From positions 281,979-345,978 of the forward strand of contig NW_026251746.1 of the NCBI RefSeq assembly GCF_025024155.1: a DNA stretch of 64,000 nucleotides. The letters run 5' to 3'. Shown in pieces: positions 1-64,000 of the stretch. The notes under the pieces are model-generated. The model saw only the letters and a list, made by a program, of their open reading frames with translations, did no database searches and was not told where the DNA came from. Numbering within the stretch: position 1 is the first letter of the stretch; each line of letters begins with the position of its first letter. The position numbers and the translations under genes are program-made. The stretch comes from Gamsiella multidivaricata. Taxonomy: Eukaryota > Mortierellomycota > Mortierellomycetes > Mortierellales > Mortierellaceae.

Positions 1-282
1 AACAGAAGTTTGAAGGTTGTCCAGTGGTGGAAAAAAAGATGCGTGGCACGTAGGAAAGAAAGAACGTCCAGAAGTGAACATCGTGTAGAGTGTAAAAGCG
101 GCCCATGCAAAGACGTATACATCGAAAGGCACAAAGCAACATAGACAACATCGGCAACTAGGGAAACCGGTGAGCAGGGGCAGATCGTTGCTTACCTGTG
201 CGGTCTTTGGGGGAAAATATTCGAACGAGTAGAAGGGTTTCCCTTCGGCGTTCTTTTGGGCGATCTTGTTGATGATTTTCAT
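1..282 (-). CDS. Methylenetetrahydrofolate reductase, first exon only (runs off the window)
   Basis: The ATG at 282 opens a 29-codon exon (282-196) that ends in phase 0 at a GTAAGC donor. The exon encodes MKIINKIAQ followed by FYSFEYFPPKTAQ. The S-F-E-[FY]-[FP]-P-K-T block near the N-terminus is characteristic of MTHFR, the flavoprotein that reduces 5,10-methylene-THF to 5-methyl-THF for methionine synthesis. The remaining 195 nt to the window edge look intronic and hold no further MTHFR exon, so the catalytic barrel lies outside the window. It could be a MET12- or a MET13-type isoform; one exon cannot decide. Family membership rests on about 25 residues, but the motif is specific. Confidence 0.75.
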   Translation of the reverse strand, partial: MKIINKIAQKNAEGKPFYSFEYFPPKTAQVSNDLPLLTGFPSCRCCLCCFVPFDVYVFAWAAFTLYTMFTSGRSFFPTCHASFFPPLDNLQTSV

Positions 283-674
283 GGCGGCGGTGTCGGCTTC
301 GTAAGCTTCGTAAGCTTCGTGAGGAGAATGATGCAAGGAGACGTGAAGATGAGAAGTGAACAATGATTCGAGAAGGGATGGATGAGAAAGTTGCGGATAG
401 GAGTCATAGCGAAACCTTGGTCGTTTGTTTCTTATCGCGTCCATCTCGATCTGGCTTGAGCACATCGTCTGCCCTGTAGATTGTAGTACACGCAACATCG
501 CGTGCACACACACAAACGCAACAACACACACGCATGGATCAATCGACAACGATTGCGCTGGGATATGGCGCCAGGTCTTTATTCCTACATGGTACAGAGC
601 TGTTCATTTCGGCTCAATTCACTAAGTTCAATAATAGAATTGTCGTCTAGAATAGGTCTTCTTTTCTTTTCTTT
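283..674. other. Intergenic: MTHFR upstream region and 3' flank of the deacetylase-like gene
   Basis: No supportable gene. The short plus-strand frame at 425-625 has no recognisable features. A small direct repeat (taagcttcg, three copies) lies at 301-319, just upstream of the MTHFR start. A T-rich tract at 660-676 immediately follows the stop of the minus-strand gene. Confidence 0.5.
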
Positions 675-2101
675 TTAAAGGAAGAAAGCGTAGACGACTG
701 CTGGGACGACAGCCAAAGTGGATGTAATAACTGTCAATCTCGATGCTCCCGACTTCTTCATCTCACCACCGTTTGCGTTCTTGGCAGCATCACTTCCAGC
801 ACTGTCGGTGCTGCCGCTTGAAGGAGGGGGGCTGCCGCCCTTGCTACCGCCATTGGATGGGTTGAGGGGGATGGCCTTGACATTGCTCTGTCCGTGCTTA
901 TACTCTGCTGCACCAAAGGACTTTGCATCGCCCATATAACCGTCGTCTTGGATAGGACTCTTCTTGTATGGAGTCTTATCATTTGTGCATCCGTCCAAGC
1001 GCACCATGTCGTAGCCGTTGGCATTGATCGTGTTGATGACCTTGGGTAGCGCTGCGGCAGCGCCCGTCGAGGGAACGTCGTAACCAGCGACAACGTACGA
1101 GGCCTTGCGACCGTAGGCGTCCATCTGCTTTGTGAACATGGCGGTGTAGACATCTGCGATCTGACCGGCGTTTGCGGCAGTGTTGTACTTGTAATCGTAC
1201 TCGTCCATGTTGAAACCAACAAGGACGTAGCCCATGGACTTGGCCAGGTTCAACAACCGAGGGTCCTTGAGATTGGACTCGTGGATCTTCATGTACTTGG
1301 GATACACACCAATCAAGTCCTGAATCGTGCGCGAGTTCTGCGCAATGTCGTTCTTGAGATCGTCGTCCGTCAGGCCCGCCGAAGAATCTGAGGGCAGACG
1401 GTAGGTCATACCAATCAAATGGCCGTCCATGTATGCATGTCGGGCTACACCAGCGTATTGCATGTACTGTAACCATGTCGCGTTCGCAAAGAAAGTAACC
1501 CTAGCCTGAGCTTCTTTGAGTGTCTGAAGCATCTCCATCGTTGCCTCGGAAGGTCCTTCGCTCTACGGGACAGAAAACGAACAGTGGATGATGAGTGAGT
1601 AGAGATGTTCGTACTGAAGAAAGTTCTCAAAGATGCGATGGCAGGAAGCCAGGAGCGCCCACTTACATAGGTCAAGGCAATCTGGCCAGGTGTCTGGCAG
1701 GATGTCAAGAAGTCGGCCCACGAAACTCCTTCGCCAGCGATGACGAGCATAGGCAGCGCTATGTTTTTGTGGATAAACGCAGGGATAGGAAATGGGAATG
1801 TCAGCTGTGGTCAAAATCAGTCTCTACGCGTTGGCCCCATTTCAACTTTCGCTTGTGCCTCAGTCTCTACGTGCAGCAGGATACAGAGAAATAGCGCGTG
1901 TTCTGACGCGTGTTGCTCTTCGTTTTACTCATCTCTTGTTCCTCACGTACAAATACTGAAGCCTCCAGCGCTTGATCAAGCTTTGCAATGTCATCCCTGA
2001 TAACATGTGTAGTGCACTGTTCGGATTGCTGTATCATGTGGAGCTCCTGAGGTGGGATGCTTACCAAGGGTTGAGAGGATTGCTGTACCGGAGATGCGCA
2101 T
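675..2101 (-). CDS. Secreted GPI-anchored polysaccharide deacetylase-like protein, catalytic residues missing
   Basis: Three exons: 2101-2065, 1758-1667, 1562-675, giving 338 aa. The first exon, MRISGTAILSTL, joins the second in phase 1 to form a signal peptide. Residues from about 28 on read SCQTPGQIALTY, then SEGPSEATMEML, then VTFFANATW, which is the NodB/chitin deacetylase fold order. In active enzymes motif 1 is TFDDGP; here it reads TYSEGP, so both aspartates are lost. Motif 2 (HTxSH) reads GMTYRLPSD, so both metal-binding histidines are lost. The C-terminus is Ser/Gly/Pro-rich and ends in a hydrophobic GPI-type tail (residues about 315-338). Family knowledge: active members deacetylate chitin in the wall. 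Inference: this copy is a non-catalytic wall protein, perhaps chitin-binding. An A/T-rich TATA-like stretch lies upstream near 2150-2165. Confidence 0.8.
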
Positions 2102-2722
2102 TTTCGGCTATATTGTACCGCGCGGTGATTAAGAAATATACAAGAAGCGTTGTATTATATACAGGTGGGTGCTTTGAAAAAAAGAGGGTGAGGAGACGTT
2201 GTTCTAAAAGTAATAGGTGAGATGTGGTTGAAAGTGCTGAGTCCAAGATGAGGTGGAGGAAGAGATAAGAAAGAAATCGCTGCTTTTTGAGAATCTACGC
2301 TTTATGTCGAGTATGCAGGTTTTTTTCTTTCTTTCTTTCTTTTTTTTTTTTTTTGCTTCATACTCATGTCTATGCTTCTTATATTGGTCCCGTTTGAGAT
2401 CGAGAATCACTATTTGGTTTTGACCCATAGTTTGCAGCATTCCACATTCTAATGTCGACGCGCTTCGTTCTAAATTTTTTATAATAAATCGAACGGGAGT
2501 GCTATTCTAGGGGCGTACCAGAGGGCAACAAGGGGTTTATTTCTAGTGTACATGGCGGAGCAGTCTATGATGCTGTTGTGGCTGTTGTTCATGCTGATAT
2601 TATGATGTTGGGAGGTGCATAGGTTACGTCCACCCTGCCGATCCCTGTCAATGACAATGGCGTCGCTCCCTTTCTTCCCCCTGTTTTCTTCTCTTTCCTG
2701 AAAACCCCGTCCCGGCCTCTTT
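2102..2722. other. Intergenic: promoter of the deacetylase-like gene and 3' flank of the zinc-finger gene
   Basis: No gene seen. It contains a TATA-like stretch (ttatatacagg, 2155-2165) suited to the minus-strand gene starting at 2101, and a CTTT/T-rich tract at 2320-2355. A frame at 2479-2880 on the minus strand overlaps the zinc-finger exon and has no independent support. Confidence 0.5.
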
Positions 2723-4256
2723 TCACTTTGCATCTTTTTCTCCTTTCTCAAGCAACTTTGCTGTTGGGTGCTTTTTGGCGATGTGGCGACGAAGATCATG
2801 GAGCCGTGTGAACTTCTCTTCGCAACCCCCCGTCTCAGCGAGCTCATCGCATTTGAAGGGCCGCGTATTCTTATGGGCAAGAATGTGGGACCGAAGGTTG
2901 AATGGCCTTGTGAATCGTTTCCCGCAGAAGCCGCAAATGTGCGTGGGAGAACTAGACTTTTGTTTTGTACCCTTGGTTTCGGGAGCTCTGCCTTTGGTTT
3001 CGGAAGCTCTGCCTTTGGTTTCCTTGCGGCCTAAGTATTGGTGGTTGTAGCCCTGGTGCCAGTCATTCGCGATCAACTTGAAGGTAGCCTCCATCGAAGC
3101 TCGTGTGGACCGAATGTGCTGCTCGCTACAAAGGGACCTATCATCATCGCTTTCTTCAGAATTTTCCGTCTCAACGCGTAAGACACTACTATACGGCATG
3201 CCGAAATGTTGCTGTGCTGGCTGTATGCATGGCTGCATCTGATAGTGATATTGGTGCTGCTGCTGAAGTTGGTATTGTCGTTGAGACTGGTATTGCTTCT
3301 GATGTTGGTGCTGATGCTGCAATAGGTCCTGGGAAGGGACCTTACCCAGGCTACAGTGGTTCCTGTTATGATACGCCGATGTATACGCTTGTCCTCTGAG
3401 CTTGTAGTGTCGTAGTCTCGGGGCCGATGTGGGGTGCAGATAATGCAGCGCCTATTGTTCATTGTTGTGGCAAAGATTGGAAGGTGTTGATACAAACCCT
3501 TATTTTTATCCGTAATTGAAAAAATATATGCTGTAGTCTTTGACTGACCAGTAGTGATCCCTGTGCCGATTGCACGAACGGAGGATAGTGGGACGTCCGG
3601 ACATTATGAGCACCGACCGAGTGCGAGGGCTGGTGCACTGAGTTCTCTACGGTTTTCCCAGATGAACTTTCACTGGAACAGGAAGCCTCGCATTCCTCAA
3701 AGTTCACGAAGTCGCTCAAGAAAGCAGTGTCGTCTGCATGTTTAGACGCGAACAATGAGGTTGCCGGTGGGTATGCTGTCGAGTGGCGTGCGAGACCTTG
3801 TACAGTCTGAGATGCATGTGCGTCGCCCTGTCCTGAGCTGAGAGAATGCCGAGCCAGCAGGCATGCCGAGTACTGTTCCTTTGTTTGAACTGCGCTTGCA
3901 TTAAGACTGTAAACAGGATTCTGTGGCGCTTGAGTTGGAGTTGGTAGCTGGCGACAAAAGGTCGTCTTCTGTTGAGTTGTCGACCATTGTTGGGTGATAA
4001 TACAAGGATTGTTTGTGCATGTGGATGCGTCGCCCATGGTATATGTGGAATACTGAGATGACACACCGAATTCGCCGTCGAGGCCCTCGGAGTTCGACCA
4101 GCGAGATCCGAGAACTTGATCACCCGTGAGTGTAGGATACCGTGCAGGGTGCACGGTTTGTTGCGAGGACGAGTTGTCGACTTGCTGCTCTGCTCTGGGC
4201 ATATGGGAGATGTGAGCGAGCAATGAAGATGACTGGATTTGTTTTGTGTGCACCAT
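2723..4256 (-). CDS. Two-finger C2H2 zinc-finger transcription factor, Gln/His-rich
   Basis: Two coding exons, 4256-3549 and 3451-2723, joined in phase 0 by a GTCAGT...AATAG intron, give 478 aa. The start is MVHTKQIQ at 4256. A plausible 5'-UTR intron precedes it (donor GTGAGC at 4405, acceptor CGCAG at about 4298), because the upstream exon has no ATG. The N-terminal half is Ser/Thr/Gln-rich and disordered. The exon junction leads into a Gln/His tract. At the C-terminus are CGFCGKRFTRPFNLRSH and a second finger, C-x-n-CEEKFTRLHDLRRH, ending in a basic tail. The linker before the fingers holds three imperfect ETKGRA repeats. This suits a nuclear sequence-specific regulator; its target is unknown. 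The fingers are certain, the 5' end less so. Confidence 0.8.
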
Positions 4257-7200
4257 AGCGATGATATTGGCAGCTGGGCTATGAGACTCGATCTGCGTGG
4301 ATAAAGAAGGATTGCTGTGAGTCCTAACACGAAAAAACAGATAGACGAGCACATACTTCCTGCATTTTCATTAGTGTATCATTATTCTTTTTATCGGATG
4401 CTCACCTTGCTCAGGCCAGGGGTTATTAGGATCACCAACAGAAAGCTGTGCTTGTGCTTAGTGGGCAAATATCGCACGATCACGCTTAGAAGTAACGAAC
4501 GAAAAAAAGGTTCGAATATAAAGTATACAACAGGAAGCAAAAAATAAAAACTTCTACTTAATCACTAGAAGTCGTTGCAAGAGAAACAGGTCTGTAGAGC
4601 GAGAGAAGGAATTTATAGATACAATCTTAGGTGTCAATAGATGACAGGGGTGAAAGGAAGTGGGATTTATAATTGCGAATGTAAAGTGGAATGTTGTTCA
4701 TGTAAAGGTATAAGAAGAAGCGCGTATTGTTGCGGCATTAGCCTGTGCAAATGAGAGAAAGGGACAGCGTGAGAGTGTGGACGAATATATAGGGCTTTCA
4801 GTGGAGTTGGTCGACGGAGTATGGTAATCAAGGTGAAGGTGTTAACAGGCAAAGATCGATAGCAAGTTGAAGGTCATGACTCGACATGGGCACGCTAGTA
4901 TGCAGGGATACGAAATGTGCCGAATGCGAGTAAATGAGCGATGTGAAGATAGAAAAATGTAGAACAGACAAGAATGATAAGTAATGGTATTAATGGCAGC
5001 ACCGTAGGAGGAAAGGTCTCTGGGGGGGTAGTCGAAATGATGGGAAGAAAGAGAAGAAGGAGAAAAGAAGTAAGAAAAGAGGAAGGAAAAAAAAGGAAAG
5101 CGTTTGGAGCGGTAGGCACTCATATTGATCACAATCTATTCTTCAAAAAAAAAAAAAAAAAAAAGGCCGTTGTCATACCCTACTCATTGGAAGCTCTCAC
5201 TTACCATGCATGCATGTGCACACATAGTCTACACATACTCACGCAGTTCCCCGATTCCCTATGCAGCATTTCAGTACTCATTATATCGCATCTAGTCTGT
5301 CTCTGGGTAGTGCACGGCATTTCTAACGATAGGTGTGCAATTTAGTCGTCTATTTTACAATTGACGCGCGATCTCGTCTACCCATGTATAGCCCTTAGTT
5401 CGCGGGGTCGTTTGATCCTCAAGCGCATTTTGTAGAAACACGGACGCATGCCTATCATAGCCTTGTTATGCAACTTGGCTCGTAATGAAAGGCCACTCTA
5501 CGTCCATTTTAATACTGAGATTGTCCTTCTCTAGACGTCCAAGCATATCTGGAACCAAGGACTCATGCCGTCAGGAACCTTACTTTCTTAAAACAAAATA
5601 GCGTAGATAACTTTGTTCGCTCGTTTCCTCCTTTTCGTAGATAATCGGATGAGCACCACTGCAAGCATAGCTCCTCTGCAGTTGGCCATCACTTTTTCAA
5701 CTAATCCATGAGTAGGGATGAAGATTCATATATGAAGAGTACCTACCGATTTTTACTTTTCATGCTGTTTTCTCTTTTCAAAGGCTTGATCCATGTATTG
5801 GAGGAATTTGAAAAGCAACCTAAACAAACCTATCCTACCATTGCACTCACAGGCTACTTCTGAAAGTGACCCCTGTTTTTTCAACAAGGCCACTACTGAA
5901 AAATGACAGCATTGCTAGAGAGAGAGAGCATTCAAATGATCTGGGCTATTAAAATAGGTGGGTGGATAGCAAGTGGCCATGCGGACCAAATAAAATAGCT
6001 ATGAAGCGTCGGTAGCGCAGTGTATTTTATGACCTGGCACGCTGACTCGCCCCTTTCTCTCTCAATTTTCCAGTAGACTCACTTTTATATGCAATATTCT
6101 AGCAATAAAGTTGGTGTTTGTCCAGCATGTATTTTTGCATCGCCAAAATCTTATAGTAACCGTACTCGAAACTCAAGTGAGTGCTATCAATTTGTTTATA
6201 TTGTCGAACTGGAGGCAGGGTACAAACAAAGAGTTTTAAAAGTACCCTATCTCTTCAGGACTAAGACCGCATTGCAGCGAATTCCGATATTCCGCAATCG
6301 CTTCCTCGTGTCCGCATTTTGTTGAGCGATTGCAGTATATTCAGGTTCTCGCGATCGTCGAAAGCTTTCCTACCAACCCTACCCTAGGCAAGAACCACAA
6401 ATGAAAAGTGGCGAAGGATAATAAAAGTGATTAACTAGAGATGCTCATTGGCATAGCTTCCTCAAGAACCTTGGCAGCGAATATCTAATCGATCCGGCTC
6501 CTCAAACAAAGGCTAAGGTTTCTTTGCTCATGACATGTGCGAAAGAATAAGGGACGTGAACCGGGAAGCATTTACATTTGACATTCCGACAGTTTGTGCA
6601 CCAATGCGCTCTTGAACTTCAACTCTATCGATGTGCATTTCACAGAACATCAGCGCAGGGAGCTGTTGGTGCTTGATGAGAAAAACATTTTCATCGTGTC
6701 GTTGGCAAATATCCTCCCGTAAGCATAGGGGGATGAAATAAAACACCGAGTGGAAAGTAGAGAGGAGAACCATGTCTCGCTCGTATGTGTGTGCATCCCC
6801 GCCCATTATGAATACCATAGCCGAACGAGGGTTCGTCGGGAGCACAGGGCAGGAAACGGACAATTAGAGCCCACCGAGAGCAACGTAGAGGGGCTGCATG
6901 ATTGCTGCCCTCGTTTGTTCAAATGTTATAATTTCCCCCCCAAAAATGCGCCTGAGATTGAGACCTCAGGTTGTGTGTGGTACGACAGCAGGTCAAAAGG
7001 TCAAAATATCAGAGAGTATCCGACTCAGACCATATATCGCTTCACTGACTCAAGGCTCTTTGCTCCTTGGGCTATGCTTCATGCTTAGAGGGCCGAGGCA
7101 TAGGCAACTGGATTGAATGAAGCCCATGCATGTTGTGGATATGCTCAAGGATTATAGATAAGTCCCCCAAATGTTCCATCTGGGGTGAGTAAAAAAAGGG

Positions 7201-8888
7201 CACGAATAAGAGAGCGATTGGGCCGTTTTCTGTTTGACGCCAACGAACAAAACAAACAAAACAAACAAAATCTAATCCTCCAATAGCGTGTGCATGCGCG
7301 CTGTAGTCCTAAGCTATACATGCATGTATAGACGGGTAAATAAACGCTTCATAGCTACTCATCGATTTCGCCTCTCTCTCGATGCATCTGGCAAGAGTGC
7401 AGGTCAACCACCCGTTCTCAGTTGCGCCTTATTTATCTTGTTTTGTTTATACCAAGTTACCAACTGCATGAAGAAAAAAAAACGCAAAGAAAAAAAAACC
7501 TGTCTTTGGAAGAGGCTGGGAGATTGGCATTATAAAGCAAAATGCCGGAAGAGAGCGAGTGACCAGATAGTCTAAGTCTGAGGTCGGAGCTTTGATGGTG
7601 CAGCCTGTACGCGTTCAACAAGGGTGATGCACGACAAACATATCTCGTTCATGGTACAGCAGCTTCTCTTCAAGGGCCCTTTTTCCTCATCATACCGCTT
7701 GCCCAGGGATACATGCAGACCTCTTCCCATCGTAAGCATTTCGTCCTCCACCCACTTATCCATTCTTCCTTTCAGCATTCATGTTCTTTCCTTGTCGTGT
7801 GCACTGCGGAGATTCTACACAAGAGAAGGAGCGTACATACAAAGAGGCGGTTCGGGCCACAACATAGTGAAACCTGAATAAAAGTAACACAAGACGTTAT
7901 TTTGTAAAAACCAACCAAATCATAGACTCACAAAAAAAAACTTACATGGTACAATTAGTGGTTTATTTGGTATGACAAGAGTCGCGCCTGTGCATTTTCT
8001 CTGGAGTGGAGCCAGATCGCAATCCCTCCAATCATGATGCAAGGTCAAGCACTCTACTCGATTGCCTGCATTGAGAAGGCGCGCTCAAGGTGTGAGAGCC
8101 TTTCGAGTATGTTCTTTCTCCTCGGAGAAAAAAAGAATGGAGTAAAATTGTCATCGTACCGAAGGACAAACGGAGAGACGGCAATGAACGTATCCGGGTC
8201 CCATGAAGTCCATTTCCTCTCACATAGGTATAATTTCAAAGTAAAGGTCTTGGGCGTATGTACATGTACTACTCATTGCCATACCCCAATGCATCGCCGC
8301 CCATGTTTTGGAGAACGCTAAAAAAAGAAAAAAAAAAAAAGGCAGCGGTAGAGACCACTCAAGGCTAATCTCACGCGTGGAAAGAAGGTATGCATATGTT
8401 CTATCATGGTGAACATGGGCCCGAACGCCACTCCAGAATGCTCTTCTATCCCACCTGCACCGTCTGTCAGTTTCCCTCAGTATCCTCAAATCTAAGCAGA
8501 AGAGCAGTGCAGAGGCTTGTCTGTCGTGGTCGCACAGACATTTGTTTATTCTGGTATAGAGTACAATCGAGCGCTGTATGAGCCAGTAGTGCAGACACCG
8601 CGAAATAGACTATACGCGCGTTTTCGATTAGGGTGATGTTTCTGCCAACGTCAGATACAGCACATTTCCAGCAGCGACAGCCTATCGTCCTTACTTGAGT
8701 TTGATTCGTGCGATGGCCATACGATAACTCTCCGTAGATAGCTTGATGCGAAATCTAATCTTGCGATTCTTCTCTTATTCGCTGCAGTAGATACGTGTCA
8801 CCTTGACCGCATCTCTCTTTCAGAAGCAAACACATACAAGTACTGGATAGACATTTAATTTATGTATTTGGATATAAAGCGGCAAGTT
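4257..8888. other. 4.6 kb without a recognisable gene
   Basis: AT-rich sequence with many stops in all frames. Contents: a 5'-UTR-like exon and donor for the zinc-finger gene near 4406-4460, a run of 21 A at about 5144-5164, an imperfect AAACAAACAAAA run at 7245-7270, and A-rich runs at 7470-7498 and 8321-8340. Short frames at 6089-6325 (+), 6528-6863 (-) and 8220-8489 (-) resemble no family I know and lack paired splice signals. Old transposon remains are possible but not demonstrable by eye. Confidence 0.5.
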
Positions 8889-11288
8889 CTAAACGAGCAT
8901 GGGGGAATCAATGACCGCAAACCCTGCGGCCACTCCGCCTTCATTACTTTCGACGCCCTTGGTGCGAAGTAAATGGCCGCCATTGTCGTTCCGAACCACG
9001 CTCTGACCGTCGTGTAGATATATCCCATAAATGCCCAATTCCGAAACAACGTCCGCATGCTGGATTTCTCCTTTACGCAGGAGAACGTTCTTCGTGATAG
9101 GAGGACGGATGATATCCATCAGAATATATGCGTTTCTCTGTTCTGCTGTCAGCTTTTTCAATGCTTCCTGGATATCCTTCCCGTAAATATTGTTCCCTTT
9201 ACAATGGGATGAGAAAAAAAATGTTTGGTGCAATTAGTTCGAAAGTTGAAAGTTGAAAGTTGGTGACGTCTCCTTTTTGCCACAGACGAAAGCGCAATCG
9301 TAGCAATGTCCTCATATCCTTACCTCCCCCTTCACGCTGGGGCTTCATAACCAACTCATCACTGTTGACTAGAGCTGCTTCATAAGCAGCCCGTCCCTCA
9401 GGCGAGTTATCCAGAGGGTACAGTCCAGCAAACGATTCGCGCAACTGTACGGCCGCTTCTGGATCCTTCACGAAACGCTCCAACTGACCTGGGGCTGCCA
9501 GAACCTGCTGCACTTTCTTGGCCCCGACTAGTTGGTATGCAATTGTAGGGCATTTGATCGCTAAAGATCTCTCTGCAAGTAGTCTCCCTTCCCATTCCTA
9601 TCGAAATAATAAAGCGGGTTTATCGGCGCGTCAGAAGTTTGTTCCCCTATTCGCGCTGGCTAATTGACAATATTATCCATTATTAGTATCGATATACCTT
9701 CTCAGTAGGATAATCGGTGGTGGCGTACGCAGATCGATAATATGCAACAGAGATTTCTTGGTCATCACTGTTTGCAATAGAAATAGCGTCAGGTATACGT
9801 TAGTTAACCGTCCTGGCATGATACAAGCAGAACCATGTGGCCACCCCTGCAACCTATTCACATACACGTATAGCGCCTTCGTCTGTGGATCCAGCCGTCC
9901 TTGTTCCGCAATTTCAGCAAGGGTTCTGCGGATCAACACGACTCCATGCCTAGGGTGAAACGATTGATCAAGTACTGCTCAGTATCATTGTAGACAAAGA
10001 GTACATCATATGGTTTTCGAACTTGAATAGCGTGCCCATTCATACTTGTTCAACAGATTATATTCGATGTATCGCTGGTCAAAAGCATTCCGCTCTCCTG
10101 GTTGGACCACCATCATGACTTTTGCACTGACAAAAAAAAAAAAGCGCGTGTCAGCATTGCTGTTCTGAGAGCGTAGATTAATGCTGATTAATTTTATCAC
10201 AGCTCACGTACGTCTTCGATCCATAAAGCTGGTGTGCGGAAGCTAATCCAGAGGCAATTGACGAGATAGATTCACTGCTAGGGAGTGCAGAGACATCCAG
10301 CTTATTCGTAAAATACCCTGTAATTGCCAGAAGATATCTACATCATGGGCAAGTGTTAACAACAATTAGCGTCGCTTCATATGACTGATCGATTGTTTGC
10401 AGTGGAGATGCTACAATCCTAGTGTAGTATCCTCAGCATACCTATGGAGGTCTCCTGTCAAAGAGGAGAGACTTCCAAAGGAAACAGAGATGGTGTTAAG
10501 TTCAACCTGTTTGATCTTTGCTTCTGAGAACTCTTGTCCTTGGTTCAAGTGGATAATGTAATCGGACCGATGTACTCCAAGCGAAGCAGGCTAGGTTGGT
10601 TGCGCAGAAAAGAATTTGTAAGCAAAAGCAGTCCATCCGAACGCGTCCTAATCTACAGATCATAAGACGTCTTCTTTATTGCGTGGGCACGTCAGCTTGC
10701 TCTCTAGAAAGCGAGGAGTAACAGCGTCGATGGCGCCATCCATCAATGCTATCGGTGCTCCTTCCCTGGCCAAAAAGTCAACGTACATCTCAGTTATGTT
10801 CACGATTATTTACCTGAGCAATACCTTCCTTCTTCACAATGAGGTACAAATCGTAAAGGCGCTTGACAAAGTCGTCGACGGTCGAAAGACTATGTCCATT
10901 GTAGCAGCAAAGCAATTGGAAGTCAACAACCGCGCCTGACAAATATTCGCGTCCCTTTCGACTGCCATACATGCGTAGCCTAAAAAAGACCCGGTAGAAC
11001 ACACCTTTCCATAATCTCCTTTAAGAAGGCGTCGTCTTCTGAGATGTCATGAACGAGTTGGTTGAACAAGGGCTGAATTTTAACTGCATCGTTGAAGGCA
11101 TTGATAGGGAAGGGAGTGGGGAACAACGAGACGGGGGCATTGATGACACCTCCTGCAAGAATAGGATCCTGCGTGTCCTTCGTGGAAGGAGGACGGACAA
11201 CGAGACCGTGCGAAAGTGCAAAGTCGAGGGCAGCGTCCTTGAGGATCTGGAGCTGTTCTTCTGTCAAAGTTGATGCCAGGTCGGACAT
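8889..11288 (-). CDS. GSH2: Glutathione synthetase (eukaryotic type), complete, nine exons
   Basis: Exons 11288-11005, 10889-10814, 10590-10442, 10337-10212, 10126-10046, 9949-9866, 9767-9698, 9597-9324 and 9196-8889 all keep phase and give 483 aa, the usual length for eukaryotic glutathione synthetase. The enzyme joins gamma-glutamylcysteine and glycine using ATP in the cytosol. Diagnostic segments in order: VDDFVKRLYDLY, LGVHRSDYI, KQVELNTISVSFG, RRTLAEIAEQGRLDPQT, SLAIKCPTIAYQLVGAKKVQQ, the glycine-rich ATP loop KPQREGGGNNIYG, AYILMDIIRPP, VSELGIYG and the C-terminal GGVAAGFAVIDSPML. All key blocks are present, so it should be functional. A transposon relic begins about 200 bp upstream of its start codon. 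Confidence 0.95.
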
Positions 11289-11505
11289 TCTTGGCGGCGA
11301 TAGTTGTGGTAACGTGGGAAGTACAGAAATGTAAATTGAGGAAGTGGAGAGGATTCAAAAGTTGGATGGAGCGATGTGAGAGCTGTCTGCGCAACCGAAG
11401 TAAGGGTTTCAATAGAGTTTATATCCAATTACAGTTGCTTCCTTATTTCCATCCATTATTTCAGGGACATCCTTGGGTGGAGATGTTCGACTAGTGCCAT
11501 TTTCT
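11289..11505. promoter_or_regulatory. Short 5' flank of glutathione synthetase, bounded by transposon relic
   Basis: Only about 200 bp separate the GSH2 start from the first reading-frame remains of the Harbinger relic. No clear TATA box. Any core promoter elements must lie here or inside the relic. Inference only. Confidence 0.3.
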
Positions 11506-11983
11506 TAGTTCTGAGAGTAACGAAGACGATAGTTATGATGAGGACTTAGGGGAGCTGGAAGATGGAGATATATCAAACGTGGAATAACAGGGCTCAGAGC
11601 AAGAAGACGAGGAGCTGCAGATAGACGCAGTGCGCAAGGCCGCAAGTAGTACTCCAAAAAACTTCCGGCGATCTACTGTGGCGATCTGGAAAAGAAAGAG
11701 CATTGACGAGTTTTCTTCGTCCAATACGAGTTTCCCACTTTTAAAAGAAGGATTTACGGAAAAGGAATTCAAACATCGACGTCAAGACATAGTTCATGTG
11801 CACTGCGACTCAATGCTTGCGCTAGCATCAGTGTTCAACCAAGCTAGGAAGCTTACAGCAGAGAGGGATGAGAAACTTCGGCTATTGGCATTCAGCTCTT
11901 TAGTGCAAGCCGGCTACTTGACGCCCTCATCCGCAACATCCGCAAGGCCCGTTACTTCTGATGCGATTGCTAGGTCTCAATAA
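11506..11983 (+). pseudogene. Relic of a Harbinger second ORF or unknown acidic protein, with an in-frame stop
   Basis: One frame runs from about 11506 to 11983: an acidic start (SESNEDDSYDEDLGELEDGD), an in-frame TAA at 11585-11587, then a coherent helical segment (KEFKHRRQDIVHVHCDSM, LASVFNQARKLTAERDEKLRLL) and a stop. It lies tail-to-tail with the Harbinger transposase remains at 12018. PIF/Harbinger elements normally carry a second Myb/SANT-like DNA-binding ORF, so I infer this is that ORF. No clear SANT motif survives in what I can read, so it could also be an unrelated decayed gene. Confidence 0.4.
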
Positions 11984-12017
11984 AATGTCGCCATGCTTAT
12001 CTGTAAACCCCATAGTT

Positions 12018-12829
12018 TTATTCATGTGTCTTGGTTCTGTGAGTATGTAAGATGACAAAATTGTCGTGTTCTGGTTCCGTTGGCAGCTCGTCACCCTCGT
12101 CAATCAAAGAGTTGTGGAGAATCATGTAAACAGTCGTCCAGTCCAGGACTCTCCTATAGTCGGCCCAGCAGGTGTCCTCCCTGATTACATGGGGTAGCTC
12201 TGTCAACGATCTCCAGCGACGTTTTAATATGCCAATGCAATTCTCATTGCAGGTGCGGACATTGGTGAGGCAGCGACTGAAGTCCATTTCGTCCTGAGTG
12301 AGAGATTGGCCCTTGATAACTGGCACCGTCACTATCGAGATTGGGTAGGCGGAGTCGGCGAGAAGACGTTGCGAAGGAGAAAAGTACTCCTTCTGGCGGA
12401 TCCAGGGATCAGTTTGAACAAAAACGGAGTGGTCATGGCATCGATCTAGGACAGAAAATAAACCGAAGTTAGTATACCATTACTTTTCCACAGCCAGGTA
12501 AAGCCAATTTATATATCGTACCTGAAGCCCTTGGACGACCAACCATGTACGCAGGGCGTTTTGCGAAAGGCAACGTAGTTCCGTCAACAAATCCAACACG
12601 GCCAACAGCCCCTTTTCGGCCATCTTTCTAGGGTGTCTATGCCATCCTTCCAGAGCGTCTATGCCATCCTTCCAGAGTGTCTATGCCATCCTTCTGGGGT
12701 TGGCCAGTGCAGAAGCTGATTCCGCAGTGAAAGGAGAGCATTGATCACACGTCCTGTATAGTTCTCACACGAACCTGGACTCTGCACCATGGGCCATCAT
12801 GTATAATCGGGCCTCCATTTTGAGAGGAG
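12018..12829 (-). pseudogene. Harbinger-type (DDE_Tnp_4) transposase, decayed and 5'-truncated
   Basis: Read on the minus strand: ENYTGRVINALL, then LRNQLLHWPTPEGW, a frame break in a 22-bp triplication, VDGTTLPFAKRPAYMVGR (first catalytic Asp), an intron (about 12530-12448), DRCHDHSVFVQTDPWIRQKE, LLADSAYPISIVTVP (second Asp), and FSRCLTNVRTCNENCIGILK followed by RRWRSL (Glu region). Asp-Asp-Glu order and the NxxxEraxGilKrRw block are typical of PIF/Harbinger transposases. The N-terminal part is cut off where the pogo inverted repeat starts at 12830. The frame break and truncation make it non-functional. Confidence 0.75.
12621..12686. repeat. 22-bp tandem triplication inside the Harbinger transposase
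   Basis: Three adjacent 22-nt copies (12621-12642, 12643-12664, 12665-12686) of a catccttccagagYgtctat-type unit, with 1-5 differences between copies. A partial fourth unit begins at 12687. As 22 is not a multiple of 3, the expansion shifts the transposase frame. Confidence 0.85.
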
Positions 12830-12863
12830 CCAGTCCCGTATTCAATCCAATTGAAGCTGGTGT
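12830..12863 (+). repeat. Left terminal inverted repeat of the pogo-like element
   Basis: 34 bp, starting CAGTCCCGTATT. It matches the reverse complement of 14422-14454 at every base except one extra G. Confidence 0.9.
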
Positions 12864-12947
12864 TTTAAACATTAAAGGGTCATGTATCTCAACACTTTTG
12901 CTCCCATATACATTCATTTCGAGCCCATCATTTCCTCTATCTCCACT

Positions 12948-14416
12948 ATGCCCAAAAGAAAACGCGTTGGTCACGTAGCTCCGGCCCCCAAACCGCCCGA
13001 CGTCGAACGCTCTAGCCTTGGCGCCTCGGCTTCCAAATCACACAAATCCCAAACGAAGTATACACTTCATGATAAGATGCATTTCATTTCAAAATACCAA
13101 CGCAGAGCGAGAACACAATCCATATGGCTCCAAAAATGTTGAATATGCATCCCAAAATAGCCGCCAATATACTTAAAAAGGAAGACAAGATCCATCAAGT
13201 AGTGGCGACGCTACCGCCTGTGGCAACAAGGGCGATTGTACGCAACAGGCCAAGACCAATGGCGGTTGTGGAAGAGGCCGTTTATGCCTGGTATAAACAG
13301 CGGGAATCTTTAGGTATAGTTTGCTCGTTTCTGAAAGCATATTCCCTAATCCATATAATTTGATAGGTATCAACGTGTCAGACTGTGCCCTGAAAGGAAC
13401 TGCTGTGGTGATGTGGATCCTCATAAAAGATTTCTTTCGTCTCGAGCATAAGCCAGAGCCGATTGTCTTTTCGAATGGTTGGCTCCAAAAGTCCAGAAGA
13501 TAGCGAGCGTTCAGGAGATACATCGGCCATGGTGAATGTGGATCGGTCAACTTAGATCTCTATCGGACTCAAATTGAGCAGATCCAAATAGCGCTCGAGG
13601 CCTTAGCCCTGACAGTATCTACAATTACGATGAGACGGGTTTCTTTCTAAAGGCTATGTCCAACAAAGCCTTTGCTACTGGCTCGATTCGTGGCAAAAAG
13701 GCCACTCAGATTGCTCGAGTGTCGGTGTTGCTGTGCAGTAATGCCACAGGCGCAGACAAACGCAATCTTTTTGTCCTTTGTAAGTAACGCAGTATCGTTT
13801 AAGCAGTGTGATAGTTAGTGCAAATCAAATAGTTAAGCACTGTCTGAACGATTTGGCCTAAGCGACATTGAAGGCTATCGATGCCGACTTTTAAGGAAGC
13901 GGTTATGTTGGACGCGAACTGTTCGCCAATTGGCTCTGGAAGCTAGACCAGAACATGTACAGGAAGAGACGCAAGATCGCTTTGCTGATCGACAGCGCGC
14001 CAGGACACGGCAGATGCGAAGAATGGGGCTTCCTCAACATCTCCATCATCAGGCTACCTCCAAATACAACATTCATGAGCCAGCCGCTCGATGCTAGGAT
14101 TATCCGGTCCTTCAAGGCCCACTACAGCCAAGAAATCCACCAAGAGATCCACCAAGAGATGCAGGTGGTCGAACTCGTTCTCCGTAACCGCACCGTCGAG
14201 AAGGAAGTTCCCATCGAGGGATTCCCGCCACCACCTTCAAGTCCCTACGCAGAAGGGGTCTATTCTCAAGAATATCTCCAAAGCGCTGTAAACGAGTTCA
14301 TGTCTGCCGCCGCTGACATACAGGAAACCAATTACAATGTTCTGTCGAAGACTGGCCTTCAGGTCGCTTTGGACGATATGGATGTGTTCGTTGATTGTCA
14401 TAGGCTTGGGATATAA
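12948..14416 (+). pseudogene. pogo/CENP-B-like transposase with frameshifts and stops
   Basis: Starts MPKRKRVGHVAPAPK at 12948, with KYTLHDKMHFISKYQ (N-terminal HTH region). The frame breaks near 13110-13125 and continues as MLNMHPKIAANILKKEDK and AVVEEAVYAWYKQRESLG. A good intron (13311-13366) restores INVSDCALKGTAVV. Then come an in-frame TAG after QKSRR (13501-13503), another shift, IYNYDETGFFLKAMSNKAF (first catalytic Asp), a break, IALLIDSAPGHGR (second Asp), and IIRLPPNTTFMSQPLDARII, a DDE_1 hallmark. Only the last block to the stop at 14416 is long and open. At least three disruptions are visible, so it is not autonomous despite fresh-looking termini. Confidence 0.85.
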
Positions 14417-14421
14417 CGTAG

Positions 14422-14454
14422 AACACCAGTTCAATTGGATTGAATACGGGACTG
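14422..14454 (-). repeat. Right terminal inverted repeat of the pogo-like element
   Basis: 33 bp ending ...TACGGGACTG, only 163 bp before the start codon of the next gene. Confidence 0.9.
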
Positions 14455-14616
14455 ACAGGCTCGACTGTTACAATCCAACTATATTATCGTTGGTGGGCAT
14501 GTACACCTTATGCTCTGAAAATAGATGTTCATCAAGCTTTCTCCATCACTTCTTCCAACTTTTACATCATCCCACGCCCTTGCATCTACTGCTACTGCCG
14601 CAGCCACAGAAAAGGA

Positions 14617-16377
14617 ATGACAGACGTATCGTCAACAGGCCAGCGGAAGCGCCTCAAGCACGGCATCCTCGCTGCTATCGGCGTCTTCGGTTCCGCGCAG
14701 CTAATTTACTACTTTGGCTGGTCAGGACGATTCAGTGCAGAGTTCACTCGCGCACCCGTCCCCGAGGCGATTCCCATGGACACAATCGAAACAGACCGCG
14801 CTTGCGTCTTACTTGATCGATCTTTCACCTCTGCTACGCAGCCAGACTTTACGAGGACAGGCCTTAAACAATGGACCGGCTGCCAGACACTCAACAGCAC
14901 CAGCGGCTGGATCATACAGCACTGTACCGTACCAGGGAACAACCCTACCCAGAAGGATGGTGAACCGGTGGTGGATTCTTTATCATGTTATCCAGGAGGA
15001 TATTTTCGTATTCAGCGGCTACAGCCCCTCGCCGGCAAGGACATACTGCAGACTGGGACTTGCCAACTGAAGGCGGGCATGTCACTTGCCGAGGACGCCG
15101 CTACGAGTCAGTATGCGACTTCATATCTCGGCCCAGACACCTTCCGTATTATCCTTGTTGGCCCCGAGCGACTCTCACTGATGCAACAACAATCACTAGG
15201 GAACTGCACCTATGCCATCCCTTACTTGATCAGTCGACCTGGCCGGTTCTGGGTTCAGAAAGTCCTCCACACCTATCAAGGATACGATGCACTGAACGAG
15301 ATCGCCTCTGAGAAAGGGTCGCCAGAATATCTCGGTAACGACATCCTTGTTGCCGGAACGCAGCAGCAACAAGCGGAGCAGCACTATTACCACTTTAATG
15401 TCTGTCCACATTGTGTATCTTGGGTGGCGATGGACGAAGCCCAGGGACTAGCAGGCACCAGGGATACTTGCTCGCGAGCACCAACTCAGCAGTCACATCA
15501 GTACGGCATCTACAGAGCCAGGCTTCCAATAGAGTCTGTATGGCAGGCAGTGGGCCATCCATACGAATGGATTCCAGCGCGGCCTCGCTGCAGGTTCTAC
15601 CCTGCGCAGACATCGTTCGAGCCCGTCACCAATTCGGACAGCAAAGATGTTAAGGCCGAGAAGGCAGAGGCGGCTCAGTGCTTGCAAAATGCTCGGTCGA
15701 TATATTTTGTCGGCGATTCTCATGTCAGGACGATTTTCAGCGGAGTCATGCAGAGACTGCAGGGAAGATCGGGCGGCATCGATGCACGTATCCAGGATCA
15801 GCGGAGCCATACTATAAAGGCTGGCAAGGTCGAGGCAAGAAGCGACCTTGATGCCTCACTAAACGACACCTTGGCGCGCATTAGATACACGGTCGAGGAC
15901 CTACAGGTTGCCACAGTCGCGGATCTCAGTGTATTGGAAGATGCGGACACTGTCGTTCTCGGATTTGGATCGTTCTTTGGGCACTGGCCTACCGAGCAGT
16001 ATGTAGAGCGGGTGAAGGCTGTGTTGGACGGCCTGGTCGAGATTCGAAAGCAGCGGGAGCTGAACTCTGATGGAAACAACCAGGACAAAATGAACAGCCT
16101 CAAGGTCATATGGGTGAGCGCATCAGCATGGACGGACGATTCAAACCAACACTGGAGGACGAACCATCGGATTCTGTATTGGAATAAGCTGGTGGACGGT
16201 ATGATCGACACTATTAATGCTCAAATCGGGGGAGGAGGTATGGTTGACCGACTTTTGACATTCGATATCACCATCCCCTTCAAGAACAGCACTCAGGACC
16301 ATGTCCACTACACGGGTGAGACCCCAGTTGACAGCTTTTCAGCAGAACTCATTCACAAACTCGACCTCTGCTCATAG
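14617..16377 (+). CDS. Type II membrane protein with SGNH/PC-esterase-like catalytic domain
   Basis: Single exon, 586 aa, starting MTDVSSTGQRKRLK. A basic stretch and one membrane segment (about 14-32, ILAAIGVFGSAQLIYYF) make a signal anchor. The lumenal part has a GDS motif, VGDSH, at 366-369 with nucleophile Ser368, and the paired DHVH (561-564) near the C-terminus. This spacing resembles PC-esterase/NXPE/TBL-type acyl-transferases or esterases that modify glycans. A cysteine- and Trp-rich central region (NVCPHCVSW, FYPAQTSF) resembles the extra domain of NXPE-like proteins. The likely role is O-acetylation or deacetylation of wall or glycoprotein sugars in the Golgi; substrate unknown. An upstream in-frame extension to 14440 lies partly in the transposon end and was not used. 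Confidence 0.7.
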   Translation: MTDVSSTGQRKRLKHGILAAIGVFGSAQLIYYFGWSGRFSAEFTRAPVPEAIPMDTIETDRACVLLDRSFTSATQPDFTRTGLKQWTGCQTLNSTSGWIIQHCTVPGNNPTQKDGEPVVDSLSCYPGGYFRIQRLQPLAGKDILQTGTCQLKAGMSLAEDAATSQYATSYLGPDTFRIILVGPERLSLMQQQSLGNCTYAIPYLISRPGRFWVQKVLHTYQGYDALNEIASEKGSPEYLGNDILVAGTQQQQAEQHYYHFNVCPHCVSWVAMDEAQGLAGTRDTCSRAPTQQSHQYGIYRARLPIESVWQAVGHPYEWIPARPRCRFYPAQTSFEPVTNSDSKDVKAEKAEAAQCLQNARSIYFVGDSHVRTIFSGVMQRLQGRSGGIDARIQDQRSHTIKAGKVEARSDLDASLNDTLARIRYTVEDLQVATVADLSVLEDADTVVLGFGSFFGHWPTEQYVERVKAVLDGLVEIRKQRELNSDGNNQDKMNSLKVIWVSASAWTDDSNQHWRTNHRILYWNKLVDGMIDTINAQIGGGGMVDRLLTFDITIPFKNSTQDHVHYTGETPVDSFSAELIHKLDLCS

Positions 16378-16617
16378 GTCACGCATATCCCTGTATCTTC
16401 ATTCTACTCCTATCCAGCATGCCATAAATGTATACATATATCAGTTCTTACTGTGCAACAGCAGTAAAGCCATTATCTTGACGCACAGGTGGAGAGAGGG
16501 TTTTTATTAAAAAAAAAAAAAAATTATACAGCAGTAGAGAAGATAAAAATATGAGCTGAAGTCTAATGTATTGCTGTTTAAAATACCCAGATAGCTCTCA
16601 GTCTGAATGCAATACAG
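16378..16617. terminator. Shared 3' flank of two convergent genes
   Basis: 240 bp between the stop of the plus-strand esterase-like gene and the stop of the minus-strand membrane protein. It contains an A run at 16509-16522, next to ATTAAA and AAATTATA stretches usable as poly(A) signals. Nothing else seen. Confidence 0.4.
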
Positions 16618-17346
16618 CTAGGCATTTGCCAACTTGGCTTCCTCGTCGTCCAAAATTGGCTGTGACTCTGGAGCCCCGGCGCTGGTCCTTTCTGACAGCT
16701 CCGTCAAATCTGGGCTTGCTTGTTCCGTTTCGCCCTGGTAGATCAATGCAATATAGCTGACGAAAGGTGTTGTCATACCGACAGCGAAGCCATACACGCC
16801 CTTGAAGATCTGTGGAAGCGGCCATGTGTTGAAGTCGCCACCCATGCTACTGTAATCCTTGCCAATGCTATGGATCTTGAGCCCCGACAGGATGCCGATC
16901 GTGATGGGCCAGTACAGGATAAATGTGGCCAGGATCAGAACCGCAATGCGCTTGCCGTGAAAATTGAGATAGTACCCAATCTTTTCCTTCAGGGTCTTGT
17001 GTATCCCTACATGCTCAAGCCCCACAAACCAACGGACGACTGGATTGGCATTCTTGGGCATCCTGAGTGGAGCGACCAACCCCTTCTTGAGGTCTCCATT
17101 GACGGCCAATCGGTCCAGAATCCAAGTGAGGGCCTGTTGGATGATAATGGTGACAGCAGCGTCTCCGGCCAGGGTGTTCGGCAAAGGCCAAAGAAAGATG
17201 GCCTTACTTGTGTTCTTGTACATTGCGGTGGCAAGCCCAAAGTTGATGCCTCCATCAAGAATCATGGCGCCAATCATGTGCATCACGACCAGGTAGACGA
17301 CATGCCTCGTTGTCAAGCCCTCGACTGCATGTTTCCGGCCAGCCAT
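16618..17346 (-). CDS. Four-helix fungal membrane protein of unknown function (DUF2456-like)
   Basis: Single exon, 242 aa. Hydrophobic helices at about 16-43 (with HMIGAMILDGGINFGLATAMY), 50-77, 134-155 and 181-204. The tail is acidic (ILDDEEAKLANA). The HxxGAxxLDGGxNF pattern in helix 1 recalls fungal proteins annotated DUF2456; this is memory-level similarity and not certain. No catalytic motif, no signal peptide and no transporter signature are seen. It may act in an internal membrane. Its ATG faces the CYTH gene across a 455-bp spacer. Confidence 0.7.
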   Translation of the reverse strand: MAGRKHAVEGLTTRHVVYLVVMHMIGAMILDGGINFGLATAMYKNTSKAIFLWPLPNTLAGDAAVTIIIQQALTWILDRLAVNGDLKKGLVAPLRMPKNANPVVRWFVGLEHVGIHKTLKEKIGYYLNFHGKRIAVLILATFILYWPITIGILSGLKIHSIGKDYSSMGGDFNTWPLPQIFKGVYGFAVGMTTPFVSYIALIYQGETEQASPDLTELSERTSAGAPESQPILDDEEAKLANA

Positions 17347-17801
17347 GGTTATAGTTGTCGGTCGAGTTAAAAATAAAACAAGAGTGAAGTGAGCACAGTT
17401 GGCTGTGGTTATTTAAGATGGAGGTATAGAGGAAGTGGCCAAGGACACGGAGATGAGTAAGGAGAAGAAAGAATAAGGAGCGAAGAACAAAAGGTACACT
17501 CTCAAGTGAATTGCACGAGGATTAACGGTGTGCACCTCCGCGTGAGTGGTCTGTGTTGGAAGGGGGGTGATGTTCAGGAGAAATGGGTGGAGGGTGTTGT
17601 TTGGCCATGACAGCATTACTATGGGGGTTCAGTTTAGTTGTTCTTGCTCTCAGATAACCTTGAGCCGGCCTCAACGGGTAATGATGATAATTTACTTGAC
17701 GAACCACGGTACCATGGTGCCATTGTTGAAGTCGGTGACTGTTGTGCTGAATGTTGGTCAGGGAGGGCGGCGAGTACTCCGTTTACTCATCTTTCGTCGT
17801 C
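17347..17801. promoter_or_regulatory. Divergent intergenic region between membrane-protein and CYTH genes
   Basis: 455 bp between two divergent start codons. No coding feature is supported; short frames here (17413-17707) lack support. It presumably carries both promoters. No TATA box stands out. Confidence 0.4.
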
Positions 17802-18785
17802 ATGGAAATCGAAATCAAGATCAGACTGCCCTCGGAGGACGAGGCCGCTAAGCTGGAGCGTGCGCTTGGAGGTAGCCCTACCAGCATAGAGGACCAAGAT
17901 AATGTCTTTTTCGATGGAGTTGGCAAGGAGCTGTGAGTATCGCGGATATTGCAGATGGTGCCAACGGCACTTTGGTCACCATGGAGGGGATGGTGGCTGA
18001 TTCTGTCTATCTGCATCAATTGATCCATACTAGCATCAAGAACCAACTCGTATTTCGTATCAGGATCATTGAAAAAACCGGAAAGGAGCCCGTTGCAGTC
18101 GTAGCACTGAAAGGCAACGCGGTGCTGATCAATGGAATCGCCATGGTTGAGGAAGAAGAGCAAATCATCGACGTGGATATTGCTATGCAAATTATTGAGA
18201 GTCCCAACATCATCCCCGAAGTGGCCAAATCGTAAGTCGCACTGGCACCAACAAGGACATATGAGAGGTCGAATCCAACACAGGCTGAGCAAATACGCAT
18301 TATTAAATTTGATAGGCATCGTCTGCTACAAAAGATCGTCGAGCGGGTACCATGCCCCAATGGATACTTAGATATGGGACGATTCAGGAACGTGCGGCAC
18401 AAGTTTCAATGGAAAGAGTACACTGTCGAGGTCGACCGCACAATTGTAAGTTGAGCGTGTGTTTCTGTCTTCATTTATGATTGAATAGCCGAATTGAAGC
18501 ATATCCTATATTTTCTACTCTACTTGCGATAGTATCCTCACGGAACGGCTTATGAGGTCGAAATCGAGTCTACAGATCCGGACAAAGCTAAAGAGCAACT
18601 GCAAGTGATATGGATCATGACATGGGCTGCATGTTACGGGCGGCAGGATAGAGCAACTAACCATCCCGGGATCGATATCAATGTGTTTTATTTCTAGGAC
18701 CGCATTGCTCCAGGAGCATGGAGTGGCTCACGGCAACAGCCAGAGAAACAAATTTGAGAACATGATCTACGGGACGCTCCTCTAG
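17802..18785 (+). CDS. CYTH-domain phosphohydrolase (thiamine-/tripolyphosphatase-like)
   Basis: Five exons (17802-17932, 18034-18231, 18316-18445, 18533-18600, 18698-18785) keep phase and give 204 aa, the size of a lone CYTH domain. The start MEIEIKIRLPS carries the ExExK signature (E2, E4, K6). Further tunnel residues are in LVFRIRIIEKTG (RxR), ALKG, HKFQWKEYTVEVDRT and YEVEIESTDPDKAKEQL, all in CYTH order. CYTH enzymes hydrolyse triphosphates in a metal-dependent beta tunnel; the fungal substrate could be tripolyphosphate or thiamine triphosphate. The fourth intron starts with GC (GCAAGT) instead of GT. The domain call is firm, the substrate is not. Confidence 0.88.
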
Positions 18786-19885
18786 AGTCAAACTGGAGCA
18801 GAGAATGGCATAGACCGCGCGGAGCTAGACTCAGACAAGATGGCTCTGCCTAGGAGTTCGTCTTTTCGGTTGCCCCGTGTGCTGATGGACACGGAAAGAG
18901 GCGAGATCGCGCGTGGTAAACCACTCCGGACTATGTTTGAAAATAAAAATGACCCTGTGATAATGTGCTGACCCTGCTATCCACCTTCAGCCCCTAAACT
19001 GCAGGGCTCCATGCATGGTATATGGATTAAAGAGCGAATGACCACCCCCTTTGCTTTTTGGTTTGTTGTGCGTGCTCTTGCAACATTCAGGTGCCTCAGT
19101 GTGCAGTCTCGGTCCTATTTGACTTCACATCCTTACTTGGTCTCCTGTTGCTGCTGGTCTGTCGTTTTGGTCTCCTTTGTGTCAATGCCATCGGAGAAAA
19201 CATTTAGGAAGGAGGCAAAAGAACAAAAAAATGTGACCAGCCCAACCACCCAATCCACCTTCGGAAACCTGGGGCGAAAGGCCAGAGCAATAACGTGCGT
19301 AGGGATGGAAACACACCATGTCGCCATCCTTTTATATCATCGCCCTTTGTTGCCTCTGATGCTTATTTGTGAACACAGACTGCGTTAGACACGATAAAAA
19401 AAAAAGACTACGGCCCATGTCCTGATCATGACCAGGAACAAAACAAGCGGACCTGGAGCTGCAGATGCACAAACAAGCATGGACACTATTACCCCTATTT
19501 TTTTTCTTTCTTTCTTTTCTTCTTCATTGAGACACTATTGGGATTCTCCTTTCCTCCTCTTCCTCCACTCTGCCCACAACATTCAAGTATTGTACTATAC
19601 CCTCTTGACAGTTCTTCATAAACTATTGGCCTTTATTGTTGACCACTTTGAAAGGACACGCAAACCAGTCGCGAGATCATTGGTAGTCCTGTTCAGTCTA
19701 CCTTCATATCACATACCATATTCCACACTTGTGCACTTTGTAGCCAGGCACCCTATTATCTCGCATAACCCATCTCTCAGTTCTTACAGCTGGCCCAATC
19801 GCTTCATAACATCCAGACTGGTCGCGAGAGGTTGGTACTCACTGGAGCCGACATCTATAATCTGTAGAAGCAGCACTTCACCACC
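18786..19885. other. 1.1 kb intergenic region upstream of the arrestin gene
   Basis: No gene recognised. A frame at 19011-19388 has no recognisable features. Pyrimidine-rich stretches at 19498-19560 and 19760-19800 suit a promoter or leader for the gene starting at 19886. Confidence 0.4.
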
Positions 19886-22801
19886 ATGGCTACCTCTCGG
19901 GTCGTTTATCCTCCGAATAATCCGCTGTACGAGCCATATATCCATTCTACTTCTTCCCCCATGGCCTCATCACCGCCTACAAGGATAAGAACCAGTGGCA
20001 TCTTTACCCGGCGGCTCTCGCTCACGGCAGCGTCTGTTGCTAATTCAGTCGCCTCGTCCACGCTCTTTGGATCATCGCCGCCTGCTTCGCATGGTTCCTC
20101 ATTGTACCAGCAAGGCTCTTTCTTTCGATCCTCAAGCTCAGCCATCAGCAGCAATCCCGCTACCAGCACCTCTTCCGTGAATGTGTCCTCGGTAGGGATC
20201 AATATACCCTCTCCACGTCCCTCTTCATCAACGGCCATAGGAGAAGGAGCGGTGTCCTCCTCAAGGCGGCAGCGCAATCGCAGTACCAGCCACCCCCCTC
20301 CACCAAAGTACAAGACGCACCGCACCCCACAACTGCGCATTTCGCTACAGGATGCCATGGGCAACCCTGTCCTTTCACCGCCGGTGATGGCGCCTGGAGA
20401 ATCTGTACGTGGTCAGATTAATTTGGAATTGCCCAAGGCCACTCCTGTCCACTCTATCGAGATTTGTCTAACGGGAACGGTGACAGCGCTAGATGGGACG
20501 CGATTGGGATCCATGAAGACAGTTTCTGTTTTAGAAGAGTGCAAGACTGTGGCGACGGCTTCAGTCACTAATGCCAGGACCAATACGACCAGACGACATA
20601 CTACACCAGCACCGGCAGCGGCAGCTAATGAGGATACATCAAGCAGAGGACGTGGTCGGCGCAGTAGTGTAACGAGTGCGAATGCGATACAGGACAGAGC
20701 ACGCTCCCCTGCCATCCCGATCCAGAATACCATCGCAGCAGCAGTGGCAGCAACTATAGCAGCACAAGGGAGTCCACAAAGACCTTCAGCTGAGCAGATG
20801 TCCAGGGCACTCTCGATGCCCTCGCCTTATTACTCATCAAGTTATAGCACGTCAACATTGTGCTTGAATAGACCTATTTCACCTACACCAGCTGATCTTA
20901 GAGGCAGAAGAGCCAGCTTCTCGGCTAATGTCGATACACCCATCAGCAGCTTTGGAGGCACGCCAGGAAGAGCTGGACGTAACATGAGCATGATTAATAT
21001 CAGCACCTTAAATCAGTTTCCTTTGGATGACGATCCGTCACAGCCAGAGGCACCATCATACGATCCACCAAATTATGAGCGAATCTTTACTTCCACTATC
21101 AACGGACGGTCGTCGGAAGAGAGCTCCAGCACAGACTCGGTCGTTCACTCACAAGGAGATGCAACAGTGCCGGATTCAACAGCTCCTATCAATATAGCTG
21201 CAGAAGCAAGTACATCGTCCGCGCCAATTCCAACGTCAAGCGCGACCAATAGCTCTGAGAATGGTAGGATGGCGTCCGATTTCTGCACTAACTGACCCTT
21301 TCGATATATCTTCTTGGCTAACATCATACTTTCTGCAGTCTCTATCGCTACTCATAGCAGACGGTCCTCTCGGGAAGGCCGTAATGGCCAAACTGGATCC
21401 GCGCCAGCTCCAGCAACGCCGCCAGCAGAGCCTAAAGCAGTTTTGATGCAGCCTGGAAACTACGTGATTCCTTTCTCCATCCGCATTCCCTCAAACACCG
21501 TTATGTCTCTTCCAGGATCGTTTTCTGATCCAGTCGGCAACATTAGTTATCAGCTCAGGGCAATTATGAAACAGATTCTACCGAGTCCGGACCCCTACGA
21601 TCCAAAGGCACTCGTTGTCGAGCCAACATTCACATCGGCAACACAGGTTGTCAAGTTGATGCCGATGAACGACCCCGCATATATGCCTTTATACAACATC
21701 CCGTTCGAGACAGAGTCTGTGCGCGCCAATGTTGGACACTGGCTCTGGTCGACGGGCTTCATGGAGGCGCATGCATGGGTTCCCAAGCAAGGCTATCGTC
21801 CAGGTAGAATAGTTCCGTTGGTCATTCATATCGTCAACCACTCCGATGCAAAGCAGGTGACTGTAGAAACAACATTGTGCAGGTGCCTTCACTATGGCTC
21901 GGGATTATCGAAGATCAGAGCAATGGGGATTGCAGGGCAGGGCTATCTCATGGACCCAGTATTGGCTGCTTCAGTTGTACCTGAAACCGCCATGGAGGTT
22001 TCTCTGGCAGATGAACGCGCCGGCGGACGACATCAGGAAAGGCGTAGAAGTTCTTCGAATCGTAACAGACCTCATAGCCAGCAACCGGATACGTCGATAC
22101 CATCGCCGCCTGCATCGCCGTATGGATCGAACTTCCCAACAACTCCTACAAGTGAACAGGGCGGCGACTCTCCGGAGGGTTCCGTGCATGGGTCGAGAAT
22201 GCCGAGCCCCAATAGTATAGCCTCAATCTCAAGCCAATGGGGATCCGTTCACTCCAGCAGCAGTGATAGCAACAACACGCCATTGAGCTCGGGTATCATC
22301 CAGTACAGCCCGGATACCGACTTGCCTACTCCCTCCACAGCAGTACCAATCAATTTGATACAGACCCCACTACCCATTGTTCAGCATCAGCGCGAGAAGG
22401 TGTCGAAATCGAAGACTCTCATCAACTGTAGCTTGGCCGTCGACCGTGAGATTCAAAAGACCATCCCTGTGCTTATCCCTCACACGGCCGGTTATTCAAT
22501 CCTGAATGCTCCACTGCTCGAAGTCTCGTATGAGATTGTGGTCAAGATTCGTGCTGAAAAGGTGTACTCGCGGGGTATCCGACTCTCGGTACCCATCATC
22601 GTGATGGTTCCTGAAGAAGGAGATTTAGAGGAAGAGGAGGAGCTGTTGTTGAGCGCAGGATTGGCTAGTCCGGCAATGATGGCCAGAGATTTGGGTCTGG
22701 CATTTAGTGGAGACGAGTATGACCTGGGAGATCAGGGCGAGTGTCCGCCGTACGAGCTGACAGTGAGTTCAAGCGGTCGACGCCGCAATGGTCGACGCTG
22801 A
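19886..22801 (+). CDS. Alpha-arrestin (Rsp5 adaptor-like), two exons
   Basis: Exons 19886-21263 and 21339-22801, phase 1 junction, 946 aa. An arrestin-N region spans about 145-225 (LRISLQDAMGNPVLSPPVM, GQINLELPKATPVHSIEI) and is interrupted by a long Ser/Ala-rich insert. Strands resume after the intron (GNYVIPFSIRIPSNTVMSLP, GNISYQLRAIMKQIL), followed by an arrestin-C-like part (HAWVPKQGYRPGRIVPLVIH) and, after another disordered insert, a last set of strands (INCSLAVDREIQKTIPVLIP, YEIVVKIRAEK). PPxY motifs at 139-142 (PPKY) and 394-397 (PPNY) are the known binding sites for Rsp5/Nedd4 WW domains. Expected role: recruiting the ubiquitin ligase to plasma-membrane transporters for endocytosis. 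Confidence 0.85.
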
Positions 22802-23514
22802 ACAAGGAGCGTCATTACCTTGGATGCTTTATTTTCTGTCGCTTCACGCGTCGCTTGTATATAATTTTTTTAACAAAGATTTCATTTCAAAGAAGCATGC
22901 ACGAGAGGGAGGATGGTACCCTTGATAATGTTTCTTTATCTGGATATATAAAACACACGGACAATCATTTTCCGCTAAATGGAAAAGTCCGCGGTCCTTG
23001 CCTTTAACGAGTTTAGAGGCATGAAGACCGGGTGCATGGGCGAGAGCAGCGCCATGCGACATAATGAAAAGAACAAGGTTGACATGCTTACGGCATTGCG
23101 TGGTGCTCAACGAGTGCCGAGGGTAGGCTGAGCTGCTGGATTTTGATTCGCTCCTGGAATGAACAAACGCTCTCTCGTTCTTCAGCACACCAGACGGATG
23201 CAGCAATAAAATTCATGGAGTGGACACAACTTTAAAGAAGGTGTTCCCGCCATACCATGTACTGCCCATCCTTCCCTTGCGCCTGCATCTCATTCCTCCC
23301 CTCATCCCTCTCTTTCTCTTTCTCTTTCTCTTTCTCTCTCCACGAGCTGCAGAATCCAGCAAGGCCCTATCCATAAGCCGTACTCGAGTGCTGACAGGAC
23401 CCCCACCGCCATTCTCGACCACACCGCATCGCCACCCAGCCCGGTCCAGGGTCAAGGTCAGCTTCAGTTCAAGTTCCAGCTCCAGTCTCAGTTCCGGCAG
23501 CAGACCCCTCCTCC
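22802..23514. other. Intergenic: arrestin 3' flank and kinase 5' leader
   Basis: 713 bp, no separate gene supported. A TTTCTC tract at 23310-23340 and a pyrimidine-rich stretch precede the kinase ATG at 23515. An open frame at 23220-23663 overlaps the kinase start in another phase and is Pro/Leu low complexity. Confidence 0.4.
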
Positions 23515-26025
23515 ATGACTTCATCACAGGCGATATCGACATCGCCACTGCCTTCACCGCCATTGACGATCTCCATCCCGACTGCAAAGACGAGCACCGG
23601 AGTCGTCTGTGCGTCTGTCTCAAACTCCAGCCCTGCTCTTCAACCGCTCGACACCCAGGATGAAGACGCAGAAGAGGGTCTCGATCACGATGCAGTAGAC
23701 CACTACACCTATAACGGCCCAAATAATTACACGGTACAGCCTTTCTTCGCCTCCGAGCCAGAGTCGCCGTCGCCCATCCTACCAGCCTGGCCATCCACGC
23801 AGCTCAACCCAGACTACCTTGTGCCATACCATCCATCCGTCCACAAGAATATCACTAACTATTCACAGATTCTTCTCGATCAAATCCGCCAAAAGTCGGC
23901 CTCTGCCGCACCAGCAGAGCCATCAAATGCTGTGTCAGGAGTCGGTGTTGCTGCGCCATCGACCTTCAAAGGCATCTCAATCCTTCCCTCTGCATTGTCA
24001 TCAGCGACAAATAAGGAACCATCAACAGTCGAAAAGTACTTTGTCTTCCAACCACACCAACGAGAGTTGCAGGGTTCGGAGCATTCATCACGGCATCCCT
24101 CTCGGTCACACCCAAAAACGCTCTGCAGACGCGCTGCTCAATCCCTCAGACCTGTAACTCGGTTCTTCAAGCGACTTTCGCGCTCTGTGAAAGGAACTGC
24201 ATCTGAGCAGCCCAAAAAGGGCAAGGAGAAAGCCGCAGAACCATCGACACTAGCCCCGCCTCAACCTGGTGAGCCGGTCGATTTAAGTTTCCAGTATCTG
24301 CAAGCACGCGCGGATAACAACGAGATCGCGCCCCGCAACGCCAGTGAGCAGGAGCACGACCAACAGCGACCCCAGGAATTTGTACAGTCCATCCAACATG
24401 CACCCAAGGTGATGAAAATTTTGGACAAGATCAAGAACCATGTTACTGATCACCATGATAACAAGCAGGAGCAACCCAGCAACGATCGAACCCACGGCGA
24501 TGAACATACTGCAGTGAAAAACCAAAGCATACACACACACACCGCAACTCCACCAGCAGCAGTAGCAATATCGGCACTGCAGAAAAAAAAGAACCGCGGA
24601 GGGCCACGGATGCACCCAAAACTGCTGGAGCTCTATGAAGTCACAGACCATGTGTTGGGCGTTGGCACATTCGCAACCGTCAAGGAAATCAAGCTAAAGA
24701 GCACTGATAGATCATATGCGCTCAAAACCATCCTCAAAAAGACATTGCAAGGTAGGCATGCATCGGCATGGTTCTCGTGAAAGGCAGTTGATCGGATCGA
24801 ACTCTACAGTGTCCCGCGACTTACCCAACGATTGTGCCTTTTTTGTTAAACCAACAGGGAAAGGTGCTATGCTGGATACAGAGATTGCAGTTCTATCCAA
24901 GGTACGCCATCCAAACTGCGTGTCGCTCTTGGAGATGTTTGAGACCGAGGACGCCGTCTATCTTGTCACGGATCTGGCAGCAGGCGGGGAGCTTTTTGAA
25001 CAGCTCCTGAATAAGGGCTCGTATACGGAAGGCGATGCTGCACGCCTTATTCACGAGATCTTGCTGGGAGTCGAGTATCTGCATAGCATGGACATCGTGC
25101 ACCGAGATCTAAAGCCGGAGAATCTGCTATTCTTCGACACCACCGAGAATGCGCGACTCATGATCACAGATTTCGGATTGAGCAAGATTCTCACGAATGG
25201 AAACGATGTGTTGATGACCGCTTGTGGTACGCCGGGATATGTTGCACCTGAGGTTTTGGAGAAAATTGGACATGGCAAGCCCGTCGATATGTGGAGTGTT
25301 GGTATCATTGCCTACACACTCCTCTGCGGATACGCACCCTTTTGGGGAGAAGGTACATACACCGAGAAACGCTCATTGCTCTCATGCCATTCTTTGTCCA
25401 GAGTTTTGTCCTAATGTCCTTCTTTACTATTATAGATCAGCCTACCTTGTTCGAGAACATCATTGCTGGACAATACGAGTACGAGGATGAATACTGGAAA
25501 GATATTTCCCCGCTCGCTAAAAAATTTATCGACTCATTACTCGTGCGGCCAGCAGAAAAGCGGCCCACAGCAACTCAGGCGCTTTCCCATCCATGGTTTC
25601 GTACCGTGCTGGATCAAGGTCTTACAGCACCAGCTTCGCCCTCGGATAGTGTTGATCTTCTGCCTAGTGTTCGCAAGAACTTTAACGCCACGAATGTGTT
25701 CAAGAAGGCTGTACGGGCCGTCGGTATTCTACGAAGGATGCAGGGGGCTCAGCAACATGGCCACACGCAGGGAGTATCTCTGGACTCAACGTCGGAAGGA
25801 GGTGCAAGAATGGTAGAGGTGGCGAGTGTTGATGGTATCAAAAATCCTAGGTTTAGCTTCCACGATGTGGTCAGTGCGGCCATGTTGTCCAAGCAGGGTA
25901 TACGTTTGGATGCAGTATCGGACGAGAGCAATTCAGGACATGGACCAAGAATTATCAGTGAGAGCGAGGAACATCTTGAAAAAATCAGTGCTGTTCTCGA
26001 GGACCTCACCATCAAAGCCATATGA
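23515..26025 (+). CDS. CaMK-type Ser/Thr protein kinase with long disordered N-terminus
   Basis: Exons 23515-24751, 24858-25352, 25436-26025; 773 aa. The first ~370 residues are low complexity, with a basic patch (FFKRLSRSVKG). The kinase domain starts about 380: glycine loop GVGTFATV, YALKTIL (Lys), EIAVLSKVRHPNCVSLLEM, the catalytic loop HRDLKPENLLF, DFGLSK, activation segment TACGTPGYVAPE, DMWSVGIIAYTLLCG, and HPWF at the end. All catalytic residues are present. Domain features fit Ca2+/calmodulin-dependent kinase I-like enzymes. A C-terminal segment of about 140 residues, with the basic FKKAVRAVGILRRMQG, could form the autoinhibitory/calmodulin-binding helix (inference). Confidence 0.9.
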
Positions 26026-27261
26026 CCTATTTCAGATCTTTTCATGCATAGGCCACCATATCATATCCTCCTCCTGTATTGTTAATTCGAATAATAGGCC
26101 ATTTATCTCAACAAACTTACTTCTCTCATGACAAGAAATAAGATGATTCGAGGCCCTAATGGCTTGGTTTCTGGAAATTCACATTACGCACTCTAAAACA
26201 GTTGTAAAGGCGTTCAAATTGATGGCAGCTGTTCACGACTAGCATTAGATGCCGCTATTTCCTTTCGTTCGTGCTAGTCCTAGTCTCCCAGGCACCCTTT
26301 CTTTACGGTTTAAAATACTTGTTTTTTTAAGTTCGTTTTTTACATAGTATTTTAGATAGTTTTTACAGCTTTTTTTTTTTTTTTTTTTTTTTAGCGTCAT
26401 AGTCGCCGTGCGTGCCACTCTTGTAAAATATATTTTTTATTTTACATTTAATACATAGCCTTGGGAGCGGTCGTTGTCATCCAAGACACCGTCGTTCATA
26501 GTCGTCATTTTCCTCTTTTTGGGCTTAGGAGGTTCCTCAGTAGTGATGTCTATGTTATTGGTGCTCGGTCATGTCCTCCGCGTCGCTATCAAAAAGATAT
26601 TGAGGTTCCCTAAATCAAAACAGGCAATGTGGTTTAGATAAAGGTCCTGGAAGCATTGGGTCATATTAACACGTTAAACCACAAGGACCCGACTTACATT
26701 GATCTCAGGACAAACTGCACATAGCGGACGTAATTATTAGGCATATTCACAGAGAAATACGGCGACAGTGTAGATTCGATCCATATTTTCCGCTGCTATG
26801 CTTTTCATACGATCTGGGACAAATATGTCTCTCCAGAAGTGGAGAGGCGAGTGGAAAAGACGCGCCGGATGGAGAAGTGCGAGTAAAGGAGAAGCAGAAC
26901 GCACCAAACGTCAAGCAGAGATTGATGCAGTCGACAAGAGCGAGATGACATCAGTCACAGTTATAGGGCAGTCATCGTGCTGGTTGGAAAGTCAATGAGA
27001 TATGGATCTAAGGCTGACGGTTTCATCCGTTGAACGCACATTGGGAATAGACGCTGTCATTTGAGGCAGGATGACCAAAGCATTCTTTTTTTTATCGTTG
27101 CTTAACTTTATTTATTGAGTTCCTAGGTTGAGCAACAGTGTAATAATCATACTTTGCGCACGGACGAGAGCCTTCCAGTGGAAGGATCCTGGACATTTAG
27201 CTTCCGGATAATGCTGTAGACGATATCTGACGTTCCCGTGCCGCATTGGAGATGTACTGTC
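26026..27261. other. 1.2 kb intergenic region with a possible minus-strand gene relic
   Basis: Poly-T at 26370-26392. On the minus strand there is a coding-like stretch split by a good intron (donor GTAAGT at about 26696, acceptor TTTAG at about 26610) that would join NNYVRYVQFVLRSM to EPQYLFDSDAEDMTEHQ and a stop. A second frame nearby reads EEPPKPKKRKMTTMNDG. The upstream frames are out of phase, so this looks like decayed coding sequence of unknown kind. Confidence 0.3.
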
Positions 27262-28663
27262 TCAAGCGAAGCGACCAAGTACAGCCATGACAGCCGCACT
27301 TGTCCAGAGGGCCATGAAACACATGGACTTGACCCTAGTGCTCTCTTTCCGGATATCGTCGTTCAGGTTGAACTCGACTGCCAGAAGATTGACGTATCCC
27401 ATGTATAGCAGGATCCCTGTGGAAATCGCATCAAAGACACCCTCGACCAAGATGGCCAAAGCGGAGGATGGATCATACGAGCTCCAGATCGCTACGCCAA
27501 GGGCCGCTCCAATAGGCGTTGTCAACGAGAAGACGATTGCCAGCCAGTAGTGGGTCTTTGTCCTTTCGAACTCCAAATCTGTAATCCTCGCGCCTAATGC
27601 AAAACCTAGAGAGAAGAGATGATATCCGATTAGGATCGGTTCAAACACCTGTACTTGCCGCTTTCAAATGGACCTTACCTTCGAAGAACTGGTGAAAGAC
27701 CAATGCTGTCAGAAGGCCCATGAACTCAGCTTCCGAGGATACTCCAAGGGACACACCAATGATCACCGAATGAGCTGCAATACCGGCTTCAAGGATATAG
27801 GTTGAAATTCGTCGTTGCGAGTCATTCAGCAACTCTAAACCATGAGCGTGTGAGTGTCTGGTTTCCTGGAAATGATGATGATGGCGATCACTAATCTCAG
27901 TGTAGTCTTCTGCGAGAGGCGCGGACGTCGTGTCTCCAGCGCGGTTGTCCGCTTGAATGCTGCCATATGACTTGACACTTGTCCTGACGGGCGTACGTTG
28001 GATCAAAACTGCACTTGGAAGCACACACGTCGTACTCTGCGCCATTTCCGGCTCGAACGTAGAGCACCCGCTTTGAGTAGCCAAGTTGTCGTGATCCAGG
28101 ACGCAGGGCGACGCTGAAGAGCATGATGATCTTCGACGCATGGGTTCGTCCAGTACAGTGAGCGTGTGTCCGGGATATAGAGCAGAAGCAGCGCCTGTAG
28201 GTTCAAGTCCATCCAGATCCAAACTGACCCGCTCATCTTCCGGTAGAGAAGTCCCCCAGTCAGCCGCGGTCTCATGGCACTGTTGATGATGGTCTATGGC
28301 CATAAACTCGATCCAGTGCATGAAGAGCGACGATGACAGGATGAGTAGTCCACCAAAGGCTGTGTAGTTTTCCGAAAAGATGGGTCCCAAGCATGGCGAG
28401 GATAGATTGGTGATGGCAGTCGGCATCATGTGAATGAAAGCAGTGGCGAGGATAATTCCAATACCAAACTGTTTTCCAAGAATCAAGAGCCTGGATGAGA
28501 AGCAGAGTCTCTGGAATCGGGAGGCGATCAAAGGCATGAACACACCGGCGGCACTGGCAGCGAGGATGATGAAAATTCCTACTATGTGGAGCGCTAGTCT
28601 GTAGTGCGTACGATCTTGCAAATCTTCGCGGAGCATACAGGAGAAAGATGGGTTGGTGTTCAT
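27262..28663 (-). CDS. ZIP-family zinc/iron transporter
   Basis: Exons 28663-27679 and 27605-27262, 442 aa. The start MNTNPSFSCML was preferred over in-frame TTG codons upstream. Hydrophobic helices match ZIP topology: LALHIVGIFIILAASAAGV, FGIGIILATAFIHMMPTA, a long cytoplasmic loop with the His-rich DRHHHHFQETRHSHAHG, then the metal-binding helix pair AHSVIIGVSLGV (TM4) and HQFFEGFALGARI (TM5, formed across the splice), and three more helices. The HSxxIG and HQxFEG motifs bind the transported metal. It is probably a plasma-membrane zinc or iron importer. The histidine-rich loop is the usual regulatory metal sensor. Confident for family, open for metal. Confidence 0.92.
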
Positions 28664-29592
28664 TGTTACTTGGGACAAGGCCTGGAGTGCAGAGTCCAAC
28701 AGAACATGGAACTGCTTTGCATGACAGTTTTCTGCTGCTTACCAGTGCCTGCGCTGCAGAGAGCTGTATCAGGGAGCGAATGCGACATTGTGTGCTGTTG
28801 TGCGAATGTGAATTGCGGATAGTGCATTGCTATTTTGACGAGGAGAGAGATAAAGAATATAAAAAAAAAGCAGGCAAAGGGAGGACAAAAGTATTTGTCA
28901 CAACCAGTAGGGTACTCGCACGGGGATGTTTGACAGCATTTTGGTGGCACAGCAAAAGGGGTCTTATTCAGCAAGCAGGGTTGGTTGACATTGACCAGCC
29001 GTGATGTGGTCCAGAAGTGTACGCATATCCGCTAAGCTGTCCAACATACCATCCAGACACTTTACACCTGCCTGCACTGCTTCTGGTGGAGGAGTGTTTC
29101 GATGCAGCGGTAGATGGCGTTAAAGGGACCGAGAAGCAGGGGCGCGGGTGCTGAAATGAGAAAAGAAGAAATTCAAATAAAAGCAGTCGGTTCACGATGG
29201 CCGAGGTGTGGTGCGTGCGCCTTGGCCCGTTGTACATGTAAACGGAGGGTGGTATCGACTCGACGCTGAGAGCAAAGCAGTCTCTCGGCGAAGCAACTCA
29301 TTGCATCACCCTTTTGATGAAGGTTGTTTGCAGGCCTCCTTCCGTTTTCCTCATTCCTTTGGCCCTTGGCCCATTCACCTCGACTGCGGTTCCTGTCCTT
29401 CTGTGCATTCACGTGCAGTGACTGCCCCTGAACCGCAGTTTTTTTTTCTTTTTTCCGTTCTTTGAGGCATCAGATCGCCATCACCCTCTTTTTCCTTCAC
29501 TCCGCGCTTGTCCGCATCCTTCCACGCTTCCTCCCCACTCACCCTCTCTCTTTCTTTTCATCCTTCACCTCCCCCCTTTTCGTAATACCGTA
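28664..29592. promoter_or_regulatory. Divergent region between ZIP transporter and ARB1
   Basis: 929 bp between two divergent starts. No coding frame is supported. A long pyrimidine-rich stretch (about 29430-29590) directly precedes the ARB1 ATG, as is common for highly expressed fungal translation-factor genes. Confidence 0.45.
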
Positions 29593-31909
29593 ATGTCTGC
29601 ATTGTCTGCATCCAAGCAGAAGCGTCTCGCCGCCAAGGCCGCCAAGGAGGCTGCCAAAAAGTCATCAAGCGCCTCGTCGCCCGCCACCACAAATGGTCGC
29701 AACACTCCCGCCCCATCGGACGGACCCGAGGCTGACGATGCCGATGCTCTCATCCCCGGACTCAATGCCATGGATATCGCCAAGAAGAAGGGCGGTGACC
29801 GCAACTCAACCGGTGTCCTGACCTCTCAACCCCTCTCTCGCGATATCAAGATCGAGTCCTTTTCGCTGTCCTTTCATGGTCGCGAGTTGATCTCCAATAC
29901 CGATATCGATTTCAACTTTGGTCGTCGTTATGGTCTTATCGGCGCTAATGGATCTGGAAAGTCGACTTTCCTAGAATGTCTGGCTGCTCGTGAAGTCCCT
30001 ATCCCCGAGCACATTGATGTAAGTGGACAATGCTCTTGGGCTGCTTATTAATCCCTTTCTACTTGTCCTTTATTCTCTTTCGTTTGTGATATGTGGAGCC
30101 GAGAAGACACCTGGGTCAGACATTGATGCATATGTGGCTGAAACTTCGCTTGGGTTCTTGGCTCTTTTGGTTCCATTTGGTTTTTTTTGTTCCTTGTTTG
30201 GGATAGGCTTTTTTTTGTTGGTTTCCTGGGTCCGAACATTTGACATCATCGTCACACCACACTATTCTCTCCCGTTAGAACAAAAGGACCTGTTCTTATT
30301 TCCCACTATTGGCTGGGCTAACCAAGGGAGCTGGGATGAACCCTTCGCAACCTTTAACCCCCTGATTTTATTCCCTGCCTGTCTGCGCTCCTCTTTTCCA
30401 TATCTCTTACATGGCCAACACATGCTTATCACCTTGCTTGTTTGTCTTTTTCTGGTTTTGTGTCAATCTCTGTAGATCTACTTATTGCAGGAGGAGGCCG
30501 CTCCTTCTGAACACAACGCTATTGAGGCTGTTGTGATTGAAGCCAAGCTGGAAGTTGAGCGTCTAGAGAAGCAGGTCGAGGACATGTTGGCAGAAGAGAA
30601 TGGAGCCGAGAACCCGCTCTTAGACGATGTTTATGACCGTATTGAGCAACTAGATCCCCAAACTTTTGAGACTCGCGCTGCTACCCTTCTTCACGGTCTG
30701 GGTTTTTCCAAGAAAGATATGCTCAAGGCTACCAAGGACATGTCCGGAGGATGGCGTATGCGTGTTGCCCTGGCCAAGGCCCTGTTCGTTAAGCCCACCC
30801 TTCTTTTGTTGGATGAGCCCACTAACCACTTGGATCTCGAGGCCTGCGTGTGGCTGGAGGACTACCTTTCCAAGTACGATCGTATTCTCATCCTCATTTC
30901 GCACTCTCAGGATTTCCTGAACGGAGTCTGCACCAACATCATGAACCTGAACCACAAGCGAAAGCTCGTGTACTATGGTGGTAACTACGACACGTACGTC
31001 AAGACCCGCGCTGAATTGGAAGTCAACCAGATGAAGGCCTATGTCAAGCAACAAGAAGAAATTGCCCATATCAAAAAGTTCATTGCCTCGGCCGGTACCT
31101 ACTCGAACTTGGTCAGACAGGCAAAGTCCAAGCAAAAGATCATTGACAAAATGGAGGCCGCCGGTTTAGTTGAGAAGGTAGATCCACCCATGCTCTTCAA
31201 GTTCAAGTTCTCGGACACGGACAAGTTGCCCCCTCCAGTGTTGGCCTTTGACGAGGTCGGCTTCGCATACTCTGGAGATATAAAGGATGCTCTGTACAGA
31301 GGCGTTAACCTCGGAATCGACATGGACTCGCGTGTTGCATTGGTCGGGCCCAACGGTGCTGGAAAATCGACCTTGCTCAAGCTGATGACGGGCGAGCTGA
31401 GCGCGACAGAGGGACGTATTCAACGTCACATGCAGCTCAAGCTTGGCAAATACAATCAGCACTCTGCGGACCAACTCGACATGGATCTCTCGCCTATTGA
31501 CTACATGCGCAGGCGTTTCCCGGATATGCAGCAAGATACCGATTTCTGGCGTCAACAGATTGGTCGTTATGGACTTACAGGATCTCATCAGACTTCGCCC
31601 ATCGGTCACTTGTCGCACGGTCTACAGACCCGCTTGGTCTTTGCCGAGTTGGCCTTGTCTCGTCCCCACATGCTCTTGTTGGACGAGCCTACCAATCACT
31701 TGGATATGGAGTCGATTGATTCGCTGGCAGAGGCTATTAAGAACTTTTCTGGAGGAGTCGTTTTGGTTTCTCACGACTTCCGACTGTTGAAGGAGGTCGC
31801 CGACACGATTATTGTGGTCGATAAGGGTGTCTCAGTCTTCGATGGCACCATCCTTGAGTACAAGAAGATCTTGCAGAAGAAGTCGCGCGAGGCCAGTGGA
31901 CTCAACTAG
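29593..31909 (+). CDS. ARB1: ABCF-type ATPase, ABCF2/Arb1 (ribosome biogenesis)
   Basis: Exons 29593-30018 and 30476-31909, phase 0, 619 aa, matching Arb1/ABCF2 length. The N-terminus is Lys/Ala-rich. NBD1: Walker A GANGSGKST, signature MSGGWRMRVALA, Walker B LLLLDEPTNHLD. A linker helix with KKFIASAGTYSNLVRQAKSK follows. NBD2: GPNGAGKST, signature region LSHGLQTRLVFAELAL, LLLDEPTNHLDMESID, SHDFRLL. There are no membrane helices, as expected for ABCF. Role by homology: 40S/60S biogenesis and export. Odd: the second signature reads LSHGL where the usual is LS[GD]GQ. The single intron is 457 nt, several times longer than most introns in this window. Confidence 0.93.
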
Positions 31910-32113
31910 TTGAATAACATCGACAGTAACAACAACTGAAAAACTAACAGAAAGACACAAAAACACCATAAAATCAACGGACAGCCTTGTTTCCCAGGTT
32001 TCAATACATATACACACTTGCATCCTCATAGACGTCGCGAGAACGCTTGCGTTTTAACAGATCGAATAAACTGTCATGTAACATTCATTGCTTTTATTGC
32101 GTTGGATTATGAT

Positions 32114-34144
32114 TTAAACATACCAGTCCGCAAAGAAGTGGTCTTCGTCTAGATCCAGTGGTGGCTCATCTTCCCGTTGACGAACCCAGCCCATCTCAAC
32201 AGGATCCACGGTATCATGATTGAAGTCCAGCACAGATGTGAACTTGTGGCTCGAACCAGCACTAGGGCCAGTTATGTATCGACCTGTCTGCGCAACCGAA
32301 GACCTCCAGGCCTGCAAGATTAAATCCATGAATTCTTGCGAGATCTCGCCGCAGCCAGAGACGCGTACCCGCTGGATCGACTGCCAACGCACGCCTTTGA
32401 TGTTCTGGCCGGTCATGAGGGAGCACTCTCGAATATCTAGTATCTGCAAACCCCACAGATCCGCGATCACCTCCAATACTGGATCGCCCAACAGTCGTTG
32501 TCCTGAAATGTTGATAGTCTGGAGCCCATGACAGGTTTTGATGACTGGGATCAAATCCTCGTTCGTGAGAACAGGTGCAGGCCCTGACAGGAGCTGAATG
32601 AACGGGATCGAGAGCGAGGTCAGGTTCCTGCAGTAGGGAGCAATGCCCTCGCGAAGGACAACTCCCTGTAGTGGACGGCGGCCTTGAAGTACAGTGAGTC
32701 CGCGCAGTCGAGGTCCCAACGAGCTAAGCAGATAGATCCAGATCTGATTACTCCAGCACGAATCAAACACGCAAAGACTTTCCAGCAGAGGCAATGATAT
32801 GATGGCCTTGAGCAATGGCCAATCTCGACTTGAGTAACCCAGAATAAGCACCCTAAGATCTTGCAGCCTTGAGATTAGGTTCAGCATACCAGGAAAGGTT
32901 GAGACACTGCAGTACATGGGCGAAGGCATGTCCAGCTCCTTGATCTGGGCGTCCTGAATGCCACGGACAATGGCTTCGAGTGTCGGCATCGAGGCAGTCT
33001 TCGTTAAAATCTCGGCCGCGCTTGATTCGATCTCCTGCGGCAATTGGATCGAAAGTGTCCGGAAGGGTGACACATACTGTAGGAGAGCTGTGATATGATC
33101 TGTCATGGCGGCCATGTCTGCTGTTGCTGCTGCTACGGACGGAGTAGTTGTCGAGTCCTCTGGTAAATCGTAATCTCTATCGTCCGCCAATAGTTCGGTT
33201 GCCTCAAGGAGATCAACCTCGACACGTTGGACCATTTCTGTCATGTCATAGTTCCTCCCCGTGACCTGTGCAGACGCGTACGAAGATGCCAGGAGGTGCA
33301 ACAGTCGTCGACAGGATCGGTCAAGGGGGTCCGGTAGCACAATGGTTTGCCAGATAGTTGGCAGGGCAGCCAGACGCCAGGCCATACTGACCCTTGAACA
33401 CGAAAGCAAGTCCGATGGCTGAGTGCGGTCGTAATACTGCTGAGCATTAGCCCTTGACGGGAGATGCGAAAAGATGGCGAGCAGGATATCATGCGGCACG
33501 TAAACAGCTGAACGTTTCTCCGGTATGGCGATGTCGGTCTCGATGTCTCCTGTGATCGAGGTCAACTCCTGAGTGCCGCTAGGTATACGCTTGATGGGGG
33601 CCTTTCTGGGCAGCAACTCGGGACGTGTCCTCCGCCACGACTGCTTGTACTTTGCTTGCGACCTTTTGAAGGAAACGTAGGGTTCTGAAAGGGGCTGTTG
33701 GTGAAAATGTTGACGGAGTTGGTTTTGCTGTTGCTGCTGTTGCGGTGGTGTCTCGAGTACTATTTCTGTTTCATCTGTATTATCCGCTCCATCAGTGGTC
33801 ATTTCTCCGAACTCATGTATCAATGCTGCAAGGCCTGCCTCTGTCGCTGCTCCTGATGATGCAGAGATGGGTGAAGACGGGAAAGAGGGCGATGGCATAG
33901 GCCGAGAGTTAAGGTCCTCAAAGACCCAGGATGGCAATTGTTGGTCCCTTTCTTGAGTGCTGCTTGTCCCTGCGATGGCCAAATTATTGCAGCTGTTGAG
34001 TTGGTGCTGCTGTTCTTGTTGAGATGGACCCTTAGCGGCCTTGTGGTCCTTGAGCCATGTGGACAAGCGTAGGGCGAATTTTGAGGTGGGCCTGGTCTCG
34101 GTAGCGATGGTTTCTGTGGGTCGACCTTGCTGAATGCTGTGCAT
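32114..34144 (-). CDS. F-box/leucine-rich-repeat protein
   Basis: Single exon, 676 aa, starting MHSIQQGRPTETIATET. The first ~220 residues are polar, with a Gln run (PPQQQQQQNQLRQHFHQQP). An F-box is at about 225-275: VYVPHDILLAIFSHLPSR, DLLSCSRVSMAWRLAALP, IWQTIVL. The rest shows LRR-like spacing (LRVLILGYSS, LESLCVFDSCW, LRGLTVLQG, LTSLSIPFIQL, LQTINISGQRLLGDPVLEVI, LQILDIRECSLM, RVRVSGCGEISQEFMDLIL). F-box/LRR proteins are substrate receptors of SCF ubiquitin ligases; the substrate is unknown. It shares a 264-bp divergent promoter with the mitochondrial carrier. Confidence 0.85.
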   Translation of the reverse strand: MHSIQQGRPTETIATETRPTSKFALRLSTWLKDHKAAKGPSQQEQQHQLNSCNNLAIAGTSSTQERDQQLPSWVFEDLNSRPMPSPSFPSSPISASSGAATEAGLAALIHEFGEMTTDGADNTDETEIVLETPPQQQQQQNQLRQHFHQQPLSEPYVSFKRSQAKYKQSWRRTRPELLPRKAPIKRIPSGTQELTSITGDIETDIAIPEKRSAVYVPHDILLAIFSHLPSRANAQQYYDRTQPSDLLSCSRVSMAWRLAALPTIWQTIVLPDPLDRSCRRLLHLLASSYASAQVTGRNYDMTEMVQRVEVDLLEATELLADDRDYDLPEDSTTTPSVAAATADMAAMTDHITALLQYVSPFRTLSIQLPQEIESSAAEILTKTASMPTLEAIVRGIQDAQIKELDMPSPMYCSVSTFPGMLNLISRLQDLRVLILGYSSRDWPLLKAIISLPLLESLCVFDSCWSNQIWIYLLSSLGPRLRGLTVLQGRRPLQGVVLREGIAPYCRNLTSLSIPFIQLLSGPAPVLTNEDLIPVIKTCHGLQTINISGQRLLGDPVLEVIADLWGLQILDIRECSLMTGQNIKGVRWQSIQRVRVSGCGEISQEFMDLILQAWRSSVAQTGRYITGPSAGSSHKFTSVLDFNHDTVDPVEMGWVRQREDEPPLDLDEDHFFADWYV

Positions 34145-34408
34145 CGTTTGTTCGGTCTATCGAGCTGTTTGTGGTTGTTGGGTTGAGTGTAAGAACGCTT
34201 GCTTGCCTGTGTTGTTTGTGATCGCTTGAATAGCTTGGATGGCGATGTTGATGGATGTGAATGGAATGAGAGAATGATGAGTTGAAGAGACAAAGAGAAA
34301 GAATGTGATGGACACAATCTTTAAATTCTTTAAATTATTCCACACAGCCTTTTTCTTTTTTCTCTTCTCCTCTGCCCCTTCACTTTACTTTTCTCAAGCC
34401 CGGATGTC
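34145..34408. promoter_or_regulatory. 264-bp head-to-head promoter, F-box gene / mitochondrial carrier
   Basis: Both start codons face outward from this spacer. It contains two direct TTTAAATTC-type blocks (34320-34337) and pyrimidine-rich sequence next to the carrier ATG. Co-regulation is an inference from the spacing. Confidence 0.5.
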
Positions 34409-35590
34409 ATGAAAACCACCACCGCCAATAACGATGTACCTGTCCGCATTGACTGCAGGGAGGACCCCACCAGGGACCCCGGCACTCTCAACAATCTCAT
34501 GGCGTCCAGTGTCGCCGCTCTGTGCTCCCGTCTCTGCACCCACCCCCTCGACACCCTCAAGACCCGCGTCCAGGTCTCGAATGCCCACCTGCCCTTGCTT
34601 CCGACCTTCCTTAGCCTCCTCAGGAACGGAGGTCTTTACCGGGGACTGCCGATTGCATTGGCCCTGAGCGCCCCAGGATTGTCCGTCTACCTGACAGCTT
34701 ACGACCTCTCCAAAGACTCCATCTCACGCCACTTCCCATATCTCAGCACAGACTCGGTTGTCAACCACATGGCTAGCGCCGTCATTGCAGAGGTATCCTC
34801 AGGACTATTCTGGACCCCAATGGAGGTTCTAAAATCGAAGCAGCAGGTCGAGAACGTGCCCACATCCATTTCTAAGGGTCCCAATTCAAAACCAGGTACA
34901 TTTGCATCAACATCAGCATTATCGACGACATCTGTGTCTGTATCTCCTTTTTCGACAGCGGCCGTAACAAGTATCCCACCAAAAGTACCAGCAGCCGCAT
35001 CTAAAAGACAAGCACCTGTTGGCACGATGGATCTGGCACGAAGGATTTATCGTCAAGAAGGGTTACTGGGCTTTTACCGCGGCTACTTCATCACTCTCGG
35101 TGTCTTTGTGTATGTATCCAAGTTCCCATAATATTTTATACTCTGTTGTACAAGAACACAAGCCTAATCTGAGGCATTATCTTTCACATCCCGATATTGC
35201 AGACCATACTCGATGATATACTTTGCGACATATGAGCAACTCAAGGACATGGCATGGCGACGGCGACACACAGCTATCCCTCTTAGCATCGCAAAGCAGC
35301 ACGAAGAGACACCGCCCTTTCCCACAATTGTCGCGTGCGCAGCTGTCGCGGCCGGCATCGCAGGAGGGGTATCCAATATCGTCGATGTAGTCAAGACGCG
35401 CTGGCAGATATCAGTGCTCGCCACAACCGAAGAGAACGCGTCCGCCGGGAGGATCATCAGGCATATGCTGCGTCAGGGTGGTTTTACCAGCTTCACACGG
35501 GGCATGGGCGCACGCGTTCTATGGATGATCCCGAGTGTAACGATATCAATGTCGATGTTCGAATACCTCAAGGCAAACGGGTTTGTATAA
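34409..35590 (+). CDS. Mitochondrial carrier family (SLC25-type) protein
   Basis: Exons 34409-35109 and 35203-35590, phase 2 junction, 362 aa. Three mitochondrial-carrier repeats: repeat 1 with PLDTLKTRVQ and GGLYRGL, repeat 2 with PMEVLKSKQQ and GLLGFYRGY (split by a ~70-residue Ser/Thr/Ala insert), repeat 3 with IVDVVKTRW and GGFTSFTRGMGARVLW. The first two signatures keep Px[DE]xx[KR]. The third has Ile in place of the kinking Pro. It is an inner-membrane metabolite carrier; substrate not deducible. Confidence 0.88.
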
Positions 35591-35699
35591 ATTGCAGACA
35601 AAAACAATCACCACGCACAATCTACTCGCTTATACCTCATGGACCTAGATTCTACTCATTCATATTCATTTATGCAAAATAAAAATCTATTCAATTCCT

Positions 35700-37076
35700 T
35701 CATTTCTTGGACTTTTTGGAGCTGGATTGTTCAGAGTCACCGGCCTTCCGTTTCGCATTCTTCTTGCTACTACTGCCCGTCTTCTCTTCCTTGACCTTAT
35801 CCTTCTTCTCCTTCTTCTCCTTCTTGTCCTTCGTCTCTTTCTTTTTTCTCTCTTTCTTTTCTCTCGTTTCTTTCTTCTCTTTCTTTTCCTTGCTCTCCTT
35901 CTTACTCTTCCTGTCTTCATTGTTGTGCGACTGGAGTGCTGTTGATGTCTCCTCTGTGGTACTCTGAACAATAACATGCTCCTCGACCCTAGTCTCTATC
36001 GTAACCGGCATCACCGAGACCGTGGCCTTGACAAACCCAAGTCCACGAATGCCTGATCTGTTGAATCCCGATGACCCAACCCCGGCCGAGGTAGCAAACC
36101 CAAGTCCTCCGAATACTGGTCTAGCTGGCTCCTCCATGTCATTGGCGCCGCTACTGTTGAGGCTGTTTTGTTGCATGCGAGCAGCGAAAATGTCGGTCGA
36201 GGTTATCAATTCCTCGACATTAGGGGTCGACATGCCTGAGATCGAGGGAGATGCCGTCTCGGATTTAATTCCAAGGATTTCGTTGAGTCGCTCTACATTT
36301 TGAAGGGCCGCATGCTTGTTCCTGAGATATTTGTGCCGTGAACTATGCATTCAAAGGTCGTAAAAAAAGTAAGCCATGTTAGAACAGAATGATATGATTT
36401 CGCTTGTGCCGCTTAAACAAGCATATCGGGATTGACTTACGCCTTGCGACCGCTGATGGCGGCCATAATGTTGTTCTTCTCTTCGCTGTCCTCATCGCTG
36501 GAGCGCTTGCTCTTGCTCTTGCTCGATTTTTTCTCCCTCTTGTCTTTTTTCTCCTTTTTCTCCTTCTTGCTCTTCTTTTCCTTCTCCTCCTTCTTCGACT
36601 TTTTACTCGACTTCTTTTCGTCCGTCTCCACATCCGACTGATTGTCAGAACTACTATCGCTCTTGCTGTCGTTCTGTGCAGCGTCCTTCTCGACTCGCTC
36701 GTTCAGATCTGCAAGCAACTTGCTGAACGCATCCGTGTTGCCCAGCCAATTGTCGCTTGTCTTTTTGGTGGCGCCCACTCCGAGGTTGTTCTCCTTCAGC
36801 CGGACCTTGACATGCTCCTGAACACCGTCTTCCTTAGCTCCGAGACCCTTGCCGTGCGACCAGCCCATCTTTTCCATCATCTTGAGCCCGAACTTGTTGG
36901 TATCTGCAAGAGGAAGGAAATATGATACCAACTGATTCGTCAATACACATACATATATCAACTCCGTGAAGTTATAAGGAAGTAGCCAATAAAGTAGACG
37001 GACCATTGGCCCAGTGCAAGTTGCGTGGGTCAGGGGCAAGCCTCTGCTTCGCATGACGAACAGCTTTCAAGGACAT
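35700..37076 (-). CDS. PXR1: G-patch protein PXR1/PinX1-type (ribosome biogenesis, telomerase-linked)
   Basis: Exons 37076-37004, 36903-36441 and 36342-35700 in phase, 392 aa. The N-terminus MSLKAVRHAKQRLAPDPRN leads across a splice into the G-patch: NKFGLKMMEKMGWSHGKGLG, then VQEHVKVRLKENNLGVGA. A middle linker (SDNWLGNTDAFSKLLADLN) precedes a Lys/Glu tract, the conserved RHKYLRNKHAALQNVERLNEI and a final Lys-rich tail with KKE repeats. Known role: nucleolar pre-rRNA/snoRNA processing, activation of the helicase Prp43 through the G-patch and, in PinX1, telomerase restraint. The first intron starts GTCCGT, a weak donor. The gene is head-to-head with CTR9 (293 bp). Confidence 0.9.
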
Positions 37077-37369
37077 GATGTGAAGATGGAAGTGGAGTCA
37101 AGTGGAGCTGAGTGGAGCTGAGCTACTTTTTTTTTTTTTTTTTGAAGAAAACAAACAAAATGTGGTCGAGACTGCGAATCGAACTTCACGTGAGTTGGCT
37201 ACGAAGTTGACGCGAAAGTGATATAGGTATCCAACCGTCCTCATCCTTACCATCCTCGCCATCAGCAACGCTCAGGGTCGCCATTCAGTACCCAAAGATT
37301 CCTGGAAACAAACTCGACTTTTTGTGAACGCTTCAACGTCACCCCCTTGGTCCTCTGCAGCTCGGCACT
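37077..37369. promoter_or_regulatory. 293-bp head-to-head promoter, PXR1 / CTR9
   Basis: The spacer between two divergent starts holds an 18-nt T run (about 37126-37143), a typical nucleosome-excluding element, and a CACGTGA (E-box-like) at 37188-37194. Both products act in nuclear RNA metabolism, so shared control is plausible but inferred. Confidence 0.5.
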
Positions 37370-40300
37370 ATGTACCATCCACAATCAAACAGCACACTCG
37401 AGATTCCTTTAAAGGGGTCAGACAACGTTCTCGAGATCTCGCGCTCTAGCCTGCCCCCACCCTCGGAGCTCTTTGATATCCTCAAAGCAGAGGAAGCACC
37501 TCTCAGGAACTATATCCTCTTTGCGGTAAGTGCCAGATCGGAAGGAAGCAACAATATCAGAGACCTGGGGAATGTTGGTCTCTCACCTGGCCTGTTCCAC
37601 GATATCCTCTTTCTAGCTTGAATATGCCCGGCAAAAGAATGCGGATTCTGCGATTAAGGTCTTGACCGATGGCCTGAATGGTAACCTTTATCCACAATGA
37701 CCAACAGCGCATCCTGCATCGTGTTTAAATTTAGCGGCGCCCTATACTTAAACATTCTTTTCATTTTGCGGTCATAGTCGAATATGAGACCAACCCCAGG
37801 CCGCGGCTTCCGCTTCACAACCTTCTCGCATCTCTCAACATCCGCAAGGCCTATCAATCTGGAATTACTCCCCAGGAACGAAATGCATTTTGGTCCGAAG
37901 CAACGAAGCATCTGGGGGCGGCCGAAAAGATCAACCCAAAGGACGATACAACATGGATCAGCAAAGGTGCGAGATGGGAACACTCACTTTCGTTAACAAA
38001 GATAACAGGTGTGATCTGCTCAGGCTGACACTCTATGATTTTCTACCAAAACTTAGGCCTGCTCTTGCTCGCTCGCAACTCGCTGGATGACGCATATCGT
38101 CATTTCAAACAGGTCCTCGGAGAGAATAACAGGAGTATTCCAGCCCTGCTCGGAACTGCGCGCATTCTTTTCATTCGTGAAAATTATATCCAAGCTCTCG
38201 CATACTACCGCAATGTCTTAAAACTTCAGCCGGATTGCATTCCAAACCCACGAATCGGCATGGGACTGTGTTTCTACAAGCTGGGGATGGTCGAGGCTGC
38301 ACAGCAGGCGTTCGAGCGTTGTGTCGAGATGAACGGGCAGGATGCTACAGCGCATGTACTGCTGGCGATCCTTCAGTTCAACAAATGCAAGGAGTCAGAT
38401 ATTTCAGAGGAGGAAATCAAACAAATATACAAAACTGGATTCCTGCACTTAAAGAACGCATATGGAGCCGACAAGAAGAACCCTGTCGTGGGCCTTTATA
38501 TGGGCAAGCATTTCGCAGTTACCCAGGATTTGGAGAAGGCTATGGCATTCGCCACCAAGGCATCGAACGCAAACGGCCTGAAGAACGTGCAGTCCGAGGG
38601 ACTTTATATCATGGGCAGGATCCATCATCAACAGGAGCGGTATGTTGAAGCCCTCGCATGTTACGGAAAGGCTGTCAGCTTCAACCCCGATAATCTATTG
38701 GCTCAGTTCGGACTCGGTCAGACGCTTCTCTTCAAGCAAGACATTGCTGGCGCGATCTCTGCGTTCGAGAGGATTCTCAGCAAGGAGCCAAAGTGCGTCG
38801 AAGCTATTGCTGTAAGTTTTAAAGTAAATTACGAGTTTGCTATATCACGCAAGGCGGAGAAAATGAGTGTTCTATTAACTATCTTCAACACTTTCTTGCT
38901 ACCCCTATAGATTCTAGGATCGATCTACTCGCGTTCAGCAGCATCAAAAAGCAAAGCTCTTGAGTTCTTTGATAAGGCCACCAATATCATTCACGAAAGG
39001 AACACGCTCTCAGTCCAGGATCCACTCATGTTCACAGAAATGGCTCAACTGTTGGAGCAGACAGATATCGCCAAAACTACTAAGGCATACATGTTCGCTC
39101 TCGGAATTTGCGGACAAAAAGTCGAGAGAGGTGAATCTGTGGAGTACATGCCTGAGCTTTTGAACAACGTCGCTGCAATCAGCCACATGGATGGTCGACT
39201 CGATGCTGCGGAGGGGAGCTACAACAAGGCATTAGATATCTGTGCAAGCAAGGAGGACGATGCCGACATGGCCACAGAAGCAACCATCACCACCATTCGA
39301 TATAACCTAGCCCGTCTGTATGAGGAACGGAACGAAATCAAGCGCGCAGAAGAGATTTACAAGGACATTGCCAGCAAGTATCACGGATATGCTGATGCTC
39401 ACTTGCGTCTCGGAGTCATCGAGCAATCCCGCGGCAATTTTGATCAGGCAGCTGAGTTATATAAGGACGTTTTCGGCATGATCGATAACAAGAATGTCGA
39501 TGCATGGACTCTGATGGGTATGTTGCAGCAGAAGCAGAACCAGATCAGGAACTCGCGAAAAACATTAGAGAGGATCGTTAAGGAAATCAACCGCCACGAT
39601 GTGTATACCCTCTTGGCCCTCGGAAACAACCATCTTAACGTCGCTCGTGAAGAGAAAGACAACATGGCCATGGTAGGTTATCATACACAGGTCCTTTTGA
39701 GAGCACTACAAGCGGCCGCAGACTACTAATATTTCTGATGGTGACTTTTTATTTTTATTTTTTTTGCTGATAGAAACAAGAGTTCTACAAGAAGGCCTTC
39801 GAGTTTTTTGACAAGGTGCTGAAGATTGACGCCTACAACGCCTATGCTGCCAATGGTATCGCTATTTCACTGGCTGTTCATGGCCATCATACGGAAGCAA
39901 GAGAGATGTTCTTGCAGATTCGCGAAGCTGCCTCTGCTATCCCTACAATCTGGCTTAACTTGGCCTTAGTTTCGGCGGATATGGGCCAATATAGAAATGC
40001 CGTGCTTCTGGTGAGCAATACACTTATTGGCGGTCAGGCTGCCGACGACATCCTCAACGTGACACTTATGAAATTCTATTTTACTTGTATTTGATAGTAT
40101 GCGGCTGTTTCCAAAAAGTTTTTCAACAACGAAGACGAGAATGTCATACTGTCGATGGCAAAGGCACAGTACTGTTTGGCCAAGCAGGAAAAGAGTCCTG
40201 AAAAGATGCTTCAGGCCTTATCAATGGCACAGAAGGCGTTCCGTCTGAACCCAAGTGACAAGACGGCTCTTTACGATATTGCTCTTATCCAACAATCCTA

Positions 40301-41248
40301 TGCCCAGCTTGTATCGGATCGCTCAGCAGACCAGCGTACAGTCGACGACATCAATCATGCTATGATCGGCTTAGGCGCAGCCAAAGGGTAAGTGCTAGTT
40401 GCCGATTTGTTATCGGTTCCTTTGTTGGTTGAAATGCATGGCTTCTGACAGATCTCTCTGTCATTAATTCAATCTTACAGGATTTTGAAGTCATTGATTA
40501 CGGTTCCTACAAAGGAGCACGTCTACTACGAACGCGAAATTGCCGCCCAACGCGAGAAACATGGAGATTCACTGCTAAACATTCTTCAGAGAAAACTGAA
40601 GGATCAAGAAGTATTCGAGGCAGAGAAGCAAAAGGCCTTAGACGAGACTCGCAAGAAGCGCGAGGCTGAGAAGGCTAGGAAGGACGAAGAAGAGCGGATA
40701 CAGCGCGAGAAGCAAGTACAGGAAGAGCGTGAAATTTTGGAGAGTCGTCGTGCTCTGGATGAGGGTGCAAAGGAGACACAGCGCGAGCTGGATGAGATGA
40801 ACAGGGAGCGTGCAGAGCGCAAGCGGATGGTGGTGAGTGATGATGAAGTAAGCGACGGTGATCTGGACGGAGGCGTTGAGCGCGAGTCCAAGCGGCAGAA
40901 AAAGGAACGCAAGCCCAAGGAGCCGAAAGAACCAAGGGAGCCAAAAGAAGCAAAGGAACTAAAGAAGGGCAAGCTGCGCAAGAAATCGGAGGTTGAGGGG
41001 CGAGCAAGGAGCAAGAGCACAGACAGGGATGAGGACGACTTGCGTGATGATCCGACATCGCACAAGGTCTCCTCCAAGAAGTAGTAAGTAGCATGGCTGG
41101 CCGATTGATTAGGAACCCATTGAGTGTTGGATAGCCGTTATTTTTATTGTTATCGGGACCGTATTAACGCTTTTTTTTTTGTCCCTTCAACTTCTTTAGC
41201 AAATCGAAAGAGATCATTGACTCGGACGAGGACGAGATGTCAGACTAA
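37370..41248 (+). CDS. CTR9: CTR9, TPR scaffold of the Paf1 transcription-elongation complex
   Basis: Nine exons: 37370-37525, 37617-37680, 37778-37966, 38057-38811, 38911-39672, 39774-40010, 40098-40387, 40481-41083, 41200-41248; 1034 aa, all phases consistent. The N-terminus has LEIPLKGSDNVLEISRSSLP and ELFDILKAEEAPLRNYILFA, then tandem TPRs (e.g. GMGLCFYKLGMVEAAQQAFE, ALACYGKAVSFNPDNLLAQF, ADAHLRLGVIEQSRGNFDQA). The tail is a charged coiled coil (EKQKALDETRKKREAEKARK) and ends KEIIDSDEDEMSD. An apparent stop TAG at 41082-41084 is split by the last intron (exon ends TA, intron GTAAGT), so the last 17 residues would be lost in a naive call. Role: Paf1C links RNA polymerase II to histone modification. 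Confidence 0.92.
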
Positions 41249-41664
41249 GGGACAGACCTTTATTGACAAGGGTGATGTGACCAGGAGCTGTTCACATAAG
41301 AGCCCGAAGAGAAGTGTAGCTGCTGAAAAGTCTTTGTGCCGAAATAAAACAAGACAAAGCGATACACAAATGTGTAATGTACATTCATGTCTGCTTTCTT
41401 TTGCGTGTCCAATCTGCCATCCCTTTCTTTCTTTCTTCCTGTACCTCCCAGAATGTGTTGGCACTGCAACATTGGCGATCACTCTCAGCTATGGCTTATG
41501 GAGTGAAAGCAGTCTCCGCTCGTTTTCTTTCTGCCTATTCTCCCGCGCTAAACTTCAGTAACCATAATACAGCTCCCTCTCTCTCTCCCTCTCTCTCGCT
41601 TTCGGTATCCCCTTTATCCATTTCGATATCCTCCACACATCCGAAGGTCCAACGCCCATACTAC
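41249..41664. other. Intergenic: CTR9 3' flank and leader of the ankyrin-UBA gene
   Basis: 416 bp. A TCTCTCTCCC repeat at about 41576-41602 precedes the next ATG. An open frame runs in from 41377 but its first part is low complexity; no separate gene supported. Confidence 0.4.
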
Positions 41665-44600
41665 ATGTCTTCGGTTAAGAAGAGCAAATCCCGTGCCATG
41701 CCTGCACTCCCAACAACTCCAGCGCCCTGTCTGGCACACTCACTACAGAACGAAGACTGGCCAGCAGAAGCACAAAAGGTCAAGGACGAGCAAATCCAGG
41801 CGTTCTACCGCGAGTATGCCAAGGTAAAAGCATCCAACAACCTTCTCTTGCTCGGACTCCAACACTTCCCATCCACGCTCGACAACAAGGAGGCAGAAGG
41901 CCATGGACATATATTCGGCAGCATCTTGGAACAGGGACGTTTACGGGATGGAAAGGTGACAGAAATGGTGGCCAACAACGCCAATCACAATCGCAGGATA
42001 GGAATGGTATTTGGAACTTTTATGAGCATCGACAACACAAGGACGGCACCGATCCATTCCTTAGCAAGATCACAGAATGAACATCCTTCCACCCTACTGA
42101 CCCGAGGCCCCTTTTTGTTTCCATCGCTGTTGATTTGAATCTTAGACGGCTCCCGAAAAAGGAAGCCCTATTGAACCAGACGATCATATTCGGGTAATGC
42201 AGCAAAGATCATCAGCTTCATTCGATTCGCAGGAGCAGTTATTATTCAGTTGCGCTCATAGGCGATGGTGATGGCAGTGGAACTTGACCCTTTTTTTTTG
42301 TGATCGCTCCTCGTCCCCTATGCCATTTCACGTTGTCTTATTGTATTTACATTTTTTCGTGTTTTATAGAGAATCACCACTGCTCTTACCCAATACACGA
42401 CTCGAGGGCTGCCGGGAGGGAAGGCTCTGCCTGAGGAGTTTTTGCGCCAACGCTCTGAGCATATCCTCCACCCTTCACCTGAAGAGCTCATGGAGTTGTA
42501 TGCGACATTGATTCGTGATAATCTAGGTAATGGGATCAATGCCGTAGTGGACTTGCGCGTAAAGCCATTATTCGGGCATACAACTGGCACGCTGTCGGGG
42601 GAAACCATGGCGTTTCGATTGAGGTACTAATGGAAAAGCCGCCTTGCGCTCTGACCTAACTTACCCCTGAAATTAATAGAACTAAACCCCAAGATGAGAG
42701 AGGTGCTTACCGATCAAGCCTTTGCAGCCTCAACGTTACTTCATGGCGATCATCTCGACCAGCACTTTCGTCAGCATCAACAACATGCGGCTTCTCAGCA
42801 GCGGGCACCTTGTGGATGTGGTGTTGACCATGGCGACGAAACTCTCGACTTCCCGGAGGACAGTTATGAGGATGAGCCAGACGAGGAAGATGAGGATGAT
42901 GAGGATGATGGAGAAGACGAAGACGATGATGATGAAGATAGCATGGATGACGAGGAATATGACGACGATGAGGAACACGATGTCGGTGATGGCTATGCAC
43001 ACCATTACGAGGAGAGCAATGTCAAGATGATGGTCTATGAGGAGGAAAAGCTAAAGCTCGAGACTGTCCGCCGGGTTCGCGAAGAGGAACGGCGACTCAA
43101 GGAGGAATTTCGTAAAAAGAAGATTTCGGAAAGGCTAAAGCAGAAGCAGGAAAAAGGTACGCGACTTGATTCTCGCCTGCCCCTGGACAATATGCCATGC
43201 AGCAATCCGTTGGAAGATACTCGATCTAATCGATTTTCTGGAATATCTATGTGCTGGTGTTTCTTTATCCTTAGAACGCATTCTTTTATTGCAGCGCCTG
43301 CGTCTTGAAGACGAGGAACGTCGTAAGCGCGAGGCACAGGAAAAGCAGAGGAGAGAAAGACTTGAGGAGGAGATGCGCAAGAAGCGGGAGGCTGGTATGT
43401 CGTTTATCGGCCTTACTACTGGAAATACCTGTGTGAACCTTTGAATCGTCGCCGAAACTGACGTCTTCATGCTTGCTACCCCATTTAATTATCGATAGCG
43501 GAGGCTGATCAGAACGCCAGGTCGTTTTTATTCCAGTGCACATCACGATCGCAGATTGAGACAGTCAAGCAGATCGTTGGCTCAACACCTGACGATTCCT
43601 GCTCGCTAACGGGTGTGCCGCGGTTCGCAACAACTGCTGCAACGCGTCTTTTTGGTTGGGAATTTGTAACGATGGTAGAAGGCGTCGGTGAGGTTAGTGA
43701 GGAAAAGGGCATCCAGGAAACTCTATTACATGTAGCAGTTCGAGTAGGGTGTGTCGATTTGGCTGTGTTCTTTATCGACAAAGGTATGCGCATCTGCATT
43801 TTCATAATTTTTATTTATTTTTTGTCGTCAGAGGAAAGCTTCTAGCGTATATTCATATTCTCACACTTTTTTGCCGATCATGTATTAGGCGCGCCCTTGG
43901 ACGCCTTCGATAAGGATGGATTAACTCCACTTCACACAGCCGCCAAGCATGTTGCTCCTTTTGAGATTTGCAAGTTGCTGGTGGAGAGGACGGTGCACCA
44001 TATTGACAGGACATGCATTATTGCTGGCAGGACAGTACTTCATTACGCGGCTCAAAATGGATATGCAGATCTGGTGTCGCTTTTGTTGCAGCACCATGCA
44101 AGAATCAACCCCCTGGATCACAAGGGCAATACACCAGAATCGCTTGCAAAGGCCGGACTGGAAAGCGCCCTGTCCGAAAAACCGACAAAGACTAACACGA
44201 AACAAGCCAACACCGCAAAGGCGCAAAAGTATCGCAGCACAATGCAGCACCTTCAAAAAGCAATGGCGGCTGTCAAGGAGGCACAGAATCGGAAAGATGC
44301 GCAATTGGAAGAGCAACGGCGCAAGGACGAGGCTTTGGCCCTCGAGGAGGCGGAGAAGGACAACGCTGCGCGAAGGAAGCAGGAAGAGAAACTGGAGGCA
44401 GATCTCAGGAGACGGTTGGAAGAAGAAAAGGAACTCGAGCGTCTCAAAGCCATGGCGTCGGACCCGAACGGAAATAGCAATAACAGCAACAAGAAGAAGA
44501 AGAAAAAGAAAGGAGGAAAGAGTGGCAACGACTTGCCGGCAGCTACAAAGGAAATCCCAACGTCAGTATCTTCCGCCCACAAAACGGATTCATTCTCAGA

Positions 44601-47012
44601 AACGGCCACATTCTCCCCCGCCATTTCCTCGGTCAATGTGAAGGTTACGCAGAACTTAACAACAGCAAACTCATCCTCAAGCGCTGCAGTTCCCAAGCTC
44701 TCTCCAGCAGCACCCTCAGAAGGAACCAGTAAGACACCGGCCCTTACGTCAGTGGCACTATCAACACCCTTACCAGCAACGACCAGTCTACAGCCTGCAC
44801 CAGCCCGCATTCCTAAGCCTAAAACGAGCTATCGCCCCTCACAGCTCGTGGTGACGCGGATGACGGACATGGGCTTCCCATTGCGAGAGTCCAGAAAGGC
44901 ACTGATTCAAACGGAAGGACGTGTAGAGGATGCGATCGATCTGCTGACGAGCGGGGCTCAGCTGGCCGACGATTCGGAGGATGAGGCGGAGCAAGCCGCA
45001 GAGAAAGCAAAGGCGAAAGCGAAGGCAAATGCTAGTCTTGCAGCGAAGATTCCTCAGGTGAAAGCACAGGAGACTTACATGAACGGCCACAGCAACAGTA
45101 GCGCTGTACGAGCATCGCAGCAACCAGCCTCCAGTCCGACACTGAACCACCCAACGCACGCTACCTCTCAACAGCAGCAAGCGCATCACCGTACAGTCCT
45201 AGGAATGCAGCAGGTATCACCACGGCCCATGAACCACCCCGTACAGATCTTGCAGAGGACGCATGCGATGGCGCCCCACGTTCAGCCCCGTTCAGTCCCC
45301 ACACAAGTCCTCCAGCGACCGCCGCCCCATGTTCAGCATGCTCAACCGCAGATGGCGCCACAGAACCCGAACATTCGAAAGTCATTTTCGAATCAGAGCG
45401 TGCCCGCGATGTCAAGTCCGGTACCGCATCCGGCCACAACAATTGCCAGCTTTATTGCCCCACGGACAGCCCAACCAATGCCACCAACGCGTGCTCCATA
45501 TTCATACGGTCCAGCCTCGTCAGGAGTCCACAGCTCCAAGCCTATCGTCTCACCCCCGATCAGTGCTGGCCAACTGAGCCACAGCTCTTTTCCCAGAAGC
45601 CCTGGCTCTACATCGGCAGCTGTACTGGATCGTAATGCACCTGTAAGGGGATCGACTGGTGATATTGGAACGATCGGAATGACACGCAAGTTTGGAAGCA
45701 TGGACGTATCTGATCATCAAGGTTTTGGCTCGGGATCCAGCTTCTCTGGTTTTGCAGCCGCAACATCAACATGGGACGTAAGCATGAGTAACAAATCTAT
45801 GACGCCGACTTCGCTTGAACTCCCTGCGCCGATCAACAACGAATATCAACCATCTTCTATGGGGCATAACCTCTGGGCGACTCCTGGATTGTCAATACCT
45901 GGCCCATCGTTGCTTCAGCCTGTTAGCGATAACAGTGTAGGCTCTTCCTTTGGGTCACCGTTCCTAACCAGCTTACCAGCAAATCCTCACCAGCAGCACC
46001 AGCACCCACATCAACAGCACTCTCATCAGCAACATCCTCGTTCATCAAACGTCGAATCCTCCTTGGATGGGCTTCAGGGCTATAGCGAGAGCGATCTGGA
46101 CATAGTCAATGCAGGCGGCGAAATGATCAAGGATGTTTTGGCGATGACGGGCGCAATCGACTCGGAAGAGTTTGCAAAGTTTGAAGCAGAGTATTCCCTT
46201 CTGGGCACTGGACTATCCAGCACAGGACCATCGAAGGCCATAGGTGGGGGAAGAAGCAACAGTAATGGTAACGTTAATAGCAGCGGCCAGCCTATGGCTA
46301 ACTTGTGGGCTGGAAGTAGCAACAGCCATGGAGGTAGCAACGATGGAAGCCACGGGCTGCCCTCGCCCATTGGCACAGTGAATGGACATGCTCTCTCTTC
46401 GTCACGCCGAGGTTTTGACTCTGGATTTGACAGTAATGGCTCCAATGGTACGTATAAAGGGCTGTGCGCAATAAATGAAGTGAGAAATATCGTGCAGTCT
46501 ATCGTTTATATTCTGATATTATTACATTATATTATATTATTGACGCGGTTTCCCTTTTTTTTTTTTGCATAGGTTTGCTATCGGATTCCAAAGGAAGCGT
46601 CTCAGAATATAGTCAATGGAATTCTGGGTTCGCTTTGGAACAAGCCATGTACCCTTCATCGCGACAGCAACGGCAGCGGCAAGTGGGCTCGTCTGCGTTC
46701 GTGGACAGCTTCTTTGGATCGGACGCTAGGATCCCTACATCGCCCTACAGTCAACATTTGCAAAGTCATCAACAGCAACAGCAGCAGCAACACAGTCAGC
46801 CACTTCCGCCATTCGAGTACTCAAATTTCGGAGGATTGGGTGGGCACAGTAATACTAGTCCGGGTGAATCATTGACGTCCCCAACAGCATCCGCATTTGG
46901 GGCTATTGGCGCGATTGGAAGTAGTCGACACCAGCATCAGTCTGTAGGGTCTAGTTCTGCACCCATGCCAGGCGGCAGTAGCGGTGACCGGAATAATTCA
47001 AAGCAGCATTAA
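41665..47012 (+). CDS. Ankyrin-repeat and UBA-domain protein with acidic and Gln-rich regions (one gene, or two if the exon 3/4 phase break is real)
   Basis: Exons 41665-42006, 42146-42193, 42370-42623, about 42679-43156, 43275-43394, 43499-43783, 43889-46447, 46573-47012. Exons 1-3 read MSSVKKSKSRAMP... IQAFYREYAKVKASNNLLLL ... MAFRL in one phase, exons 4-8 in another. The best acceptor (AATAG, 42678) gives a one-phase conflict, so either a small indel exists or a second gene starts at ATG 42694. Downstream are a run of D/E (about 42870-42980), a charged coiled coil (RRVREEERRLKEEFRKKKIS), two ankyrin repeats (GLTPLHTAAKHVAPFEICKL, GRTVLHYAAQNGYADLVSLL), a UBA domain (44838-44955: VTRMTDMGFPLRESRKAL) and long Gln/Ser/Pro stretches. 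Role unknown; UBA suggests ubiquitin binding. Confidence 0.72.
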
Positions 47013-47158
47013 AGACAATTGTTGCGTTAACATTGAACACGATTCGCTGCGGATTATTAATTTAATAGTGATGTTGTACAGAAATACATATTACGCGAAG
47101 AGAGACAGGGGAGTGATAATAACTGAAGTGGCAGTAAGGGGCGATGATTGATAGTGCT

Positions 47159-49009
47159 TTACGGATTCTGTTGACGATCCCTCTTTTGTGCCTCCTTAAG
47201 CTCCTGTCTGCTATTGCAGGTGCGTCGATCGATCTTGATCTCAGAGTGTTCGTACGGTTTGGCGAAGTAAAACTCCTTGGGCTGTGACGAAGACGAAGGT
47301 GACGCTGACGATGGCGAAGAGGAAGGAGAAGGAGACGCTGGGGACGACGACGACGACGATGGAGCCAGGGACTGAGGCGCAGGCTTTGAGACACGAGGTT
47401 TGTGAAATGGTTTTGCTGCGGTTGTGGTACCTGGGCAGGCAATCGATTGGGAAGGGGTCATACATGAAATTGATACTGTAGAGGACGACACAATGGAGGA
47501 GATTGACAAAGACGAAGCTGAAAGCGACAAACCCGACATGTCAAATGAAGTAGGAGGAAACAACAATGGTGGGATCGGCGCGCTTCCGGATCCTTGGACG
47601 CTGTTACCAAGGCCCTGGATGTCGGTAGACAAAGCCGCCAACGTTGTTGTTGCTCCTGGTACTGGTTGGCTCGTTGTCAAGGAGGAAGGTGACGGCGATG
47701 ACGAAGGGGTCACTGCTGGGAAGAAGGGCGGATCATTCGTCCGGAGAGATCTGTTAGCATGGTTGATACTCGCCATGCGACCACTAGATCGTCCCGAAGA
47801 CGATCGTCCCAGGGAACTTGAGGCTGATCTTCCCACAGAGGACTGACCATCGACGCTGAGCAAGGGGTCGAATCTGGGCCTTAGTGCGGATGTCGAGGTT
47901 TGACGTCGAATTGACGGCTGGGATGTACGCCGCGCGTGGCCAAACCAGTGGGTCACGCTATTGTTAAAGTTGTTGACGTTGCTGGTATAGTTAACATTAT
48001 TGATATCGCTGTCGCAATCGGACGCGAACAACGCTCTCCCTGCATCTTCGTCCACAGCGAATCCCTCAGGAGACCCATTCATGTTTAACAGGTGAAGTCC
48101 ACCGCCATCTCCTCCTTTGACATCCATCGACCCTCCCATACCCCCCGTCATAGAACTGTCCGCCTGCAGGCCGCCAGTGAGTAGAGACAGTTGAACAGAT
48201 CCCCCATTGCGCGCCGAGGAATATCCTCCTACACCTTCGCCTGCACCAGGGGTCAGTAACCCCGCACTGGTGTTCAAGAACGACATAGGGTCTGACGTGT
48301 AATCGGGCATGGAGGACGTGCCACCGATAACGCCCTGAGCAACACAGAGCCCCGAGACCCTGTTGTCCGGCACAAACCCGCCGTTACTGGACACTAAATG
48401 TGCTGTCCAATCGGAGGGGGGCATACCCAAAGATGGGTCCCATGAATGGGATGAAGGCTGAGGCAAGGCATAGAAAAGATCCATCTCGGTCGCACAAATG
48501 GTTTGCATTGCCTGCAGTTGCAGATGTGGATGTGAATGTGCATCCGGTGGTGGTTGTAGCTGGAGTGGATAAACAAATGCTCCAGTGGGCATGGGCGAAG
48601 AAGGCGAAGGAAATCTGTGCGGGTCATTTGGATCAGGAGTAGAGTCAGAGGAGCTGAATCTGGAGTGGGAGGCAATCGAGTCCAAAAATGTATCCGTGGA
48701 GTCAAAAGACTGATGGAGTGTGCCTGGACCCTGAAGGAACCCTCTTGAGTGCTTGTAATTGTTGTTCAGGGTAAGCCGATCGAGCTCGGACGAGTCGTCC
48801 TGTGTGAAAGATAAGATAACACTGGCCTCGTTGTTGCTGGAGGTAAAATCCTTGGGGAAGTCATCCAGCTCGATTTCAAAGACCATTGGGGAAGGCAGAG
48901 CCTGCTGATTATCGTTCTTGATGGAGGGCAGCATTTGGCTGAAGCAGTTGTTGATGTTGTTGATGATGTTGTTATTGTTGTTGTTGTTGTTGTTGATGTT
49001 ATTAAACAT
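47159..49009 (-). CDS. Family member A: disordered Asn/Ser-rich protein with C-terminal F-A-x-P-Y/DRR/NSRxELK signature
   Basis: Single exon, 616 aa, ATG at 49009. It starts with an Asn/Ile run encoded by AAC/AAT repeats, then VFEIELDDFPKDF and long Ser/Pro/Gly-rich stretches, with no catalytic or known DNA-binding domain. The last 37 residues (47162-47272) read FYFAKPYEHSEIKIDRR, then TCNSRQELKEAQKRD. The same arrangement ends three further genes at 52.7-58.0 kb. No transmembrane segment or signal peptide. It resembles a transcription or RNA-binding regulator in composition only. The gene is convergent with the ankyrin-UBA gene (147 bp between stops). Confidence 0.8.
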   Translation of the reverse strand: MFNNINNNNNNNNNIINNINNCFSQMLPSIKNDNQQALPSPMVFEIELDDFPKDFTSSNNEASVILSFTQDDSSELDRLTLNNNYKHSRGFLQGPGTLHQSFDSTDTFLDSIASHSRFSSSDSTPDPNDPHRFPSPSSPMPTGAFVYPLQLQPPPDAHSHPHLQLQAMQTICATEMDLFYALPQPSSHSWDPSLGMPPSDWTAHLVSSNGGFVPDNRVSGLCVAQGVIGGTSSMPDYTSDPMSFLNTSAGLLTPGAGEGVGGYSSARNGGSVQLSLLTGGLQADSSMTGGMGGSMDVKGGDGGGLHLLNMNGSPEGFAVDEDAGRALFASDCDSDINNVNYTSNVNNFNNSVTHWFGHARRTSQPSIRRQTSTSALRPRFDPLLSVDGQSSVGRSASSSLGRSSSGRSSGRMASINHANRSLRTNDPPFFPAVTPSSSPSPSSLTTSQPVPGATTTLAALSTDIQGLGNSVQGSGSAPIPPLLFPPTSFDMSGLSLSASSLSISSIVSSSTVSISCMTPSQSIACPGTTTAAKPFHKPRVSKPAPQSLAPSSSSSSPASPSPSSSPSSASPSSSSQPKEFYFAKPYEHSEIKIDRRTCNSRQELKEAQKRDRQQNP

Positions 49010-52000
49010 AATGGGGTTGTTTGAAAAGTAAAATGTGTACGGGAGTATGTGAGTGTATGTGTCCGTGGATGGAGGGTGCTATGTGTTCTGTGTAGCGTTT
49101 ATGTGGGTATGGGATGTAGGGCAAATGTATTGGTATTAGAACAAGGTGAGAAACAGGCGAAGTATAGACAAGAGAAAAGGAAACAAGCAACGGCAATTGG
49201 GCCTGATACTTTAGCGTAGGTAAGGGGATCAAAGATCCAGTGGAATCTGGTGAAGGTAGAGGGTAACAATGGTGGGCAAAAAGAGGGAGAGAGGAGGAGA
49301 GGAGGAGAGGAAGAAGAGCGGTGTAATGGGATTGAGACAAAGAGATGGCGATAAGTAGAGAAGGAGGGAGGCCTTTATATAAGGGGACAGGTGTGCGGCA
49401 TGTGTAGTGTATATCAAATATGAAGGTGTCGCCCATGGTGGTCTAAACCCATTTCAGGGCATTCGGGGACAGGATGAGAGTCGATAGCTGCCGTCGAGTA
49501 CTTCGCCGGCACTTTTGCCTCAACACGCAGCGCGTTTAAGACCCGTGTAATCTATGCGTCTATATTTTGATTGAACATTGATAGACAACCACCATATGTG
49601 CATGCAGGCAGACAACCACAACCAGGCACCTATCGTGTGGACCCCCCTGACTCCCCGCTCCTCTTTTCTACATTCCGATTACCAAACCCTTTAGTCCACC
49701 ATTTCTCCATTAGGGCTGGTTCTCGATATATAGTAATATCTATCATCGTCTCAAGCCAGGCCCCTCTATGTAATTAATGAAATTGCATCTTTTCTGTGTA
49801 CTTCATTCGTCGTCATTCAAACCTAAATCTATCGGATATCGGATCGTCTCTCCCCATGGCAGCATTCAAAGCACTGAGGGTAAAATAGCGGACGCCAACT
49901 CAACGCCTGGTACGTGCCCCTTATATCAAACTGTTGATTCAGTCCTATACTGCGACAGGAGAGCTTCTTTTTGACCAAAAATAAAGAAAGGAAGAAGGAA
50001 AGTACAAAAGAGAGTGAAAGAAAAATGCTGGTCTTCCGAGGGTTGTCCAAACATCTGCCAAAATAGTCGATCGATTTTCAAAAGGGATGGTTAGCGCTAA
50101 AATGGATCTTATGGACCGAACACTTACGAGGTCGAAGTGCAAGGAACCCCAATGATCTATTCATGGTAATGGAGCTCCTCGCCATCAACACTGGCAAAGA
50201 TCACTGCAAGACCCTGCAATAACCATATATAGGCTGAGAGATCCTTTTTGAGAACCTTGTATTGATATCTTTAAGACACAGCCAATAATGGATGAGCTTC
50301 GGGACGTTAGTGCCATTATGATGGTTGAGCCATATGCCACTAGCCCGACTTTTTCGGTCGTAGAAAATCATTCCAGTAACTCGTCTCGTCAACGCATGCA
50401 TAGCTTTATTGACCACCTCTGCGCGTTACAGATATATACATACACAAGTAGACGTAAACAAACAACACTTGCCTTAAAGGCGGATCCTCCCCTGAAACCG
50501 CGAGCGATAAAATAGATCATCCCCCCAATTATTATTGTAGAGATAAAAGGCAACTTCGTCTCGACTTCCTTTCTCTTCTTTTATACAATATCATCAGGAA
50601 GTGTTTTCTTGAAATCGCACAAGTCCACGAAAGGAAGAAGGGGTGCCACCATAGCCTTATAGAAGAACGGCCTTTGTTTGTTCCACAGATTCTGGTCATG
50701 GACCTGTGGATGTGATACCTTTTCCAACAACTTCTTTAAAAAAAGGGCTACAAGAGAGTGAAAACCTTCTTGTACATGTACAAGCCTAGGTACAAGAATT
50801 CATCGTCATTAGATACTCATTCCCCGCACACACTACCTGTTGCTTAATACTCTTAATGGCGATGTTAAGGGCGAGGACAAGAGCGATGCCGATTGACCGG
50901 TAGCGATCCTTTTGCGATTAGATAAAGCTGATCTCATACACGCGGAACGTGATACATCATACGCTCCACGAACACGCATGTCAAAAAGACATGCGATTCC
51001 GCCCTGTATACATTGAAGCTGAAGGGATAGCAGGGCTGTCGCCCTGGGAGGCTCTTTATGAATGTACCCCTCCTCGTCGGTAGTCGTTGAGCTCCTCCAT
51101 TCTACGCCTCTCGCATCCACAGCATTTTACAGGGCTACTTGGCGAAGTATTTTTGAGCGCCACACGGTTTATCTGTGCATTGAAGCGCCAATGTCTAAAA
51201 GGATGCTGACCCTTTTACGATGTCTGGTCGCGCTAACAATGGACACGAAATACCTTGTCATGCGTCCTGTTGACCCGTCTGCACCCGAAGATGCCGCTGT
51301 TCTTTGCGTTCATTGTCATGCAACGAGTGCTGGTATTGTTGATTCTGTCCCCTGTTGCAGATGGTTTTCTATGTCATTTGTTGGTCTGGTGAAAATTGCG
51401 TCGACTTTGAATGACTCCTGACCCTGCCTCATAGGATTAAAAGTAGTTTTCATGCATTTCAAACAACGACGTCTGCACTCTACTGACAATGAGTCGTAAT
51501 ATAGAGGACTCTCCAGAGGCCAGCCTAGGACTTGCCATCGCAATACGCCGTAACGGAATGATTTTCTCAGCTCTAACTTGCTAATGCCACATTGATGCTT
51601 AGCTAATTGTACTTTTGGAACGCGTTTTGCAATTTCGTATCCGGATGTTATTTGAGAGCACGACGCCCACGAGTGCAGTCCGAAAGGGCATCTTACCGTA
51701 CACGCCGCTGAGAGTTATTTTTACAGTGCCAAGGATTCGAGGATTTGGGCGCACCAAAAGATTTGACACTCATTCCACTTTTCGCTGCGCGAACAGCTTC
51801 ATTAGATGCTAGGGTCATGATTGGTGCAAACAACATCCTCAACTTTTGTAGCTTTACTATACTTTCGACATTTTTAGTCAATCGACGAGGTTACTTTCAC
51901 CGACGTCCTTTTCTCTTTTTTTTGGACCGCGGTCCAAAAGCCTACACATGCTGCGGAAAACTTCCAACTAATCCATCGTAACTTGGTTACATATGGCCTG

Positions 52001-52728
52001 CGGTAGCATAATTTATCTATTGTTCACACTGTTCCTTCTTTTCTTTTTTTTTTTTTTTTTTTTTTTGGGGGGGGGATAAAAGGGAGAGGTCCCATCCCTG
52101 GCAACCAAGCATATTGCGAAAGGGCTTGGTGGACCATTGGTCCTTAGTTCCTTCGCAAAGGCACCGGCAGTCCGCCAGCTATTAGAAAACCAATCATTGC
52201 AAGGCATCAGGCACTGCATCGAGTCCACCGACCTACCGCAGCTTCAGGTCTGCACGCTGTGTTCGCACCCCCATTCTTCTTTGCCTGTTTGATTTGCACC
52301 ACGCACCTAGATATTGAATGTACGTTCTCAATTGCTCACTAATCTATCAGTTTCATTAATTAGTCGATTGTATTGAAGGTTGGCTCTTTGGAGCGTGAGG
52401 AGGCTGGGCGCTGGAAAACATTCTGTACATGTTCATGGTGCTCGATGCACTACCGAACAAAATGAGCCCCTTGGCCTAGAGAAGAAAAAGAGCAAAAGGC
52501 ACAACAGTTTGTCTGCATCTTCTCTCTACAACCACATCTCATCTCGCGAATCATCAGCACCATCGCCTATCTCCCTTCGTCCAATCTACACTCTTAAATC
52601 AGCATCGACTCAAAACCATCCCTCCAACCAGCGCTCACCCACGTCCACCTGTGTCCACCTTTCGCGATCTTGTAACAAAGTACATCCTCTCGTCACGCAC
52701 CACAGCACACAAAAAGTCGCTAAACGTT
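49010..52728. other. 3.7 kb intergenic region, mostly featureless
   Basis: Just upstream of gene A are GGAGAGGAGGAGAGGAAGAAG purine repeats at 49285-49320 and A/T-rich sequence. A T/G homopolymer run (T22 then G9) lies at about 52044-52075. At 52090-52260 (+) one coding-like frame (TKHIAKGLGGPLVLSSFAK, LLENQSLQGIRHCIE) has no start and no splice partner, and may be a relic of a repeated fungal gene family. Nothing else recognisable; no tRNA found. Confidence 0.4.
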
Positions 52729-53973
52729 ATGTCACCCACACAACCACCTTCAAACAAGCTTCTGCTGACGAGCATGGATAACGAGGACGCGGACACTGAG
52801 GATGCTAGCCGAGCCGACTTCATTGGAGATGACCGCAGGATTATTGACAATGGCCGGGAATTGAGTATAGTGGACTATTACGACTCTCACGAACAAACGG
52901 ACGTGACGATTAGAAACGAAAGAAAACCTGGCTTGCCACCTGGTATGGCCCCAGCTCCTCCTTGTGCACCTACTCTTCTCAACTCTACCTTCACACGCAG
53001 TACCGTTTATTACCCCACTATTCTCCACATTCCCAATTGCTGTATGGCATTTTCAAACATCAAAATATATATAAAAACTAACATGACCAATGTCTTAATC
53101 CTCGTCACAACAGTCAAACGGCAAGGTGCAAACGATCCTGAAAAGAGTCTACCATCAGGTCTAGTTCCTGCACTACTCTGGGAAGATCCAAGCAAGTTCC
53201 GGTACCCAGACCCGCTATCGACCGCACTCTCTAAGGCCTTGTTGTGCACCGCCGGACAGGATGGGCTAACATCAGGCCATGAGTTTACCCCAGACCTTTA
53301 TTCGCGTCTTTGGGAGTATGAGTTTGCATCCTACTCGGCCACTACTGCATTTCCGCCGGGTTTCGATCTTAATGGTGCCCAGACCATTCACGATATGGAG
53401 CACCTATCAGTCAAGCTAGAGAAGACCCATGCGAAAGCCATCGTCATCGGAACTCCATCCGCATGCGGACCTGCGCTGATAGGAGGAGAACTGTCTACTG
53501 CTACCGCGAAGCGTCCTCCCTCAAGGCATCTTAGCGCAAAGCGTTCAACTGCAAAGCGTTCACCCGCAAAGCACATTGTCACCGCACCTAACTCAATAAT
53601 GAACGCAACCCGGATGCCCAGTCGTGCCCAAGCCCCTTCTACAGCCCAGCCAGTGCAGTGGGCAGAAAACATGACACCCGAGTCTGCTAAGTCCAAATGG
53701 CAAAGATGTGAACCTGGGGGTCCTCCCAGTCAACCAACTGCTTCGACGACAGCAGCAGCAGCAGCAACAACAGTAACAGGGGAGCTGAACGAGGAATATC
53801 TACCAGCAATAATCGAGACCATGCCAAACGTCCACACCCCTTCGACTTCCGCTAGTCGACAGACACTTCAACCCACTTACTTTGCGGAGCAGTATAGCCC
53901 CGACGATCGCTCGGACAAGCGCAGGAACAACATTCTAAAGCAGTTGAAGATGGCCAAAGCCAAGCAATCTTGA
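52729..53973 (+). CDS. Family member D: divergent copy of the same C-terminal signature
   Basis: ATG at 52729 (MSPTQPPSNKLLL). Exons 52729-52942 and 53114-53973 give 357 aa. The 171-nt intron (GTATGG...ACTAAC...ACAG) is an exact multiple of 3 with no stop, so the unspliced form is also open (414 aa). Regions: acidic N-terminus (MDNEDADTEDASRADF), LVPALLWEDPSKFRYPDPL, a basic repeat (AKRPPSRHLSAKRSTAKRSP), an Ala/Thr run, then the final 32 residues: TYFAEQYSPDDRSDKRRN and NILKQLKMAKAKQS. The FAE-x-Y, D-x-R-R and LK-x-A-K-A positions line up with members A-C, with one short deletion. Function unknown. It is the only family copy on the plus strand. Confidence 0.7.
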   Translation: MSPTQPPSNKLLLTSMDNEDADTEDASRADFIGDDRRIIDNGRELSIVDYYDSHEQTDVTIRNERKPGLPPGMAPAPPCAPTLLNSTFTRSTVYYPTILHIPNCCMAFSNIKIYIKTNMTNVLILVTTVKRQGANDPEKSLPSGLVPALLWEDPSKFRYPDPLSTALSKALLCTAGQDGLTSGHEFTPDLYSRLWEYEFASYSATTAFPPGFDLNGAQTIHDMEHLSVKLEKTHAKAIVIGTPSACGPALIGGELSTATAKRPPSRHLSAKRSTAKRSPAKHIVTAPNSIMNATRMPSRAQAPSTAQPVQWAENMTPESAKSKWQRCEPGGPPSQPTASTTAAAAATTVTGELNEEYLPAIIETMPNVHTPSTSASRQTLQPTYFAEQYSPDDRSDKRRNNILKQLKMAKAKQS

Positions 53974-54926
53974 CGTGCAAACAAGGTGTCTATTGCATGG
54001 GGATGAGAATTCATACATACCATACACCGCTAATCTATTATCCCATTACCCTACTATCTTATTATCCTATTATCTTGTCATTCTATTATCCTGTTATTTA
54101 TTATCCTGTTATTTATTATCCTGTTATTTATTATCCTGTTATTTATTATCCTGTTATTTATTATCCTGTTATCCTATTATCCGTCTCTTTCTTCTCTCGT
54201 CTTTCCTCGTTGTCTTCTCCGTTCACTCGTCATCACTATCTATTTTCTCTCTCTTTCTTTCTGCTCACTGTTCGCTGTTCACTGCCCATTGTCCGCTATC
54301 ATCTAATGTCTACTCTCTCTCTCTGTTTTCTTCGATTTTTCTTTATTTATGTTGTGCCAAATATTGGATTGATAATTATATCAATAAAAGATTATACATC
54401 ATCTAATTCATCTCGATAATAAACCATGACTGTCCCTCGTGGTATGATCTCGGCTGTTCCAGGACAGGACAGCACGCCAAGAACAATTCTTTTGGAGCAC
54501 TGAAAGGCGTCAATATTTATTAGCCCATGCTTCGAGGAAGGAATAAAATCACAGTTTATTTCTCTCGTCCAAAAAAGGGTATTATTTCTGCGCAAACTTT
54601 ATATTAAGCACACAGCCTTCAGGGGGAGAGAAAGCTCTTTTGAAGATGCGAAAGAAACGGACCAACAGTGGAATAGGGTCTCTCGAATGAGAGCGCAAAA
54701 ACGAAAATATGCCGACATGCGATAGGGGGACTCTCTGTCCAGGAGTAGATGTTGTGAATATTTATTATTATCACCATTATCACTATTACTATTATTGTTG
54801 TTGCTGCTGTTATCGTTATTTTTATTGTTATTGCTGGCTGTACCTTTGCTGGTAACAAAAGTGAATGTACCATAGAGCAGCTTTTTTTCTTTTTAACGGA
54901 GTTAAAAAACCCGGGCAATTATGACT
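53974..54926. other. Intergenic between family members D and B, with simple repeats
   Basis: Contains the 15-bp tandem array (54086-54160), pyrimidine-rich sequence to 54330, and AT-rich trinucleotide-like repeats at 54765-54832. The frames at 53970-54419 read only the repeat. No gene seen. Confidence 0.5.
54086..54175. repeat. 15-bp tandem repeat, five perfect copies plus a partial
   Basis: Unit TTATCCTGTTATTTA, at 54086-54100, 54101-54115, 54116-54130, 54131-54145 and 54146-54160, followed by a degenerate copy to 54175. It begins about 110 bp after the stop of member D. Related TTATCCTATTATC units precede it. Confidence 0.95.
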
Positions 54927-55769
54927 CTAACATAACTGCTGTAATTGATGTTCTTTTGCCTGGGCCTGCTTCAGCTCTTTCCGAGAGTTGTATGCACGTC
55001 TGTCCACCTTTGAGGTAGGTGGATGATAGGGCTCAGCAAAGAAGAAGAGCGGGGCTGAATTCGAACGGACGGTGCTGCGGGATGTTCTCGTCACCGATTG
55101 CGTTACCTGACCAACAGGACTGCGGAGTGCCGACGACGGTCGCGATGATAATGGTGACCAGGACGAGGATGAGGACTGAGAAGAATTCGGTGGGGAGTAT
55201 GGAGGTGTTCCTGGTGAAGAGAATCCACTACGGGGATTACAGCTATCGGGATTTGCTTCAGCTGGTTTGCTCAGCTCACCGATCTCTGCCGGCGTTCCTG
55301 AAATCGAAGTCTTGGCCATAGCGTCGTCCAAGAGAAAGAGCGGGGGACGGCCTCGCCTACGGCGTAGGCCCGAACCCATGCTCAGGATTCTACCGTCTGT
55401 TGAGACATCCATAGAGTTGGTCCGCTGGAATGAAGAAGGACTGACTGGGACCACAAACTGGATCTCTTTGCCCGTCTTGTTATAAGACTGGGGCTTACCG
55501 GCATTGCAACTCAACTTTATATGGCGATTGATAATAACCCCGTCCGAAGGGGGTGGATGCGGCGGATCTTTAGGGGTTGTGGTTGCGGTAGCGGCTGAGT
55601 CTACTAGCAATGGTTCGTTATTAGGAGAGAACGTATCAATATTGGAGAATCTTGTGTCCTTGGAAATGATTTTGGTATCGACAGCTTGTGTGGTAGGCTC
55701 GGCATTAACATCCTTAATAGAAGGACTGGCAGCTCTCCTTAGAAAAGAGAATTGTTGCGAAGAATGCAT
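54927..55769 (-). CDS. Family member B: AT-hook-like protein with the C-terminal signature
   Basis: ATG at 55769 (MHSSQQFSFLRRAASPS), single exon to the stop, 280 aa. An upstream in-frame stretch preceded by an acceptor-like CACCTAG (about 55800) means a 5' exon cannot be excluded. Segments in order: GKEIQFVVPVSPSSFQR (55425-55485), an AT-hook-like LRRRRGRPPLFLLDD (about 55330-55370), a Ser/Pro-rich linker, then LFFFAEPYHPPTSKVDRR, AYNSRKELKQAQAKE and the C-terminus. The RGRP core is the minor-groove-binding part of AT-hooks, so chromatin or DNA contact is plausible. It is closest to member C, which lies next to it on the same strand, suggesting tandem duplication. Confidence 0.78.
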   Translation of the reverse strand: MHSSQQFSFLRRAASPSIKDVNAEPTTQAVDTKIISKDTRFSNIDTFSPNNEPLLVDSAATATTTPKDPPHPPPSDGVIINRHIKLSCNAGKPQSYNKTGKEIQFVVPVSPSSFQRTNSMDVSTDGRILSMGSGLRRRRGRPPLFLLDDAMAKTSISGTPAEIGELSKPAEANPDSCNPRSGFSSPGTPPYSPPNSSQSSSSSWSPLSSRPSSALRSPVGQVTQSVTRTSRSTVRSNSAPLFFFAEPYHPPTSKVDRRAYNSRKELKQAQAKEHQLQQLC

Positions 55770-57038
55770 AGTGATATTATTCTCGATAAATGTAAGACTA
55801 GGTGGGTGTAACAATGGCGCTGCGAATGATGCAGGATGTTAAGAGGAGAGGAGGAGTTCGAATGTCGGTTTAGTGAAAGAAGAAGGTGGAGATGGAACTG
55901 CATTTTATATCCAATCCTTCCCTCTTGGCGAAGTGCCTTCAGTTAATTAATTAGGCCCTTGCGTCGGCCGAATAATGATCGCTTGTAGCCGCTAATTGGG
56001 CTGTAATACCATGTTTGGAGGTTAGGCCAACCTCTTGTAGACAGTTCGACCTTGAGGGACTTTCGGTGATCATGGAATCATTCAGCGCATGGATCGCTGC
56101 AGTGGAGTTTTCTGGTTCCTGAGAGAAGCGGCCATTTACGTGGCTCGATGGCAGCTGACCACATCCAGCATTCACAGCGCCAATAGTGCAACCAAATCGC
56201 TCGTCCGATTGTGCAATGGTATCTGGCCAATCCTCCATGTCTTTGAGGAACAGCTCTACCTCCAAGTCGCGTGCATCCAGAACGCCATCTTCATTTCCTT
56301 CAGGGGGTACCATACTAGGGTCGACTATCCTCTTCAGTGGTAGGTTGTTTAGGTGTAAGAGTATGAGTGATCTCTAATTTTAAGTAACAACTGTAGAAAG
56401 GCGCGTTTTTTGGTAGTTCTTTTGTTTTTTGTATATAACACTAGACACAAAAAAAATAGTATGAACGGCAAGGGTTGCTATCCCTTCTTATATGGCTCAA
56501 GAAAACTGTGGAAGCACTCTCCATACTACGGCTGTTGTCTGCGATTCTGAGCAGACACGTACAATTTGCGGATGGGATCCGTACCGGAACAGCGTCGCAA
56601 TGGACGCTAAGTGGAGGTTCGAGAGTGAAGCAGCTGTGGAGGCAGTGGTACCGCTCGGTACATGACGGAACCCTGACCAAAAGGCCCACACTAATAGCTG
56701 GGCTAGACTCCACTCTCTGGAACGGACCGCAGGGGAAGTATATACTGTAGCCATTTGGTATGCGGCAAAAGAATCTTCTGGATCAATGTTTACAAACCAC
56801 AGTAGATTGAATACCTTTAGAACGTGCGACTCTACCGGCGGGAGGCGAAGTATTCATTTCTTTTCATAGAATTTCTCTCCTTCCTTATTCAAGAATGGCG
56901 AAGTCAACCTCTTCAGCGCACAGCTCTTCCTAGTGCTTTCGACTAATCAAGACATTGTCTCAAATGCTTGCTTATTCTATTTTAGATCAGGACCCTGACC
57001 AATGTCGGCTGTTGGTGCTCTAATTTCCGCTTTTTTGT
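55770..57038. other. 1.27 kb spacer between members B and C with two weak coding-like frames
   Basis: Minus strand 55951-56313: an open frame of 120 codons, VPPEGNEDGVLDARDLEVEL... then FLKDMEDWPDT, coherent but without relatives known to me; it could be a former upstream exon of B. Plus strand 56475-56750: KQLWRQWYRSVHDGTLTKRP recalls the fungal GCR1_C-type domain (WxxWxxG...P) but has no clear gene context. Both are unconfirmed. Confidence 0.35.
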
Positions 57039-58010
57039 TTATTGCATTCCATGATCTGCCCTCGCCTGTGCAATCTTGAGCTCTTTTCGGCTATTACAGG
57101 AGCGTCTATCGACCTTGACATCTGAGTACTGATAGGGCTCGGCGAAGAGATACTTAGGAGGGGACGGTAAAGACCGCGGGGTCTCTGAGGTACTTGATGG
57201 CCTTAGATGGAAGTAAGTCGCAGCTGAAAGGATGTAAGATGGCGAGGGAGTATTTTTCCTCGTGTTCGTCCCCACGACTCTACTCGACTCGCCTGGGCTA
57301 TAGACCGGTATGGGCATTGTCGTAAGCGCATTCGTTGTCGAACCTAGATCAATGACCATGTAATGGTCTGTGCGATTGGGCGAGGAACGGCAGGGACGGC
57401 CACGGCCACGCTTAAGAGCTATAATTGTATTTGGTACTTCGCTCTGACAAGATGACACGGATGATCCCGCCTGTTGGAATTCCGAAGACTTGACGGCTAT
57501 GAATGAAAACTCTTTGCCCACACTATTGCTTTCTTCGTTATTATCGCCATCATTCTTGGGGTCCTTCATCCGCGAATCCTCAGAGCTTTTAGATGGATGC
57601 GGTGTCGCTGGCAGATCCATTAGTGGTGTCGTTCCCCTCGTCGGTGTCGTTGCAGCTGAGACAGCCGTTACTGTTGCTGCTGCTGCTTCAGCCTGAGCGT
57701 CGCCAATGAACTCCCATTCAATGCTAGTGGTGCTCGTTGTGCGTGTGGTGGTTGGAATGTTTGTGTAGTATATTTGCGTTGCAGCGGCGGTAGTTATATA
57801 ATCAGGTTGTCCATACTGTGGACATGGAATTGCAGACTTTGTCGAGGAGTGGAGAAGGGTTGCAGGTGTAAATATCGCACTTGCTTGTGAGATATCTCCA
57901 AGAGACAGTGGGGACAACACATCCATGTAACAGCTGTCGGTTGTCGAGGATGACAAGGGCGGGGATTCTGGCCAGTCAAAATGTGTGGCCAAGTCATGGT
58001 GGTCCTGCAT
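57039..58010 (-). CDS. Family member C: AT-hook-like protein with the C-terminal signature (5' end uncertain)
   Basis: The first in-frame ATG, at 58010 (MQDHHDLATHFDWPES), gives 323 aa. The frame stays open upstream without an ATG (PQPIPLRPLPSEQQYLAG) to an acceptor-like CTCAG near 58112, so a 5' exon is likely. Segments: MDVLSPLSLGDISQASAIF, a Thr/Ala-rich middle, GKEFSFIAVKSSEFQQ (57475-57523), an AT-hook-like KRGRGRPCRSSPNR (about 57375-57415), and the last 37 residues YLFAEPYQYSDVKVDRR, SCNSRKELKIAQARAD. It shares both blocks, in the same order and spacing, with member B. Probably nuclear; function unknown. Confidence 0.75.
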   Translation of the reverse strand: MQDHHDLATHFDWPESPPLSSSTTDSCYMDVLSPLSLGDISQASAIFTPATLLHSSTKSAIPCPQYGQPDYITTAAATQIYYTNIPTTTRTTSTTSIEWEFIGDAQAEAAAATVTAVSAATTPTRGTTPLMDLPATPHPSKSSEDSRMKDPKNDGDNNEESNSVGKEFSFIAVKSSEFQQAGSSVSSCQSEVPNTIIALKRGRGRPCRSSPNRTDHYMVIDLGSTTNALTTMPIPVYSPGESSRVVGTNTRKNTPSPSYILSAATYFHLRPSSTSETPRSLPSPPKYLFAEPYQYSDVKVDRRSCNSRKELKIAQARADHGMQ

Positions 58011-58365
58011 GCCAGCAAGATACTGCTGTTCCGATGGCAAAGGTCGCAGAGGTATAGGTTGTGGTCTTGTAGGGCCCGCTTGGTGTTTGAGTGGCTCGAG
58101 GCTGACTTTACTGAGCGTTGGAGGCCAGGTGGGACTCTTGTGCGATGTGGTCAGTTACACCGGCCTAACGTGCAACGAGGTTGCTTGCGGGAGGGTGAAG
58201 TAACGGAAGCTCAGTGGCAACAAGAAAATCTGCAGATCTGATCGCGAATCTGAGGTATTACAAGAGATTTTTCTAGGCACTGGCTGCAATTGCCCTGATA
58301 TATCGACCCTATTGCTGTAGTTATTAACGCCGCGACGACTCTGTTGTTACCGTTCTGTCGCTATT

Positions 58366-58846
58366 TTAAAGCTTTTTGCTGATGTTATTGCTGAGTCTAA
58401 GGCAGTTGTTGCTGTTCGTGTTGGTGCTCAGAAGGGTATGGTATTCGGCCGCCTTCGCGTCTACGCTGGGTCTGATCTCAATGGTCTGGAAGTATGAAAT
58501 TGTATAAGCAGGTGCGTATTGAGCTGGAGTTGGTAATGTACGTGCTCTATTGACGTGAAAAGGGTACAGTTGATGATACTGTAGCTGTCTTTGAGGGTCG
58601 ATGAGTGGAAGCGAAGCGCGAAGTGGCCCTTCATTTATTCGTTTTCTGGGCTCTGGTCCTTTTTCTCGCCATACATGCCCACCTATAGCTCAGTTGACTA
58701 AAGAGAGCTATGTTGACTCGTTTAAACCCCGCAGGTGCGTGCAATGACCACTTCCATAAATATCAATTGAACACACAGATGAGCTACAGCTGAAGAACAA
58801 AAATAAGCGGCAGCAGCTTACAGGAACCGTCGTCAGAATGGGTCAT
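58366..58846 (-). CDS. Small two-exon ORF, or 5' exons of family member C
   Basis: Exon 58846-58822 (MTHSDDGS, donor GTAAGC) joins in phase 1 to 58682-58366 (acceptor CTATAG), giving 113 aa ending NNISKKL. The second exon is an open frame of over 100 codons with no internal Met, the mark of a spliced exon, and reads as ordinary protein (RASLPLIDPQRQLQYHQLYP, TPAQYAPAYTISYFQTIEIR). Either it is a tiny gene of its own or, by using a GT inside it, the 5' part of gene C 350 bp downstream. No domain recognised. Confidence 0.5.
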
Positions 58847-59175
58847 TGCGCGCGTGCGTGCATGTTTGTTATACTAATGCTTACTCTCTGGCGTTCCTGG
58901 GATGACTAAAAATATGGGCGGAAGCAGGGAATGCTTCCATGATCCATGCACCGTTGAACCGCCTTCAATTCATCACAAGCTCATCACTTCTCAGGTCGCA
59001 TTGTCTCCGTTGCATCAAGTTTTTCCATTATTTCTCGACGAAGCGTCCTTTTCATCCGATCAAGCATTGCGGGAATGTCAAGCATGAAAATGAAAGAGAG
59101 AAGCATGTCAACTGCTCCACATTTTCGGCTTTTATCGATTTTCCCGCCAAAATAAATAAATAATAAACTGTTTAT
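58847..59175. other. Short intergenic region
   Basis: 329 bp with no gene seen. It holds the 3' flank of the XPF-like gene and the promoter of the small ORF. AATAAATAAATAATAAA at 59152-59167 lies just past the stop of the minus-strand gene at 59176. Confidence 0.4.
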
Positions 59176-61139
59176 CTATATGAGTGGCCCAGAGACGATC
59201 TTATTGAACGTTGCCTATTGAATCCAGAAAAAGAAGAAGAGGGAGGAGATACGCAGGTTAAACGACAACGATAAGAATAGACAAAGAATGATACCGAAGC
59301 CCAGTATGATTCTGCTTATGCGCGGGAAAAAAATCCCGGCGAATGGTTGTGAATAAGGTTGAAGAACAATCGCCCAAAAAAAACATTAAAATCAAAAAAA
59401 GATATCAACGGAAACGGCCGCAGCAGCCTAAGCACTTACCAATATCTCGCTGTCAATAAATTTTCCTAACATGCTAACGCGCTGTTTGTGGTCCATGGAC
59501 ATGAGCTCCTTGAGTGAACACAGAGATAAGATCAGCTGGATTGAAAACGGGTTGAACAGGCCGAAGGACGCCAAAAAACGCTCGTGCTAGGAAGGAAAGT
59601 ATATACAAATTGAGAGTCAGCCGTTGGTCCTTGAATAATACTCTGCGCGCATACGACGATGACACTACACCATACAGCGAGACAACAGTTACTTACAGTG
59701 CTGTCCTGTTCATTTAGCCAGTCTCGCCAGAGCCATTCTTCACGGCTTCGCCATCCATCTTCGTCTCTCCGTAATCCAGACTGAGCAGCAATATCGATCT
59801 GCACGGCAATTCTTTCTCCAATCGCACGGGTCATCCATGCGGCACAACGCTCATCTGAAGCAAAGAGCACCCGCGTCTCAAAGACCAGTTCGCTAGCTTC
59901 ATTATATCCATTTGGGAATGAATCTTGCACAGATTTGAGCTGTCTCGAATGAGTTGGACTCTGATGGCTGGACAAATTGAGAGCACTGCAATAGCTTAAT
60001 CTTGACAGCCATCCTGATCGAGTATGTGTTGAAGGTACCCAGGCTGTCAGCTTGTTAAGTTGGGGCATCACTGGTCCGGCAAAGGGGTCGAGTCGAGAAA
60101 CTGTGGCTGAGTGATCGTCAGACCGGTGCGATGGCGACGACATGGGTTGTTTGAGTGCTGGGTGGAAGGCCGAATGCGTCTGAGTTGGTGTTGATTCTAT
60201 CCCCCTCGCTGAAAGTTGTTTAGGTTTCGAGAGTGCTGGGCCACTCCAATTATACTCCTCAAGGATTAGCCAGACCGACTTGTATCGTGGTCCTATCCTG
60301 GCCAACGTCACAAGGAGTTCGTTCAGTCCCGCATCTGGATCTTGGATGATGGCCTGGCCAATCTCGCGAAGAGGATAGAGTAGCACAGCGTTTCCCTCGT
60401 CCAGAATAATGTCTGCCTCCACGCGGGCCGCTGCTCGATTGCGTGTACACTCTGGTAGTAAAGCCTGTAAAAATGAAAAGAGCAAATGTTGATTACAGTG
60501 GCTGTGCTGGATTTTTATCGACAGCTGGCCTTTGCCTATTTATAAAATTACCCGCAGATACTCCATGTCCCTTTCCACCAACTGAACTCTGCCGCAGTCT
60601 GGATCAAGTAGCGCGCGGACGATAGCGGTGTTCTGGAGTATCCGATTAGAGACGATATACCGGTGGGTCACAAAACTTGGTGGCAACAAGGAATCGTATG
60701 GCCGAGGTTTTATGTTTGTCGATAGATGATCTGACACCCTTGTGCAGTTTCGATCCTGGCTTTGACTCGGATTTAATGCCTTTAATGGCGCCTTTCTCGC
60801 CAATGAATTCGGTTTTGACTGGATTATACTACTGGGCGCTGGAGGGCGTTTTGCGTGGTCAAGAGTGGGAGGTTCATGCTTTAGTCTCTTTATCAGCGGC
60901 AAGTGGGTTGAACTCGATGGTGGCGCTTGCTGGGTCCTGCTCAGTCTCCGTAGGGCCATGAACTTGCTGACCTGGGATGACGGCGAGAATTGAGAAGGGG
61001 ACGCCGATGAGGTTAAGGAAGGATAATGACGATCTGAAGACGATGATTTATTTGCGATAGGATGCATGGGAAACGAATGTCTGAAAGGAAAGAGAAGGAC
61101 GAAAAGAATAACCAGCGGGGCGCCATAATATTTCCGCAT
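59176..61139 (-). CDS. XPF-fold protein resembling meiotic SHOC1/ZIP2
   Basis: Exons 61139-60552, 60464-59697, 59586-59440 and 59214-59176, all phase 0, 513 aa from ATG 61139. A later start at 61067 (MHPIANKSS) is likely if the hydrophobic N-terminus is not real. Core: RYIVSNRILQNTAIVRALLD, RVQLVERDMEYLR, ADIILDEGNAVLLYPL, YKSVWLILEEYNW. This is the XPF/ERCC4 nuclease-like strand order, but the catalytic ERKxxxD is absent. After a linker come LVFETRVLFASDERCAAWM and a helix-hairpin-helix-like HERFLASFGLFNPFSIQLIL. The combination resembles SHOC1/Zip2, which with Spo16 binds meiotic branched DNA. Other inactive XPF paralogs are possible. Assignment is from pattern memory. Confidence 0.6.
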
Positions 61140-61206
61140 GCGAATTTATTAATAAAAATTAGGCCGCGCTATAACGTGTTGCAACAGATTTCGACCCTGA
61201 CAGATA

Positions 61207-62529
61207 TCATCCCTGGGAGCCTCCCGGCCCTGTATAACCACGCGTCCTGGGCGCACGTACATCCTCCGCTAGCAGAGGCTCCGTTTCGGTAGTGTCAAAG
61301 TCGTCATGACCATGGCTCTTGGCTTGGAAATGGTAATAGATACACATCACCAACAACGTGCCCTGAAGACATCCTGTTACTGCATATACAATCCAGGTCG
61401 TCCAATTGGCACCGGGTCTAAGTGCCAAGGATAATGTCAAGAGTGCTGCCCCTGGTGTTTGCATCATCATCATCGGAATGCTGAGTGCTCCGACAGACTA
61501 GTGGGAACCAAAACCATACATTAGCGCGCCAAGCTTGGAGCCCTATCCTATGGTCCTAACTGTAACTATCGACCAAACATACCTTGCGCTTAAATGTCCT
61601 ATGGATCTGCGGGACATACTGAATGGTTGCAAGGACGACGCTCGTGATACCCAAGAAAGTAGCCCACGCTGAGGTCCAGTGGTTCTCAGGGCCGCCAACA
61701 AAGGCCAGAAGGACTATCGTCACGACAATGCAGATAACGAGATGCATTGCCACCACATGGGCGATCAACAATGACAATGCCCATTCTTCTGTCTGGGCGG
61801 GTAAAAAGGAGAATAAGTGTCGAATATGCTGTTGAGATCGCTCAGCGACTATCTTGTGCACCGGGTAGTAAATGAGATACAAGACGAGACTATTATTACA
61901 ACGCCAGCAAAGAGACGACAAATATGTCAGTACGGCTCCAGTTTCAAAAATTCTCCCTATCGACACCTTCATCTAGCTCATTTCTCGAATACATACACCA
62001 GGCCAAACATGACAAACTGGACACCAAGTTGGGCGATTCCAAGTATACTCTCCAGACATGGTCCAAGGCTCTATTCAATTAGAAACTGTTAATACAGCGG
62101 CAACTGACAGTTCTTTGTATCAAGAGGCCCATCTATTCACCGCTGTACTTACTAGGACACCGCAGCACAATATCACCTTCCACTGAAGAACGACAATATT
62201 AAGAAATGTGGAGCTGGCGGAAATAGTTCCGAGTAGTAAAAACCAGGGACTAATGCCTTCGCTGGTTCCCTTGTGAATGATACGGAAGTGCTGTACATAC
62301 AAAGAGAGTTCTCATAAATACAAAAAAAAAAAAAAAACTACGCAAATGCATCAATATGTCCATGCAGCAAGCATAGGCGTACCTGAGGCAAGTATGAGAC
62401 GACCATGCCGACCAAAATAAAGAGAGAAAGTGCCAGTTCGAAGTCACTATGCCGGTCTATACACTCACCTGGCTGGGGCTGACCAGGCGCCGGTGGCTCG
62501 GGACCAAGCTGAAAGGGAGTAATCCACAT
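61207..62529 (-). CDS. PQ-loop repeat membrane transporter
   Basis: Exons 62529-62383, 62290-62153, 62070-61997, 61889-61583 and 61497-61207; 318 aa. Start MWITPFQLGPEPPAPGQ was chosen because the open frame upstream has no ATG. PQ-loop 1 forms across the first splice: VGMVVSYLPQHFRIIHKGTS, then EGISPWFLLLG. PQ-loop 2 also forms across a splice: ATIQYVPQIHRTFKRKSVGA, then LSIPMMMMQTPG. Seven hydrophobic helices and an acidic-dileucine-like tail (TETEPLL) suggest a vacuolar/lysosomal membrane. PQ-loop proteins include cationic amino-acid and cystine exporters. Substrate unknown. Confidence 0.85.
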
Positions 62530-62853
62530 GGCAAATAACGCGGTCAAGGAGGTGAAGCGAGCGGTGTGGTCAAGAGAAAACGAAAGAGAAGAGGGGAGGA
62601 GAGGGAAAAAGAGAAGGATGCTGGGAGTCAGAATGAGGAGTGCGATGCCAAGCAGGAGCACCCGAAAGGGGCCTTGAACCACGCGGTCTTGCGCCTATTC
62701 AGGGGGGGTCTTCACGTGATGTAGACTAAGCGACGTCACGGGGTTTTAGCGGTAGTCTGAACTTTTCCGCACTAACTCGCTGATTGGCTCGAAATAGCGT
62801 TGGGTTTTATTGTTTTCTCGCGTGCGGAAATAATGAATGTGCACTAAGAGAAT
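62530..62853. other. Intergenic: PQ-loop gene upstream region and probable end of the MULE relic
   Basis: 324 bp. An open minus-strand frame upstream of the PQ-loop ATG, hydrophobic but Met-less (62530-62682), is probably leader. A GACGTCACG (CRE-like) sequence at 62731-62739 and a GC-rich block at 62697-62790 might be the terminal repeat of the neighbouring MULE; no partner is in the window. Confidence 0.35.
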
Positions 62854-63760
62854 TTACTGGCAGCGAGAACCAGCATTAACTTCATCTATTCCTTTTATCT
62901 CGCGTACTGCTTTCTGAAGGAGTGCCGCCGCAGAAACAAAGTAAGTCTCCGTGCACTTCCTGGTCTTGCCATTGTGAACCACTCGACCAAGCTCCATCCA
63001 AGCCTGGCGAATTGTCTCCTCACACTCCCACATCACTTGAGCCCTTTCCTCCTCCTGCCGTCTTCTTTTTTCCTGCATCTCCTGTTGTCGCACGGCTTGG
63101 AGTCGCTGCTCCTCCTCCTCTCGTGCTGCTTGTAGTTGTTGAAGTAGATTCGGAGAGAGAAACTCCTCTAATGGAGGGCCATAATCCTCTTCCAGGACGG
63201 TTTCCTCATTCTCGTCAATTGACTGTCCCGTTAAGCTCAGTTGCATTGTTGTCAAAGCACACTTGGAACCCTGGATAGATCCTCGATACCAAGAACATGT
63301 GCTTACACGGTAGACCGTGTTTTTCGTTGTCAGGGCAAGAACAGGAGCGGAGCCGTTTGTCCGACAATATATCGATAGCATATTGCGCCTCAGGCGGGGT
63401 CTGAAACGACAACACAGAGATCAAGCCTTCCACAGACTTAGTAATGTTGATCAATGTTCTCGCCCGAGCCGAATCAACTTGGATGGCCTTTTTACGCCGT
63501 GCCTCCTCGTGGAATGTTAGGCGACGGGGTTGAAGGCCGCTTGTGATCTTGAAGTATGTGGTGCGGTACTGGCTTTCCACCACACCTAGCAGGATGTAGA
63601 TGAGTTCGTCGGCTCGCAGGTTGCGCTTTCCCGCCAGAAAGTTTCGCTTGAGGTTTCGATGCCATCGCTCCACAAGGTTATTTGTGTTAATATGTTGATG
63701 GTGCTATTTCAAATGAATAAAGTGCTTCAACGTTAACAAATTGACTAGAATAAGACCAGT
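62854..63760 (-). pseudogene. MULE-type transposase C-terminal part with SWIM zinc finger (relic or unfinished gene)
   Basis: Read on the minus strand: INTNNLVERWHRNLKRNF, ADELIYILLGVVESQYRTTY, then the SWIM finger CSCPDNEKHGLPCKH (CxCx(n)CxH), typical of the C-terminus of Mutator-like transposases. An acceptor (GAAATAG, about 63706) precedes it. After PGFQ the frame stops within 20 codons. An open frame in another phase continues with SIDENEETVLEED, a charged coiled coil (RRQEEERAQVMWECEE) and a stop at 62854. Joining them needs a 40-nt intron (GTGTGC...GACAG), very short, or reflects a frameshift. The catalytic DDE part is not visible; sequence upstream to 64000 is AT-rich. Confidence 0.65.
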
Positions 63761-64000
63761 TACATATCGTAGACCAGGCCATTTAATGTTAATGACTTTG
63801 ATTTGTAGATATAGTATATGTGTATATGTATATGTATTTGTGTATAGTAATTATTATTAAAGTTAGTTCTCTTTTTCACTTCCTTCGTCTTGTTACACAC
63901 AGCTATTTAAGAGCACCGTTGCCAAATGATAGAATCTCAGTCTTTGTCTACTCAATCACATACCCAGACCCAAACCTATTGCGCAAGGCGATCAGAAAGA
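63761..64000. other. AT-rich window end, upstream part of the MULE remains
   Basis: A TATATGTGTATATGTATATG-type microsatellite at 63808-63848 and AT-rich sequence. A short minus-strand stretch (KVINIKWPGLRY, about 63770-63800) could be the preceding MULE exon. Nothing else supportable. Confidence 0.4.

Follow-up and report, generated by a model that had tools for sequence, protein, structure and literature searches.

The genome of the soil fungus Gamsiella multidivaricata contains a small, old and fast-diverging gene family, with four members side by side and one elsewhere, whose proteins have a conserved tail at or near the C-terminus in common. This uncharacterised family is real. In the reading that we favor (probability of about 0.55), it encodes disordered nuclear proteins, probably restricted to this lineage, in which an RGRP motif would serve as DNA tether, an acidic-aromatic segment as a contact and the tail as a docking (or DNA-contact) element, the copies acting as variant regulators.

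The window, that is, the whole stretch of DNA analysed, takes up the final 64,000 bases of contig C113 (345,978 bases), one of the 180 contigs of a 37.5 Mb genome. Gamsiella is placed under Mortierellomycotina in an excerpt of a published study (PMC10386755), and the ABC-F protein encoded in the window is 96% identical to its counterpart in Dissophora ornata. This and the other neighbouring genes are of ordinary fungal kinds (TPR, F-box, kinase, ZIP transporter, mitochondrial carrier, and ankyrin-UBA proteins). The five family members are listed below, with window coordinates for genes 1 to 4.

47159..49009, minus strand: gene 1, 616 aa, low-complexity, without RGRP core (open reading frame list; coding score, own frame only)
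52729..53973, plus strand: gene 2, open frame of 414 aa, most divergent tail (open reading frame; coding score)
54927..55769, minus strand: gene 3, 280 aa (open reading frame list; coding score)
57039..58010, minus strand: gene 4, 323 aa (open reading frame list; coding score)
L011:4298-6223 on contig C93, minus strand: distant copy, 641 aa (genome search with a composite tail)

Each of genes 1 to 4 is an open reading frame at these coordinates with an ATG start and a stop directly after the tail; in the program-made frame list, gene 2 begins at an upstream GTG. In the distant copy, 640 residues are identical to NCBI protein BC939DRAFT_435252 of Gamsiella multidivaricata.

The preliminary description had proposed that the four cluster genes end in a shared module of 32 to 39 residues, and this is confirmed: the tails, counted from two residues ahead of FA to the stop, are 37, 32, 39, and 37 residues long in genes 1 to 4, respectively.

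47162..47272, minus strand: gene 1 tail, FYFAKPYEHSEIKIDRRTCNSRQELKEAQKRDRQQNP (alignment; leave-one-out, 44.6 bits)
53875..53970, plus strand: gene 2 tail, TYFAEQYSPDDRSDKRRNNILKQLKMAKAKQS (alignment, genome search, leave-one-out)
54930..55046, minus strand: gene 3 tail (alignment, leave-one-out)
57042..57152, minus strand: gene 4 tail (alignment, leave-one-out)

In the clear copies (genes 1, 3, and 4) the tail reads FA[EK]PY-x5-K[VI]DRR-xx-NSR[KQ]ELK-x-AQ. The signature first put forward for all four genes stands for FA[EK][PQ]Y, which is present in each of them, and needs amendment for K[VI]DRR (exactly five residues past the Y) and NSR[KQ]ELK, both found in three of the four, gene 2 having diverged to RSDKRR and NNILKQLK. 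Eight columns are invariant across the five tails, namely F, A, Y, N, L, and A together with D and R, and gene 2 retains FA, Y and the invariant D, R, N, L, and A. The FAEPY element sets in 30 to 44 residues ahead of the protein end. The absolutely C-terminal position that had been claimed holds in the four cluster genes and fails in the distant copy, where extra residues follow; the tail is thus near-terminal in the family as a whole.

The tail of gene 2 is weak yet real. Its last 60 residues score 15.8 bits against an HMM built from the other three cluster tails and the distant copy, a value reached by none of 5000 shuffles (best shuffle 11.3). When the same HMM was run over 931 stop-free stretches of the window, gene 2 came fourth (12.1 bits, E 0.0075), behind the three clear copies, which score about 73 bits, and ahead of a stretch antisense to an F-box gene (9.1 bits, E 0.064). 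In leave-one-out scoring the copies obtained 57.6 (gene 3), 56.8 (gene 4), 44.6 (gene 1), 29.3 (distant copy), and 15.8 bits (gene 2), and in all five cases no reported shuffle equaled the real score, HMMER having reported 1504 to 1677 of the 2000 shuffles made per copy.

A composite tail query, typed from an alignment that already contained the weak gene 2 tail, gave five scored candidates in the whole 37.5 Mb genome, all five of them family members (in order: gene 4, gene 3, gene 1, the distant copy, and gene 2, the last with E 0.03). With the gene 4 C-terminus as query, the C-termini of gene 1 (E 1.6e-10) and gene 3 (E 2.1e-7) were matched, while two further genome queries, in an insensitive search, returned gene 2 alone (whole gene 2) or the distant copy and gene 3 only (distant tail). 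The family counts at least five copies, a lower bound since only the best candidates were scored and the other queries missed known members. A FAEPY pattern has seven matches, three in the family and four in unrelated frames. The DRR..NS part, written as a degenerate DNA pattern, has 86 matches, against 56 for a reversed control. The context was read by eye for 30 of these loci and for 20 chosen among the 56 others, and among the 50 FA..Y occurs only in the known distant copy; the remaining 36 consist of genes 1, 3, and 4 and 33 loci set aside from the match letters alone. No sixth copy was accepted from the 86 pattern loci (50 judged by context, 33 by letters). One locus (L077) reached 9.4 bits with the tail HMM (E 0.007 over 20 preselected loci); it was left out of the count because there are stops in the match region and no FA..Y.

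The tail is read in frame and looks to be under selection, as judged from codon comparisons. In ten pairs of 32 to 33 codons, pS lies between 0.59 and 1.12 and pN between 0.24 and 0.51, with pS above pN in ten of ten; these are rough values, with few codons and one pS above 1, and pN is lowered by itself because the stretch was selected for protein likeness. Many of the shared residues are encoded by different codons, in support of translation in these frames and of selection at the protein level. In all five copies the coding frame alone has a positive codon score, the other five frames being negative. It was trained on nine stretches of our own choice, five of them with a Pfam family above cut-off or clear homologues, one with a match below cut-off, one without a hit, and two unscanned. 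Short stretches are poorly separated by this score, since a 66-residue plus-strand stretch between genes 3 and 4 scores 0.107 and the frame of a 120-aa open reading frame described below scores 0.065.

Four of the five genomic copies lie within 11 kb with few coding stretches between them, in agreement with the local duplication that had been suggested. The accompanying remark that almost no genes separate the copies is also borne out: the gap is gene-poor, and among 37 stop-free stretches of at least 50 residues scored in 49.0-52.7 kb the top two are a stretch of 69 residues, lying antisense to the beginning of gene 1, and one of 70. The duplication is not a recent one. Synonymous sites are near saturation, from which the duplication of the cluster is judged to be old, and in 46500-60000 no repeats of at least 22 bases were found beyond low-complexity ones.

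Several other elements were seen around the family loci. A tandem array with a 15-base unit in 7.5 copies (window 54068-54182) lies about 95 bases downstream of gene 2, and an exon-like stretch (59474-61145, minus strand), in which three scanned open reading frames gave no Pfam match above cut-off, adjoins gene 4. At 61556-61972 (minus strand) a PQ-loop repeat above cut-off is probably part of a transporter-like gene. A SWIM zinc finger fragment (Pfam, above cut-off) occupies 63218-63703 (minus strand) at the contig end, where the assembly breaks; we take it to resemble the C-terminal portion of a transposase of the MULE type. A DDE_Tnp_4 match, presumably Harbinger-like, lies about 1.3 kb away from the distant copy (L011:7516-7989, plus strand). 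With the SWIM fragment and the DDE_Tnp_4 match, transposon-like sequence is thus found near both family loci.

The bodies of the proteins had been described as otherwise dissimilar, and this holds, to the extent that shuffles show it, for genes 1 and 2 but not for genes 3 and 4. The latter two align from a middle motif via RGRP to the tail (E 1e-11, single comparison). With the tails removed, an alignment as good was given by 0 of 300 shuffles for gene 3 against the distant copy, by 1 of 300 for gene 3 against gene 4, and by 7 of 300 for gene 4 against the distant copy; the tail-less bodies of genes 1 and 2 gave no alignment above shuffles with any copy (best 17/300). The features of the two aligning cluster genes are the following.

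55422..55481, minus strand: middle motif of gene 3, NKTGKEIQFVVPVSPSSFQR (body alignment)
57471..57527, minus strand: middle motif of gene 4, NSVGKEFSFIAVKSSEFQQ (body alignment)
55344..55361, minus strand: AT-hook-like core of gene 3, RRRGRP
57393..57410, minus strand: AT-hook-like core of gene 4, RGRGRP, within KRGRGRP

The middle motif takes the forms GKEIQFVVPVSPSSFQR, GKEFSFIAVKSSEFQQ, and GRGCSFLVPITPSIFRR in gene 3, gene 4 and the distant copy, respectively, and is followed by the RGRP core, which with its basic neighbours reads RRRRGRPP, KRGRGRPC, and KRKRGRPP in the same order. An RGRP core with flanking basic residues is therefore present in three of the five members and absent from genes 1 and 2, of which gene 2 has a basic stretch with KRSPAK. 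The residues S, P, T, Q, N, G, A, K, R, E, and D make up 71% to 76% of the five copies, a crude sign of disorder.

Near its start the distant copy carries an acidic-aromatic motif, RELEVDDFLREMDFWSDSV, which was seen in one other place only, an open reading frame about 180 bases upstream of gene 3.

55951..56313, minus strand: 120-aa open reading frame with acidic-aromatic motif RDLEVELFLKDMEDWPDTI (shuffles, BLASTP, coding score)
53042..53113, plus strand: probable in-frame intron of gene 2, 72 nt, GTATGG ... CTAAC ... ACAG (inferred from signals)

The 120-aa frame resembles the distant copy (0 of 300 shuffles as good; BLASTP E 2e-4, single comparison), and its first 61 residues matched only themselves in an insensitive genome search. 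The coding score shifts frame between this open reading frame and gene 3, with a low-score stretch between them. It may be either the first exon of gene 3, joined by an intron, or a split-off gene; a TATA-like stretch lies immediately upstream of gene 3 and keeps the split possible. The putative intron of gene 2 has a donor, a branch site and an acceptor, and leaves the tail untouched.

The proteins were assigned to no known family, as the preliminary description had anticipated. Pfam and NCBIfam on the four cluster proteins, and Pfam on the distant copy and on the C-termini, gave no match at cut-off, and the PDB gave no convincing match by sequence. One of the five 70-residue C-termini matches SR-25 (E 0.0041, below cut-off), probably through its low-complexity part, and none of the five matches another family. 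The bZIP basic region, singled out beforehand as a domain that the tails might prove to be, found no Pfam support in proteins, C-termini or tails; neither bZIP nor bHLH domains were detected by Pfam in the four proteins, the five C-termini or two tails alone. Pfam AT_hook (PF02178) gave 12.9 bits, under the 17.4 cut-off, with a fragment of the distant copy, and no match with a gene 3 fragment or with the five whole proteins, so that RGRP is to be taken as a motif match and not as a family assignment. Among the best 60 of 103 PDB matches to the tail profile (E up to 10), mostly antibody chains, the best was 4gs5, whose stretch YFAKAFAKTQTDKIDKRA, which we take to be the A10 motif of adenylating enzymes, aligned with the tail (chain E 0.032, stretch E 0.59). 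This match is taken as chance; it covers a short peptide only, and Pfam found neither the AMP-binding domain nor its C-terminal domain.

The family is likely to be lineage-restricted, as far as sequence searches tell. In a search of 5.8 billion proteins, which works by shared words, gene 4 gave 5235 candidates and a single match, itself, and for a profile of the five sequences the best 8000 candidates scored gave a single match, the distant copy. The gene 4 search did not return gene 3, nor did the profile search return genes 1 and 2, although their lengths qualify; because these sister copies in range went unreturned, the absence of outside relatives is weak evidence. An ABC-F control search returned many Mortierellaceae species among its best 120 of 8000, so that proteomes of such species are part of the collection. 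The 70-residue C-terminus of gene 4 had 412 pattern matches in bacterial and archaeal genomes and 41 in viral contigs, none of them a relative, and literature listings on Gamsiella, on AT-hook proteins of Mortierella and on wider subjects showed nothing about the tail family.

Taken on their motifs, these proteins look like an undescribed set of nuclear regulators. The RGRP motifs would tether them to AT-rich DNA, and their occurrence in three of five members makes a nuclear, DNA-linked role more likely. The acidic-aromatic N-terminal segment may act in activation or in cofactor contact with the transcription machinery. The aromatic and basic tail would serve as a short linear motif by which every copy docks to one common partner, or else as a second DNA contact. 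Its conservation across bodies that do not align fits a portable binding element; docking is favored by its survival on unrelated bodies and by the six of eight invariant columns that are F, A, Y, N, L, and A, and DNA contact by its positive charge, the four cluster copies carrying +2 to +4 between FA and the protein end. In the distant copy the charge is +1 over the 33 aligned columns (hand count) and, owing to the residues after the tail, −2 from FA to the end. Helix amphipathicity of the tail does not exceed that of shuffles (266-889 of 1000 shuffles as high). On this view the copies would be regulatory variants, with tether and docking tail retained and the linkers drifting.

The same charges, including the +1 over the aligned columns of the distant copy, lend themselves to the foremost alternative, an improbable one in our view, in which nucleic acids are bound chiefly by the tail itself (as a short basic helix or a basic region of bZIP/bHLH type) and the AT-hook-like motifs play an incidental part. 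An end position would leave the tail free for such contact. However, the tails have no supported Pfam match, the distant copy is negative when counted from FA to its end, and the mostly F, A, Y, N, L, and A invariant columns suit protein contact at least equally well.

We rate slightly lower the alternative that the tail is a signal for targeting (nuclear import) or for stability (degron-like), spread among otherwise unrelated proteins by duplication of an exon or 3′-end. Genes 1 and 2 have, by the shuffles, only the tail in common with the others, and its C-terminal place and basic clusters would suit such a signal, but it exceeds the usual import signals in length and specificity (by general knowledge), further residues follow it in the distant copy, and genes 3, 4 and the distant copy have more than the tail in common. 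A functionless coincidence of low-complexity open reading frames, in keeping with the low complexity of the bodies and with the lack of outside relatives in the weak protein searches, is very improbable in view of the shuffle tests, the whole-genome specificity of the tail query, the excess of pS in every pair, the coding scores and the NCBI record of the distant copy.

Beyond the favored reading of DNA-tethered variant regulators with a docking tail, we suggest tentatively, at somewhat short of an even chance, that these are undescribed transcription or chromatin regulators restricted to Mortierellaceae or to the genus, with a new C-terminal domain (FAEPY-KVDRR-NSRKELK), which diversified in a tandem cluster and kept the tail and the DNA tether. 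If true, this would establish a short C-terminal interaction domain as new and add a family whose members are likely nuclear regulators to an early-diverging branch of the fungi; the five paralogues of this one genome would offer a small test case of how disordered regulators keep short anchors while the rest drifts. If the proteins are not nuclear, they form an uncharacterised family of modest interest.

Among known systems, the family would work most like AT-hook regulators, its membership among these being read from the motif only. HMGA-type proteins are similar in the basic-flanked RGRP core and the richness in disorder-type residues, and the KRGRGRP of gene 4 is the core of the HMGA2 AT-hook 1 peptide, as given in an excerpt of PMC8934665. 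HMGA carries three AT-hooks according to a passage of PMC11526092, whereas one core per protein was seen in Gamsiella. The Gamsiella proteins are also longer and add a middle motif and a conserved tail at the C-terminus, and genes 1 and 2 are coreless. The plant AHL family is likewise multigene and combines an AT-hook-like motif with a second conserved module, in that case the PPC domain that AHL proteins possess (excerpt of PMC8157401). It differs in this module, as the five Gamsiella proteins have no PPC match in Pfam. The tetrapeptides WRPW and WRPY dock corepressors at the C-terminus of transcription regulators, and the tail resembles them in having a short aromatic-proline-aromatic signature close to the C-terminus; FAEPY differs in being another sequence, in lying further inside the protein, and in the conserved basic segment that follows it.
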